Positions 1 to 64,000 of a stretch of 64,000 nucleotides of DNA are shown piece after piece (the first letter of the stretch is position 1; every line of letters begins with the position of its first letter). The DNA lies in assembly GCF_000016785.1 (NCBI RefSeq), contig NC_009486.1, forward strand, positions 1,302,001-1,366,000. The letters run 5' to 3'. The translations under genes and the position numbers were made by a program. This DNA comes from Thermotoga petrophila RKU-1. GTDB lineage: Bacteria; Thermotogota; Thermotogae; Thermotogales; Thermotogaceae. Below the pieces are notes generated by a model, which was not told where the DNA came from, did not search any database, and was given only the letters and a program-made list of their open reading frames with translations.

Positions 1-222
1 TTCACAAAAGGTTACAAACCCCAGTTCTACATAAGAACCGCTGACGTTACAGGGGAAATCGTAGGACTTCCTGAAGGTGTCGAAATGGTTATGCCTGGAG
101 ACCACGTCGAAATGGAAATAGAACTCATCTACCCTGTCGCTATTGAAAAGGGACAGAGATTCGCTGTAAGAGAAGGTGGAAGAACAGTTGGAGCTGGTGT
201 GGTCACAGAAGTCATCGAGTGA
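1..222 (+). CDS. tuf: Elongation factor Tu, C-terminal end (partial)
   Basis: The reading frame is open from base 1 to a TGA at 220-222 and gives the last 73 residues of EF-Tu. It matches domain 3, with the motifs [29 protein letters not shown] and [15 protein letters not shown]-Tu brings aminoacyl-tRNA to the ribosome as a GTP complex. The GTPase domain lies outside the window. The gene sits just ahead of rpsJ, the usual str-S10 junction in deep-branching bacteria. The stop codon is inside a terminator-like hairpin. Confidence 0.97.
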
Positions 223-246
223 GGGGGACGCTTCCCCCTCCTTTTT
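221..246 (+). terminator. Intrinsic terminator or attenuator between tuf and rpsJ
   Basis: GAGGGGGA (221-228) pairs perfectly with TCCCCCTC (233-240) around a 4-base loop, and is followed by CTTTTT at 241-246. This is a textbook Rho-independent terminator that starts inside the tuf stop codon. Only 26 bases separate it from the rpsJ ATG and I see no clear promoter there, so partial read-through is the likely route into the S10 operon. Confidence 0.8.
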
Positions 247-272
247 GAGAAAAGAGGGAGGGTGCTTAGAAT

Positions 273-581
273 ATGCCTGGACAGAAGATAAGGATAAAAC
301 TCAAAGCCTACGATCACGAGTTACTCGACGAATCGGCGAAAAAGATCGTTGAAGTCGCTAAATCCACGAATTCCAAAGTGTCCGGTCCCATTCCCTTGCC
401 AACGGAGCGGACACTCTATTGTGTCCTGAGATCTCCCATGAAACACAAGGACTCCAGAGAACACTTTGAAAAGAGAGTACACAAAAGGCTAATAGATATC
501 ATAGACCCATCTCCAAAGACCATCGATGCTTTGATGAGGATAAACCTCCCAGCAGGTGTCGACGTTGAGATCAAACTGTAA
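273..581 (+). CDS. rpsJ: Ribosomal protein uS10
   Basis: A 102-residue S10, full family length, starting [19 protein letters not shown] and containing the conserved SGPIPLPT loop. It is a small-subunit head protein and is also the NusE antitermination partner. ATG 273 follows a GGGAGGGTG ribosome site. It is the first gene of the S10 operon here, separated from tuf by a terminator-like hairpin. Confidence 0.98.
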
Positions 582-599
582 TCCCTGGAGGTGTCTTTG

Positions 600-1223
600 A
601 TGAAGATGATAATTGGAAGAAAAATCGGTATGACGAGAGTATTCGTTGGAAATGATTCCGTTCCCGTTACAGTCATAAAGGCGGGGCCCTGTGTGGTTGT
701 CCAGAAAAAAACCGTTGAGAAAGACGGATACAACGCTGTGCAGCTTGGATTCGAGAAGGCTAAGAAGGTCAACAAACCTCTCGCAGGACACTTCAAAAAA
801 TTCGGTGTGGAACCGATGAAAATACTCAGAGAGTTCAGAGTAGAAAATCCCGACGAGTACGAACCCGGACAGGTAATAAAGGTTGACGTGTTTGAAAAAG
901 GTGAGTACGTGGACGTTACTGGCTGGACAAAAGGAAGAGGATTCGCTGGTGCGATGAAAAGATGGGGATTCAGCGGTGGACCGAAGAGCCACGGTTCCAA
1001 ATTCCATAGAGAACTCGGTTCTGTTGGTCAGCACACGGAACCTGCCAAGATATGGAAAGGTAAGAAAATGCCCGGAAGATATGGAAACGAGAGGGTAACT
1101 GTCAGAAATCTTCAAGTTGTGGATATCGATCCTGAAAACGACCTTTTAGTGGTCAAAGGTGGAGTCCCTGGAGCGAGGGGCGGGCTCGTTTTGATCAGGA
1201 GCGCCAAGGCCCCGAAAAAGTAA
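600..1223 (+). CDS. rplC: Ribosomal protein uL3
   Basis: A 207-residue L3, which organises the 23S rRNA 3' domain near the peptidyl transferase centre. It carries the family signature around [19 protein letters not shown] and the C-terminal [13 protein letters not shown]. An in-frame GTG at 591 lies inside the GGAGGTG ribosome site (587-593), so ATG 600 is the credible start. It follows rpsJ by 18 bases. Confidence 0.97.
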
Positions 1224-1243
1224 CAGTGGAGGAGGAATAAAAG

Positions 1244-1951
1244 ATGGCTCAGGTGGATCTGTTGAATGTGAAGGGAGAAAAAGTAGGGACCCTGGAAATC
1301 AGTGATTTCGTTTTCAACATCGATCCCAACTACGACGTGATGTGGAGATACGTGGATATGCAGCTCTCCAACAGGAGAGCTGGAACTGCCTCTACGAAAA
1401 CAAGAGGAGAAGTCTCCGGTGGTGGCAGAAAACCCTGGCCGCAGAAACACACCGGAAGAGCAAGACACGGTTCCATAAGATCCCCCATCTGGAGGCATGG
1501 AGGAATTGCACACGGACCTAAACCGAGAGACTGGAGCAAAAAGCTCAACAAGAAAATGAAGAAGCTCGCTCTGCGATCTGCTCTCTCTGTGAAGTACAGA
1601 GAAAACAAACTCTTCGTACTCGATGATCTGAAACTCGAAAGGCCGAAGACGAAATTTCTGAAGGAAATCCTCCAGAACCTTCAGCTTTCCGACAAGAAAA
1701 CACTGATCGTCCTTCCATGGAAAGATGAAGGATACATGAATGTGAAACTCTCTGGAAAGAACCTTCCCAACGTGAAGGTAATAATTGCGGACAATCCGAA
1801 CAACAGCAAAAATGGTGAGAAGGCAGTAAGAATAGATGGACTCAATGTTTTTGACATGCTCAAGTACGATTACCTTGTGCTCACCCAGGACATGGTTTCC
1901 AAGATAGAGGAGGTGCTCGGAAATGAAGCAGGAAAAGCTCTCACTGAATGA
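1244..1951 (+). CDS. rplD: Ribosomal protein uL4
   Basis: A 235-residue L4, longer than the roughly 200 residues of E. coli. The extended loop containing [20 protein letters not shown] reaches into the exit tunnel and is intact. ATG 1244 follows GGAGGAGG. In enterobacteria L4 autoregulates the S10 operon; nothing in the sequence tells whether it does so here. Its last 29 bases overlap rplW. Confidence 0.97.
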
Positions 1952-2225
1952 TGTTCTAATCAGACCCATCATCACAGAAAAGGCTCTTATCCTCCGCGAA
2001 CAGAGGAAATACGTATTCGAGGTCAATCCACTTGCAAACAAGAACCTGGTAAAAGAGGCTGTTGAAAAGCTCTTCAATGTCAAAGTAGAAAAGGTGAACA
2101 TTCTCAACATGAAGCCCAAGCCGAAAAGAAGGGGTATCTTTGAAGGAAAGACCCGCAGCTGGAAAAAGGCTGTTGTAACTTTGAAGGAAGGTTACACAAT
2201 CAAAGAACTGGAAGGCGAACACTGA
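1923..2225 (+). CDS. rplW: Ribosomal protein uL23
   Basis: A 100-residue L23, located at the tunnel exit, where it contacts trigger factor and SRP in known ribosomes. Recognisable motifs are [22 protein letters not shown] and the basic loop [22 protein letters not shown]. The start overlaps rplD by 29 bases. The AGAGGAGGTG ribosome site (1906-1914) lies inside rplD, which suggests translational coupling. Confidence 0.97.
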
Positions 2226-2238
2226 GAGGGGTGAAGTC

Positions 2239-3069
2239 ATGGGACTCAAAAGATTCAAACCGGTTACCCCGGGAAGGCGTTTTATGGTTATCTCCGATTT
2301 TTCGGATATCACAAAGACAGAACCTGAAAAGTCGTTGCTCGCACCTCTCAAGAAAACAGGTGGAAGGAATCATCACGGAAGAGTTACTGTAAGGCACAGA
2401 GGTGGCGGGCACAAGAGAAGATACAGAATAATAGATTTCAAGAGATACGACAAAGCTGGAATTCCTGCGAAAGTGCTGGCCATTGAATACGATCCCAACA
2501 GATCAGCCAGAATAGCGCTTCTCCTTTACGCTGATGGAGAGAAAAGATATATTCTGGCACCCAAAGGTGTGAACGTGGGAGACACTCTCATGAGCGGACC
2601 CGATGCGGAAATAAGGCCAGGAAACGCACTTCCTCTTGAGAAGATACCCGTCGGTACCCTTGTCCACAACGTGGAGTTCACACCGGGCAAGGGTGGTCAG
2701 ATCGCAAGAGCAGCTGGTACATACTGTCAGATCATGGCGAAGGAAGGGAATTACGCTCTGCTCAGAATGCCTTCTGGAGAACTGAGAAAGGTACACATCA
2801 AATGCTACGCCACCGTCGGTGTTGTGGGCAACGAAGATCACAAGAACGAAGTCCACGGAAAGGCTGGAAGAGTGAGATGGCTCGGTAGAAGACCGCATGT
2901 CAGAGGAGTTGCCATGAATCCGGTGGATCACCCGCACGGTGGTGGTGAAGGAAGAGGTAAAGGTCACCATCCAACGAGTCCATGGGGCCTGCCAACCAAG
3001 GGCTACAAGACGAGACGTGGAAAGAGACCTTCTGACAAATTCATCGTCAGGAGAAGGAATGAAGCGTAA
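2239..3069 (+). CDS. rplB: Ribosomal protein uL2
   Basis: A 276-residue L2, standard length, one of the most conserved large-subunit proteins and needed for subunit association and peptidyl transfer. It contains [19 protein letters not shown] near the N-terminus and the C-terminal signature [16 protein letters not shown] with the conserved histidine. ATG 2239 follows GAGGGGTGA. Confidence 0.98.
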
Positions 3070-3082
3070 GGAGGTGAATTGA

Positions 3083-3370
3083 ATGGGTCGTTCCAGTAAG
3101 AAAGGACCCTATGTAGATAAAAAATTACTCGAAAAGATCAGAAAACTCAACGAAACTGGTGAAAAGAAAGTTATCAAAACATGGAGCAGAGCCTCTATGA
3201 TCATTCCTGAAATGGTAGGGCACACGATCGCAGTTTACAATGGTATGAAACACATACCGGTGTACATTACTGAAAACATGATCGGACACAGACTTGGAGA
3301 ATTTGCACCAACCAGAAGGTTTGGAGGTCATGCCGACAAAAAAGCGAAAAAAGGTGAATTGAAGAAGTGA
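3083..3370 (+). CDS. rpsS: Ribosomal protein uS19
   Basis: A 95-residue S19 starting [19 protein letters not shown], with the family motif [22 protein letters not shown]. It binds in the 30S head with S13. ATG 3083 follows GGAGGTGA. The gene is intact and of normal length. Confidence 0.98.
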
Positions 3371-3381
3371 GGAGGGAAAGA

Positions 3382-3861
3382 ATGAAGCTCCAGGTACCCA
3401 GAAGCAGTTTGAAGCGTTCAATTTTTCATAAAAAGAGAAAAGAGCTCCTGTCTTCTCTTCCGAAGATTGAAGCTAAGGCTGTGGCAAGATACATAAGGAT
3501 CTCTCCAAGAAAAGCCAGAGCCATAGCAAACACAATAAGAGGGAAATCCGTCGAAGAAGCTTTCCAGATTCTTGCTTTTTCACCGAAGAAGGCCGCAAGA
3601 ATAATGGAAAAGGTATTGAAGTCGGCTGTCGCGAATGCCGAAAATAACTTTGGGTTGAGTGTCGAGAATCTTTACGTTTCTGAGTGCTACGTTAACGACG
3701 GTCCAAGGATGAAAAGAATCTGGCCCAGAGGAAGAGGAAGGGCGGATATCATTCAGAAAAGAATGTCCCACATCACAATTGTGGTGAGGGATCGGAGTAA
3801 AGAAGATGAATACAGGAAAGCTCTTGAAGAATTAGAAAAGAAGATATCATCCGAAGAGTGA
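3382..3861 (+). CDS. rplV: Ribosomal protein uL22, with terminal extensions
   Basis: A 159-residue L22, larger than the usual ~110. A basic N-terminal extension of about 35 residues precedes the core beginning [16 protein letters not shown], and an acidic C-terminal tail follows the tunnel hairpin ([21 protein letters not shown]). A GTG at 3367 is in frame but lies upstream of the GGAGGG ribosome site (3371-3376), so ATG 3382 is the start. Confidence 0.95.
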
Positions 3862-3870
3862 GGTGATACG

Positions 3871-4500
3871 GTGGGTCAGAAAGTGCATCCCCGCGGCTTC
3901 AGGTTGGGTCTGAGTGCCGACTGGCAAGCAAAATGGTTCAACGAAAAGAATTACAAAGAGTGGCTCCTCGAGGATGAAGAGATAAGAAAGTTCATAAAGA
4001 ACAGGTATTACCATGCTGGGATTAGCGAGATATACGTAGAAAGACCTGACGCTGAAAGGATCAACATAACCGTGAAAACAGCAAGACCTGGAATCATCAT
4101 AGGAAGGAAAGGTGCGGAGATAACGAGTTTGAGAGAGGAGCTGGAGAGGAAGTTCAACAGAAGGGTTGTTATTAATATTGAAGAGATAAAAACGCCCGAA
4201 CTCGATGCACAGCTTGTTGCCGAGTCTATAGCTTCCCGTATAGAAAAGAGGGCATCTTACAAAGTGGCAATGAAGAGAGCAATAATGAACGCCATGAGAA
4301 AGGGTGCACAGGGAATAAAAGTGATGGTCGCTGGAAGGCTCGGTGGAGCTGAGATCGCCAGAAGAGAATGGTACCTCAGAGGAAGACTGCCTCTTCAGAA
4401 ATTGAAGGCGATCATAGATTATGGAACGGCCACTGCGTGGACCAAGTACGGTACTATCGGCATCAAAGTGTGGATCTACAAAGGAGATGCTGATATCTAA
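3871..4500 (+). CDS. rpsC: Ribosomal protein uS3
   Basis: A 209-residue S3 from a GTG start preceded by GAGGTGAT. It contains the KH-domain signature [14 protein letters not shown] and the C-terminal signature [18 protein letters not shown]. It forms part of the mRNA entry channel. A shorter ATG start would remove the conserved VHPRGFRLG, so GTG 3871 is preferred. Confidence 0.97.
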
Positions 4501-4514
4501 GGGAGGTAATTGCC

Positions 4515-4943
4515 ATGTTGATGCCAAGAAGGGTCAAATACAGAAAACAACAAAGAGGAAGAATGAAAGGAAAAGCCAAGGGAGGAACATTTGTTCAGTT
4601 CGGTGAATGGGGTCTCAAAGCACTCGAACCAGCTTGGATCACAGCCCAGCAGATAGAAGCTTGCCGAATTGCCATGCTGAGGGCTATGAAAAGATCCGGA
4701 AAGATCTGGATAAGAATATTCCCTGACAAACCTTACACGAAAAAACCACCTGAATCCAGGATGGGAAAAGGTAAGGGTAACGTTGAAGGATGGGTCGCCG
4801 TTGTGAAACCCGGGAAGATTCTCTTTGAAGTGGCGGGAGTCGATGAGGAAACAGCCCATGAAGCTCTCAGGTACGCTGCGAGTAAACTTCCCATAGCTAC
4901 TAAGGTAGTTCCCCGTCACCATATTGGGGGTGAGGCAGTATGA
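4515..4943 (+). CDS. rplP: Ribosomal protein uL16
   Basis: A 142-residue L16 (family ~136-145), beginning [19 protein letters not shown] and including [19 protein letters not shown]. It lies at the A-site region of the 50S subunit. ATG 4515 follows GGGAGGTAA. Its end overlaps rpmC by 4 bases (ATGA). Confidence 0.97.
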
Positions 4944-5140
4944 AGGCTTCCGAACTCAGGAATTACACAGATGAAGAATTGAAGAATCTTCTCGAAGAAA
5001 AGAAGAGACAGCTCATGGAACTCAGATTCCAACTTGCAATGGGACAGCTGAAGAATACTTCTCTCATAAAGCTCACTAAAAGAGACATCGCAAGAATAAA
5101 GACCATTCTTAGAGAGAGGGAGTTAGGCATAAGGAGGTGA
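4940..5140 (+). CDS. rpmC: Ribosomal protein uL29
   Basis: A 66-residue two-helix L29 with the motif [17 protein letters not shown], located at the tunnel exit beside L23. The start overlaps the rplP stop as ATGA, indicating translational coupling. Confidence 0.97.
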
Positions 5141-5144
5141 AAAT

Positions 5145-5468
5145 ATGCCCAGGAAACGTTTGACTGGAATAGTTGTGAGCGATAAAATGGACAAGACAGT
5201 AGTTGTTGCCGTGGAAAAGCTCGTTCAGCACCCGATTTACAAAAAATACGTGAAAAGGACGAAAAAATATCACGCACACGATGAAAGGAACGAATGTAAA
5301 ATAGGAGATGTTGTTGAAATAGAAGAGACAAGGCCTCTCAGCAAAACTAAGAGATGGAGAGTCGTCAGGATCATTCAAAGGTTTGAACCCGAAAGAGTAC
5401 TGAAAGAAGAAGAGGACATTCAGGAAGAAATAGAAGCAGTCGAGGGCAAGGGAGGGGTTGAATCATGA
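5145..5468 (+). CDS. rpsQ: Ribosomal protein uS17, C-terminally extended
   Basis: A 107-residue S17 (typical 80-90). The OB-fold core ([19 protein letters not shown], then [19 protein letters not shown]) is normal. About 20 extra residues at the C-terminus are very acidic ([17 protein letters not shown]). Similar tails occur in other thermophile S17 proteins. ATG 5145 follows AAGGAGGTGA. Confidence 0.96.
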
Positions 5469-5833
5469 TACAGCAAGAGACCTACCTCAATGTGGCTGAT
5501 AACTCCGGTGCCAAAAAGCTCAGAGTTATAAGGGTTATCGGTGGGTTTCATAAAAAGTACGGAACGGTTGGAGATATAGTCGTGTGTTCAGTCAGAGAAG
5601 CCATCCCAAATTCTGATGTGAAAAAGGGAGACGTGGTCAGAGCAGTTATCGTGAGAACAAAGAAGGAAATCAGAAGGAGTGATGGTACTTACATCAGATT
5701 CGATGACAACGCGGCTGTTCTCATTGACAAGTTCAACGCTCCCAGAGGTACCAGAATCTTTGGACCGGTTGCGAGGGAACTCAGAGAAAAAGGTTTCATG
5801 AAAATAGTATCCCTCGCACCAGAAGTTTGGTGA
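5465..5833 (+). CDS. rplN: Ribosomal protein uL14
   Basis: A 122-residue L14, exact family length, with [19 protein letters not shown] and the signature [17 protein letters not shown]. It sits at the 50S-30S interface. ATG 5465 overlaps the rpsQ stop by 4 bases. Confidence 0.98.
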
Positions 5834-5845
5834 GGTGATACGGAG

Positions 5846-6163
5846 ATGAGGATAAAAAAGGGTGATCTCGTCGAAGTAATTTCTGGAAAAGACAAGGGAA
5901 AAAGGGGAAAAGTACTCAGAGTGATTCCAAAGGAAAACAAAGTCATCGTTGAAAATGTGAACATGGTGAAAAGGCACCAGAGACCTATTCCCCAGCTTCG
6001 TGAGGGTGGAATCATAGAGAGAGAAGCGCCAATTTACGCATCCAAAGTCATGGTTGTCTGTCCTGCTTGTGATAAGAGAACAAGGGTTGGCTACAGGTTC
6101 ACCGAAGATGGAAAAAAGGTAAGATACTGCAAGAAGTGTGGTGAGATCATTGACAAAGATTGA
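5846..6163 (+). CDS. rplX: Ribosomal protein uL24, zinc-ribbon form
   Basis: A 105-residue L24 with an N-terminal KOW motif ([20 protein letters not shown]). The C-terminal part holds two CxxC pairs, VCPACDK and YCKKCGE, which look like a zinc ribbon. L24 initiates 50S assembly and lies near the tunnel exit. ATG 5846 follows GAGGTGAT. Confidence 0.96.
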
Positions 6164-6176
6164 GGGAGGAATCGGT

Positions 6177-6731
6177 ATGAGATATGAATACGTTCCTCTG
6201 AAAGATCAGTACGAAAAGGAAATAGTACCCGCTTTGATGAAAGAGTTCAACTACAAAAACATCCATCAGGTTCCAAAGTTGGTCAAAATCGTTATAAACA
6301 TGGGAATTGGCGAAGGTTCCAGAAACTACGACCTCATAGAACGACACGCGAACGAGCTCGCAAAAATTACAGGGCAGAAACCAATCGTTACAAGGGCGAG
6401 GAAGAGTATTTCCAACTTCAAGATAAGGAAGGGAATGCCGATAGGTTTGAAAGTAACCCTCAGAGGAGCAAGGATGTACAATTTTCTCTACAAACTCATA
6501 AACATCGTGCTGCCCAAGGTGAGGGACTTCAGGGGACTCGATCCCAATTCCTTTGACGGAAGAGGGAATTACTCCTTTGGTCTTTCAGAACAGCTGGTTT
6601 TCCCTGAACTGAGTCCGGATGAAGTCAGAAGAATACAAGGAATGGACATCACCATCGTCACAACTGCAAAGACAGATCAGGAAGCCAGAAGGCTTCTTGA
6701 GCTCTTTGGCATGCCTTTCAAGAGAGGATAA
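6177..6731 (+). CDS. rplE: Ribosomal protein uL5
   Basis: A 184-residue L5 that binds 5S rRNA in the central protuberance. Motifs are [17 protein letters not shown] and [20 protein letters not shown]. The frame is open back to 6138 inside rplX, but the ribosome site GAGGGAGG (6162-6169) directs initiation to ATG 6177. Confidence 0.97.
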
Positions 6732-6745
6732 CGGAGGTGAGATGA

Positions 6746-6931
6746 ATGGCCAAGAAGGCGATGATAGAAAGATGGAAGAAACCGAAGAAGTACAAGGTTC
6801 GTGAGTACACAAGGTGCCACATCTGTGGACGCCCGAGAGCGGTGTACAGAGAATTCGGACTCTGCAGGGTTTGTTTCAGGAAGCTTGCTCTGGAAGGAAA
6901 GCTCCCCGGAGTTCGGAAGGCAAGCTGGTAA
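6746..6931 (+). CDS. rpsZ: Ribosomal protein uS14, zinc-binding type Z
   Basis: A 61-residue S14 of the short zinc-binding class. The metal site is [20 protein letters not shown], giving C-x2-C-x12-C-x2-C. ATG 6746 follows GGAGGTGA. It lies between rplE and rpsH as in the canonical spc order. Confidence 0.98.
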
Positions 6932-6946
6932 GGGAGGGATGGTACT

Positions 6947-7351
6947 GTGTGGAGCGATCCAATTGCCGACATGCTAACAAGAATCAGAAATGCCAATATG
7001 GTTTTCAAAGAATATACGGATATACCTGCTTCTAACCTCAAGAAGAAGATCTGCGAGATCCTGAAAAGAGAAGGATTCATAGCGGACTACAAATACATCG
7101 AGGATGGAAAGCAGGGAATACTGAGGGTTTACCTCAAATACAAAGGCGGAAGGAAGAACAGAGAAAGAGTCATTCACGGTATCGTCAGAGTGTCTCACTC
7201 AGGTAGGAGAATTTACGTTGACAAGGATCATATTCCAAAAGTGAAAAACGGTCTTGGAATAGCCATACTCACTACTTCGAAGGGCGTTCTAACAGATAAA
7301 GAAGCTCGTCAGCTTGGAGTCGGCGGAGAAGTAATCGCTTACGTCTGGTGA
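6947..7351 (+). CDS. rpsH: Ribosomal protein uS8
   Basis: A 134-residue S8 with a GTG start after GGGAGGG. It begins [16 protein letters not shown] and ends with the signature [21 protein letters not shown]8 binds 16S helix 21 and in E. coli represses the spc operon. The bases GGTACTGTG that span this start occur again at the rpsE start. Confidence 0.97.
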
Positions 7352-7364
7352 GGAGGTGTTTTGA

Positions 7365-7919
7365 ATGTCTCGACTCGCGAAAAAGCCCATAGTCTTACCA
7401 CAGGGTGTTACGGTTGAAATAAAAGACAACGTTGTTAAGGTGAAGGGACCCAAGGGAGAACTCAGTCAGGAATTTCTCCCTTACGTGAAAATAGAAGTTG
7501 AAGGTAATGAAGTCTGGGTAAGACCCAACGAGAATCAGATTATAAGAAAATCTGACTGGAGAAAGATAAAGATGTTCCAGGGAACTTACTGGTCCCTCAT
7601 CAGAAATATGGTTGTTGGTGTAACAGAAGGCTACAAGAAAGAGCTGGAAATCGTAGGAATCGGTTACAGGGCTCAGCTTCAGGGGAATACAGTAGTGATG
7701 AACCTTGGTTACGCTCATCCCGTTGTTTACGAGATACCCTCTGATGTGAAAATTGAAGTTCCTGCACCGAACAGGATAGTTGTTTCTGGCATCGATAAAC
7801 AGAGGGTTGGACAGGTTGCCGCTGAGATCAGAGCGTTCAGACCACCAAATGTCTACACCGGAAAGGGAATCAGGTATGTTGGTGAAGTGGTGAGACAGAA
7901 AGAAGGTAAGAAAGCATAA
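7365..7919 (+). CDS. rplF: Ribosomal protein uL6
   Basis: A 184-residue L6 made of two repeated domains, starting [19 protein letters not shown] and ending with the signature [22 protein letters not shown]. It stabilises the base of the L7/L12 stalk region. ATG 7365 follows GAGGAGGTG. Confidence 0.97.
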
Positions 7920-7933
7920 AGGGGGTAGCTGAA

Positions 7934-8302
7934 ATGATAAAGAAGGAGTCAAAAAAAGAGCAGCGACTCAGAAGGCACAGAAGAGTTAGGAAAAAGGTGT
8001 TTGGAACTCCCGAAAGACCAAGGCTCTGTGTTTTCAGAAGCAATAAACACATATACGCACAGATCATAGATGACACTATAGGCCACACTCTTGTTTCCGC
8101 TTCTACTCTCGACCCCGAGCTGAGGGAAAAGCTTCAGAAAACGTGGAACGTAGAGGCAGCCAAAGAAGTAGGGCTTCTCATAGGAAAAAGGGCTCTCGAA
8201 AAGGGAATAAAGAAGGTCGTGTTCGATAGAGGCGGATACAAGTACCACGGTAGGGTTAAGGCACTGGCGGATGGTGCCAGAGAAGCTGGACTCGAATTCT
8301 GA
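7934..8302 (+). CDS. rplR: Ribosomal protein uL18
   Basis: A 122-residue L18, a 5S rRNA-binding protein. The basic N-terminus is followed by [21 protein letters not shown], and the C-terminus has [23 protein letters not shown] 7934 follows GGGGGTAG. Confidence 0.97.
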
Positions 8303-8316
8303 AGGAGGGTGGTACT

Positions 8317-8853
8317 GTGGAAACACAGGGAGTTATGAAAGAAATACAGTATGAAGAATTCGAAGAGAAGATAATAGAAATAAGGAGAACCTCCAAAGTC
8401 ACAAAGGGTGGTAAGAATCTGAGCTTCAGAGTTGTTGCAATAGTTGGAAACAAAAACGGTAAAGTGGGACTGGGAATAGGAAAGGCAAGAGAGGTTCCTG
8501 AAGCGATCAGAAAGGCCATATCTGCTGCAAAGAGAAATATCATAGAGGTTCCTGTAATCAACGGAACCATACCGCACGAAATCATAGGAAGACAGGACGC
8601 TTCCAAAGTGCTTCTGAGACCAGCAGCGCCAGGTACAGGTATCATCGCAGGTGGTACTGTCCGAGCAGTTGTTGAACTCGCGGGTATTCAGAACATACTC
8701 ACAAAATCGCTCGGGTCCACCAATCCTTTGAACCTCGCTCTTGCAACAATGAACGGTCTGAAGAATCTCCTGGATCCAAGAAAAGTTGCAAAACTCAGGG
8801 ATATCTCAGTCGAAGAAGTGTTCAAAGGTGTGAGGAGGGAGGACAATGCCTAA
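8317..8853 (+). CDS. rpsE: Ribosomal protein uS5
   Basis: A 178-residue S5 containing [20 protein letters not shown] and [18 protein letters not shown]. It contributes to decoding accuracy and the mRNA entry helicase site. The start chosen is GTG 8317, seven or so bases after GAAGGAGGG; ATG 8335 is a weaker alternative. It overlaps rpmD by 8 bases. Confidence 0.95.
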
Positions 8854-9049
8854 GAAGCTGAAGATAAAACTGGTCAAGAGTCCCATCGGTTATTCCTGGG
8901 ATCAAAAGGATACGGTGAAGAGGCTTGGACTCAGGAAGCTCAACCAGATAGTCGTAAAGGATGACCTACCACAGATCAGAGGTATGATCAGAAAGGTGAG
9001 GCATCTGGTGGAAGTAGAGGAGATTGAGGAAGGGGGTAGCAACGCATGA
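8846..9049 (+). CDS. rpmD: Ribosomal protein uL30
   Basis: A 67-residue L30 with [19 protein letters not shown] and the conserved [13 protein letters not shown]. The start overlaps the end of rpsE by 8 bases, and GGAGGGAGG precedes it. A short acidic tail ([11 protein letters not shown]) follows the core. Confidence 0.96.
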
Positions 9050-9489
9050 GGCTTGAAGATCTGAGGCCAACTCCCGGGGCAATGAAAAAGAGGAAAAGAG
9101 TCGGTAGAGGTCCCGGATCTGGGCACGGAAAAACCAGTGGAAGGGGACACAAAGGACAGAAAGCCAGAGGAAGCGGAAAGGTTCACATCTGGTTTGAGGG
9201 TGGACAGACGCCTCTGCACAGAAGACTCCCCAAGAGAGGATTCAACAACATAAACAAAAAGGTTTATGCGGTTGTTAATGTCAAAGTTCTCGAAGAAAGG
9301 TTCGAAGCCAACGAAGAAGTAACTCCTGAAAAACTCATCGAAAGAAAGATCATAAAAGATCTGAAAGATGGGATAAAGATCCTCGGAGACGGAGAACTCA
9401 CCAAGCCACTGGTAGTCAAAGCACACGCTTTCAGTAAGAGCGCTGTAGAAAAGATAGAAAGTGCTGGTGGTAAGGCTGAGGTGATATGA
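9046..9489 (+). CDS. rplO: Ribosomal protein uL15
   Basis: A 147-residue L15 with the glycine-rich basic N-terminus ([20 protein letters not shown]) that threads into rRNA, and the C-terminal [21 protein letters not shown] 9046 overlaps the rpmD stop by 4 bases. Confidence 0.97.
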
Positions 9490-9490
9490 A

Positions 9491-10786
9491 ATGTGGCAAG
9501 CTTTTAAAAACGCTTTTAAAATACCAGAGCTTCGTGACAGGATCATCTTCACGTTCCTCGCTTTGATCGTTTTCAGGATGGGGATTTACATCCCCGTTCC
9601 TGGATTGAATCTGGAAGCGTGGGGGGAAATCTTCAGAAGAATAGCGGAAACCGCTGGTGTCGCTGGAATTTTGAGTTTCTACGATGTGTTCACTGGAGGA
9701 GCTTTGAGTCAGTTCTCTGTTTTCACCATGAGTGTCACTCCATACATAACCGCGTCGATCATCCTTCAGCTTCTGGCATCTGTTATGCCTTCGCTCAAGG
9801 AGATGCTCAGAGAGGGTGAAGAGGGAAGAAAGAAGTTCGCAAAGTACACAAGGCATCTCACACTCTTGATAGGTGGTTTTCAGGCTTTCTTTGTTTCCTT
9901 TTCGCTTGCAAGATCGAACCCGGACATGATAGCTCCCGGTGTTAATGTGCTCCAGTTCACCATTCTCTCCACCATATCCATGCTTGCCGGAACCATGTTT
10001 CTGCTCTGGCTCGGTGAAAGGATCACAGAAAAGGGTATAGGAAACGGTATTTCGATCCTGATCTTCGCGGGAATAGTGGCAAGATACCCAAGCTACATTA
10101 GACAGGCATATCTCGGTGGTCTGAATCTTTTGGAATGGATCTTTCTCATAGCTGTTGGCCTTATCACGATATTTGGAATCATACTCGTTCAGCAGGCAGA
10201 GAGAAGGATAACCATACAATACGCAAGAAGGGTCACAGGAAGGAGAGTGTATGGAGGAGCCAGCACGTATCTTCCTATAAAGGTGAACCAAGGTGGTGTG
10301 ATCCCCATCATCTTTGCGAGTGCCATAGTTTCAATACCTTCTGCGATCGCTTCAATAACGAACAGTGGAACTCTTCAAAATCTCTTCAAAGCAGGTGGAT
10401 TCCTCTACCTTCTCGTTTACGGATTGCTGGTGTTCTTCTTCACTTACTTCTATAGCGTTGTGATTTTCGATCCTAAGGAAATCTCTGAAAACATTCAGAA
10501 GTACGGAGGTTACATCCCGGGCTTGAGACCTGGAAGATCAACGGAGCAGTACCTCCACAGAGTTCTGAACAGAGTGACGTTTATCGGAGGGGTCTTCCTC
10601 GTAGTTATAGCCCTTCTTCCCTACCTGATACAGGGAGCCATAAAGGTGAACGTCTGGATTGGAGGCACTTCCGCTTTGATCGCTGTGGGAGTCGCTCTTG
10701 ACATCATTCAACAGATGGAAACCCATATGGTGATGAGACACTACGAAGGATTCATCAAAAAGGGTAGAATAAGGGGGAGAAGATGA
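9491..10786 (+). CDS. secY: Preprotein translocase channel subunit SecY
   Basis: SecY forms the inner-membrane protein-conducting channel with SecE and SecG and is driven by SecA. The 431-residue protein has about ten membrane segments, the early conserved [11 protein letters not shown], and the plug region near [10 protein letters not shown]. The cytoplasmic loop has [16 protein letters not shown]. It starts one base after the rplO stop, and its own stop overlaps adk. This is the normal place for secY in spc operons. Confidence 0.98.
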
Positions 10787-11445
10787 TGGCGTACCTCGTC
10801 TTTCTGGGACCTCCGGGTGCGGGAAAAGGAACCTACGCAAAGAGATTACAGGAAATAACAGGTATTCCACATATATCCACTGGTGACATCTTCAGGGACA
10901 TTGTAAAGAAAGAGAACGACGAACTTGGGAAGAAGATAAAAGAGATCATGGAAAGAGGAGAACTCGTTCCGGATGAACTCGTGAACGAGGTTGTGAAAAG
11001 AAGACTCTCAGAAAAAGATTGTGAAAGAGGATTCATACTGGATGGTTATCCAAGAACTGTTGCTCAGGCAGAATTCCTCGACGACTTTTTGAAAAATCAA
11101 AACAAAGAGCTCACGGCTGCTGTACTCTTTGAAGTTCCTGAAGAAGTGGTTGTTCAGAGGCTCACAGCCAGAAGGATCTGTCCAAAATGTGGAAGAATTT
11201 ACAATTTGATTTCACTTCCTCCAAAAGAGGATGAACTGTGCGATGATTGTAAAGTGAAGCTCGTTCAGAGAGAAGACGACAAAGAGGAAACAGTGAGACA
11301 CAGGTACAAGGTTTATCTCGAAAAGACACAGCCGGTGATTGATTACTACGATAAAAAGGGCATTCTCAAACGAGTGGATGGTACCATAGGAATAGACAAC
11401 GTGATTGCTGAAGTGTTAAAGATAGTAGGGTGGAGTGATAAATGA
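10783..11445 (+). CDS. adk: Adenylate kinase, zinc-LID type
   Basis: Catalyses ATP + AMP to 2 ADP. The 220-residue enzyme has the P-loop [13 protein letters not shown] (about residues 9-21), the AMP-binding segment HISTGDIFR and the DGYPRT motif. The long LID carries CPKC and CDDC, a structural zinc site. The first ATG overlaps the secY stop; a second ATG at 10786 is equally possible and removes one residue. Confidence 0.97.
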
Positions 11446-12194
11446 TAAGAATAAAGACACCCTCTGAGATCGAGAAGATGAAAAAAGCCGGAAAAGCGGT
11501 CGCAGTAGCTTTGAGGGAAGTTGAAAGAGTGATCGTTCCGGGGAAAACCGCATGGGACGTTGAAATTCTTGTTCTGGAGATCTTCAAAAAACTCAGAGTC
11601 AAGCCGGCTTTCAAGGGATACGGTGGTTACAAGTACGCAACGTGTGTTTCCGTGAATGAGGAAGTGGTGCACGGTCTTCCCCTCAAGGAGAAGGTTTTCA
11701 AAGAAGGAGACATAGTCTCTGTGGATGTTGGAGCGGTGTATCAGGGACTTTACGGTGATGCGGCCGTTACATACATAGTTGGAGAAACCGATGAAAGAGG
11801 AAAAGAGCTGGTGAGAGTAACAAGAGAGGCACTGGAAAAAGCTATAAAAATGATAAAACCCGGCATCAGACTTGGAGATGTTTCGCACTGCATTCAAGAA
11901 ACAGTTGAATCGGCAGGTTTCAACGTGATCAGGGATTATGTGGGTCATGGAGTGGGGAGAGAACTCCACGAAGATCCTCAAATTCCAAATTACGGAACAC
12001 CCGGAACGGGTGTGATATTAAGAAAGGGTATGACACTGGCCATAGAACCCATGGTGAGTGAAGGAGATTGGAGAGTTGTTGTGAAAGAAGACGGATGGAC
12101 AGCCGTTACAGTGGACGGTTCCAGATGCGCTCATTTTGAACACACGATTCTGATAACAGAAAATGGGGTGGAGATATTGACCAAGGAGGGATGA
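11442..12194 (+). CDS. map: Methionine aminopeptidase, type I
   Basis: Removes the initiator methionine from nascent proteins. The 250-residue enzyme shows all five metal ligands: the two aspartates in [19 protein letters not shown], the histidine in [10 protein letters not shown], and glutamates in AIEPMVSEG and [14 protein letters not shown] 11442 overlaps the adk stop by 4 bases. No N-terminal zinc-finger extension is present. Confidence 0.97.
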
Positions 12195-12195
12195 A

Positions 12196-12420
12196 ATGGG
12201 AAAGGAAGATGTCATCCGGATGGAAGGGACCATAATAGAGGCTTTACCTAACGCTATGTTTAGAGTAGAATTAGACAATGGGCACAAAGTGCTCGCCCAC
12301 GTTTCTGGCAGGATGAGGAAAAATTTTATAAGACTGGTTCCTGGAGATCGGGTTATTGTTGAACTCTCTGTGTACGATCTCACTCGAGGGCGAATCGTTT
12401 ATAGAAAAAAACCAGAGTAA
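12196..12420 (+). CDS. infA: Translation initiation factor IF-1
   Basis: A 74-residue single OB-fold protein beginning [20 protein letters not shown] and including GKMRKNFI-like [16 protein letters not shown]. It binds the ribosomal A site during initiation. It starts one base after map, and its order before rpmJ is conserved in many bacteria. Confidence 0.98.
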
Positions 12421-12437
12421 CGAAAGGAGTGAGGAGA

Positions 12438-12554
12438 ATGAAGGTTCAGGCTTCTGTGAAGAAGAGATGTGAACACTGCAAAATAATCAGAAGGAAGAAG
12501 AGAGTCTATGTTATCTGTAAGGTTAATCCAAAACACAATCAGAAGCAAGGTTAA
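12438..12554 (+). CDS. rpmJ: Ribosomal protein bL36
   Basis: A 38-residue protein, full L36 length, reading [20 protein letters not shown] and then a second cysteine and histidine ([14 protein letters not shown]). CxxC, C and H form the zinc site of the C+ form. ATG 12438 follows GAGTGAGGAG. It is too short for most ORF finders, but it is in its canonical position between infA and rpsM. Confidence 0.97.
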
Positions 12555-12569
12555 GGAGGAGGGAAATGA

Positions 12570-12947
12570 ATGGCTCGTATCGTAGGTGTTGAGCTTCCAA
12601 ACAACAAAAAGGTCTGGGTGGCGCTGACCTACATCTATGGAATTGGAAGGAGCAGATCCTTTGAAATTTTGAAAAACACTGGTATAGATCCGGAAAAGAG
12701 AGTGGGAGACCTCACCGATGAGGAGATCAGCAAGATCACCAAGTACATCCAGGATCATTTCAAGGTAGAAGGAGAACTCAGAAGCGAGGTTGAAAGAAAC
12801 ATCAGACGACTCATAGAGATAGGGTGTTACAGAGGTATCAGACACAAACTTGGGCTCCCCGTTAGAGGTCAAAAGACCCGATCAAACGCAAGGACAAGAA
12901 AAGGACCCAGACCGAGCAGAATAAAGACCAAAAAGAAGTCTTCATAA
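12570..12947 (+). CDS. rpsM: Ribosomal protein uS13
   Basis: A 125-residue S13 with [20 protein letters not shown], the helix-hairpin motif [13 protein letters not shown], and the C-terminal [19 protein letters not shown] that contacts the P-site tRNA. ATG 12570 follows AAGGAGGAGGG. Confidence 0.98.
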
Positions 12948-12965
12948 TGTAAAGGAGGGAATTGA

Positions 12966-13358
12966 ATGGCAAGAAAGAGAGGCAGCTCTTCAAGGAAACA
13001 GAAGAAAGTTGGCTTCGATTACGGAGTGGTGCATATAAAATCCACTTTCAACAACACCATAATTACTCTCACTGACAAAGATGGAAATACACTCACCTGG
13101 GCCAGCGGAGGAACGGTGGGATTCGAGGGAACAAGGAAGGGAACACCCTACGCTGCTCAGCTGGCAGCCGATAAAGTGGCAAGAGAAGCTCTCAGAATGG
13201 GCATCAAAAAAGTCGATATTCTTGTGAAGGGACCTGGCCCGGGAAGAGAACCTGCGATAAGAACGCTTCAGGGCGCCGGTCTTGAAATCAACCAGATAAA
13301 GGATGTTACTCCTATTCCGTTCAACGGCTGCAGACCCAAGAAGAGAAGAAGAGTGTGA
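12966..13358 (+). CDS. rpsK: Ribosomal protein uS11
   Basis: A 130-residue S11 of the 30S platform, with [20 protein letters not shown] and the C-terminal signature [19 protein letters not shown] 12966 follows AAAGGAGGGAA. Confidence 0.98.
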
Positions 13359-13370
13359 GGAGGGAACGAA

Positions 13371-14000
13371 ATGGCGAGATATACAGGACCTCTTTGCAAG
13401 CTTTGCAGAAGAGAGGGAATGAAACTCTATCTTAAAGGAGAAAGGTGTTACACCGATAAGTGTGCTTTTGACAGAAGACCTTACGCACCGGGTCAGCACG
13501 GTCAGAGAAGAGCCAAGCTCACGCAGTACGGTATACAGCTCAGAGCAAAGCAAACCGTCAAAAGAATCTACGGCATACTTGAAAGACAGTTCGAAAGGTA
13601 CGTGGAAAAAGCTATGCAGAAGGCAGGAGACACTCGAGAGAACTTGATCCAGATACTTGAAGCCAGACTGGACAACGTCGTGTACAGAATGGGATTCGCT
13701 ATAAACAGAAGACAGGCAAGACAGCTGGTTAATCACGGACATTTCCTCGTGAATGGAAAGAAAGTGAATATACCGAGTTATCTTCTGAAGCCGAACGATG
13801 TAGTTGAATTGAGAGAAAAAAGCAGAGACCTCGAAGTGATCAAAAAGGCTGTAGAAGCCAACAAAGAAAGAAGCGTTGTACCCTGGATAGAAGTCGATTA
13901 CGACAACTACAGAGGCACTTTCCTGAGATATCCGAGCCTTGAGGAAGTTACCGATCTTCCAGTCGATCTTCAGACAGTTATCGAATTCTACTCGAGGTGA
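13371..14000 (+). CDS. rpsD: Ribosomal protein uS4, zinc-binding form
   Basis: A 209-residue S4, primary 16S-binding protein and ribosomal accuracy factor. The N-terminus has a zinc knuckle (CKLCRREG, then CYTDKCAF). The S4 RNA-binding domain follows ([27 protein letters not shown] region). In E. coli S4 represses the alpha operon. ATG 13371 follows GAGGAGGG. Confidence 0.98.
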
Positions 14001-14005
14001 TGTGA

Positions 14006-15016
14006 ATGATAGAGTTTGTGATACCGAAAAAATTAAAGGTGGAGGAAGAACGAGAGGAAAAGGACTATTATTATGCAAGATTTTCGCTTTCTCCGCTTGA
14101 AAGAGGATATGCCATCACGATAGGAAACGCATTGAGGAGAGTTCTTCTCTCCTCCATACCTTCTCTCGCAATCGTTGGAGTGAGATTCATAAAGCCAGAA
14201 AAGTACCATGAATACGATTACATTGAAGGAGTAAAAGAAGACATACTGGATATAATCCTGAACTTGAAGAAAGTTCAGTTTCGGGTCAACGTGACTGTGA
14301 AAGGTACAATAAAGATGGAGGTAGAAAAGAAGGGACCGGGCGAACTTGTCGCGGGTGATATAAAGACACCGGCTGGTATCGAAGTGGCGAATCCGGATCT
14401 ACACATCGCCACCTTGAATTCTAAAGCAGATCTTTTCTTCGAAGTCTACGCAGAAGTGGGAAAGGGATTCGTTCCCGTGTCTGAGAGGGAAGAAAGACCT
14501 GACGTGGGATGGATTCCAATAGATGGAGTTTTCAGCCCTGTGATCAAAGTGAACTTTCTGACGGAAAACGTTCGTGTTGGAAAGAGGACGGATTACGACA
14601 AGCTCATTCTTGAAATCTGGACGAAGAAATCGATAAGACCTGAAGAGGCCCTCAGAAAGGCTGCGGACATCCTGATAAATCATTTCAAAATCGTGACGGA
14701 GGGTCTGCCTGAACTGAAGATCTCCGAGGAATACATCATCACATCCGAGGAAGAAGAAGCAGAAATTCCCGCCGTTGATCATGAAGAAGAAAACAGGGAG
14801 AATCTGGATGTTTACAACAGAAAGATAGATGAACTCGAGCTTTCGGTCAGATCTCTCAACTGTTTGAAGAGAGCTAAAATAGAAACGATCGGAGATCTTC
14901 TCAGCAAAACAGAGGAAGAGCTTTTGAAGATAAAGAATTTTGGTCAGAAATCTCTCGATGAGGTCAAGGAGAAATTGAAAGAAAAATTCGGTCTTGAGCT
15001 CAGGAAGGGGGAATGA
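14006..15016 (+). CDS. rpoA: RNA polymerase alpha subunit
   Basis: A 336-residue alpha subunit that nucleates polymerase assembly. The N-terminal dimerisation domain contains [19 protein letters not shown]. The C-terminal domain, joined by an acidic linker ([20 protein letters not shown]), has the helix-hairpin-helix [20 protein letters not shown], which binds UP elements. It lies between rpsD and rplQ as usual. Confidence 0.98.
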
Positions 15017-15019
15017 AAG

Positions 15020-15415
15020 ATGAGACATAGAGTGAAGAGGCACAGACTTGGAAGATATGGTAGCCACAGAAAAAGTCTCTTGAGAAACCTTTCAAGAGAA
15101 ATCGTTGAACACGGTTCGATAGTTACCACAACAGCAAAAGCAAAAGCTCTGAAGATATTAATGGATAAACTTGTCAGCAAGGCCATAGAAGCCGCCACAA
15201 CTGATGATAAAGCCAAAAGCGTTCATCTGAGGAGGCAGATAAACGCTGTGCTTGGAGACAGACGATTGACAAACAAACTTGTGGATGAAATAGCGAAGAA
15301 CTACGTTGGGAGACACGGAGGCTATGTGAGGGTTCTGAGGATAGGTTTCAGAAGAGGAGATGCCGCTGAGATGTCGCTCGTTCAGCTTGTGGAGGCATCC
15401 AGTCAGGAAGGCTGA
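15020..15415 (+). CDS. rplQ: Ribosomal protein bL17
   Basis: A 131-residue L17 starting [20 protein letters not shown], with [11 protein letters not shown]-like [19 protein letters not shown]. It is the last gene of the ribosomal superoperon. Its final codons form the left arm of the terminator hairpin that follows. Confidence 0.97.
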
Positions 15416-15431
15416 TGCCTCCTTTTTCTTT
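15391..15431 (+). terminator. Intrinsic terminator ending the ribosomal superoperon
   Basis: GGAGGCATC (15391-15399), still inside rplQ, pairs with GATGCCTCC (15414-15422) over nine base pairs, then TTTTTCTTT follows. The hairpin uses coding bases of rplQ as its left arm. rho starts about 40 bases later with no convincing separate promoter. Confidence 0.85.
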
Positions 15432-15469
15432 CCCTCCCTTGTTGCCTTCCATCAGTAGGAGGTGAAAAA

Positions 15470-16753
15470 TTGACAGAGGAACAGAAAGCCATTAGCATAT
15501 CAGAGCTGGAATCCATGAACATAAAACAGCTCTACGAGATAGCAAAATCCCTGGGTATTCCTCGATACACTTCTATGCGAAAAAGAGACTTGATTTTTGC
15601 CATTTTGAAAGCCCAAACCGAATCCACCGGTTATTTTTTCGGTGAAGGTGTACTGGAAATTCATCCTGAAGGTTTTGGTTTTTTGAGAAGGCTCGAGGAC
15701 AACCTTCTTCCAAGCAACGATGATATATACATATCCCCTTCTCAGATAAGGAAATTCAACCTGAACACGGGAGATATAATTTCCGGGGTTATAAGGAAAC
15801 CGAAAGAAGGCGAAAAGTACTTCGCCATGATAAAAATCGAAGCGATAAATTATCGACCAGTCGAAGCGGTCAACGACAGAGTAAACTTTGACAACTTGAC
15901 TCCGGATTACCCCAGAGAACGCTTCATCCTTGAAACCAACCCAAAGATATATTCCACCAGATTAATAGATCTTTTCGCTCCTATTGGGAAGGGACAAAGA
16001 GGAATGATCGTGGCACCTCCAAAAGCCGGTAAAACGACTATCCTCAAAGAAATAGCGAACGGTATCGCTGAAAACCACCCGGATACCATAAGAATAATCT
16101 TACTGATCGATGAAAGACCGGAAGAGGTTACGGATATAAAAGAGTCAACGAATGCAATCGTCATAGCGGCTCCCTTTGACATGCCCCCAGACAAACAGGT
16201 AAAGGTCGCCGAGCTCACCCTGGAAATGGCAAAGAGACTGGTGGAATTCAATTACGATGTTGTTATACTCCTTGACAGTCTGACAAGACTTGCTCGAGTG
16301 TACAACATAGTAGTTCCTCCCAGCGGAAAACTTCTAACGGGAGGTGTGGATCCAGCCGCCCTTTACAAACCCAAGAGATTCTTTGGAGCGGCGAGAAACA
16401 CCCGTGAAGGTGGAAGCCTCACGATCATCGCTACCGCTCTTGTGGAAACGGGTTCGAAGATGGACGAGGTCATATTCGAGGAATTCAAAGGAACAGGTAA
16501 CATGGAGCTGGTTCTCTCAAGACAGCTGGCGAACAAGAGAATCTTCCCAGCCATAAATCTTTTGCTTTCCGGAACAAGAAGGGAAGAGCTGTTGCTCGAT
16601 GAAGAGACTCTCAAGAAGGTTTGGCTCTTACGAAGGATGCTCTCTGCAATGACGGAAGAAGAAGGTTTGACGCTCATACTGAACAAACTTTCCGAAACTT
16701 CTTCAAACGAAGAATTTCTGAAATTGATAGACAAGGAAAAAGCAAGATACTGA
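15470..16753 (+). CDS. rho: Transcription termination factor Rho
   Basis: A 427-residue hexameric RNA-dependent ATPase. The N-terminal Rho_N helices (SISELESMNIKQLYEIAKSL) are followed by the cold-shock RNA-binding domain (GVLEIHPEGFGFLRR), Walker A APPKAGKTTILKEIA, LIDERPEEVTDI and the Walker B segment VVILLDSLTRLARVYN. TTG 15470 is the start, 7 bases after AGGAGG. It directly follows an intrinsic terminator, so its expression may depend on read-through. Confidence 0.97.
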   Translation: MTEEQKAISISELESMNIKQLYEIAKSLGIPRYTSMRKRDLIFAILKAQTESTGYFFGEGVLEIHPEGFGFLRRLEDNLLPSNDDIYISPSQIRKFNLNTGDIISGVIRKPKEGEKYFAMIKIEAINYRPVEAVNDRVNFDNLTPDYPRERFILETNPKIYSTRLIDLFAPIGKGQRGMIVAPPKAGKTTILKEIANGIAENHPDTIRIILLIDERPEEVTDIKESTNAIVIAAPFDMPPDKQVKVAELTLEMAKRLVEFNYDVVILLDSLTRLARVYNIVVPPSGKLLTGGVDPAALYKPKRFFGAARNTREGGSLTIIATALVETGSKMDEVIFEEFKGTGNMELVLSRQLANKRIFPAINLLLSGTRREELLLDEETLKKVWLLRRMLSAMTEEEGLTLILNKLSETSSNEEFLKLIDKEKARY

Positions 16754-16769
16754 GCAGGAGGTGCCGAAG

Positions 16770-17714
16770 TTGAAGCTCATAGGAGTTGATCTTGGAGGAA
16801 CTACCTTCTCGGTAGGACTCGTGAGTGAAGATGGAAAAATACTGAAGAAAGTAACTCGGGATACTCTCGTAGAGAACGGAAAAGAAGATGTGATAAGAAG
16901 AATCGCCGAAGCGATTCTGGAGGTGGCTGATGGAGAAGAAACGCCTTACGTTGGCATTGGATCTCCAGGTTCGATAGATAGAGAGAATGGGATTGTCAGA
17001 TTCTCCCCTAATTTTCCGGACTGGCACAACGTTCCACTAACTGATGAGCTGGCAAAGAGAACTGGGAAGAAAGTTTTTCTTGAAAACGATGCGAACGCGT
17101 TTGTCCTTGGAGAGAAGTGGTTCGGAGCCGGAAGAGGATACGATCACATAGTGGCTCTGACACTTGGAACTGGCATTGGCGGAGGAGTTGTCACTCACGG
17201 ACACCTCCTCACGGGAAGGGATGGAATAGGAGCGGAACTCGGGCATGTTGTCGTCGAACCCAATGGCCCCATGTGCAACTGCGGTACAAGGGGTTGTCTT
17301 GAAGCTGTGTCATCCGCAACGGCGATAAGGAGATTTCTCAGAGAAGGCTACAAGAAATATCACGACTCTCTGGTTTACAAACTCGCGGGTTCACCCGAAA
17401 AGGCAGACGCCAAGCACCTTTTTGACGCCGCAAGACAGGGAGACAGATTCGCTCTGATGATAAGAGACAGGGTGGTGGATGCCCTGGCACGAGCCGTAGC
17501 GGGCTACATACACATATTCAACCCGGAGATAGTGATCATAGGTGGAGGAATTTCAAGAGCGGGAGAGATTCTGTTTGGTCCCCTGAGAGAGAAAGTGGTG
17601 GATTACATCATGCCGTCTTTTGTGGGAACCTATGAAATAGTAGCGAGTCCTCTCGTTGAGGACGCTGGGATCCTTGGGGCGGCTTCTATCATAAAAGAGA
17701 GGATAGGGGGGTGA
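16770..17714 (+). CDS. glk: ROK-family glucokinase
   Basis: ATP-dependent phosphorylation of glucose. The protein has LIGVDLGGTTFSVGLV (phosphate 1), the ENDANAFVLGE catalytic motif, GTGIGGGVV, and the ROK zinc signature CNCGTRGCLEAV with its preceding histidine in GHVVVEPNGPMCNC. The frame opens at GTG 16761, but that codon lies inside the GGAGGTG ribosome site, so TTG 16770 fits better (314 residues). The longer form would add three residues. It may be cotranscribed with rho and degV. Confidence 0.93.
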   Translation: MKLIGVDLGGTTFSVGLVSEDGKILKKVTRDTLVENGKEDVIRRIAEAILEVADGEETPYVGIGSPGSIDRENGIVRFSPNFPDWHNVPLTDELAKRTGKKVFLENDANAFVLGEKWFGAGRGYDHIVALTLGTGIGGGVVTHGHLLTGRDGIGAELGHVVVEPNGPMCNCGTRGCLEAVSSATAIRRFLREGYKKYHDSLVYKLAGSPEKADAKHLFDAARQGDRFALMIRDRVVDALARAVAGYIHIFNPEIVIIGGGISRAGEILFGPLREKVVDYIMPSFVGTYEIVASPLVEDAGILGAASIIKERIGG

Positions 17715-17718
17715 ACTG

Positions 17719-18585
17719 ATGAAAGTGAAGATTCTCGTTGACAGCACAGCCGATATTCCCTTTTCCTGGATGGAGAAATACGATATAGACAGCATTCCGC
17801 TGTACGTGGTGTGGGAGGATGGAAAATCCGAGCCGGATGAGAGAAAACCGGAAGAGATAATGAACTTTTACAAGAGAATAAGAGAAACAAGCAATGTGCC
17901 AAAAACTTCCCAGCCGAGTGTGGAGGACTTCAAGAAGAGATATCTGAAGTACAAAGAAGAGGGTTACGATGCTGTTCTGGTTTTCACCATATCGTCAAAG
18001 CTCTCTGGAACCTATAACTCTGCTGTTCTTGCTTCCAGAGAAGTGGATATACCTGTTTACGTTGTGGACACTCTACTCGCTTCGGGTGCGATACCCCTTC
18101 CGTCCCGTGTGGCTCGTGAAATGCTCGAAAATGGTGCCACCATCGAGGAAGTTCTGAAAAAACTCGATGAGAGAATGAAAAATAAGGACTTCAAGGCGAT
18201 CTTCTATGTTTCGGATTTTGACTACCTTGTCAAGGGAGGAAGGGTGTCAAAGTTCCAGGGATTTGTGGGAAATCTTCTCAAGATAAGGGTGTGTCTTCAC
18301 ATAGAGAACGGAGAACTCATCCCTTACAGAAAGGTCAGAGGAGACAAAAAGGCGATAGAAGCCCTCATAGAAAAACTACGTGAAGATACTCCTGAAGGCT
18401 CGAAGTTGAGAGTGATAGGTGTTCACGCCGACAACGAGACTGGGGTAGTGGAACTTTTGAACACACTCAGAAAAAGTTACGAAGTTGTCGACGAAATCAT
18501 ATCACCGATGGGAAAGGTGATCACGACTCATGTGGGGCCCGGGACGGTTGGGTTTGGAATCGAGGTTTTAGAACGAAAAAGATGA
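17719..18585 (+). CDS. DegV-family fatty-acid-binding protein
   Basis: A 288-residue DegV protein. It starts KVKILVDSTADIPFSWMEKY, has the TSQPS loop (PKTSQPSVEDFKKRY), FTISSKLSGTYNSAVLA and YLVKGGRVSKFQGFVG. Members bind a fatty acid and can serve as FakB partners of the fatty acid kinase FakA; no FakA gene is visible here. ATG 17719 follows a G-rich ribosome site. The last 65 bases overlap the convergent membrane-protein gene. Confidence 0.92.
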   Translation: MKVKILVDSTADIPFSWMEKYDIDSIPLYVVWEDGKSEPDERKPEEIMNFYKRIRETSNVPKTSQPSVEDFKKRYLKYKEEGYDAVLVFTISSKLSGTYNSAVLASREVDIPVYVVDTLLASGAIPLPSRVAREMLENGATIEEVLKKLDERMKNKDFKAIFYVSDFDYLVKGGRVSKFQGFVGNLLKIRVCLHIENGELIPYRKVRGDKKAIEALIEKLREDTPEGSKLRVIGVHADNETGVVELLNTLRKSYEVVDEIISPMGKVITTHVGPGTVGFGIEVLERKR

Positions 18586-19027
18586 AAACACCGATGAACA
18601 CAAGTATGTCTCCCACACTTATAACGAACTTTCTTCCCCACGGAAGATAAACGGGTATGTAGTCTGCTAAGAGAGTTTTCCAGGAAAATTCAGTGAATGC
18701 GATGTGTTTGAAATCGAGATCCAAATTGAGAAGTTTAAGGGTGGGCTCCCATACCGGCATCTTTCCACCGTTGACGCTCATGGTGAAGCCGTTCAGAATG
18801 GCACCGGCTGCCATCAGTTTGAAACCGGGAATATCTCTGTTCCAGATGAAGAAAAGAAGGAGCATTGCAAACGATACAGGAACGAGTATCTCTTTCCATG
18901 GAAGAAGCTGAAGCACGAAAGGAATGGCAAATAGATAGAGCCCTCTGTAGTTGTATTTCAAAACGTTTTTGATGTTTCCCGTCAGAGTCGAAAGAAGCAA
19001 AGCTATGAGAAAAACATCTATCATCAT
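18521..19027 (-). CDS. DUF5317-like membrane protein
   Basis: A 168-residue protein with about five hydrophobic segments (for example FAIPFVLQLLPW, VSFAMLLLFFIW and GDILVFIGVFIFFVL). The segment GFKLMAAGAILNGFTMSVNG, with PVW shortly after, resembles DUF5317; this assignment is from memory. Function unknown. ATG 19027 overlaps the HD-GYP stop (ATGA), so the two are likely cotranslated. The C-terminal 15 residues or so are encoded antisense to the end of degV. Confidence 0.72.
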   Translation of the reverse strand: MMIDVFLIALLLSTLTGNIKNVLKYNYRGLYLFAIPFVLQLLPWKEILVPVSFAMLLLFFIWNRDIPGFKLMAAGAILNGFTMSVNGGKMPVWEPTLKLLNLDLDFKHIAFTEFSWKTLLADYIPVYLPWGRKFVISVGDILVFIGVFIFFVLKPRFQTQPSRAPHES

Positions 19028-20310
19028 GGTTTTTCTTCCTCCTTTTCTTCCTCGAGAATCTCAAAAAGCAAGTCGACGAGTCTGGGGTCGAGGACAACCC
19101 CTTTCATGTTTTTCATCATGATTTCCTTTGTCTCTTCGTAACTGAGTGCTTTTCTGTAGGGTCGATCACTTGTGAGCGCTTCGTACACATCGGCAACGGA
19201 TATTATTCTGGAAGGCAGAGGGATCTCTTCTCCTCTCAGGCCATCGGGGTATCCTTTTCCGTCCCATCTTTCATGGTGGTGTCTAACCCATTTGCTTTCT
19301 CTGTTGTTGAATATGTCCACTTCCCTCAGTATGTCTTCGCCCATGATGGGGTGGTTCTTCACTATCGACATTTCTTCTTTTGAAAGGATGGTGGGTTTCT
19401 TCAGAATGTGGTCCGGAATCCCTATTTTTCCTATGTCGTGCAGGAAAGCGGCGTTGTAGATTCTCTCAACCATCTTCGGTGAAAATCCAAGTCTTTTGGC
19501 CATTTTCTTTGCGAGTTCTGCCACTCTTTCGCTGTGACCGCGGGTGTATTCATCTTTTTCTTCAAGACTCTTTGCAAGGAGTTTCAGGTGTTCCAGTTTT
19601 GCTTCGTAGTACTTGTATCTGTAGTAGTTTCCTACCTGAATAGAAAGAACGGCTGCAAGAGATACGGGGATGGCTATGAATCCGATGTACTGATAGAGAA
19701 TGTAGATGACGGCTATGACCGGTATCATGAGAGCCATGCTCGTGACAGGACCGTATAGAACCTTAGAAGCGGTCTCACGGATATCACCTTTGGTGAGGAT
19801 GTAAACTCCAAAAAACACGAAGATGTTGTTGATGAGAAAGTAGACAACAGTACTCAACAGAATAGCGAGGATGTTCTGAAAGGTGTTTGTTCCAGATAGC
19901 CGGTGGAAGAGGAAGCTTGTTACGTAAGTGGTCACAGCCAGCTGAGAGAAATTGAAAATATAACGACTGACAGGATAACGTTCTCCGAAGAAGAGTTTTA
20001 TTATCTTAAAAGTAATAGCCGATGATGCTGCCACAAGGGAAGCCTCCAGTGGATTCAAAAGCGCTGCCGTGAAGATGTTTACAATGAAAACAGCAGAAGT
20101 TTCCACTTTTCCACGTGTAAATTCGAGAGTTTTTATATTAACAGCATCAAAAAACAAGTTCGTGAGGAAGAAGAGAATTATCAAACTCCAGTTGTGAGGA
20201 TTCTGAAAAAGATTCTCCAGATCTAGAAAGAAAAGGAACAAAAATCCTACAAGTATTAGTGAAGAATAGACAAGAAAATTCCTTTCACCAAAATCCTTTT
20301 TCTCTTTCAT
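19024..20310 (-). CDS. Membrane-anchored HD-GYP domain protein
   Basis: A 428-residue protein. About the first 220 residues carry seven to eight membrane helices, starting YSSLILVGFLFLFFLDLE. The C-terminus is an HD-GYP domain: RGHSERVAELAKKMA, FLHDIGKIGIPD, HHERWDGKGYPDGL, DVYEALTSDRPYRK. HD-GYP enzymes hydrolyse cyclic di-GMP; catalytic residues are present. The frame extends upstream to 20403, but AAGGAG sits just before ATG 20310, which I take as the start. The membrane part may be a sensor; its ligand is unknown. Confidence 0.9.
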   Translation of the reverse strand: MKEKKDFGERNFLVYSSLILVGFLFLFFLDLENLFQNPHNWSLIILFFLTNLFFDAVNIKTLEFTRGKVETSAVFIVNIFTAALLNPLEASLVAASSAITFKIIKLFFGERYPVSRYIFNFSQLAVTTYVTSFLFHRLSGTNTFQNILAILLSTVVYFLINNIFVFFGVYILTKGDIRETASKVLYGPVTSMALMIPVIAVIYILYQYIGFIAIPVSLAAVLSIQVGNYYRYKYYEAKLEHLKLLAKSLEEKDEYTRGHSERVAELAKKMAKRLGFSPKMVERIYNAAFLHDIGKIGIPDHILKKPTILSKEEMSIVKNHPIMGEDILREVDIFNNRESKWVRHHHERWDGKGYPDGLRGEEIPLPSRIISVADVYEALTSDRPYRKALSYEETKEIMMKNMKGVVLDPRLVDLLFEILEEEKEEEKP

Positions 20311-20377
20311 ATACTCACTCCTTATAAAGGCACGAGGGCAGGGGACAATTATTCGCTGAATATTTATTGCCGAACTT

Positions 20378-20464
20378 TTACCAAATTTTATTAGCCCCAA
20401 CAACTGCCATCAGTGCTCCGAGCAGACTCCCGAGGACGAGGACTATTTTCATGAGCTTTCTCAT
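20378..20464 (-). CDS. Possible 28-residue single-pass membrane peptide
   Basis: A short frame reads MRKLMKIVLVLGSLLGALMA followed by VVGANKIW and TAA. A basic start, one hydrophobic helix and a short polar end are typical of small membrane peptides. The ribosome site is strong (AAAGGGGGGG five bases before ATG). It lies between engB and the HD-GYP gene, same strand. I recognise no family. It could be a regulatory peptide, a toxin-like peptide or a chance frame; the good ribosome site and neat spacing favour translation. Confidence 0.5.
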   Translation of the reverse strand: MRKLMKIVLVLGSLLGALMAVVGANKIW

Positions 20465-20583
20465 GGCTTCCCCCCCTTTCACTGCTTTATCTCAGAGCTT
20501 CGCTCGTTACCGGATCTTCGCTGACCACATCTCGTGTCTCTCCGCTCAAACTTTTATCCCCCCTGCCCTCACAACATATTTTA
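20465..20583 (-). other. 119-base gap between engB and the small peptide frame; possible structured leader
   Basis: Transcribed in the minus direction this gap holds short hairpins, such as GAGC-GAA-GCTC near 20490-20502 and CAC-GAGAT-GTG near 20525-20535, then the G-rich ribosome site of the small frame. It has no long open frame. I could not match it to a riboswitch class I know. Confidence 0.3.
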
Positions 20584-21171
20584 TCAATTTTCTTTCAGTA
20601 GTGTTGATATCAAATCCAGAAGTTCACTTATTCCTTCTCCGGTAACTGAGGAAGTTGGTATAATCGTGTACTCTCCGTACCTTGAGAACTCCTTCTGGTG
20701 TTCTTCAAGCTTTTTTGCCCTCTCTGACATCTTCACTTTATCCATCTTGGTGAGAACGATGGTGAACGGAATGTTCAGGCTTTTCATCCACTCTATCATC
20801 ATGAAGTCGCTGTCCTGAGGTGGGATCCTTCCATCCACAAGGAGAAAGACCATCTGAAGTGACCATCTGTTTTTGAAGTAGTCCTCCACGAGTCGCTTCC
20901 AGAGCATTCGTTCTTTCTTGGAAACTTTCGCGTACCCATACCCCGGAAGATCCACGAAGTAGTATTTTGAGTTGACAAGATAGAAATTTATCGATCTCGT
21001 TTTTCCGGGAGTTTTGCTCACAAAAGCGATCTTTTTGTTGAACAAGGCATTGAGAAGGGAAGATTTACCCACGTTCGATCTTCCAACGAAGGCAACTTCT
21101 CCCTTCAAAGGAGGAGGATAATCACCTGGAGTTCTGGCTACTTTAACCAGTTCTACATCCTGAATAATCAT
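20584..21171 (-). CDS. engB: Ribosome biogenesis GTP-binding protein EngB/YsxC
   Basis: A 195-residue GTPase required for 50S maturation. G-motifs: [15 protein letters not shown] (G1), [12 protein letters not shown] (G2), [16 protein letters not shown] (G3, typical of EngB), LTKMDKVK (G4) and PTSSVTGEG (G5). It starts at ATG 21171 after GGGTGAG. It is divergent from the cobalamin adenosyltransferase gene, with 49 bases between. Confidence 0.97.
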
Positions 21172-21190
21172 ATTTTCTCACCCTTTTCTA

Positions 21191-21199
21191 TGCTAACAT
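21191..21199 (+). promoter_or_regulatory. Weak extended -10 candidate for cobO
   Basis: TGCTAACAT gives a TGn extension plus TAACAT in the 49-base divergent gap between engB and the adenosyltransferase gene. No good -35 is visible. It would place a start about 15-20 bases before the TTG start codon. Weak support. Confidence 0.3.
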
Positions 21200-21220
21200 A
21201 CGGAAGAGGAGGGATACAAA

Positions 21221-21733
21221 TTGAAGGGATACATCCACGTTTACACGGGCAACGGAAAGGGAAAGACGACAGCGGCGCTCGGACTTGCAACAAGAGCTGC
21301 GTGTGCGGGCTTGAAGGTGTTCTTTGGACAGTTTTTGAAAGGAAGGGAAACTTCTGAACTCAAAATAAGCGAGTTCTTTCCAAACTTTGATATCGTTCAG
21401 TACGGAACTTCTGAGTTCATTGTGGGAAATCCTTCTGAAGAGCAGATAAAGAAGGCAAAGGACGGTCTTGATGACGCGAAAAAGAGACTCGCTTCTGGAA
21501 AGTACGATGTGGTTGTACTGGATGAACTCTGCGTGGCCATACATCTTGGGCTTTTCTCAAAAGAAGAGATGGAAGATCTTCTGAACCTCAAACCAGAAAG
21601 TGTGGAACTCGTGATAACAGGAAGATACGCTCCTGAATGGTTGATAGAGAAGGCCGATCTTGTCACGGAAATGAAAGAAATAAAGCATTACTACCAGAAG
21701 GGAGTTATGGCGAGGAAGGGAATCGAGTATTAG
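21221..21733 (+). CDS. cobO: Cob(I)alamin adenosyltransferase, CobO/BtuR type
   Basis: Transfers adenosyl from ATP to cob(I)alamin or corrinoid. The 170-residue enzyme has the P-loop GNGKGKTTAALGLATRAACA near the N-terminus and the Walker B-like YDVVVLDELCVAIHLGL. It starts at TTG 21221 after GAGGAGGG. It sits alone with psuG, away from any visible cobalamin biosynthesis genes, so it may serve corrinoid salvage; no cobalamin riboswitch was recognised. Confidence 0.93.
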   Translation: MKGYIHVYTGNGKGKTTAALGLATRAACAGLKVFFGQFLKGRETSELKISEFFPNFDIVQYGTSEFIVGNPSEEQIKKAKDGLDDAKKRLASGKYDVVVLDELCVAIHLGLFSKEEMEDLLNLKPESVELVITGRYAPEWLIEKADLVTEMKEIKHYYQKGVMARKGIEY

Positions 21734-21744
21734 GAGGTGTTTCT

Positions 21745-22599
21745 GTGATCATAGAAAGCAGGATAGAAAAAGGAAACCCTGTAGTAGGAATGGAAACCAC
21801 GGTGTTTGTTCATGGCCTGCCCAGAAAGGAAGCCATAGAGTTGTTCAGAAGGGCGAAAGAGATATCCAGAGAAAAAGGTTTCCAGCTTGTGGTTATAGGC
21901 ATTTTGAAGGGAAAAATCATCGTTGGTATGAGCGAAGAAGAGCTCGAGACGATGATGAGAGAAGGTGCCGATAAGATAGGCACGCGAGAAATTCCCATTG
22001 CGGTGGCTAAGGGAAAAAACGCCGCGACTACTGTGAGTGCCACCATCTTTCTCTCCAGACGAATCGGAATAGAGGTTGTTGTGACTGGAGGAACGGGGGG
22101 TGTCCATCCAGGACGTGTGGACGTTTCGCAAGATCTCACCGAGATGGCTTCTTCGCGCACTATTCTTGTATCCAGCGGGATAAAATCCATTCTCGATGTG
22201 GAAGCAACTTTCGAGATGCTTGAAACTTTGGAGATTCCTCTGGTTGGTTTTAAAACAGACGAGTTTCCGTTGTTTTTTTCGAGGAAAAGTGGCCGAAGGG
22301 TTCCGAGGGTGGAAAGTGTAGAGGAAGTCTTGAAGATCTACGAAACCATGAGAGAGATAGGATTCGAGAAAACCCTCATGGTGTTGAATCCTGTGCCAGA
22401 GGAGTACGAAGTACCACACGATGAAATAGAGCGTCTTCTTGAAAAGATCGAACTGGAAGCTGAGGGGAAAGAAGTGACTCCTTTTCTTCTCAAAAAGCTC
22501 GCAGAAATGACAAATGGAAGAACTCTGAAAGCGAATCTTGCTCTTCTTGAAGAGAATGTGAAGCTTGCGGGAGAAATTGCGATGAAACTCAAACGATAG
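21745..22599 (+). CDS. psuG: Pseudouridine-5'-phosphate glycosidase
   Basis: Splits pseudouridine 5'-phosphate to uracil and ribose 5-phosphate (reversible). The 284-residue protein has GMETTVFVHGLP, KIGTREIPIAVAKGKNAATT, VVTGGTGGVHPG and VLNPVPEEYEV, all family landmarks (also called the indigoidine synthase A family). The frame is open upstream to 21637 within cobO, but AGGAGGTG (21732-21739) marks GTG 21745. No PsuK kinase gene is adjacent. Confidence 0.95.
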   Translation: MIIESRIEKGNPVVGMETTVFVHGLPRKEAIELFRRAKEISREKGFQLVVIGILKGKIIVGMSEEELETMMREGADKIGTREIPIAVAKGKNAATTVSATIFLSRRIGIEVVVTGGTGGVHPGRVDVSQDLTEMASSRTILVSSGIKSILDVEATFEMLETLEIPLVGFKTDEFPLFFSRKSGRRVPRVESVEEVLKIYETMREIGFEKTLMVLNPVPEEYEVPHDEIERLLEKIELEAEGKEVTPFLLKKLAEMTNGRTLKANLALLEENVKLAGEIAMKLKR

Positions 22600-22608
22600 T
22601 GAATGGTA

Positions 22609-22617
22609 TGATATACT
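22609..22617 (+). promoter_or_regulatory. Extended -10 promoter for rpmH
   Basis: TGATATACT is a TGn extension followed by TATACT, directly after the psuG stop and about 40 bases before the rpmH start. The -35 position has no clear match, as allowed for extended -10 promoters. Confidence 0.55.
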
Positions 22618-22656
22618 AATGGAGAATAGACACTGTTGAAGAGGAGGTTAAGCAGG

Positions 22657-22791
22657 ATGAAAAGAACGTACCAGCCTTCAAGGAGAAAGAGAAAGAGAAC
22701 ACACGGATTTCTGGCGCGCAAGAGAACACCCGGTGGAAGAAGAGTTCTCAAGAACAGGAGAAGGAAAGGACGCTGGAGACTGACTGTATGA
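22657..22791 (+). CDS. rpmH: Ribosomal protein bL34
   Basis: A 44-residue arginine- and lysine-rich protein beginning [20 protein letters not shown] and ending GRWRLTV, the exact L34 pattern and length. The ATG follows GAGGAGG at some distance. It overlaps rnpA by 4 bases (ATGA), the classic rpmH-rnpA pair. Confidence 0.97.
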
Positions 22792-23141
22792 CAGAAAGTT
22801 TCACCCGCAGAGAACGCCTGAGGCTCAGGAGAGATTTCCTGACAATATTCAAAGAGGGAGAAAGTCTTCAAAATGAGTACTTTGTGGTTCTTTTTAAGAA
22901 AAACGGGCTTGATTATTCCAGATTGGGAATAGTTGTGAAGAGAAAGTTCGGAAAAGCGACCAGGAGAAACAAACTGAAAAGGTGGGTAAGAGAGATCTTC
23001 AGAAAGAGCAAAGGCGTAATTCCAAAGGGTTTTGATATAGTAGTGATTCCCAGGAAGAAATTGTCAGAAGAATTCGAACAAGTGGATTTCTGGGCGGTAC
23101 ATGAAAAGCTTTTGAATCTCCTGAAGAGGATAGAAGGATGA
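22788..23141 (+). CDS. rnpA: Ribonuclease P protein component
   Basis: The 117-residue basic cofactor of the RNase P ribozyme, which matures tRNA 5' ends. It contains [17 protein letters not shown] and the RNR-type signature [22 protein letters not shown] 22788 overlaps the rpmH stop; the end overlaps yidD by 4 bases. Confidence 0.97.
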
Positions 23142-23383
23142 AAAAACTGCTTATAATGCTTATAAGGTTTTATCAGAGATACATTTCACCTCTCAAACCT
23201 CCAACCTGCAGGTTCACTCCAACCTGTTCGAATTATTTCATACAGGCCCTGGAGAAACATGGGCTCTTGAAGGGGACCTTCCTGGGCCTCAGGCGTATTC
23301 TCCGATGCAATCCCCTATCAAAAGGTGGTTACGATCCTGTTCCCGAGGAATTTTCATTCAAACCAAGGAGGCGATGGTCTTGA
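23138..23383 (+). CDS. yidD: Membrane protein insertion efficiency factor YidD
   Basis: An 81-residue protein with [36 protein letters not shown] and [15 protein letters not shown], all family hallmarks. It is a membrane-associated factor that aids YidC-dependent insertion. It overlaps rnpA by 4 bases and yidC by 10. Confidence 0.97.
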
Positions 23384-24711
23384 GAAAAGTTGTAGCAATA
23401 CTGCTCGCCATACTTCCAATCTTTTTGTTTGCTGTGGAACCGATCAAGGTTGTTCGCTCCGAGAAAGAAATAGTTGTTCTCACCAGGTTCGAGGAGTATC
23501 ACTTCGATCTGGAAAAGGGCATACTCAAAGACTTTTACACCCTTGTCGATGGTCGAAAGCACGTTTTCACCTATGGAAATGATGGCTTCGATGTACTCGA
23601 TGAGGGAACACCTCTGACAGTGATAGAAGAACCGATAGTAACCGGTGTGGGAAAAGTATCCGAGGGTTTCTCCGACGAGGTAAGTATCGTATACAACTAC
23701 GGCTACGTGAAGAAGATTTTCACGATAAAGAACGACGAGAATTATACCTTCTTTGTTGATATAGAAAGCTCAAAACCCGTTGAAGTGACGGTACCCAGAG
23801 TATCTGTCGATACCTCCACGGATAGATACCTGGAAAATTACTTCGCGTCCTTCAATCCCGGAACGCGAACACTCGTACTTTTAAAGCATGACGAAGGTCT
23901 CCTCTTTGAAGGTACTCTGAAGATAAACGGACAAAAGCGTTTCATCGTTTTCATGGGACCGAACAAGAGAACTCTAATAAAGAAAGCCTTTCCAGAGGAT
24001 TACGATGTTCTCATAAAAGCTCTTGTGAAGATACCGGGATTCAACAAGTGGTACGATCCTGTGTTTTACGGTCTGGTCTGGTTCTTCTGGTGGCTGAAAG
24101 ATCTCACGAAGAATTTTGGATGGGCGATTGTGCTCTTTACTCTTATCGTGAGGTTGATACTCTATCCGCTCTACCACGCTCAAACGAAATCTCTCATAAA
24201 CATGAGAAAGTTACAGCCGCAGATAGAAGCCATCAAGAAGAAGTACAAGGACCCGACGAAACAGCAGGAAGCTCTCCTGAAGCTCTACAGAGAAGCGGGA
24301 GTGAATCCGGCTAGCGGCTGTCTCATGCTCCTCATACAGCTACCTATCTTCATGCTTCTGTGGTCGGTCATCAGATACTACGTCGAAGAATTTGCCTACA
24401 GCGGAAATTTTCTCATCTGGAAGGATCTCTCCGCGGGTGGTTTTTCCAACAACTGGCTGTTTCTGATAATCACCATAGTGGCGAGTTACTACACAACGCT
24501 TCTCACAAGCCAGGATGCGAGAACGGCCTGGCAGGGTATCATCATGTCGGTGATCTTCCCGTTCCTGTTCGTGGGACTTCCAAGCGGACTGTTTCTGTAC
24601 TATGCAACTAACACTCTGATTCAACTTGCGGTGACTTACTATACCTACAAACGCTACAAGATAAAAGGTCTCACAACGAGAGAACTTCTCGGTCTTCCGA
24701 AAAAGGCATGA
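23374..24711 (+). CDS. yidC: Membrane protein insertase YidC
   Basis: A 445-residue YidC with an N-terminal membrane anchor ([16 protein letters not shown]), a large beta-rich periplasmic domain (about residues 25-215), then the conserved five-helix insertase core ([20 protein letters not shown] with the catalytic-groove arginine; later [20 protein letters not shown]). The large periplasmic domain is like that of Gram-negative YidC. ATG 23374 sits very close to AAGGAGG; TTG 23380, two codons later, has better spacing and may be the true start. Confidence 0.96.
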
Positions 24712-24722
24712 GGGGGGATTAG

Positions 24723-25388
24723 ATGAAGAAAATTGTGGAAAGGGCTCCTACAGTGGAGGAAGCGGTTGAAAAAGTGGTCAAAAAATACGGTCTCGGAGAA
24801 GGAGAGTACACGGTCAACGTGTTGGAAAAAGGATTTCATGGAATATTCGGCCTCTTTTCAAAAGAAGCGGTTGTCGAGGTGCAGATCACCAAAGCTTACT
24901 TTGAAAGAAAATTGAAAGAATTTTTAACTGAGATTTTGCAGGTGGTAGATTCAGAAGTCAAAATAACTGTGAAATCTTCTGGAAGGAGTTTCTTTGTTGA
25001 CGTGGAGAGTGAAAACGTAGGAAGGCTCATAGGTAAACACGGAAAAACCATGGGAGCACTTCAGCATATAGCGATGATCTTCCTCAACAGATTGAGTGAT
25101 ACGAAGCTGAACGTGATTCTGGATATGGGAGATTACAGGGAAAAGCGGAAGAAATCTCTTGAGAAAATAGTGGAAGAGGCTGTCAAAAAGGCTATTTCCG
25201 AGAAGACCAAAGTAGTACTGGATCCCATGTTTTCTTTTGAGAGGAAAATTGTTCACAAACTTGTGAGAAAACACAGAGGTGTGATAAGCTACTCAGTCGG
25301 TGTAGAACCTTACAGAAGAGTTGTGATAGAGTATTCTGGAACGAGGCGAGAGGGGAGAAGAAAACATGATATTAAAGAAAGCATATGA
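24723..25388 (+). CDS. jag: Jag/KhpB RNA-binding protein
   Basis: A 221-residue protein in Jag order: N-terminal Jag domain (VEEAVEKVVKKYGLGEGEYT and EKGFHGIFGLFSKEAVVEV), a KH domain with GRLIGKHGKTMGALQ, and a C-terminal R3H domain (FERKIVHKLVRKHRG has R-x3-H). It sits behind yidC as in Firmicutes and binds RNA in known members. It overlaps the cupin start by 23 bases. Confidence 0.94.
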   Translation: MKKIVERAPTVEEAVEKVVKKYGLGEGEYTVNVLEKGFHGIFGLFSKEAVVEVQITKAYFERKLKEFLTEILQVVDSEVKITVKSSGRSFFVDVESENVGRLIGKHGKTMGALQHIAMIFLNRLSDTKLNVILDMGDYREKRKKSLEKIVEEAVKKAISEKTKVVLDPMFSFERKIVHKLVRKHRGVISYSVGVEPYRRVVIEYSGTRREGRRKHDIKESI

Positions 25389-25710
25389 TGTCACTCCCCA
25401 GGAAATTTCAACCGATAAGGTACGAGGAGTTCGTAAAAGAGTCCTCATAGGCTTGAAAGACGCTCCAAACTTTGTCATGAGACTTTTCACGGTGGAACCT
25501 GGCGGTCTCATCGACAGACACTCCCATCCATGGGAGCACGAGATTTTCGTTTTGAAGGGAAAGCTCACAGTTTTGAAGGAGCAAGGCGAGGAAGCGGTGG
25601 AAGAGGGTTTTTACATCTTCGTTGAACCCAATGAAATACACGGCTTCAGGAACGATACAGACTCCGAAGTGGAGTTTCTCTGTTTGATACCTAAGGAAGG
25701 CGGAGAGTAA
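25366..25710 (+). CDS. Small metal-binding cupin
   Basis: A 114-residue single-domain cupin. Motif 1 is GGLIDRHSHPWEHEIFVLKG with three candidate metal histidines, and motif 2 is VEPNEIHGFRNDTDSEVEFL with the fourth. T. maritima has a near-identical small manganese-type cupin with oxidative alkene-cleaving activity in vitro, as I recall; the natural substrate is unknown. The start overlaps jag by 23 bases, an odd coupling for a metabolic enzyme. Confidence 0.9.
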   Translation: MILKKAYDVTPQEISTDKVRGVRKRVLIGLKDAPNFVMRLFTVEPGGLIDRHSHPWEHEIFVLKGKLTVLKEQGEEAVEEGFYIFVEPNEIHGFRNDTDSEVEFLCLIPKEGGE

Positions 25711-25735
25711 TTCTTTTTTAAAATATCCGAAAAGA

Positions 25736-25755
25736 AAGAGTAGTAAAATACTCTT
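25736..25755 (+). repeat. Inverted repeat ahead of the rplU leader
   Basis: AAGAGTA (25736-25742) and TACTCTT (25749-25755) form a perfect 7-base inverted repeat around GTAAAA. It also contains a TAAAAT that could act as a -10 box. It could be a weak terminator for the cupin operon, an operator or a promoter; there is no T-tract. Confidence 0.35.
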
Positions 25756-25756
25756 C

Positions 25757-25810
25757 GCTGGTGCGTGGGGTGCGTTTCAAATCCCTCAAGGGTACGTACC
25801 CCAGCACTTG
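25757..25810 (+). ncRNA. Structured leader upstream of rplU (L21-leader-like)
   Basis: The leader can fold into one long imperfect hairpin: GTGC (25761-25764) with GCAC (25804-25807), GGGGT (25767-25771) with ACCCC (25798-25802), CGT (25773-25775) with ACG (25794-25796), and CCC with GGG around TCAA at the tip. It lies 30 bases before the rplU start. L21 leaders that autoregulate rplU-prp-rpmA are known in Firmicutes; I infer the same role but did not match the family's consensus. Confidence 0.55.
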
Positions 25811-25838
25811 TATACCATGTGATTGGGAGGTGAAGGTG

Positions 25839-26153
25839 TTGTACGCCATCGTAGAAACGGCTGGCAGGCAGTACAGGGTCGAAGAAGGAAAGATTCTCTA
25901 CACTGAAAAGCAGAAAGATTACTCCCCGGGTGATGAGATCGTCTTTGACAGAGTGGTGTTCGTCAGGAAGGACGGAGAGGTGCTCGTCGGAAAACCTTAT
26001 GTTGAAGGAGCTAAGGTTGTAGGGAAGGTTCTGGAACACGCCAAAGCCAGAAAGGTAAAGACTGTGAAGTACAGACCCAGAAAGAACAGTAAGGTGGAAA
26101 AAGGTCACAGACAGTGGTACACCGCCATCAAAATTGAAAAGATTGAACTATGA
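25839..26153 (+). CDS. rplU: Ribosomal protein bL21
   Basis: A 104-residue L21 beginning [18 protein letters not shown] and ending with the signature [22 protein letters not shown] 25839 is chosen because GGGAGGTGA (25825-25833) gives it good spacing; GTG 25836 is a near alternative. A structured leader precedes it and the end overlaps prp by 4 bases. Confidence 0.96.
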
Positions 26154-26423
26154 TAAAAGTGACTGTGACTAATTCTTTTTTTGAAGTAACAGGACATGCA
26201 CCAGACAAAACACTGTGCGCTTCAGTTAGTCTTTTGACGCAGCACGTGGCGAACTTTCTGAAAGCCGAGAAAAAAGCGAAAATAGAGAAGGAATCCGGTT
26301 ATCTGAAAGTGAAATTTGAAGAACTCGAAAACTGCGAAGTGAAAGTACTAGCAGCCATGGTGAGGTCTTTGAAAGAACTCGAACAGAAGTTTCCTTCTCA
26401 GATCAGAGTGGAGGTGATCGACA

Positions 26424-26434
<11 letters not shown>
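26150..26434 (+). CDS. prp: Prp-like ribosomal processing cysteine protease
   Basis: A 94-residue YsxB/Prp-family protein between rplU and rpmA, the standard place. In Firmicutes, Prp removes an N-terminal peptide from L27 using a His-Cys pair about 12 residues apart. Here [15 protein letters not shown] keeps both residues but only seven apart, so the active-site loop is about five residues shorter. The adjacent L27 has no extension to cleave, so the substrate is uncertain. Confidence 0.85.
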
Positions 26435-27673
<1,239 letters not shown>

Positions 27674-27692
27674 AGAATGAGGAGGGAGAAGA

Positions 27693-28097
27693 ATGGCCGA
27701 AGTGATAGGATACTACGGAACGGGAAGAAGAAAGACTGCTGTTGCAAGAGTTTATTTGAGACCGGGAGAAGGAAAAGTGAAGGTCAATGGAAAAGAATAC
27801 GAAAGTCTGAATGACTATTTCAAAAATCCTGCATGGACAAAACACGCGATAGAGCCCCTTGAGGTAACCAACACACTTGGCAAATTCGATCTTGTCATAA
27901 GGGTTAACGGTGGAGGTCTGTCCGGCCAGTCCGGTGCCGTGAGGCTTGGAATTGCCAGAGCCCTCCTTCAGTACGACCAGAAGCTGAGGCCTGTTCTCAA
28001 GAAATACAAGATGCTCACAAGGGATCCAAGAGAAGTGGAAAGAAAGAAGTACGGCTTGAAAAAGGCAAGAAGAGCTCCTCAGTTCTCCAAGAGATGA
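27693..28097 (+). CDS. rpsI: Ribosomal protein uS9
   Basis: A 134-residue S9 with [38 protein letters not shown] and the C-terminal tail RRAPQFSKR that reaches the P-site tRNA. ATG 27693 follows GAGGAGGGAG. A strong terminator follows. Confidence 0.98.
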
Positions 28098-28122
28098 TTT
28101 TGCTGGCAGCAGACAATCGCGG

Positions 28123-28151
28123 GGTCCGGTTCTCCCGGACCTCTCTTTTTC
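28123..28151 (+). terminator. Intrinsic terminator after rpsI
   Basis: GGTCCGG (28123-28129) pairs with CCGGACC (28135-28141) around TTCTC, followed by TCTCTTTTT. It ends the rplU-rpsI transcript and directly borders the transposon relic. Confidence 0.85.
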
Positions 28152-28292
28152 TGTTTATCGAACAAAGTGCAAAGAAAGCACCATAACGCAAAAGTGCCTC
28201 GTCTAAACTCATCAAGAAAGAGTTCCCGCAAATCAAAGATAAACTTTTCTGCTTTGAGGTTCTTAGGGAGCAATCTCAAAGGAAGGATAAGG

Positions 28293-28401
28293 ATGCTCAA
28301 AACCTACAAATTTTGTATCTACCCCACGAAAGAACAAGAAAAAAAACTGGCTAAACATTTTGATCACACCTTGCGAAGAATTTGGCCAGGTATGGCTTGA
28401 T
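28293..28401 (+). pseudogene. tnpB: TnpB N-terminal fragment
   Basis: The frame starts at ATG 28293 and its first 26 residues match the TnpB N-terminus (LKTYKFCIYPTKEQEKKLAK). A normal TnpB would continue about 400 residues with an RFVYN segment and a RuvC fold. Here the frame turns into LRRIWPGMA and stops at 28401, consistent with an internal deletion. Confidence 0.65.
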
Positions 28402-28489
28402 GCCATCAGTAGGGGGGAGCCGTTCGAATTCATGCCCGTGGACCGTGCTCTGGCGGAACCCAAAATGGGTCTACGAGCCATCACGGGTT

Positions 28490-28529
28490 GAAGCGGGAAG
28501 CGCACCTTATGTAAGGTGTGGTAGTTTAC
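28490..28529 (+). ncRNA. Omega-RNA-like right end of the IS relic
   Basis: The segment GAAGCGGGAAG, then a hairpin CACCTTA-TG-TAAGGTG (28503-28518), then TGGTAGTTTAC, has the layout of IS605-family right ends. In active elements this is the 3' end of the TnpB guide RNA, with the guide read from flanking DNA. The flank here is the dnaG ribosome site and start. Whether it is transcribed is unknown. Confidence 0.5.
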
Positions 28530-28547
28530 CAACCGAGGAGTGAGAGT

Positions 28548-30245
28548 GTGATTCCTCGAGAGGTCATCGAGGAAATAAAAGAAAAAGTTGACATCGTAGA
28601 AGTCATTTCAGAGTATGTGAATCTCACCCGGGTAGGTTCTTCCTACAGGGCTCTCTGTCCCTTTCATTCAGAAACCAATCCTTCTTTTTACGTTCATCCG
28701 GGTTTGAAGATATACCATTGTTTCGGCTGTGGTGCGAGCGGGGATGTCATCAAATTTCTTCAGGAAATGGAAGGGATCAGTTTCCAGGAAGCGCTGGAAA
28801 GACTTGCCAAGAGAGCTGGGATTGATCTTTCTCTCTACAGAACAGAAGGGACTTCTGAATACGGAAAATACATTCGTTTGTACGAAGAAACGTGGAAAAG
28901 GTACGTCAAAGAGCTGGAGAAATCGAAAGAGGCAAAAGACTATTTAAAAAGCAGAGGCTTTTCTGAAGAAGATATAGCAAAGTTTGGCTTTGGGTACGTT
29001 CCTAAGAGATCCAGCATCTCTATAGAAGTTGCAGAAGGCATGAACATAACACCGGAAGAACTTGTCAGATACGGTATCGCGTTAAAAAAGGGTGATCGAT
29101 TCGTTGATAGATTCGAAGAAAGAATCGTTGTTCCAATAAAGAACGACAGTGGACATATTGTGGCTTTTGGTGGGCGTGCTCTCGGCAACGAAGAACCAAA
29201 GTATTTGAACTCTCCAGAGACCAGGTATTTTTCGAAGAAGAAAATCCTTTTTCTCTTCGATGAGGCGAAAAAAGTGGCAAAAGAGGTCGGTTTTTTCGTC
29301 ATCACTGAAGGCTACTTCGACGCGCTCGCATTCAGAAGAGATGGAATACCAACGGCGGTCGCTGTTCTTGGGGCGAGTCTTTCAAGGGAAGCAATTCTGA
29401 AGCTTTCGGCGTATTCGAAAAATGTCATACTGTGTTTCGATAATGACAGAGCAGGCTTCAGAGCCACTCTCAAATCCCTCGAAGACCTCCTTGAATACGA
29501 ATTCAACGTGCTTGTAGCAACCCCCTCTCCTTACAAAGATCCGGATGAACTCTTTCAGAAGGAAGGGGAAGGTTCGCTGAAAAAGATGCTGAAAAACTCA
29601 CGTTCGTTCGAATATTTCCTGGTGACTGCTGGTGAAGTCTTCTTTGACAAAAACAGCCCCGCGGGTGTGAGATCCTACCTTTCTTTCCTCAAAGGTTGGG
29701 TCCAGAGGATGAGAAAGAAAGGATATTTGAAACATGTAGAAAATCTCGTGAAGGAAGCTTCGGCTTCTCTCCAGATACCAGAAAACCAGATTTTGAACTT
29801 TTTTGAGAGTGAAAAGTCTAACACTATGCTTGTTCATGGATCCAGGTCGTCAAAGGTTTACGATGAGGGAAGAGGACTTGCTTACCTGTTTTTGAACTAC
29901 GAAGATTTGAGGGGAAAGATTCTGGAGCTGGACTTAGAGGTACTGGAAGATGAAAACGCGAGAGAATTTTTCAAGAGGGTTTCATCCGATGAAGATTTAA
30001 GCGAAGCTATAGAAAACTTTCCAAAAGAGTTGAAAGATTGGGTTTTTGAAACGATAGAAAGCATTCCTCCTCCAAAGGATCCCGAGAAATTTCTCGCTGA
30101 CCTCTCCGAAAAGTTGAAAATCCGGCGGATAGAGAGACGTATTGCAGAAATAGATGAGATGATAAAAAAGGTTTCAAACGATGAGGAAAGGCGTCTTCTT
30201 CTCTCTATGAAGTTGGATCTCCTCAGAAAAATAAAGAGGAGGTGA
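28548..30245 (+). CDS. dnaG: DNA primase DnaG
   Basis: A 565-residue primase. The N-terminal zinc domain has [11 protein letters not shown] and [10 protein letters not shown]. The TOPRIM core has [12 protein letters not shown] and [11 protein letters not shown] with the metal acidic residues. A helicase-binding C-terminal region follows. The frame opens at GTG 28518 inside the transposon relic, but GAGGAGTGAG precedes GTG 28548, where the conserved [19 protein letters not shown] begins. It forms a dnaG-rpoD pair; rpsU, often first in this operon, is absent. Confidence 0.96.
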
Positions 30246-30250
30246 TCGGT

Positions 30251-31474
30251 ATGGCGAAGAAGGAAAAAGTCACAATGAACGAAGAACAGCAGGTTCTTCA
30301 GGAACAGCACCAGGAGCAGACGCAGGAGCAGACACAGGAACAGAAAGAAACGCTTCCTCCTCAGGTAGAAAAACGTATAAAAAAACTCATCAGTTTAGGA
30401 AAAAAGAAAGGTTACATAACATATGAGGATATAGATAAAGCTTTTCCTCCAGACTTCGAAGACTTTGATACGAATCTGATAGAGAGAATACATGAAGAAC
30501 TGGAAAAACATGGAATAAACATTGTGGAAAGTGAATCTGAGGAAGAAGAAATGAGTGTTCCCGGTGACGAACAGGAACTAGAAGAACTTTTGGAGAGAGA
30601 ATCCCCTGAGATACACGATTCGAGCAACGTAAGGGATTCCATCAAGATGTATCTCAAAGAGATAGGAAAAATACCACTTCTAACACCAGCTCAAGAACGT
30701 GAACTCGCAAGACGAGCACAGATGGGCGATAAAAAGGCCAAAGAGAAACTAATAACATCGAATCTGAGGCTTGTTGTCAGTATAGCTAAGCGCTACATGG
30801 GACGCGGTCTTTCTTTCCAGGACCTCATACAGGAAGGAAACATAGGACTTCTGAAGGCGGTAGAGAAGTTCGACTGGAGGAAGGGTTACAAATTCAGTAC
30901 GTACGCTACCTGGTGGATCAGACAGGCAATCACAAGAGCGATAGCGGATCAGGCAAGGACCATCAGGATACCTGTCCACATGGTGGAAACTATAAACAAA
31001 CTGAACAGGTTGAGAAGAGAGTACTATCAGAAACACGGTGAAGAACCATCCATAGAAGAACTCGCAAAGATGATGGGCAAACCCCCAGAAAAGATAAAGG
31101 AAATACTCGAAGCAGCGAAGGAAACCATATCCCTGGAATCTCCTATAGGTGAAGATGAAGATTCTTCCATCGAAGACTTTGTGGCTGACGATTCCATAGC
31201 CTCTCCAAAGAAAGAGGCCATGAGGATGCTCATGAGAGAAGAACTCGAGAAAGTCTTGAAAACTCTGAGCCCGAGAGAAGCGATGGTTCTGAGAATGAGG
31301 TACGGCTTGCTCGATGGAAAACCAAAAACGCTTGAAGAAGTTGGCCAGTATTTCAATGTCACAAGAGAAAGGATCAGGCAGATAGAAGTCAAAGCACTGC
31401 GGAAGTTGAGACATCCATCGAGGAGCAAGTATCTGAAATCACTGCTCTCTCTGATGGATGAAAACGAAGGGTGA
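30251..31474 (+). CDS. rpoD: Primary sigma factor RpoD (SigA)
   Basis: A 407-residue sigma-70. Region 1.1 ([19 protein letters not shown]) is followed by region 1.2 ([19 protein letters not shown]), region 2 ([20 protein letters not shown] and [18 protein letters not shown]) and region 4.2 ([18 protein letters not shown]). The N-terminus has a Q/E/T repeat encoded by imperfect 12-base repeats (about 30306-30345). GTG 30242 lies in the ribosome site, so ATG 30251 is the start. Confidence 0.97.
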
Positions 31475-31498
31475 GCCCTGCTCACCCTTTCATTTTTT
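31469..31498. terminator. Terminator between convergent rpoD and mfd
   Basis: GGGTGAG (31469-31475) pairs with CTCACCC (31481-31487), followed on the plus strand by TTTCATTTTTT. The left arm includes the rpoD stop. On the minus strand the hairpin lies beyond the mfd stop, but the T-tract is absent on that side, so it mainly serves rpoD. Confidence 0.8.
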
Positions 31499-34171
31499 CA
31501 GTAAGTCCATGAGAAACTCCACCGGATTCTCCCTGGTGTAGAGAACAACACTTCCCGACCGTCTATTGTATCTCGGATGATTCAAAAACGGCGAGTCTCT
31601 GTTTGGAAAGATTTCCACCATTGAGTGATCGAATCTGATCTTCTTTACTCCCAGCTTCGAAGCTCTGATCCTCAATCTGAAGTAATCAACGAGTAACTTC
31701 ACTTCTTCGGGTGGTTCTCCGAATCTATCCCTCATTTCCTCCAGTATTTCCTCGAGATCTTCCTCATCAAGAGAGGATGCGAGTCTTCTGTAAAGTCTCA
31801 ACCTCTCTACAGGATTCTGCACGTAATCTTCCGGTATGAAAAATCTGCCCGGGGGATTTTCTATTTCAACGTTCACAGAGTGTTTCTTTTCGATTCGTCT
31901 TTCTTTGAATCTCGTGATGGTCTCTTTCAAGATTTCGTTGTACAGTTTCAAACCAACGGACACAACATTTCCATGCTGTTCCAAACCGAGGACATCTCCC
32001 ACACCTCTCAGTTCCATATCTTTCAACGCTATTTGAAGACCGCTTCCAAAGCCTGTGTAGGATTTAAGCACCTTCAGTCTTTCAAGAGCGCTTCTTGGAG
32101 TACCCTTTGGGTACAGGAAGTACGCAAAGGCCCTTCGGTCGCTTCTACCCACCCTTCCTCTGAGCTGATAGAGCTGTGAAAGGCCGTATCTGTGTGCGTC
32201 ATCCACTATGAGTGTGTTTGCATTCGGTATATCAACACCATTCTCGATAATTGTGGTACACAGAAGAACATCGATGTTCCCGCGGTAGAACTCGTGGACA
32301 ATTCTCTCCATAGTTCTTCTAGACATCTTTCCGTGGGCAACCGCTATTTCCAACTCCGGAAACATCCTTTTCAGTTTTTCGAAAACCTCCGGTAGTTCTT
32401 CCACGCGGTTGTGAACGTAGATCACCTGACCTCCCCTGTTTATCTCCCTGATCACCGCTCCCTTGACGAGATCATCGCTGTACTCTGCGACATAAACGTA
32501 TACTGGTTTTCTTCCAGGGGGAGGAGAATTTATCACAGAAAAATCTTTCATTCCAGAGAGGGCCATGTGGAGGGTGCGTGGAATAGGTGTAGCACTCAGG
32601 GTTAGCACGTTCACCGAGAGTCTCAGTTTCTTGAACCTTTCTTTTTGCTCAACTCCAAACTTTTGTTCTTCGTCGATGATGACAAGACCAAGATCGGAGA
32701 ATTCGATCCGTTCGTTCAACAGAGAGTGTGTACCTATGATGATGTCTATTTCTCCCTTCTTCAGCTTTTCGATGATCTCCTTCTTTTCTCTCGGTGTTCT
32801 TGAACTGTCCAGGAGTTCCACTTTTACACCGAACGGTTCCATTCTCTCTTTGAAGTTCTCGTAGTGTTGTCTTGCCAGAACGGTGGTTGGTACAAGCACC
32901 GCTACCTGTTTACCAGATGCGACTGCACGAAACGCAGCTCGCAAAGCTACTTCTGTTTTTCCAACACCCGCATCTCCACACAGGAGTCTGTCCATTGGTT
33001 TTTCAGAGGCAAGATCACTCAGCACTTCCTCTATACTCTGTTGCTGATCGGGGGTTTCAATGTATGGAAAAGATTCCGCAAATTTTTCTTCCAGTTCTGG
33101 GTCACCTGGAAGAGAAAGACCCTGAATTTCCTGCCTTCTCATGTAAAGTTCAACGAGTTCTCTGATCTTTTTCTCGATGTCTTCTCTCACTTTCTTCAGT
33201 GTTTGTTTCCATTTGCCACGGTTCATCCGGTCGAGTTTAACCTGCGAAGGATCACCTATATATTTATGAACTCTGTCGATCTTCTCGATGGGAACATACA
33301 AAACTGCGTCTTCATATTTCAACTTCAAATAATCCCTCTCTCCGAGAACTCCCTTGAGCCGAACAACCCCTTCGAAAATGGCTATTCCGTGTTCTCTGTG
33401 AACTACGAGTCCACCCTCTTCGATCTCATCGACATCCAGAATGGGCAGCGATTCTTTCTTCTCAATACGTGTTGATAGTGGTGCAGAACCCTTCTCAACG
33501 TTTTTGAGTACCACTTCGACTACTCTTTCATCAAAGAAGTCGTTGTAGCGTTCCTTCAAAAGGTCCCTCATTTCTTTCCTGAACTTTCTGTATTCATCCA
33601 GAACCTTTTGAAGATCTTCACATACAAAGCGAACTTCCGTTTTTACAAAATCGAGCAGGGTGCTTTCACCGTAGAAATCAACAAAAGGAAGTATCAGAGT
33701 TCTATCAACACTCTGAAATGAACGTTGGGTATCTACATTGAAGAAACGGATTTCTTCGATTTCGTCTCCGAACAACTCTATTCTTACAGGAAAGTCGTTC
33801 CCCGGAGAATAAATGTCGACTATATCTCCACGAATGGCAAATTCTCCCACATTTTGAACGGTGAAAACGCGTTCATACCCCATTTCAACGAGTTTTTCTG
33901 GAGACAAGGCAAGTTTTGTGGATCGTGTTATCATCAGGGAATTTTCTCTCAGAAAATCGGGTGGAAACACCTTTTCGGTGAGTGCTTTCAGAGTGGTGAC
34001 TATTTTGAGGTTCTCTCCGCTCAACAGTTTCCACAGGATTTCTATTCTTTTTCCTTTTATCTCGGGTGACAAAACAACATCTTCGAGAGGCAAAACATCT
34101 CTCGAAGGATAGAAAATGTATCCTTCTATATTCGAAAACCTTTCGTTCGGCAGCAGAAGAATCTCAACCAT
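31490..34171 (-). CDS. mfd: Transcription-repair coupling factor Mfd, short form
   Basis: An ATP-driven translocase that removes stalled RNA polymerase and recruits UvrA. The protein has 893 residues versus ~1150 in E. coli; the N-terminal UvrB-like part is reduced. Next comes the RNA-polymerase-interacting domain (GGLVVHREHGIAIFEGV), then RecG-like motor motifs: CGDAGVGKTEVALRAAF (Walker A), IIDEEQKFGVEQKERFK, TLSATPIPRTLHMAL and QLRGRVGRSDRRAFAYFL. A C-terminal autoinhibitory domain follows. The start overlaps the TPR gene by 8 bases. Confidence 0.96.
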   Translation of the reverse strand: MVEILLLPNERFSNIEGYIFYPSRDVLPLEDVVLSPEIKGKRIEILWKLLSGENLKIVTTLKALTEKVFPPDFLRENSLMITRSTKLALSPEKLVEMGYERVFTVQNVGEFAIRGDIVDIYSPGNDFPVRIELFGDEIEEIRFFNVDTQRSFQSVDRTLILPFVDFYGESTLLDFVKTEVRFVCEDLQKVLDEYRKFRKEMRDLLKERYNDFFDERVVEVVLKNVEKGSAPLSTRIEKKESLPILDVDEIEEGGLVVHREHGIAIFEGVVRLKGVLGERDYLKLKYEDAVLYVPIEKIDRVHKYIGDPSQVKLDRMNRGKWKQTLKKVREDIEKKIRELVELYMRRQEIQGLSLPGDPELEEKFAESFPYIETPDQQQSIEEVLSDLASEKPMDRLLCGDAGVGKTEVALRAAFRAVASGKQVAVLVPTTVLARQHYENFKERMEPFGVKVELLDSSRTPREKKEIIEKLKKGEIDIIIGTHSLLNERIEFSDLGLVIIDEEQKFGVEQKERFKKLRLSVNVLTLSATPIPRTLHMALSGMKDFSVINSPPPGRKPVYVYVAEYSDDLVKGAVIREINRGGQVIYVHNRVEELPEVFEKLKRMFPELEIAVAHGKMSRRTMERIVHEFYRGNIDVLLCTTIIENGVDIPNANTLIVDDAHRYGLSQLYQLRGRVGRSDRRAFAYFLYPKGTPRSALERLKVLKSYTGFGSGLQIALKDMELRGVGDVLGLEQHGNVVSVGLKLYNEILKETITRFKERRIEKKHSVNVEIENPPGRFFIPEDYVQNPVERLRLYRRLASSLDEEDLEEILEEMRDRFGEPPEEVKLLVDYFRLRIRASKLGVKKIRFDHSMVEIFPNRDSPFLNHPRYNRRSGSVVLYTRENPVEFLMDLLKK

Positions 34172-34586
34172 TTTTCACTAGGTCTTTTACAATCCTCTTC
34201 TGGTCTTCATCGAGTCCTTCCATGGGGTCTGGAAGGTTGAGCTTTATCTTGCACAGGGCTTTCACTACCTTCACTCTGGGATCTGTCAATCCCTGTTCCT
34301 CGGCCTTTTCCAGCAGTTTCAGAGCCTCGAAAAATTTCCCCATCTGATAGTATGCGCTTCCCAGATTGAAGAGAACGACTGGATTTTTTTGATCTATTTC
34401 CAGTGCTCTTTTGTAGCTTTCAATAGCCTTCGCCAGAAGATTCATTCTTCTGTAGATGTTTCCTATGTTGACCCAAACCTCTACCGATTGGTCTTTTTCG
34501 GCTATTTTCAAAAATTTTTCCAGGGCACTCTCCAGTTTTCCTTCTTCGAGTTCACGGTATGCTTCTTCAAAGTCACTTGAGGCCAA
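34164..34586 (-). CDS. TPR-repeat protein
   Basis: A 140-residue protein with two to three tetratricopeptide repeats (VEVWVNIGNIYRRMNLLAKA, then PVVLFNLGSAYYQMGKFFEA). No signal peptide is seen, so it is probably cytoplasmic and acts as a binding scaffold. It overlaps mfd by 8 bases and the exported protein upstream by 14, so it is part of the same transcript. Partner unknown. Confidence 0.82.
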   Translation of the reverse strand: MASSDFEEAYRELEEGKLESALEKFLKIAEKDQSVEVWVNIGNIYRRMNLLAKAIESYKRALEIDQKNPVVLFNLGSAYYQMGKFFEALKLLEKAEEQGLTDPRVKVVKALCKIKLNLPDPMEGLDEDQKRIVKDLVKNG

Positions 34587-36162
34587 GCTCTATCACCCTC
34601 TTTGTGACATATACAGTGTCCGAATAGTTCATGTCGGGTGTTTTGAAAGACACGGAAATAGGAATGATCTCTTCGGTTATAGGCTTCACATAAGAAAAGC
34701 TGAAGACCCAGAGGTTGTGTTTGAGGAAGTGAGGTTCACCGATGCCTCCTCCTGATTTGTAGCAAAAATCTTTCAGAGCTGCGCTCGCTTCAGGCGAGGT
34801 GTAGAGCTTGACGTTTTTGAGTTTCAAAACGGCGAGTTGTTCGTCTGAGAAGGCAATGTCTGGAGGTACCACAACACAGTAACCCTTTCGATCGTTTATC
34901 TGGTAGACTTTTTTGGAAAGAAACTCCTCGTCACTTATATACACTGTGTATTCTCTCAGCTCGTGTGAAACTTCAAATGGAACCCTTCCACGAGCTTCGA
35001 AAAGATCGGAGAAAAGCTGAACCAGATCGATATCACGTCCAAAGGCATCCTCCACTCTCACGTACAAGAACATTTTATCGACGGTTAATTCAAAGGAATC
35101 GATGTGAACAAAGATAGGTTCTGAGGACTTGAGAAGAGAAATCTCGATCGAGTTCTTGTCCCAGTTCATTCCAAACAGGTATGGATATTCGTACTCTATG
35201 TTCACATACTGGGGAATTTGACCCACTGTTTGAAGTTTTTTTCCATCGAAATGGAAAAGATTTCCAGACTGATCTAAGAGGAGATAAGAACCATCGTAAA
35301 AGATTTCAAAGGAACGCGTCGGAACAGGAAGGGGAATGTTTTTCTGTGATTCCGTATCCACGTTGATCACGATGAGAGAATTGCTCCACGTGTCAAGGAC
35401 GACAACCTGCCCACAGTACACTTCCGCATCGATGATCAAAGGTTTTCCATCGATTGGTATTTCTCTCTTCGAACCGTTTTCTGAGATCAACACGATTTTA
35501 TCCACATCTACCAGGGCAAATTCTCCAGAATCCAAAACACCTGCTCCTATCGGATTGAGAAACTTCCCTATTTCCTTTTCATTCTTGAAAACCCTTCCGT
35601 CTCTTGAGATCAAAAAGACGTTCCCATCTCTATCGGTGAACACCTGCTCCGGTTGAAAAGATAAGGTTTTAACGGTAAAATTGGAACCATCGCTTTTTAT
35701 AAAACGCTTATTGACAGGATCGACGATGTATATACTTTCACCGAAAACTGCCACATCCGTAGGTGTGAAAAAGTATTCTATCCCGTCTTTAAAACCCGGG
35801 AGTGTTTTTAACGTTTTCATGTTGAAAGAATCAGATTCTTTACCCTGCAGTATGAATTCCAGATTGTTAACCAGCGAAAGCACTTCTGGCTGATCCGGCA
35901 CAACAACGAGCAGGTTTCTCAGATCTTCGTAAGCTTCTTTCACTCTTCCTGTTTCTATCATCAATTTTGCTCTCAAATACCAGAACTCTGCGAGATTCTC
36001 AGCGGGGATGGGTTTGTAGAAGATCTCCTCTATCTTCTGCTGTGCGGAAGATATATCTCCCTTTACCCAATCTATGATTACTTCTGAAAACATCTCTCTA
36101 ACGCTTTGGGAGAAAAGAACGGAAAAAGTTAGCAGAAACAGAAGCAGTATCGTTTTTTTCAC
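34573..36162 (-). CDS. Exported protein of unknown function, propeller-like
   Basis: A 529-residue protein with a clear signal peptide (MKKTILLLFLLTFSVLFSQS). An N-terminal helical, TPR-like part (AEFWYLRAKLMIETGRVKEA) leads to repeated short beta motifs from about residue 120 to 340 (VFGESIYIVDPVNKRF, DGNVFLISRDGRVFK, YDGSYLLLDQSGNLFHF), suggestive of an NHL-like beta propeller. The last ~180 residues are a separate domain. I do not recognise the family. It sits between plsY and a TPR gene in a housekeeping run. Confidence 0.75.
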   Translation of the reverse strand: MKKTILLLFLLTFSVLFSQSVREMFSEVIIDWVKGDISSAQQKIEEIFYKPIPAENLAEFWYLRAKLMIETGRVKEAYEDLRNLLVVVPDQPEVLSLVNNLEFILQGKESDSFNMKTLKTLPGFKDGIEYFFTPTDVAVFGESIYIVDPVNKRFIKSDGSNFTVKTLSFQPEQVFTDRDGNVFLISRDGRVFKNEKEIGKFLNPIGAGVLDSGEFALVDVDKIVLISENGSKREIPIDGKPLIIDAEVYCGQVVVLDTWSNSLIVINVDTESQKNIPLPVPTRSFEIFYDGSYLLLDQSGNLFHFDGKKLQTVGQIPQYVNIEYEYPYLFGMNWDKNSIEISLLKSSEPIFVHIDSFELTVDKMFLYVRVEDAFGRDIDLVQLFSDLFEARGRVPFEVSHELREYTVYISDEEFLSKKVYQINDRKGYCVVVPPDIAFSDEQLAVLKLKNVKLYTSPEASAALKDFCYKSGGGIGEPHFLKHNLWVFSFSYVKPITEEIIPISVSFKTPDMNYSDTVYVTKRVIELGLK

Positions 36163-36166
36163 GCTT

Positions 36167-36757
36167 TCACCTCTTGAAAAGGTTTACCTTCCTTTCCGTA
36201 CCGTTTAGGAGACGCTGGATGTTTTCGGAGTGTCTGAGAGTGGAAAGAACCGCGAGAATGAGAATCAACATTCCCGTATCGTAGCCTTTGAACAGATACC
36301 CCAGAAGAGCAGAAATGTAAAGAGCCACAAGAGATCCAAGCGATGCGTATTTAGTGAGCATTACGATGACAAGCCAGGTCAGTGTGAACACAATCCCTGT
36401 AGGCCACGAAAGACAGAAAATAATTCCAAGAGTGGAAGCGACTCCCTTTCCACCTTTGAACTTCATAAAGATCGGGAAATCGTGTCCGAGGACGGTTGCA
36501 ATCGCCGTGAGTGATACAAGCTTTGGATCTCCTGAGAAAGTTGTGGCAATGAACACAGGGAAAAATCCCTTCAAAGCATCCAGAAGAAGACAGATGCCTC
36601 CAACAACAGGGCCTGTGGTCCTTATGGCGTTCGTCGCACCAACGTTGCCGCTACCTACTTTTCTCACATCGATGCCCTTCAGCCACTTCGGGATCAAGTA
36701 ACTGAAGGGAATAGACCCTATGAAGTAACCGAGAATCGGGAAAAGCCACCAGCCCAC
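36167..36757 (-). CDS. plsY: Acyl-phosphate:glycerol-3-phosphate acyltransferase PlsY
   Basis: Makes lysophosphatidic acid from acyl phosphate in the membrane. The 196-residue protein has five or so membrane helices and the PlsY motifs GSIPFSYLIPKWLKGIDVRK, VGSGNVGATNAIRTTG and KFKGGKGVASTLG. It lies five bases from der upstream. Confidence 0.96.
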   Translation of the reverse strand: MGWWLFPILGYFIGSIPFSYLIPKWLKGIDVRKVGSGNVGATNAIRTTGPVVGGICLLLDALKGFFPVFIATTFSGDPKLVSLTAIATVLGHDFPIFMKFKGGKGVASTLGIIFCLSWPTGIVFTLTWLVIVMLTKYASLGSLVALYISALLGYLFKGYDTGMLILILAVLSTLRHSENIQRLLNGTERKVNLFKR

Positions 36758-36761
36758 GATA

Positions 36762-38081
36762 TCACCTGCTCCTCTTGAACTTTAAGAATATAGGAGATCC
36801 CTCGAATGGAAAGACGTAGTCCCTGATCAGTTTTCTGAGGAAAACCTTCTGTGGATTTTTTATCTTCTCTATGCTGTTCACAAAGAAAAGGAAAGTGGGT
36901 GGTTTTATATCCACCTGAAGACCGAAAAAGATCTTGAGGCCGCGAGGGAGATTCGTGAATGCGAGCACTTTCTGGAGAGCCGAATTAATAGCGCTGGATG
37001 GTACTTTTGTGGTGTAAGAAGCGTACGCTAAATTGATAGCGTCTATCACCTTGTCTATGTTCCAGCCTTTATCTGCGGAGATAAAGATGAGCGGACTGTA
37101 ATCGACGAAATAGAACTTTTCTCTGAATAGTTTGGTGAATTCGTCGTATCTTTTTTCGCGGTGTTCCACGAGGTCCCATTTGTTGAAAACAACGACGCTG
37201 GCTCTCCCTCGTCTTTCAACAAGACCGGCTATTCTCTGGTCCTGTCTTGTGATACCCTGAGTTGCATCGAGAACTATTACAACAACGTCCGCTTTTTCTA
37301 TGCTGTCCACAACCCTGTAGTTGCTGTACTTCTCAACAGTCCTGGGCTCGACCCTGGACTTTCTCCTCAAACCAGCTGTGTCAACGAATACGTATTTTCT
37401 CCCGTCTATAAACACTTCCTCGTCAACAGGATCTCTCGTCGTTCCGGGTATCGGTGACACCAGAGCTCGCTCTTTGTTCAATATAGCGTTGAAGAGTGTG
37501 GATTTTCCAACATTTGGTCGGCCAACGATGGCAACTTTTATTGCGTCTGTGATCTCGGGCTTTGACTCTAAATCCAGTCCTTTTTCTTCGAGCTTTCTAA
37601 TGATTGTTTCAACAAGAACATCGAGATTCACGTTGTGTTCTGCAGAAACAGGTATTGGTTCTCCAAACCCCAAACCGTAAAGCTCCGGCTTCACTTCTCT
37701 TTCAAACTCTCTGAGATTTTCCGTTTTGTTTGCCACAAGGATAGTATCAACGTTGGATTTCCTGAGAAAATCGGCAAGCGACTCGTCTTCTTTTGTGATT
37801 CCTTTCTTTCCATCGACAACGAACAGAACAAGATCGGCTTCTCTGATCATGTTCAGAGTAACTTCCTTCATCTTTTGAGAAATGATGTCCTGTGGATTGT
37901 CGAAGACACCACAGGTGTCCACGAGTTTAAAGGTTTTCCCGTACCACTCTACAGTATCTTGAACGGGGTCACGAGTGACCCCTTCTTCATCTTCGACAAT
38001 AGCCTTTTTCTTTCTCACAAGCTTGTTGAACAGAGTAGACTTTCCAACGTTTGGTTTACCAACTATCAGAACTGTCGCCAT
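36762..38081 (-). CDS. der: Tandem-GTPase ribosome assembly factor Der (EngA)
   Basis: A 439-residue protein with two G domains and a C-terminal KH-like domain, acting in 50S assembly. G1 motifs are GKPNVGKSTLFNKL and GRPNVGKSTLFNAI; G3 motifs are DTCGVF and DTAGLRRKS; G4 motifs are ANKTE and NKWDLV. The first G3 has C in place of the usual A or P. The frame runs to GTG 38087, but ATG 38081 is better placed after GGAGAG. Confidence 0.96.
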   Translation of the reverse strand: MATVLIVGKPNVGKSTLFNKLVRKKKAIVEDEEGVTRDPVQDTVEWYGKTFKLVDTCGVFDNPQDIISQKMKEVTLNMIREADLVLFVVDGKKGITKEDESLADFLRKSNVDTILVANKTENLREFEREVKPELYGLGFGEPIPVSAEHNVNLDVLVETIIRKLEEKGLDLESKPEITDAIKVAIVGRPNVGKSTLFNAILNKERALVSPIPGTTRDPVDEEVFIDGRKYVFVDTAGLRRKSRVEPRTVEKYSNYRVVDSIEKADVVVIVLDATQGITRQDQRIAGLVERRGRASVVVFNKWDLVEHREKRYDEFTKLFREKFYFVDYSPLIFISADKGWNIDKVIDAINLAYASYTTKVPSSAINSALQKVLAFTNLPRGLKIFFGLQVDIKPPTFLFFVNSIEKIKNPQKVFLRKLIRDYVFPFEGSPIFLKFKRSR

Positions 38082-38083
38082 AT

Positions 38084-39715
38084 TCACTCTCCATTCTTCT
38101 TGAGAAGGTCTCCAATGGTTTTCTGAGAACTCTCCTTCTCTACCATTTTTTTGTACTCCTCTATGTTCTTTCTCTCTTCATATCGCTTCTCACTCAGTAT
38201 CATTCTTCCGCCAAACACTTCATCGGGATCTATTCTAAGAACAACGAGGTTTAAAATTTTCCCCGTTTCAGGTTCACTGACAAGATGGTTGTTCGGCACG
38301 AAACCTTCCACATCGTACTTTTCGACTTTTACTATCACTCCTGAGTTCACGATTCTTTCTATGGTCCCCCTCACAATAGAATCTGGTTTCAACTCTTTGA
38401 GTGCACGTTCCCAAGGATTTTCTTGGGTTCTTCTTATGCTGAGAGTGATCTTTCTGTTTTCTTTGTCTATCTTCAAGATCTTCACCTTCACTTTTTCACC
38501 GATCTTTAGAATTTCTCCGGGTTCGTCGATTCTTTTCCACGAAATTTCAGAGACGGGGACGAATCCTTCAACGCCTTCTTCTAACTCGACAAAAGCTCCC
38601 TGTTTTATGATTCCTGTCACCTTTCCCGTCACCACGTTGTTGACATTGTATCTGTCCTCGATGTTTTCCCATGGATCTCCCTTTGCTTTTCTGTAACTCA
38701 GAGTGAGTTTTCTGTTTTCTTTATCTACATTGATAACTTCAACCTTCACCAGATCTCCAACACTCACTACTTCTTCTAGGTTTTTTCTTGCATTCCCCCA
38801 GAAGACCTCAGATCTCGGAACGAGTCCTTCCACACCGGGCTCCAGCCTCACAAAAAATCCAAACGAATGAATCGAAATAACTTCTCCACCCACCACTTTT
38901 CCAACCGGGTATTTCTCCTTCACTTTTTCCCACGGATCGGGCATGAGTCTTTTCAAACTCAGGATGACGTTCTTTTTTCTCTCGTCCAGTTCGATTATCT
39001 TCGCTGTTATGTTCTGGCCGGGTTTCACTACGTCTTCAGGGGATATCCTGTTGTCGTAGCTGAGTTCGCTCTTGGGGATGAATCCCCTAATTCCCTCCGA
39101 AATTTCAACCTCGACACCTGCGTTGCTGATCCCTTTCACGGTACCTTCTATGATATCCCCCACTTTCTTTTCTGAGAAGAACTCTTCAATTTTCCTATCC
39201 TGGAGAGCTCTTCGCGAAACAACTATTCTGGATCCCCGTTTTGTCTGTACCATTTCCAGAATGATGACTTCTATTTCTTTTTCAGGTATAGGATCGTTTC
39301 TTCTGAGAAGAGAGTGTGATCCTGGAAGAAAAGCAGAGACTACTCCTTTCAATAAAACGTTGTATCCTCCCTTTGTCTGCGAAACAATGCGGGCTTTCAC
39401 AGGTTTCTTTTCTTCGTAATCTTTTCTCAACTCTTCGAGTGTTTTTCGAAGAACGGGTCTCCTCTCTGAGAGAATAGATCTCTCTTCGTAGTTCAGATTC
39501 AGTATTTGAAGGGTGAGATTCTCACCCACTTTGTACTCATCTAATGATTTGATCAGTTCGTTCTCCGGTACGAATCCTTCACTTTTTCCCCCGAAATCCA
39601 CCACCACGCCGCCGTCTTCCTTACCTATAACCACTCCCGTTACGATCTGCCCCCTTCTGAACTCCTCAGGTTCGTACTGGCTGAGGATTTCATCGTTGAA
39701 TTCAAATGGTTCCAT
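38084..39715 (-). CDS. rpsA: Ribosomal protein bS1 with six S1 domains
   Basis: A 543-residue protein with six S1 OB domains, for example GQIVTGVVIGKEDGGVVVDF, GDIIEGTVKGISNAGVEVEI and NVVTGKVTGIIKQGAFVELE. The repeated MPDPWEKV, KGDPWENI and QENPWERA linkers separate domains 3 to 6. It is expected to bind mRNA at the 30S. The start overlaps ispH by 14 bases; in some clostridia ispH and S1 are fused, so the pairing is meaningful. Confidence 0.94.
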   Translation of the reverse strand: MEPFEFNDEILSQYEPEEFRRGQIVTGVVIGKEDGGVVVDFGGKSEGFVPENELIKSLDEYKVGENLTLQILNLNYEERSILSERRPVLRKTLEELRKDYEEKKPVKARIVSQTKGGYNVLLKGVVSAFLPGSHSLLRRNDPIPEKEIEVIILEMVQTKRGSRIVVSRRALQDRKIEEFFSEKKVGDIIEGTVKGISNAGVEVEISEGIRGFIPKSELSYDNRISPEDVVKPGQNITAKIIELDERKKNVILSLKRLMPDPWEKVKEKYPVGKVVGGEVISIHSFGFFVRLEPGVEGLVPRSEVFWGNARKNLEEVVSVGDLVKVEVINVDKENRKLTLSYRKAKGDPWENIEDRYNVNNVVTGKVTGIIKQGAFVELEEGVEGFVPVSEISWKRIDEPGEILKIGEKVKVKILKIDKENRKITLSIRRTQENPWERALKELKPDSIVRGTIERIVNSGVIVKVEKYDVEGFVPNNHLVSEPETGKILNLVVLRIDPDEVFGGRMILSEKRYEERKNIEEYKKMVEKESSQKTIGDLLKKNGE

Positions 39716-40529
39716 CTCTCTTCCCCTCCATCTCTTTCAGTTTTCTGACAACATTTTCTATCAGAGAATTGGGTGTAGAGGTACCGCTGAACACACACAC
39801 CGTACCATATTTTACTACGTCCGCTGGCAATTCGTCAGGTGACTCTATCCAGATCGTTTTTGAGTGTTTTGAAGCGATTCTGAAGAGTTTCCCGGTGTTT
39901 GAACTATGTCTTCCTCCAACCACTATAGAAAGTTCGCAGATCCTCGAAAGCTCTTCCACTTCCCTTTCTCGGTTCACAGTTACGGGGCATATGGTGTTGA
40001 GGAAAACGGCTTCTTCGAATTCGTTCATCCTGATCATCGTTACAACGAACTCTTTGTATTCTTCAAGTGAAGAAGTGGTTTGAGAGAGAAAGACCACCTT
40101 TTTCTCTTCGAGCTTGAACGGAACCTTCGTGACGATGGCAGGAGCGTATCCTTTCAGCGCCACCATTTCCGGGTGGTCTTCCTTTCCAAAAACGATGACT
40201 TTTCTCTCTTTGGCATATCTTTGAGCGGTCTTGAACAGTTGAGAAACTATGGGGCAAGTGAGATCGACAACCTCTGGAAAGATCCTTTTCAGTTCCTCGA
40301 GCCTGTCTTTCGGGATACCGTGGGCCCTTACAACGAACACTTCTCCGTCTGTTATCTCCGAAGACACCTTCAATCCTTTTTTTGTCAGTTTTTCCATCAC
40401 CTGTTTGTTGTGGACTATCTCTCCATCTGTTACCACTTTCTTTCCTTCATCGAGTAGCTCCTCCACGGTTCTTATCGCTCTTTCCACTCCGAAACAAAAA
40501 CCGATGTTCTTTGCCACCACTATTTTCAA
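39702..40529 (-). CDS. ispH: 4-hydroxy-3-methylbut-2-enyl diphosphate reductase IspH
   Basis: The final enzyme of the MEP isoprenoid pathway, a [4Fe-4S] protein. The 275 residues include NIGFCFGVERAIR (first Fe-S cysteine), DLTCPIVSQLFK (second) and LNTICPVTVNRE (third), plus GEIVHNKQVME and GGRHSSNTGKLFRIA. It overlaps rpsA by 14 bases and cmk by 4. Confidence 0.97.
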   Translation of the reverse strand: MKIVVAKNIGFCFGVERAIRTVEELLDEGKKVVTDGEIVHNKQVMEKLTKKGLKVSSEITDGEVFVVRAHGIPKDRLEELKRIFPEVVDLTCPIVSQLFKTAQRYAKERKVIVFGKEDHPEMVALKGYAPAIVTKVPFKLEEKKVVFLSQTTSSLEEYKEFVVTMIRMNEFEEAVFLNTICPVTVNREREVEELSRICELSIVVGGRHSSNTGKLFRIASKHSKTIWIESPDELPADVVKYGTVCVFSGTSTPNSLIENVVRKLKEMEGKRDGTI

Positions 40530-41188
40530 GTGTTCATCCTCTCCCTGACCAATTTTAGGATCCTGTCGAGCACTTCCTCCACACTCATACTGGTTGTGTC
40601 TATGATCACGGCGTCTTCCGCTGGTTTCAACGGGGCCACGTTCCTTTTGGAATCCTGTTCATCCCTCGAGATGAGTTCTCTTTCAACCTCTTCTTTTGTG
40701 ACTTTTAAACCTCTTTTCTGGTACTCTTTCAACTTCCTTTCCACACGAGCTTCAAGAGATGCCGTGAGAAATATCTTCAGGTGAGCGTTTGGGAGCACCA
40801 CCGTTCCTATGTCTCTTCCCTCGACCACGATGTTCTTGTCGTCGCATATTTCTCGCTGGATTCTTACCAGATGCCTTCTCACAACTTCGAGCCTGGCAAA
40901 ATTCGAGGCGAGAACCCCCGCCTCTGGGCTTTGAATCTTCTCGGTGTAATCCTCTCCGTTGATGTAAACTCTTCCGTTCACATAGTCTATCTTCAGATCC
41001 TTCAACGCGTTTTCGATCTCCTTTTCAGCAGAAAAAGGGCTGAACCCTCTTTCGTGTAGATAAACCGCAACGGAACGGTACGTTGCTCCCGTGTTCAGAT
41101 GATCGAAGCCAAGTTTCTCAGCGAGGAGTCTAGCTACTGTGGACTTTCCAGACGCTGCGGGCCCATCTATTGCTATCTGGAACCCCAT
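40526..41188 (-). CDS. cmk: Cytidylate kinase
   Basis: Phosphorylates CMP and dCMP. The 220-residue kinase has the P-loop IDGPAASGKSTVARLLAEKL, LNTGATYRSVAVY, and VVEGRDIGTVVLPNAHLKIF, with the LID near RDEQDSKRNVAPLKPAEDAV. The cmk-ispH-rpsA order is common in bacteria. Confidence 0.97.
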   Translation of the reverse strand: MGFQIAIDGPAASGKSTVARLLAEKLGFDHLNTGATYRSVAVYLHERGFSPFSAEKEIENALKDLKIDYVNGRVYINGEDYTEKIQSPEAGVLASNFARLEVVRRHLVRIQREICDDKNIVVEGRDIGTVVLPNAHLKIFLTASLEARVERKLKEYQKRGLKVTKEEVERELISRDEQDSKRNVAPLKPAEDAVIIDTTSMSVEEVLDRILKLVRERMNT

Positions 41189-41189
41189 T

Positions 41190-41522
41190 TCACGCCTCCT
41201 CCACTGTATCGGTGATTTTGAAGATCTTGTCGAGGTGGGTGAGCTTGAATATTCTCAGTATGCTTTCCTTTAAAGAGCTGAGAATGAATTCCTTTCCGTT
41301 GATTTTCGCATCTTTCAGGATCACAACGAGTGTTCCAAGGCCCGCGCTGTCCATATACGAGACAGACGATAGATCAAGGACGATCTTCTTCTTGCTGGTA
41401 GTCGAGATGAAGCTTCTCAGCTGTTCTTTCAACTCCGAAGAGTTGTAAGCGTCTATCTCTCCCTGAACTCTCACGATGGCTTTATCGTCCTGTTCAACGA
41501 TATCGAGTTTGAGGTTGTTCAT
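41190..41522 (-). CDS. STAS-domain anti-anti-sigma factor homologue
   Basis: A 110-residue single STAS domain like SpoIIAA/Rsb[21 protein letters not shown] and [20 protein letters not shown], with the conserved phosphorylatable serine in MDSAGLG. Such proteins bind anti-sigma kinases when unphosphorylated. No kinase or sigma-B gene lies nearby. A PP2C-type phosphatase sits in the hydrogenase operon about 19 kb away, but a link is only conjecture. Confidence 0.9.
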
Positions 41523-41523
41523 G

Positions 41524-43263
41524 TTATCCCTCCTCTATTCTGATTCTGAGTTCTCTGAGTTGTCTTTCATCAACTTCAGCGGGAGCCCCTGTCAAGAGAC
41601 ACACACCGTTTCCTGTCTTTGGAAACGCGATCACTTCTCTTATGGAACTCTCACCGGCTATGATGCTCACCAATCGATCCAGTCCGAAAGCTATCCCACC
41701 GTGTGGTGGAACACCGTACCTGAACGCTTCAAGGAAGAAACCAAATTTTTTCTGTGCTTCCTCCTCGCTCAACCCAAGAAGTTTGAAGATTTTCTCCTGA
41801 ATATCCCTTCTGTGAATTCTGATACTTCCTCCGCCGACTTCGTAGCCGTTAATGACCAGGTCGTAGGCTTTCGCTCGAACTTTCGTGTAATCATCACCCA
41901 AGGTTTCCAGGACGGGCATTGTGAAGGGGTGGTGCCGTGCGACGAATCTCTCTTCTTCCTCGCTCCACTCGAAGTATGGAAAATCAACTACCCAGAGTAC
42001 GTCGAATCCTCTGGCAAGGTGCGAGAAGCGTTCTTTTCCGATTTCCAGCCTCAGCGTTCCAAGGGCTTCGTTGAGGAGGTTTCTATCAGTGTGGGCCGCT
42101 ATGAGACAGACGTCTTCTTCGTTCATGTTTTCCGTTTCTGCAATTTTTCTGAATTCTTTTTCAAGGTGTTTCAGGTGTGGCGATGTGATTCCACCTTCCA
42201 CTTTGAACCAGATGAGACCGCCGAGACCGAGTTCTTTCATTCTCGCCATTAGTTCTTCGCCTTTCTTTCTGCTCATCTCCGAAGCGAATCTGGGAACGAT
42301 GAATCCTTTCACGCTTCCTCCTTCATCGAGAACGTTCCTTACCACCTTGAATTCTGTGTTCACAAAAGCGTATCCAAAATCTCGAAGTTCCATTCCGAAT
42401 CTTCTGTCTGGTTTGTCCGTTCCATACTTTTCCATCGCTTCGTCGTACGTGATTCTGTCGAAAGGAACTTCGAGATCGACGCCCAAAGATTCTCTGAACA
42501 CTCTTGAAATCATTCTTTCGCTCACATTCAGCACATCTTCTACATCGACAAAAGACATCTCCACGTCAACCTGGGTGAACTCCGGTTGCCTGTCTGCTCT
42601 AAGGTCTTCGTCCCTGAAGCATCTGACTATCTGGAAGTATCTATCGAAGCCGGAGATCATCAAGATCTGTTTGAAAAGCTGAGGAGATTGAGGCAGTGCG
42701 TAGAACTTTCCGGGCCTGAGTCTCGAAGGTACGAGGAAATCCCTTGCTCCTTCCGGAGTGCTTCTCGTGAGAAAGGGAGTTTCTATTTCAAGGAAACCGA
42801 GTTCATCGAAGTAATCTCTGATGATTTTTGATACTTTGTATCTCAAAATGATATTTCTCTTCATTCTCTCGGAACGAAGATCTATGTATCTGTACTTGAG
42901 TCTCATTTCTTCCTTTGGTGCTTCACCAGGATAAAAAGGAAGCGGATCGGCAAGAGACAGGATCTCTATTTTTTCGGCAACGACCTCTATTTCTCCTGTT
43001 TCGATGTTCGGATTTTCCGTTCCTTCCGGCCTTTTTCTCACAATTCCCTCAACCAGAACGACGGATTCTCTTGTGAGTTCGTCCACAACGCTGTAAGCTT
43101 CACTGTTCACATCGCACACGATTTGAGTTTCACCGTATCTGTCTCTCAAGTCGATGAATCTCACACCGCCGAGGTCTCTGATCCTGTCCACCCATCCACA
43201 CAGTTTCACTTTCTTTCCCTCGTCTGTTGCTCTCAATTCTCCACACGTGTGAGTTCTCAGCAT
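41524..43263 (-). CDS. aspS: Aspartyl-tRNA synthetase, bacterial type
   Basis: A 579-residue class II synthetase. An N-terminal OB anticodon-binding domain ([20 protein letters not shown]) is followed by motif 2 ([20 protein letters not shown]), the GAD insertion with [10 protein letters not shown], and motif 3 ([17 protein letters not shown]). The start overlaps the eIF2B-like gene by 7 bases. Confidence 0.97.
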
Positions 43264-43961
43264 AATGTCCCTCCCTCAGGGTCAGTTATTATCGCCGTTA
43301 TCAACTCAGACGGTACCACTTCGAAAAGGTTTGTATCTTTCAGCTTCTTTGAACCGAATTTGAAAGGATCCGCTACAACGAAAAATGGCTTCTTCGACTC
43401 TTTGCTCAGAATGGCAAGAGTGGTGGTTCCCACTTTGTTTAAAACATTTCCCGATTCGTCCACGTAGTCGGCTCCTACCAGACAGACATCAACCATCCTG
43501 AGAGTCCTGTAGGCCAGCAGATCTTCCACAGGTTCAGCGTGAAGATGCATCTTCCTCAAAGATTCTACCAGGACTTTTCCTTCTCCGCCCGGGTGTGATT
43601 CGAGAACAAAAATTACAGGAGGTTTGGCTTTTCGAAACACCTCCAGCAGTGTTTTGCTGTTACTCAGTGTGAGAATTTTTTTATTTTTGAAGAGATTCGC
43701 AGCGTATTCTATCGTTCGTATGAAAGATTTCCCCACAGCTCTTTCGAATTTCTCCAGTTCTCTCAAGGAGTGGTTTTCCAGAAAAAAAGCCAGTTTTTCG
43801 AGAACGGCCATGGGTTTCTCTTCACAAAAAATACTTATCTCCTTCGATACTTTTCTGGGATTGAACCTTTCAGAGTGTACTTTGAGAAATTTTAACAACT
43901 TTTCCAGAACTTCCTGGGATCCCTCTGTGTTCAGCTCTTTCAAAAAACGCAAAACTTCCAT
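43257..43961 (-). CDS. eIF-2B alpha/beta/delta-like protein
   Basis: A 234-residue protein of the eIF2B/MtnA/ribose-1,5-bisphosphate isomerase superfamily, with [58 protein letters not shown] and [10 protein letters not shown]. It is shorter than MtnA and its substrate cannot be told. The frame extends to 44045, but GAGGTGGGG precedes ATG 43961, the start used. It leads an eleven-gene minus-strand run with aspS next. Confidence 0.85.
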
Positions 43962-44046
43962 AACCCCACCTCTATAGTATTCTACCCCAAACTTTTTTAT
44001 TCTGGATTCGACAGTTGTAATTGGGCGCTTTCTAATATGAACCATG

Positions 44047-44058
44047 ATTATCGATAAT
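44047..44058. promoter_or_regulatory. Perfect 12-base palindrome in the divergent gap, possible operator
   Basis: ATTATCGATAAT reads the same on both strands; the flanks extend it to TGATTATCGATAATTA with mismatches. It lies in the 199-base gap between the eIF2B-like gene and the DUF4912 gene, 40 bases upstream of a good plus-strand promoter. The GATAAT half sites recall Fur-family boxes, but the assignment is open. Confidence 0.35.
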
Positions 44059-44097
44059 TATTTGGAAATATCTTCTCAAATCTCCGAAAATCTAATG

Positions 44098-44126
44098 TTT
44101 ACAACATAATCCATCTGTGTTATAAT
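44098..44126 (+). promoter_or_regulatory. Sigma-A promoter for the DUF4912-GH57-rsmA-glpP operon
   Basis: TTTACA (44098-44103), a 17-base spacer and a perfect TATAAT (44121-44126). It would start transcription about 25-30 bases before the ATG at 44161. This is the clearest promoter in the window. Confidence 0.8.
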
Positions 44127-44160
44127 TTTTTAAAACGAAGATTAACTGGGAGGCGAAATC

Positions 44161-44916
44161 ATGAAAGGAGAAGAGATACTGAAGTGGCTCGACTCAAACC
44201 CGAGCATTCAGGATCTCAAGAGATTCGCCAAGAGTTTGGGTCTGAGAGTGAAAAAGGCCATGAAGAAGAAAGAGGTCATAAAGCTCATCAAGGAACATAT
44301 GGAATCCACTTTTTCGACGACATATTCTTCCTCAGGTGTTTCAAAGACCGTTCAAAAGAGAGAAGAGAAGGATCTCAATCTTCCCAAAACCTACGATAAA
44401 AATAAGCTCGTTCTCATGCCGGTTAATCCGTATGTGGTTTTCGCTTATTGGGACTTCGATCAGAGAACAAAAGAACTGATGAAACAAAAAGCCAGAGAAG
44501 GAAAGGCAGTGATCAGACTCTACGATGTAACTTTCATCATGTTCAATGGGACCAACGCACACAGAACGTTCGAACACAGACTCGATGAACTCACGCTCGG
44601 CGCTGGGAACTTCTACTTCAACGTTCCTATGCCGAGGGCGGATTATATCTCGGAAATTGGATATCTCGATGATGAAGGAAAGTTTGTTCCGCTACTGAGG
44701 TCCAACGTCACCAGAACTCCCGCCGTTTCTCCTTCGACCTCTTCCAGGGAAAGATGGTACGACTTGAAAAATAAAAGGCGAACAGTGGCGCTGTCCGAGG
44801 GAAGCCTCATAAAGCCCGTGGAAAAAATAAGGGGTGTTACCTCACCCGGATTTCCTTCTGGACAGGGTATGATGGCCCATGGAATAATGTGGGAAATTTT
44901 CAGGAGCGGGAGGTAA
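44161..44916 (+). CDS. DUF4912-domain protein
   Basis: A 251-residue protein. The N-terminus looks like a SAP/Rho_N helical fold (IQDLKRFAKSLGLRVKKAMK), followed by a low-complexity serine stretch. The DUF4912 core then has LVLMPVNPYVVFAYWDFD, VIRLYDVTFIMFNGTNAHRT and GNFYFNVPMPRADYISEIGY. The role is unknown. DUF4912 genes often lie beside glycogen-type enzymes, and here a GH57 enzyme starts five bases after it, so a role in polysaccharide handling is possible. Confidence 0.83.
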   Translation: MKGEEILKWLDSNPSIQDLKRFAKSLGLRVKKAMKKKEVIKLIKEHMESTFSTTYSSSGVSKTVQKREEKDLNLPKTYDKNKLVLMPVNPYVVFAYWDFDQRTKELMKQKAREGKAVIRLYDVTFIMFNGTNAHRTFEHRLDELTLGAGNFYFNVPMPRADYISEIGYLDDEGKFVPLLRSNVTRTPAVSPSTSSRERWYDLKNKRRTVALSEGSLIKPVEKIRGVTSPGFPSGQGMMAHGIMWEIFRSGR

Positions 44917-44920
44917 TCTT

Positions 44921-46507
44921 ATGAGAGGAAAAATACTGATATTTCTGCACGCACACCTTCCATACGTTCACCATCCTGAATACGATCATTTTTTAGAAGA
45001 AAGGTGGCTTTTTGAGGCTATAACAGAAACTTACATACCGCTTTTAATGATGTTCGATGAAATAGAGGATTTCAGGTTGACCATGTCGATCACTCCTCCA
45101 CTGATGGAGATGCTCTCCTCCAGAGATCTTCAGGAGAAGTACGAAAGACACATGGGAAAACTGATCGAACTCGCAGACAAAGAAGTGGAGAGAACGAAAA
45201 AAGAACACCCGCTGAAACACAAGATGGCCAAATTTTACCGCGAACATTTCGAAAAAATTCTGAACGTGTTTCGCTCTTACGATGGAAACATTTTGGAAGG
45301 ATTCAGAAAACATCAGGAGACCGGGAAGCTGGAGATAGTAACCTGCAACGCCACACACGCGTTTTTACCGCTCTATCAGATGTACCCAGAGGTGGTGAAC
45401 GCTCAGATCACAGTTGGTGTGAAAAACCACGAAAAACACATGAAGAAACATCCGAGAGGTATCTGGCTTGCGGAATGCGGATACTATCAGGGGCTGGATC
45501 TTTACCTTGCCCAGAACAACATTGAGTATTTCTTTGTGGATTCTCATGCCTTCTGGTTTGCCGATGAGCAACCCAGATACGGCGTCTACAGACCCATCAT
45601 GACGCCGAGTGGTGTCTTCGCCTTTGCGCGGGATCCGGAGTCGAGTGAACAGGTCTGGAGTGCAGCCGTTGGGTATCCTGGTGATCCAAGGTACAGAGAA
45701 TTCTACAGAGATATAGGTTTCGACAGAGAAATGGAGTACATAAAAGATTACATAGACCCTTCTGGAGTCAGGATAAACACCGGAATAAAATACCACAGGA
45801 TAACTTCGAAGAGCTTGGACGCTTCGCAGAAAGAATATTACGATATAGACCTGGCCATGGAAGCGGTGGAAGAGCACGCGAGGGACTTCCTCCACAAAAA
45901 GGAAAGTCAGGCAAGAAGACTTATGGATATAATGGGGGTCGAGCCTGTTATCGTAGCTCCCTTCGACGCTGAGCTCTTCGGTCACTGGTGGTTCGAGGGT
46001 GTGTTCTTCTTGAAGAGATTTTTCGAGCTGGTGAATGGATCGAAAGATCTGAAACTTGTCACCGCATCCGAAGTTATAGACACTCTCGAAGAAGTTCAGA
46101 TCGCCACACCCGCCGACTCAAGCTGGGGTGCTGGAGGATACTACGAAACATGGCTAAACGGAACGAACGACTGGATCTACAGACATCTTCACGAGATGAT
46201 CGAGAGAATGATAGATCTTTCCAAAAAATATTACAACAGTTCCGATCCTCTCGTGGAAAGAGTTCTGAATCAGATGTTGAGAGAGCTCTTTCTCGCACAA
46301 TCGAGTGATTGGGCTTTCATCATGACCACAAGAACGAGTGTTCAATACGCGGAAAACAGGACGAAGATTCACATAAAGAGGTTTCTGAATCTCTACGATC
46401 AACTCGTTTCTGGAAGAATAGACGAAGAGATGCTAAGATACTATGAGTGGACGGATGCCATCTTTCCAGAGATAAACTTCAGAGTGATGGCGAGGGACGT
46501 GATTTGA
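44921..46507 (+). CDS. GH57 alpha-glucan branching enzyme or amylase (AmyC-like)
   Basis: A 528-residue glycoside hydrolase family 57 protein. GH57 motifs include [14 protein letters not shown] near the N-terminus, [10 protein letters not shown] with the catalytic nucleophile Glu185, and [15 protein letters not shown] with the acid/base Asp. The close T. maritima relative was first called amylase AmyC and, as I recall, later shown to branch glucans. Intracellular: no signal peptide. Its stop overlaps the rsmA start by 4 bases. Confidence 0.92.
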
Positions 46508-47286
46508 AGACATCTGATTATCTGAAAAAGTACGGTGTAAAATTGAAAAAGCACCTGGGACAGGTCTTTCTTTCAGACGATAGAATAGCGAAGCGCATTG
46601 TGAAAGAGGTCGGTCTGACTCCGGAAGATGTGGTGGTGGAGATAGGAGCCGGAGCTGGAACACTCACAGAGGAGCTCGCTAAAACTGGTGCGAGAGTCAT
46701 TGCCTACGAAATCGACGAAAGTCTTGCTCCGGTTCTTCGAGAAAGACTTTCGAAGTATCCCAATGTAGAATTGAGATTCGAAGATTTTCTGAAGGCGAAA
46801 GACATTCCTGAAGGTGCAATTTGTGTGTCTAACATCCCCTACAGCATAACAGGTCCCATCATGGAAAAGATCATAGAATGGAAGTTCAAAAGAGCCATCG
46901 TTATGGTTCAAAAAGAGGTTGGCGAGAGAATTCTGGCGAAACCCGGAAAGAAAACGTACGGATACCTTTCGGTTGTGGTTCAGACGTTTTACGAGGTGAA
47001 AAAGCTTTTCGATGTTTCAAGATCATGTTTTGTACCGAACCCTGAGGTTGACTCCACGGTTGTAGATCTGAGGAGAAAATCCGTGGATCTGGATTTTGAA
47101 AAATTCAGAAAATTCGTCTCGATGATATTCGCAAAAAAAAGAAAAACGCTCAAAAATAATCTAAGACCGTTTCTTTCTGTCTTCGAGGGAGTAGATCTGT
47201 CGAGAAGAGCGGAACAACTTACCGTTGAAGAAATCGTGGAATTCTATGAAAAGTGGAGGAGAGCGCTCGAATGTTCAAAGGAATAA
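46504..47286 (+). CDS. rsmA: 16S rRNA dimethyladenosine transferase RsmA (KsgA)
   Basis: Dimethylates two adjacent adenines at the 3' end of 16S rRNA. The 260-residue enzyme has [20 protein letters not shown], the SAM motif [20 protein letters not shown], and the catalytic [19 protein letters not shown] (NIPY). The frame is open from 46447, but the conserved N-terminus begins at TTG 46504, overlapping the GH57 stop. It overlaps glpP by 16 bases. Confidence 0.95.
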
Positions 47287-47801
47287 TAGCCGCGCTGTGG
47301 GACATGGATTCCGTAGGAGAAATAGAGCCCGATGTGGTCTTCCTTTTGAAAAGCGACATTTTGAGTTTGAAGTTCTACCTAAAAATTCTAAAAGACAGAG
47401 GAAAAACCGTTTTTGTTGATATGGATTTTGTGAGCGGACTTGGGGAGGGGGAAGAAGCGGTTCTGTTCGTGAAAAAGGCCGGTGCCGATGGTATCATTAC
47501 GATAAAGCCAAAAAATTACATCATCGCAAAAAGAAACGGGGTTCCCGCTGTCCTCAGATTCTTTGCTCTCGACTCGAAAGCGGTCGAAAGAGGTATCGAA
47601 CAGATCGAAGCACTCGGAGTAGATGTGGTGGAAGTTCTTCCGGGGGTGGTGGCCCCAAAGGTGGCTAAAAAAATACCCGGCAGGACCGTGATCGCCGCCG
47701 GGCTCGTTGAAACAGAGGAAGAAGCTCGTGAAATTCTCAAACACGTTTCGGCGATCTCTACAAGTTCAAGAACCCTCTGGAAGATGAGGTTTCTACCATG
47801 A
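47271..47801 (+). CDS. glpP: Glycerol-3-phosphate-responsive antiterminator GlpP, copy 1
   Basis: A 176-residue GlpP homologue, full family length: [80 protein letters not shown] and the C-terminal [11 protein letters not shown]. In Bacillus the protein binds glycerol 3-phosphate and lets polymerase read through leader terminators of glp genes. ATG 47271 follows GGAGGAG inside rsmA. It is on the opposite strand to the glp cluster and overlaps the convergent CoA-binding gene by 44 bases. Confidence 0.88.
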
Positions 47802-48153
47802 TACACTTTTCGGCGGAGTATTCCACGTCTTTCAAAGAATCGAGGAATCCTTTGATTTCTTCTGAGAACGCTCCCGGTTGATACCAGAACCTTCTGAAAC
47901 CTGCGTTGTACGCCTTTTTTGTTTCTTCAAGTGCGACTTCGGGCGGAACAACGAAGACTATCACATCGATATCTCTGGGAAGCTCTTCCACGTTTTTGTA
48001 AACTTTGAGGCCTTCTATTTCGTCGTATTTGGGATTCACCGGTAGGACTTCGAATCCCTTGGAGACCAGATCTTTGAGGATCACGTTTCCGTACTTTCTT
48101 GGATTAACCGTTGCTCCCACCAATGCTATCCTTTTGAATTTCTTTGGATCCAT
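47758..48153 (-). CDS. CoA-binding (Rossmann) domain protein
   Basis: A 131-residue single CoA-binding domain of the YccU type: FKRIALVGATVNPRKYGNVI, KGFEVLPVNPKYDEIEGLKV, DIDVIVFVVPPEVALEETKK and RRFWYQPGAFSEEI. Members bind CoA or a nucleotide; the reaction is unknown. The start overlaps the DUF1667 gene by 50 bases, so it belongs to the glycerol cluster transcript. The end is antisense to the last 44 bases of glpP copy 1. Confidence 0.87.
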   Translation of the reverse strand: MDPKKFKRIALVGATVNPRKYGNVILKDLVSKGFEVLPVNPKYDEIEGLKVYKNVEELPRDIDVIVFVVPPEVALEETKKAYNAGFRRFWYQPGAFSEEIKGFLDSLKDVEYSAEKCIMVETSSSRGFLNL

Positions 48154-48520
48154 CTTCTAACCTCCTCACCGTTCTTGTTACAACAAGATTCGCTCCCGTT
48201 CCAAAAAGATCCCTTAAAACAACATCACCGGCCTTCACGGGGGCTTCCACCCTGATTTCTCTGACGATTTTCATGAGTTCCGGTATGAATCTTTTCGGAA
48301 TCGGTTTGTCTGTTTTAACGGACGCGAGTGGAAGTTCTCCGTTCAGTACCCTGATGCTCGTCGGAACAACCCTTTTTGGATCCTTTATCTCATCTTTTGC
48401 GTATTCAACACCCCGTGGACACCTGTTTCCTGTGATGGATTTTATGTGGCCGTCTTCAGTTAGCTCCACCTTAATTTTACACCCGATCGGGCACTGAACG
48501 CAAACGACATTTTTGAACAT
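48104..48520 (-). CDS. DUF1667 Fe-S-type protein of the glycerol cluster
   Basis: A 138-residue protein with cysteines VCVQCPIGCKIKVEL and ITGNRCPRGVEYAKDE, plausible ligands of an iron-sulfur cluster. A C-terminal part follows (DVVLRDLFGTGANLVVTRTV). DUF1667 genes regularly travel with GlpA-like and FAD oxidoreductase genes. I infer it is the small electron-transfer subunit of a glycerol-3-phosphate dehydrogenase complex. It starts one base after the FAD gene stop. Confidence 0.86.
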   Translation of the reverse strand: MFKNVVCVQCPIGCKIKVELTEDGHIKSITGNRCPRGVEYAKDEIKDPKRVVPTSIRVLNGELPLASVKTDKPIPKRFIPELMKIVREIRVEAPVKAGDVVLRDLFGTGANLVVTRTVRRLEDGSKEIQKDSIGGSNG

Positions 48521-48521
48521 T

Positions 48522-49733
48522 TCAATTCACCTCCTCGACGGACACCACGATTTCATCGAGTCCTTCGAGATCCCTGTCGGAAATTCTCACTCTCAGCATC
48601 TCACTCGGTATGAGATCTTCGAACTCTTTTTCGAACCTTCCAACTACAAGTCTTCCCTTCTCCATGGGTTTCTTCACCCTCAAGTAGAGAGTGAGAGGTT
48701 CTGCGGGGGTGTACCAGATCGGATGAACCACCATCACGTTTTTTCCAGGTGTCACGGGAATCTTTTCTCGTGGGATCTCGTCTTTCACGAACTTCGCCGC
48801 GTACCGTCCCGCCGTCTCACCCTCGTAGCTCACGTAATCCACCAGGTCAAAGATCACTGTGCAGTTTCCAGCGGAAAAGATCCAGTCTCTGGAGGTCTGG
48901 CCTATATTTGAAACTCCCACACCTCTTGAGGTCGGATTTTTCACCACCAGATTTTCTATCAACTCCACCTGAGGAATGAGTCCAACAGACAACACCAGCG
49001 TGTCCACTTTGAAAACTCTCTCCGTTCCTGGAATGGGTCTGAACTGTTCATCCACTTTCGCGACCACAACTTCTTCTAATCTTTCTCTTCCCCTCACCTC
49101 AACGACTGTACTGGAGAGGTACAAAGGTATGCTGTAGTCCTCAAGACACTGTATCACGTTCCTGAGGAGACCTCCCGCGTACGGTAGACGCTCCACAACA
49201 CCGACAACTTCCATACCCTCGAGAGTGAGCCTTCTTGCCATGATGAGACCAATGTCTCCGGAACCCAGTATGAGGGCACGTTTTCCGGGAAGTCTGTTCT
49301 CAATATTTATGAGTCTCTGGGCAACACCGGCTGTGAAGATACCGGAGGGTCTGTCTCCTGGGATCATGAGGCTACCGAAAGGTCTTTCTCTGGCACCTGT
49401 CGCGTAGACGAGTGCCCCCACTTCTACTTCCTCTATGCCATGTTCAGTGACGAGGATTACTCTCCTGTCTTCAACACGTTTCACATAAGCGTTTGTCAGC
49501 GCTCTTATTCCCATCTTTTCCATCTTTTCCTGGAATCTCTCAGCGTACTCAGGTCCTGTGAGCTCCTGCCTGAAATAGTGAAGACCAAAACCGTTGTGTA
49601 TACATTGGTTCAGTATTCCTCCAGTTCTTTCGTCTCTCTCGACGAGGAGAACCTCTGCCCCTTCCTCTTTTGCTTTCAACGCCGCTGCCATTCCGGCAGC
49701 TCCGGCTCCTATCACCATCACATCGACCCTCAT
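48522..49733 (-). CDS. FAD/NAD(P)-binding oxidoreductase of the glycerol cluster
   Basis: A 403-residue pyridine-nucleotide-disulfide-oxidoreductase-like flavoprotein. FAD motif VDVMVIGAGAAGMAAALKAK, a second Rossmann motif KRALILGSGDIGLIMARRLT, and a C-terminal FAD contact near SRDWIFSAGNC. It has no C-x4-C redox disulfide, so it may act as an electron-transfer partner of the GlpA-like subunit. The frame opens further upstream, but ATG 49733 overlaps the preceding stop as ATGA. Confidence 0.88.
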   Translation of the reverse strand: MRVDVMVIGAGAAGMAAALKAKEEGAEVLLVERDERTGGILNQCIHNGFGLHYFRQELTGPEYAERFQEKMEKMGIRALTNAYVKRVEDRRVILVTEHGIEEVEVGALVYATGARERPFGSLMIPGDRPSGIFTAGVAQRLINIENRLPGKRALILGSGDIGLIMARRLTLEGMEVVGVVERLPYAGGLLRNVIQCLEDYSIPLYLSSTVVEVRGRERLEEVVVAKVDEQFRPIPGTERVFKVDTLVLSVGLIPQVELIENLVVKNPTSRGVGVSNIGQTSRDWIFSAGNCTVIFDLVDYVSYEGETAGRYAAKFVKDEIPREKIPVTPGKNVMVVHPIWYTPAEPLTLYLRVKKPMEKGRLVVGRFEKEFEDLIPSEMLRVRISDRDLEGLDEIVVSVEEVN

Positions 49734-51169
49734 TCTCTCACCTTCCCGTTCACAACCCAGCTGTTCTCCGATTTCATTCTTATTTCCGACATATCCACAC
49801 CGAGTTCTCTCTCCAGAATCTTGAGAATTCGAGCCATGCAGAAGCCCCCCTGACACCTCCCAAACATCGCTCTTGTTCTGAACTTGATCCCATCAAGGGT
49901 CCTCGCCCCTCTTCTTATCGCCTCGACAATTTCCTTCTCTGTCACTTCGTTGCAGAAGCAAACGAGTCTTCCCGCACGTGGATCTCTTTCTATTTCCCTT
50001 CTCCACTCTTCAAGAGGAAGTTCCGAATAGTGAACGATTCTCTTTCTTTCTGGTTTGAAGTCTTTTTTCTTCTCAAGAGGAATTCTCATTTTTTCCTGGA
50101 TCAACTCTTCAACAACGTACTTTGCCACCGCCGGCGCTGCTGTGAGACCAGGAGATCTTGTTGCCATAACGTTCACGAAGTTCTTCACCGTCTCGCTCAC
50201 TTTTATGAAGAAGTCTTTTTGTGGACTTTCCGGTCTCAGCCCTGAGAAGGTTTTCACCACGAGGGAGAAATCGAGGGAAGGTACGAGTTTTTTTGTGAAT
50301 TCTCGAACTTTTTCGAGACCTTCTCTGGTGGTTATGGGTCTGTCCTTCATCTCTTCGGGAAGGTCCTCGGCAGTTGGTCCCAGAAGGATTCCACCATCGA
50401 CTGTGGGAAGAACGAGTATCCCTTTCGAGACCTTAGTGGGTGTGGGGAATATGACCCTTTTTACCAGACCCTGAAGTTTCTTATCAAGGAGAATGTATTC
50501 GCCTTTTCTCGGATGCAGGGGAACGTACTCTGCACCGGCTAACTTCGCTATCTCGTCTGCGTGGAGCCCAGCGCAGTTTATCACGATATCCGCTTCGTAT
50601 TCGCCTTTGCTGGTGTGAATCTTCCTCACTCGACCGTTGACTTTCTCAAAGCCAACGACGCTTTCTCCAAGAACGAGTTTCAATCCGTTCTGGACGGCGT
50701 TTTCCACGGCTGCTATGGCAACCATCCAGGGTTCTGTGATGCCAGCAGTGGGAGCGTAGAGGGCATATTTGACCTCTGGGTTCAGATTCGGCTCCATGGA
50801 AAGAACTTCGTCTCTTTCCAGGATGGTCAAACCTGGAACGCCGTTTTCTTCGCCCTGTTTTAGGAGACGTTCGAGTTCCTTCAGTTCTTCATCGTTGAAC
50901 GCCACTACGAAAGATCCAATTCTTTTGAAATCAAAATCCAGCTCTTTCGAGAGGTCTTCGTACATTGCATTGCCTGACGCGCAAAACTGTGCACGAACGC
51001 TTTCAGGTGGATCGTCGTAACCAGCGTGAACGATGGCTGAATTCGCCTTTGTTACTCCCCAGCCTACATCCAAGTTCTTCTCTATGAGAGTCACTTCCAG
51101 ATCGTACTTCGTTAACTCTCGCGCTATCAGAGAACCAAACACTCCGCCACCTATGACGACAGCCTTCAT
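49730..51169 (-). CDS. GlpA-like glycerol-3-phosphate dehydrogenase with [2Fe-2S] BFD domain
   Basis: A 479-residue protein. An N-terminal DAO-type FAD domain (KAVVIGGGVFGSLIARELTK, TKANSAIVHAGYDDPPES) covers ~370 residues. The C-terminus has a bacterioferritin-ferredoxin-like [2Fe-2S] domain with CFCNEVTEKEIVEAIRRGAR and FGRCQGGFC. It likely oxidises glycerol 3-phosphate to dihydroxyacetone phosphate. ATG 51169 follows AAGGAGGTG, just after a strong terminator hairpin, so read-through control by GlpP is likely. Confidence 0.9.
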   Translation of the reverse strand: MKAVVIGGGVFGSLIARELTKYDLEVTLIEKNLDVGWGVTKANSAIVHAGYDDPPESVRAQFCASGNAMYEDLSKELDFDFKRIGSFVVAFNDEELKELERLLKQGEENGVPGLTILERDEVLSMEPNLNPEVKYALYAPTAGITEPWMVAIAAVENAVQNGLKLVLGESVVGFEKVNGRVRKIHTSKGEYEADIVINCAGLHADEIAKLAGAEYVPLHPRKGEYILLDKKLQGLVKRVIFPTPTKVSKGILVLPTVDGGILLGPTAEDLPEEMKDRPITTREGLEKVREFTKKLVPSLDFSLVVKTFSGLRPESPQKDFFIKVSETVKNFVNVMATRSPGLTAAPAVAKYVVEELIQEKMRIPLEKKKDFKPERKRIVHYSELPLEEWRREIERDPRAGRLVCFCNEVTEKEIVEAIRRGARTLDGIKFRTRAMFGRCQGGFCMARILKILERELGVDMSEIRMKSENSWVVNGKVRE

Positions 51170-51185
51170 CGTTTGCACCTCCTTA

Positions 51186-51226
51186 AACAAAAAGAGCCAT
51201 ACCCCACTCTCGTGGGATATGGCTCT
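51186..51226 (-). terminator. Intrinsic terminator before the GlpA-like gene, candidate GlpP target
   Basis: On the minus strand AGAGCCATATCCCAC pairs with GTGGGGTATGGCTCT over 15 base pairs with one G-U, around GAGA, followed by TTTTTGTTT. It lies 22 bases downstream of the glpP copy 2 stop and ends just before the ribosome site of the dehydrogenase gene. GAGAGAGCC at the hairpin base recurs at the glpK terminator. Confidence 0.85.
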
Positions 51227-51247
51227 CTCTTTTCTCTCTCTCCTCAA

Positions 51248-53327
<2,080 letters not shown>

Positions 53328-53343
53328 TCATTCTCTGATGGAT

Positions 53344-53352
53344 ATTCTACCA
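53344..53352 (-). promoter_or_regulatory. Extended -10 candidate for glpK
   Basis: Minus-strand TGGTAGAAT is a TGn-TAGAAT extended -10, placed directly after the mcp stop codon. A transcript from it would start at about 53337 and meet the purine box and terminator at once. No good -35 is visible. Confidence 0.4.
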
Positions 53353-53356
53353 GATG

Positions 53357-55057
53357 TTAGATCCTGAACCTTTCCACATCTTTTTTCAGCTCATCCGAGA
53401 GTCTCTTCAGCTCCGTTCCGGCATCCGCGATCCTTCTTGCAGCCTTTTCCTGTTCCGTGATGTGCGCGGATACCTCTTCTATTTCGCTGGCGACCGTTGT
53501 GGTTGTCTTGGCAACCGCGTCGAGCGCACTGCTCATCTCTTCAGAGGCCGCACTGAGTTCCTGTGCGCTTGCAGCGATTCCTTCGATTCTTGCGGCAAGA
53601 TCTTCTATTCTGGCCACGATCTGGTTGAAGCTTTCGTAGGATTCTTCGACCAGTCTCTTGGCATCCTTCGTGATCTCCACGTTCTCTTTCGACATTTCGT
53701 TCGTTTTTTCAACACCTTCTCTGATGTTTTCGAGGATCTGGCTGATCTCTTCCGTCGCTCTCTGGCTTTCCTCGGCGAGTTTTCTGATCTCATCGGCAAC
53801 CACCGCAAATCCTCTTCCCGCTTCTCCTGCTCTTGCTGCCTCTATAGCCGCGTTCAGTGCTAGGAGGTTCGTCTGCTCTGCGATACTCTGGATGGTTCTT
53901 ACGATCTCCTCGATGTTTCTTGCGCTCTCCGTCACACTCGAAACGACATCGGCTGTTTCTCTGGAATTCTCTGAGACGTCTTCCACCTTTTTGACCGCCT
54001 CTTCGAGGACCCTCTGACCGTTCCTCGCGAAATCTGCTATGTTGTCCGCGTTTTCTGAGATCTCCTGGATGAGTTTAGAGATATTCTGAGAGTTGGCAGA
54101 AACCTCTTCGGAACCTGATGTGACTTCCTCTATGGACGCGGAAGCGTTCTGAACCTCTTTGCTGATCGTCTCAGAAGCTCTCGCTATCTCTTCAAGGGCA
54201 CTGCGAAGCTGCTGGGAGAGGGCAAAAAGCTCCTCAGAAACTCTCTCCACCTCGTCTTGAGATTTATCGATCTCCTGAACCATCTTTCTGAGATTTCCAA
54301 CGGTTTCGTTTAATTTCTGTGCTATGAGACCGAACTCATCCTTCGATTTTATATCAACGGAGACAGACAGATCTCCACTCGATATCTTCTCGAGGGCAAC
54401 CAAAACGGCTTTTGTCTTTCTCGAAAGCACTCTTCCATAGAAGAAGACCGCTATTATCACTGCGATTCCTATTACTAGAATTACTATCACATCTTCAAAT
54501 ATGAGATTTCCAACTGCTACTTTCACATCATCCACGTATATTCCAGTTCCGACGATCCATCCCCAGGGTTCGAAGAGTTTCACGTAAGAGACCTTGGGTT
54601 CTGGTTTGTCGCTTCCTGCTTTGGGCCAAGAATAAGAGACGAACCCTTCTCCTTTTTCTTTCGCTACTTTCACCATTTCGTTGAACAGGTACACACCGTT
54701 CGGGTCCTTGTAGTTGCTCAGATCCTGACCGTTCAATTCTGGTTTGGTGGGATGAAACACCATCCTGGGATAGGTGTCGTTGATCCAGAAGTAGTTGTTG
54801 TCGTCGTACCTGATCTTTCCTATCAGTGATTTTGCCAGTTCCTGCGCCTGTTCTCTTGTGAGCTCTCCTTTTTGCTCCATTTCGTAGGCTCTCTCCAGAA
54901 TACCGTACACGGATTCAACCAGATGTTTTACTTCTTCTTTTTTCCTTTCCATGATCGAGTTGAAAACGGTCGTGTTCAAAAGAACGTACTGTGTCACAAA
55001 AAACGCCAGGACAATCACCACGCCGATTACCAGAACTTTAGAGGCGATACTTCTCAT
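53357..55057 (-). CDS. Methyl-accepting chemotaxis protein
   Basis: A 566-residue chemoreceptor. One N-terminal membrane helix ([20 protein letters not shown]), a periplasmic sCache_2-like domain ([20 protein letters not shown] and [20 protein letters not shown]), a second helix ([19 protein letters not shown]), HAMP, and the signalling hairpin with tip [19 protein letters not shown]. sCache_2 domains often bind small organic acids; the ligand here is unknown. It precedes glpK on the same strand but has its own promoter and terminator. Confidence 0.94.
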
Positions 55058-55107
55058 GTCTGAAACCTCCTTGTTGAAATGTTTTTGAAAATTAACTTAG
55101 CACTGGA

Positions 55108-55116
55108 ATTATAACA
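55108..55116 (-). promoter_or_regulatory. Extended -10 promoter for mcp
   Basis: Minus-strand TGTTATAAT is a TGn extension with a perfect TATAAT at 55108-55113, located just downstream of the rex terminator and about 50 bases before the mcp start. The -35 region overlaps the terminator hairpin. Confidence 0.6.
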
Positions 55117-55121
55117 TAATG

Positions 55122-55149
55122 AAAAAAGGGGCTGAACGCCCCTTTTTTT
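55122..55149 (-). terminator. Terminator after rex (end of hydrogenase operon)
   Basis: GGGGC and GCCCC pair around a 5-base loop, flanked by A6 and T7 so the hairpin looks the same in either direction. On the minus strand the run CCCCTTTTTT follows rex by about 16 bases. Confidence 0.8.
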
Positions 55150-55165
55150 CTTTTCGAGACGTTTT

Positions 55166-60094
<4,929 letters not shown>

Positions 60095-61234
60095 CTAACA
60101 GTATTGAACGTTCACTATTTTTCCCCTTTCTCGAAGGATCTGAGCGATATCCTTGACCAGTCTGAACTTCAAAGAGATATCGTGGCTGAACAGAGGATTC
60201 TGATGAGCCGGGTTTATTGCCCTTCCAACGAAGAAGTTGATTTCATCGGCCTCCAGAAGACTTTTGACGATGAATTTTGCACCGTACCCCAGTTCGTCCG
60301 ATTGCCCTTCGAGGTACCTGAACACCTGAGTCAGGGTGACGATTCCTTCCGTCATGAGATCGATTCCTTCCATGTATCCAACAGGCGGAGAGTTTTCCGA
60401 GAGGGTGTACAGATCGATCTCAACTTTCTTTCCTGTAACCCTTTCAAAGATCTGACCTGTTGTTCCTCCGCAAACGATCTTTTTTCCAGGAAGGCTGAGA
60501 AACGTTCTCACGTACTCTTCGTCTTTTTTTCTGTCCTCAGGTGGTCCGACGAACAGATTCAGAATGCGCTTTTCTCGGAAATTCAAGCAAGCAACGAGTG
60601 TATCATCCCCTCTCACTTCTTGGTCCAGTTTTTCTGCGAGCTTTACAAAGTGCCTGACGATGTTTTCGGGAGAAACGTGGTTTTTCAGAAGATGCTTCAT
60701 CTCTTTTTCTATGTTTTCCACACCGAAACCCAGTGGAAAAAGATCCGTTCCCATTCCCGCCTGAGAGAGTCCATCCGTTGCCAGAAAGAGTAGAGTTCCA
60801 GCTTCAGGTTGAAACTGCCATACGAACACTTTTTTTCCTTCTATCTCGAGTTCCAGCTTCTCAGGAAAGACCCTTCTTTCTCCTTTGAACAGCATCACAA
60901 CCGGAAACTCGTATTCGACGACGGTGCAGGTATTGTTTTTGAAGTCGCACACCACGGAGCACAAATTGGAGTAGCTGATTTTTCTTACTCTGCAAATGGG
61001 GAGTGTCGCGAGGATCGTTCTGAACACATCTGCTACAGGAAGACCTTTTATCAGCATCGTGGAGGCTATGGTTGATGTGAGAGTTGAGAGAATACTCGCT
61101 TTTATCCCGCTTCCCAGTCCGTCGGAAATGCTGACCACTATTTTTTCACTTTCTCTCTTGACTTTTATCGAGTCTCCACACACCTCTTCGCCTTTTTTGT
61201 TCTTCGAGGCAAAAAAGACATCACAGGTCAGCAT
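60095..61234 (-). CDS. SpoIIE/PP2C-type phosphatase in the hydrogenase operon
   Basis: A 379-residue protein. The N-terminal ~215 residues look like a SpoIIE-type PP2C domain: EVCGDSIKVKRESEKIVVSI, SDGLGSGIKASILS and the later RGDDTLVACLN carry the metal-binding aspartates. The C-terminal ~160 residues (GPPEDRKKDEEYVRTFLSLP, CGGTTGQIFERV) form a second domain that I do not recognise. It overlaps hydS by 14 bases. Inference: it relays the HydS signal by dephosphorylating a partner. Confidence 0.85.
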   Translation of the reverse strand: MLTCDVFFASKNKKGEEVCGDSIKVKRESEKIVVSISDGLGSGIKASILSTLTSTIASTMLIKGLPVADVFRTILATLPICRVRKISYSNLCSVVCDFKNNTCTVVEYEFPVVMLFKGERRVFPEKLELEIEGKKVFVWQFQPEAGTLLFLATDGLSQAGMGTDLFPLGFGVENIEKEMKHLLKNHVSPENIVRHFVKLAEKLDQEVRGDDTLVACLNFREKRILNLFVGPPEDRKKDEEYVRTFLSLPGKKIVCGGTTGQIFERVTGKKVEIDLYTLSENSPPVGYMEGIDLMTEGIVTLTQVFRYLEGQSDELGYGAKFIVKSLLEADEINFFVGRAINPAHQNPLFSHDISLKFRLVKDIAQILRERGKIVNVQYC

Positions 61235-62786
61235 TTTCTCCCTCCATGAACCTCTTCAGCTCCATGAAACTGCTCTTGGTTTCCGCGATGGATTCACCGA
61301 GTATCCCAGCAATTTCTTGAGCGATTCTCATTTGTTTGTTCAGCATTTCTTCGACCTTTCTGAGTGTTTCCTTTTTTACCTTGTCGAGCTCTTCGTCTTT
61401 CAGTTTTTCCTGCGTAATATCCACTAGCATGATGACTTCTTCTCCATCCTCGAGAGAAAATTCCTTCACAAAGAAGAATCTCTTCCCTTCGATGTTGAGA
61501 GTTTCTCCCACAGAGCCCTTCGCACATTCCAGGATCCCAGGATCCTTCTGGATCAGTTCCCCAGCTACCCTGTTTCTGTAGATCACTTTTTCGTCTTTCA
61601 AAACGAATACAGCGTTTGGAGATTCTTCAACGACTCTGTAACTGGAAGATTTGACCAGATCAAGCAGGTACACAAAGCACATCTCCTTTTCCGCTTTTCC
61701 AAGGACCACGGCCCTGGCTTTTTCACGGCACGAATCGTATCCACACGCACCGCAGTTCAACTCTTTGGACGGATCGTCTTTTCCTATGGACACGAGAACC
61801 TTTTTTATTTCCTCTTCTGGAACTTCCACGTTCCTGGACTTGTTTCTGTAGCTCCTGAAGGTATCGATCTTGAGGTGATTCACCTTCGGTTCTTTTGGGA
61901 GTTTCTTCTGCCATTCAAGAAGCCTTTCTTTTCCGTTGCTTTTTTTCTTCATCACAGGTCCGTTCAAACAGCTGCCGTAGCATGCGGAAGCCTCTATGAA
62001 AACACTTTTGTATTCATCTATCCTGGAAAAGACTCTCATCAGGTTTTCGATACCTTCAACCACGAGCTTTTTTTCCCATGGGACAGAAACGGTGTAGCCT
62101 ATACCGTCCGTTGTCGGATAAAACCGAGCCCTGTCTGGATACGGACCGTCCGGAAGAGCTTCTTTTCCTTCTCTTTCTTCGAGGATCTCCTCGAGTTCTT
62201 CGAAGGTGAGTGCAACGTCAACGAGGTCGCTTTCGGATTTCTTTGCTATGCATGGTCCAACAAACACAATTGGGAAGTCACCGTATCGTGTCTTCAAAAA
62301 CTTCGCGTGCGCCATCAGAGGAGAATCAACAGGTGCAAAATATTTCAAAACATTAGGAAAATGTTTCTCAGCGAGATTAACAACCACGGGACAGGCAGTT
62401 GTTATGAGGGGACCAGGGTGTTTTTCAAAGACCTCTTCGTACCTTCTGGAAACGATCTCCGCACCCACGGCTGTTTCCTGAACAACCACAGCACCCATCT
62501 CTTTCAAAATACCGATAACTCTCAGAGGATTTTCAAAGTAAGCGAAAAACGACGGTGCTATGGAAACAAGAAACGGTCTGGACAAACTCAGAAATCTTCC
62601 AACGTCTTTCCGATAGCTTCTTGCATTCTGAGGACAGATATCTAAACATAACCCGCAAAAAACACATTCTTCTTCTAAAACTGTTGATTTTCCCGATTTG
62701 AAAGATATGGCTTTAACAGGACAGTTTCTCAAGCACTTGTAGCAGTATCTGCAATCCGTTTCTCTCGAGAATATGAGTTCAGCCAT
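61221..62786 (-). CDS. hydS: Sensory [FeFe]-hydrogenase-like protein HydS
   Basis: A 521-residue protein. Two N-terminal [4Fe-4S] sites (CRYCYKCLRNCPVKA, CVFCGLCLDICPQNA) lead into a small H-cluster domain with TTACPVVVNLAEKHFP, VGPCIAKKSE and EASACYGSCLNGPVM. The four cluster cysteines are kept, but the first, proton-shuttle Cys of TSCCPAW is Ala. A further Fe-S motif (NCGACGYDSCREKA), a PAS domain (EESPNAVFVLKDEKVIYRNR) and a C-terminal coiled segment follow. This is the layout of group C sensory hydrogenases. It overlaps the phosphatase and the small ferredoxin gene. Confidence 0.92.
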   Translation of the reverse strand: MAELIFSRETDCRYCYKCLRNCPVKAISFKSGKSTVLEEECVFCGLCLDICPQNARSYRKDVGRFLSLSRPFLVSIAPSFFAYFENPLRVIGILKEMGAVVVQETAVGAEIVSRRYEEVFEKHPGPLITTACPVVVNLAEKHFPNVLKYFAPVDSPLMAHAKFLKTRYGDFPIVFVGPCIAKKSESDLVDVALTFEELEEILEEREGKEALPDGPYPDRARFYPTTDGIGYTVSVPWEKKLVVEGIENLMRVFSRIDEYKSVFIEASACYGSCLNGPVMKKKSNGKERLLEWQKKLPKEPKVNHLKIDTFRSYRNKSRNVEVPEEEIKKVLVSIGKDDPSKELNCGACGYDSCREKARAVVLGKAEKEMCFVYLLDLVKSSSYRVVEESPNAVFVLKDEKVIYRNRVAGELIQKDPGILECAKGSVGETLNIEGKRFFFVKEFSLEDGEEVIMLVDITQEKLKDEELDKVKKETLRKVEEMLNKQMRIAQEIAGILGESIAETKSSFMELKRFMEGENADL

Positions 62787-63012
62787 TTTGAAGCACCCTC
62801 TTTAGAATTTCCTCAGCATTTTCAGGAGTTACTCTGCTGAACAGTTGTCCATCGATTTCAACGCAGACTCCCTGAGAGCAGTTTCCGAAACACAATGAAC
62901 CGTACAGCTTGAAGTTGTATTTCTTTTGAAGCTCTTGAAATCTCCTGACAACCTCGTAAGATCCCTTCAAATGACAAGAACTCCCCATACATACTCTCAC
63001 AATCATGTCCAT
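62779..63012 (-). CDS. Thioredoxin-like [2Fe-2S] ferredoxin
   Basis: A 77-residue protein with CMGSSCHLKGSYEVVRRFQE and SLCFGNCSQGVCVEIDGQLF, giving four cysteines like the NuoE C-terminal domain and like the ends of HydA and HydB. It is the first gene of the hydrogenase operon and overlaps hydS by 8 bases. Likely an electron carrier for HydS or the hydrogenase. The start could be ATG 63012 or 63006; a TTG at 63024 lies before the AAAGGA ribosome site. Confidence 0.88.
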   Translation of the reverse strand: MDMIVRVCMGSSCHLKGSYEVVRRFQELQKKYNFKLYGSLCFGNCSQGVCVEIDGQLFSRVTPENAEEILKRVLQNG

Positions 63013-63089
63013 CGTTCCTTTCAAATCGTGAACCTTTTCACGTTATATTTTTCACTATTTTTCAGGAGAAGTCAAGGGAGTGATATATG

Positions 63090-63107
63090 TTGTTACCTAC
63101 TTCACAA
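63090..63107. promoter_or_regulatory. Rex-type operator in the hydrogenase-inositol synthase divergent gap
   Basis: TTGTTA-CCTACT-TCACAA fits the Rex consensus TTGTGA-n6-TCACAA with one difference in the left arm. It lies about 80 bases upstream of the first hydrogenase-operon gene, and the operon ends with rex. A second A/T-rich half-palindrome TTGTAAACAA follows at 63111-63120. Binding is inferred, not shown. Confidence 0.6.
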
Positions 63108-63180
63108 GTTTTGTAAACAAACTGATTCACTAAAAAGAAAACTATTGGTAAAGCACTTGAAATATATGACTGTAAAAACG

Positions 63181-63189
63181 TGATATAAT
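63181..63189 (+). promoter_or_regulatory. Extended -10 promoter for inositol-1-phosphate synthase
   Basis: TGATATAAT is a TGn extension with a perfect TATAAT at 63184-63189, about 85 bases before the ATG. TTGAAA at 63157-63162 is 21 bases upstream, too far for a normal spacer. The resulting leader holds nothing else that I recognise. Confidence 0.6.
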
Positions 63190-63273
63190 AGACTTGGCTT
63201 TTAATCTAATCCCTCCATACAATGTTTTTCTTCCAGATAAAATCCGCGAATAAAAGTTAAGGAGGTGAAACGC

Positions 63274-64000
63274 ATGGTCAAGGTCCTGATCCTCGGACAG
63301 GGCTACGTTGCCAGTACATTTGTTGCTGGACTTGAAAAGCTCAGGAAAGGGGAAATAGAACCTTACGGAGTGCCCCTTGCAAGGGAACTTCCCATCGACT
63401 TTAAAGACATCAAGATTGTGGGAAGCTACGACGTGGACAGAGCGAAGATTGGAAAGAAACTGAGCGAAGTGGTGAAGCAGTACTGGAACGATGTTGACTC
63501 GCTGACGAGTGATCCTGAGATTCGCAAAGGAGTACACCTTGGAAGCGTGAGGAACCTCCCCATCGAAGCTGAAGGTCTCGAAGACAGCATGACTCTGAAG
63601 GAAGCGGTTGACACTCTTGTCAAGGAATGGACAGAACTCGATCCCGATGTGATCGTGAACACCTGTACCACGGAGGCTTTCATACCCTTCGGGAACAAAG
63701 AAGATCTTCTGAAAGCTATCGAAAACAACGACAAAGAGAGACTCACTGCAACTCAGGTGTACGCTTACGCGGCGGCTCTGTACGCGAACAAGCGTGGAGG
63801 GGCGGCTTTTGTGAACGTTATTCCGACCTTCATAGCGAACGACCCGGCTTTCGTTGAGCTCGCGAAAGAGAACAGCCTCGTCGTTTTCGGAGACGACGGT
63901 GCTACCGGTGCCACACCGTTCACAGCGGACGTTCTCAGCCATCTTGCCCAGAGAAACAGGTACGTCAAAGATGTTGCGCAGTTCAACATAGGAGGAAACA
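63274..64000 (+). CDS. myo-Inositol-1-phosphate synthase (partial, 5' part)
   Basis: The frame from ATG 63274 (after AAGGAGGTGAAA) is open to the window end, 242 residues. It begins MVKVLILGQGYVASTFVAGL (Rossmann NAD motif), with GSYDVDRAKIGKKLSEVVKQ, VNTCTTEAFIPFG, AFVNVIPTFIANDPAF and GDDGATGATPFTADVLSHLA, characteristic of MIPS. In Thermotoga it supplies the di-myo-inositol phosphate compatible solute. The C-terminal catalytic part is outside the window. Confidence 0.93.
   Translation, partial: MVKVLILGQGYVASTFVAGLEKLRKGEIEPYGVPLARELPIDFKDIKIVGSYDVDRAKIGKKLSEVVKQYWNDVDSLTSDPEIRKGVHLGSVRNLPIEAEGLEDSMTLKEAVDTLVKEWTELDPDVIVNTCTTEAFIPFGNKEDLLKAIENNDKERLTATQVYAYAAALYANKRGGAAFVNVIPTFIANDPAFVELAKENSLVVFGDDGATGATPFTADVLSHLAQRNRYVKDVAQFNIGGN

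Follow-up and report, generated by a model that had tools for sequence, protein, structure and literature searches.

A canonical Rex operator and a conserved double Rex-type operator upstream of the Thermotoga hydrogenase operon

Which Rex protein reads a Rex-type palindrome lying in the gap between two divergent genes, and for which of them, is the question raised by a locus of Thermotoga petrophila RKU-1. The window analysed here is a 64,000-nucleotide stretch (positions 1302001-1366000 of the 1,823,511-base genome), and the palindrome, at 63090-63107 of the window, separates a minus-strand hydrogenase operon (from about 63012) from the plus-strand gene for inositol-1-phosphate synthase, ino1 (63274-64000, ATG at 63274, continuing past the window end). 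The operon encodes, all on the minus strand, a small thioredoxin-like [2Fe-2S] protein (first gene, the TM1420 counterpart, 62779-63012), a HydS-like sensory [FeFe] hydrogenase domain protein (61221-62786), a SpoIIE-type phosphatase domain protein (60095-61234), the NuoE-like HydC (59597-60091), the NuoF-like HydB (57724-59604), the catalytic [FeFe] hydrogenase subunit HydA (55773-57731) and, as its final gene, a Rex protein that we call Rex2 (the TM1427 counterpart, 55166-55783). TM numbers denote T. maritima counterparts, some of which are presumed by us. The others follow the available text of PMC3561251. Throughout, Thermotoga stands for genus g1, with seven genomes including that of the window, and G-numbers designate members of the 61-genome comparison set.

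The sequence at 63090-63107, TTGTTACCTACTTCACAA, is the sole exact match to TTGTTA-n6-TCACAA within the window, where nine matches with at most two mismatches compare with 6.7 expected by chance, and the exact form occurs only twice in the genome, the other copy preceding, by about 50 bp, a gene for an iron-containing alcohol dehydrogenase. All 12 half-site bases are identical in the seven Thermotoga genomes and the six-base spacer is variable; this combination of genomic rarity and half-site identity around a varying spacer argues that the site is more than a chance palindrome. The 18-bp palindrome also fits the degenerate Rex pattern TTGTKA-n6-TMACAA, which has three exact matches in the genome and 35 with at most one mismatch, versus 15 for a reversed control pattern, so that perhaps half of these 35 sites are due to chance. 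Among the genes whose families were checked, sites of this pattern precede those for iron alcohol dehydrogenase and glycerol dehydrogenase, lie 66 bp upstream of the HydF maturase gene and, with one mismatch, 30 bp ahead of a gene for a class V aminotransferase (L225, genome position 1376997), a kind of target that the accessible part of a study of Caldicellulosiruptor bescii also reports for Rex (PMC6391272). The 22-bp operator of the T. maritima Rex1 crystal, published for TM0201, is matched exactly at genome position 727962, where another [FeFe] hydrogenase gene begins. Alcohol and glycerol dehydrogenases, HydF and [FeFe] hydrogenases are all kinds of targets reported for Rex. Overlap with a mechanical reading frame of at least 80 amino acids says little about any of these sites, since it is found for 31 of the 35, including the reported site and that of the alcohol dehydrogenase. 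On these grounds the sequence supports 63090-63107 as a canonical Rex operator that forms part of the hydrogenase promoter region, with the hydrogenase operon as its likely target. The earlier note, which had proposed a Rex-type TTGTTA-n6-TCACAA in the divergent gap, thus described a genuine and canonical element: it is conserved in the other Thermotoga strains, and a genome scan with its degenerate form recovers known kinds of Rex targets.

A Rex DNA-binding domain model detects two rex genes in the genome, one encoding Rex1, of the TM0169 type (genome positions 767149-767739), and the other being the rex2 gene that ends the hydrogenase operon. Rex2 was called in 37 of the 61 genomes (E up to 9.2e-50; next best match, 2.2e-34). 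It scores 305.9 bits against the curated Rex model NF003996 (cut-off 138), its predicted structure has a pLDDT of 91.2, and every one of its 39 best structure matches is a Rex-family chain, so that the modelled protein falls within the Rex family, with a winged helix and a Rossmann fold. The predicted fold is that of T. maritima Rex1 (TmRex1) as described in the available parts of the reports on the TmRex1-NAD+-DNA complex (7WB3, PMC8836258) and the TmRex1 NAD(H) structures (PMC6125430).

The gap also holds a second element, 32 bp from the reported site, that was absent from the earlier note and is conserved more widely. This 32-bp box (63026-63057, minus strand; TAGTGA-n6-TAACGT / ACGTGA-n6-TCACGA) consists of two 18-bp Rex-type palindromes, at 63040-63057 and 63026-63043, which overlap by 4 bp and have their centres 14 bp apart. 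A consensus common to many Thermotogales, TCGTGAAA-n3-ATAACG(T/A)TA-n4-TTTCACGA, is found upstream of hydrogenase genes. A simple scan had marked 63027-63042 as a terminator-like hairpin, which we read instead as the operator palindrome.

With at most three mismatches, the box occurs in 27 of the 61 genomes, at a single place in each, versus none of 61 for the reversed control. All 27 genomes are among the 37 that encode Rex2, and none of the 24 without Rex2 carries the box. For the ten Rex2 genomes with no box at this threshold, a looser half-site pattern recovered it in G023, G024 and G025 and marginally in G042, placed it only before rex1 in G015, and found no box in G031, G035, G036 or G041; G043 has a match with five mismatches (contig L181). 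The box also follows the genes when the operon is split: where hydCBA-rex2 stands apart from the hydS unit, it precedes hydC in G037, G038 and G040 (no mismatches) and in G025 (two), and in G023 it lies between the hydS unit and the hydCBA-rex2 unit. Eleven named contigs from Thermotogota and Dictyoglomus (L176-L186, overlapping with genomes of the comparison set) contain the box at up to five mismatches in seven cases, the region before the hydrogenase genes being cut off in the other four; in the Dictyoglomus contig L184, the Rex2 gene ends a hydCBA operon.

Rex2 relatives were also sought more widely. An Acidobacteriota contig (L187) has a rex2 gene adjoining hydC-hydB, and about 70 bp upstream of it, at 714-745, lies a 32-bp palindrome with the same double layout and different half-sites. 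No 18-bp palindromes with G-T-G/T-A cores were found between -400 bp and +2.1 kb of the rex start at any of 16 loci of the Lacrimispora group and Acidobacteriota, at six of which the wing itself was examined. One such non-Thermotogota Rex gene, in L189, has no hydrogenase gene next to it; it neighbours queA and genes for an ATPase, a LysR regulator and an iron alcohol dehydrogenase. The viral contigs searched yielded no Rex2 relatives.

Rex2 is most likely the reader of the box, judging from this distribution and from the residues discussed below. The association could be indirect: HydB orthologues (at least 72% identity) are present in 36 genomes, namely 35 of the 37 with Rex2 and G044, a 60% complete genome in which HydB is present and Rex2 was not found, and this nearly complete co-inheritance of Rex2 with hydCBA cannot alone show that Rex2 reads the box. 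In genus g12, G035 (L180, L209) and G031 (L207), one of whose contigs is titled Thermosipho, retain rex2, and no hydB orthologue of at least 72% identity was found in them. Alternatively, Rex1 or some unrelated regulator could read the box, whose geometry is of the Rex type and whose G-T-G/T-A cores Rex1 could recognise. Against such a reader, 23 of the 24 genomes without Rex2 (all except G045) have Rex1-type genes and none has the box, although these genomes mostly lack hydCBA too; in addition, base 2 of the box differs from that of most canonical sites (though in the first half-site it is C in just 13 of 25 boxes, A in seven and T in five), and the wing residues of the two proteins differ at the matching position. 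We regard a reader other than Rex2 as unlikely, though deserving some weight.

The residues were compared in 30 Rex2 proteins (those of the 37 with loci given) and 21 Rex1 proteins (the window's own and 20 chosen). Every protein of both groups keeps Arg48 and Lys49, and the complete Arg48-Lys49-Asp50 recognition motif is present in 30 of 30 Rex2. The wing, in contrast, separates the paralogues completely, with Arg60-Gly61 in 21 of 21 Rex1 versus Pro60-Lys/Arg61 in 30 of 30 Rex2 (GKPRVGY in the protein encoded here). In the TmRex1-DNA structure, the minor-groove partners of Arg60 and Gly61 are O2 of Thy4 (half-site base 2) and O2 of Thy3 (base 1); the accessible text of that report calls Arg60 both conserved and an exception (PMC8836258). 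Since cytosine also carries an O2 atom, the link between the changed wing and the T-to-C change in the box is suggestive only. The cofactor site has changed as well. The Gly-x-Gly-x-x-Gly P-loop for NAD comprises residues 89-94 in the available text of PMC6125430. The Thermotoga Rex2 proteins read GANDLA (as in the window), GVNDLA or GTDDLA, having lost glycines 91 and 94, two of the three, in six of six and thereby departing from TmRex1 in this respect too; the loop is partly lost in the Rex2 of G010 (GANFLG) and intact in the other 23 of the 30. Loss of two of the three glycines makes NADH sensing through Thermotoga Rex2 doubtful. At the column of Tyr100, the residue that stacks on the nicotinamide in TmRex1 according to the accessible literature, the six Thermotoga proteins have gaps in one alignment and Leu, Gln or (G004) Tyr in another, a disagreement from which we draw no conclusion; the final version of the second alignment omits L077 and a row in the wrong frame, L083.

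These comparisons bear on the earlier suggestion that the operon's own Rex is the NADH sensor bound at 63090-63107, with feedback on its own operon as the result. The retained recognition motif would allow it, as would the TTGTGA half that begins five of the 25 Rex2 boxes and a site in G010 that is a hybrid of both types (see below). Yet the residues that contact bases 1 and 2 are changed in every Rex2 examined, it is the 32-bp box that goes with Rex2 across the order, the P-loop is broken in Thermotoga, and the site is intact in a Thermotoga genome whose rex2 is itself broken (G003), albeit by a recent loss. The suggestion is not supported and we consider it unlikely; by sequence, 63090-63107 appears to fit canonical Rex1 better than Rex2.

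The placement of both elements was next related to predicted promoters. The best candidate for the hydrogenase operon, a weak consensus match at 63047-63075 on the minus strand, combines TTGACT (63075-63070) with AAAAAT (63052-63047) over a 17-bp spacer, its second hexamer falling inside the double operator; it scores 9 of 12 in Thermotoga, a value reached by 20-28 of 200 shuffles. Twenty-six loci were compared, among them G035, which has only a degenerate box. In 13 of them, the best predicted -10 hexamer stops 2-4 bp short of the box and the promoter scores 9-11 of 12, although for G030 and G014 shuffles do as well; three more loci share this position with weak scores. The hexamer lies within the box in seven, six of them Thermotoga and the seventh G010, and elsewhere near the box start in G024, G026 and G028. 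Relative to these predicted hexamers, the box is where a repressor sits.

The canonical site lies just upstream of the predicted -35 hexamer, and exactly 32 bp separate it from the double operator in all six Thermotoga genomes that have both and in G010, a member of a different genus of the family that is devoid of ino1. The upstream site of G010 matches 11 of the 12 half-site bases and is a hybrid, TTGTGA...TAACGA; this site, together with the one TCGTGA half in the canonical-type site before the glycerol dehydrogenase gene, suggests that the specificities of Rex1 and Rex2 may overlap. In genus g9, also without ino1, the distance to the double operator is 61-63 bp in all five genomes, for a site that matches 10-11 of the 12 half-site bases, and G024 has a full 12 of 12 match 119 bp from its box; at the remaining 13 of the 26 loci, the search for an upstream canonical site gave nothing better than shuffles. 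An estimate based on the hexamers places the predicted hydrogenase start about 58 bp downstream of the centre of the reported site. For the site, a position upstream of the -35 hexamer, at a spacing strictly kept in Thermotoga and G010, would suit activation or anti-repression of the hydrogenase promoter by a Rex bound there. We find this very doubtful, as the accessible parts of PMC6125430, PMC8836258 and PMC6391272 present Rex as a repressor and the hydrogenase start is itself predicted.

There remains the gene on the other side of the gap. The earlier note had considered the site common to the hydrogenase operon and ino1, linking the NADH state to a compatible-solute gene. The hydrogenase part of this proposal is upheld by the conserved position of the site in the promoter region; for the ino1 part, Rex control through 63090-63107 is possible but unsupported. 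If Rex1 bound there controlled both units and coupled NADH to osmolyte synthesis, the presence of the site beside ino1 in all seven Thermotoga would be expected, and so might a Rex match before ino1 elsewhere. The only other clear ino1 in the comparison set, in G055 (G013 has a weak match, probably due to chance), is indeed preceded, 45 bp from the start codon, by a site matching 10 of 12 bases, but 43 of 500 shuffles reach this score over 500 bp, and 23 of 500 over the last 150 bp. A like site at equal spacing from the double operator exists without ino1 in G010, as do the weaker ones in g9, and about 97 bp separate the predicted ino1 start from the centre of the reported site upstream of it. 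The latter estimate is based on a plus-strand -10 hexamer, TATAAT at 63184-63189, with a TG one base before it (extended -10); a search of the main text of a start-site paper (PMC3636130) for the relevant terms found neither ino1 nor the hydrogenase gene.

The Thermotoga genome G003 seemed to offer a natural experiment. It has lost the hydrogenase operon, retaining hydA and rex2 fragments between ino1 and a chemotaxis gene (L168, 6744-10035), and it keeps the site intact beside ino1, with 12 of 12 half-site bases identical, whereas the flanks have 20-21 of 60 identical columns on the left and 8-11 of 35 on the right. We examined this survival as proof of a role for ino1 and rejected it: the identities of the rex2 remnant at the three codon positions (0.87, 0.90 and 0.49) are like those of working genes. 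Because the remnant is barely more diverged than such genes, the loss must be recent, and survival of the site is uninformative on selection; furthermore, in G003 the site stands about 13 bp closer to the ino1 -10 hexamer. The site without ino1 in G010, the distance of about 97 bp and the uninformative deletion leave the ino1 role without positive support, and an operator shared in this way strikes us as decidedly unlikely. In the same intergenic region, a 42-bp block that ends with the ino1 -10 hexamer (63148-63189) is identical at 33-38 of 42 positions between G003 and four other Thermotoga; it is perhaps conserved beyond what a promoter needs, and another regulator may act there.

Taken together, the arrangement most plausibly provides two Rex inputs, a reading based on sequence comparison in which we place moderate confidence. 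The double operator, overlapping the promoter, would be bound by two Rex2 dimers, and because Rex2 comes from the last gene of the operon, this binding would amount to negative autoregulation. Rex1, the canonical NADH sensor, would bind 63090-63107 and tie hydrogenase expression to the NADH/NAD+ ratio, while ino1 would be a bystander served by its own promoter. Directly observed are the sites, how they are conserved and spaced, and the two paralogues with the residues that distinguish them; the pairing of each Rex with its site, repression, the two dimers on the box and the independence of ino1 are what we infer from them. A more speculative extension, which we hold to be quite improbable, is that Thermotoga Rex2 no longer senses NADH and is switched by HydS and the SpoIIE-type phosphatase, so that hydrogen-sensing control would act through the cooperative double operator and Rex1 would keep NADH control upstream.

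Rex control of this operon has probably been published. The available parts of PMC8836258 and PMC3750489 cite a Rex regulon of 12 operons and 40 genes, including those of hydrogen production, described for T. maritima by Ravcheev et al. (2012), and the operon is likely to be among its members; that regulon shares with the present locus the operator motif, the organism group and the regulation of hydrogen-production genes. Later papers on Thermotoga Rex name TM0169 or give no locus tag in their accessible text. A literature search that covered few subscription papers found no report of a double Rex operator or of its assignment to Rex2, no paper on a second Rex and none for TM1427. The accessible account of Caldicellulosiruptor bescii describes one Rex (PMC6391272), whereas here a second, divergent Rex ends the hydrogenase operon and a double operator precedes it.

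Biological hydrogen production has a model in the electron-bifurcating hydrogenase of Thermotoga; the available text of PMC10055695 calls the role of the HydS encoded with it unclear, while assuming that it regulates expression. With a Rex paralogue dedicated to the operon and a double operator of its own, alongside an input from Rex1, the question of what HydS does would become one for a direct binding test; if Rex2 were indeed switched by HydS and the phosphatase, the missing output of HydS would be supplied. The neighbouring double operator and the divergent Rex2 are a more interesting object than the site first reported, and the two paralogues offer a natural Rex pair within one cell, in which differences between residues can be compared with differences between sites.
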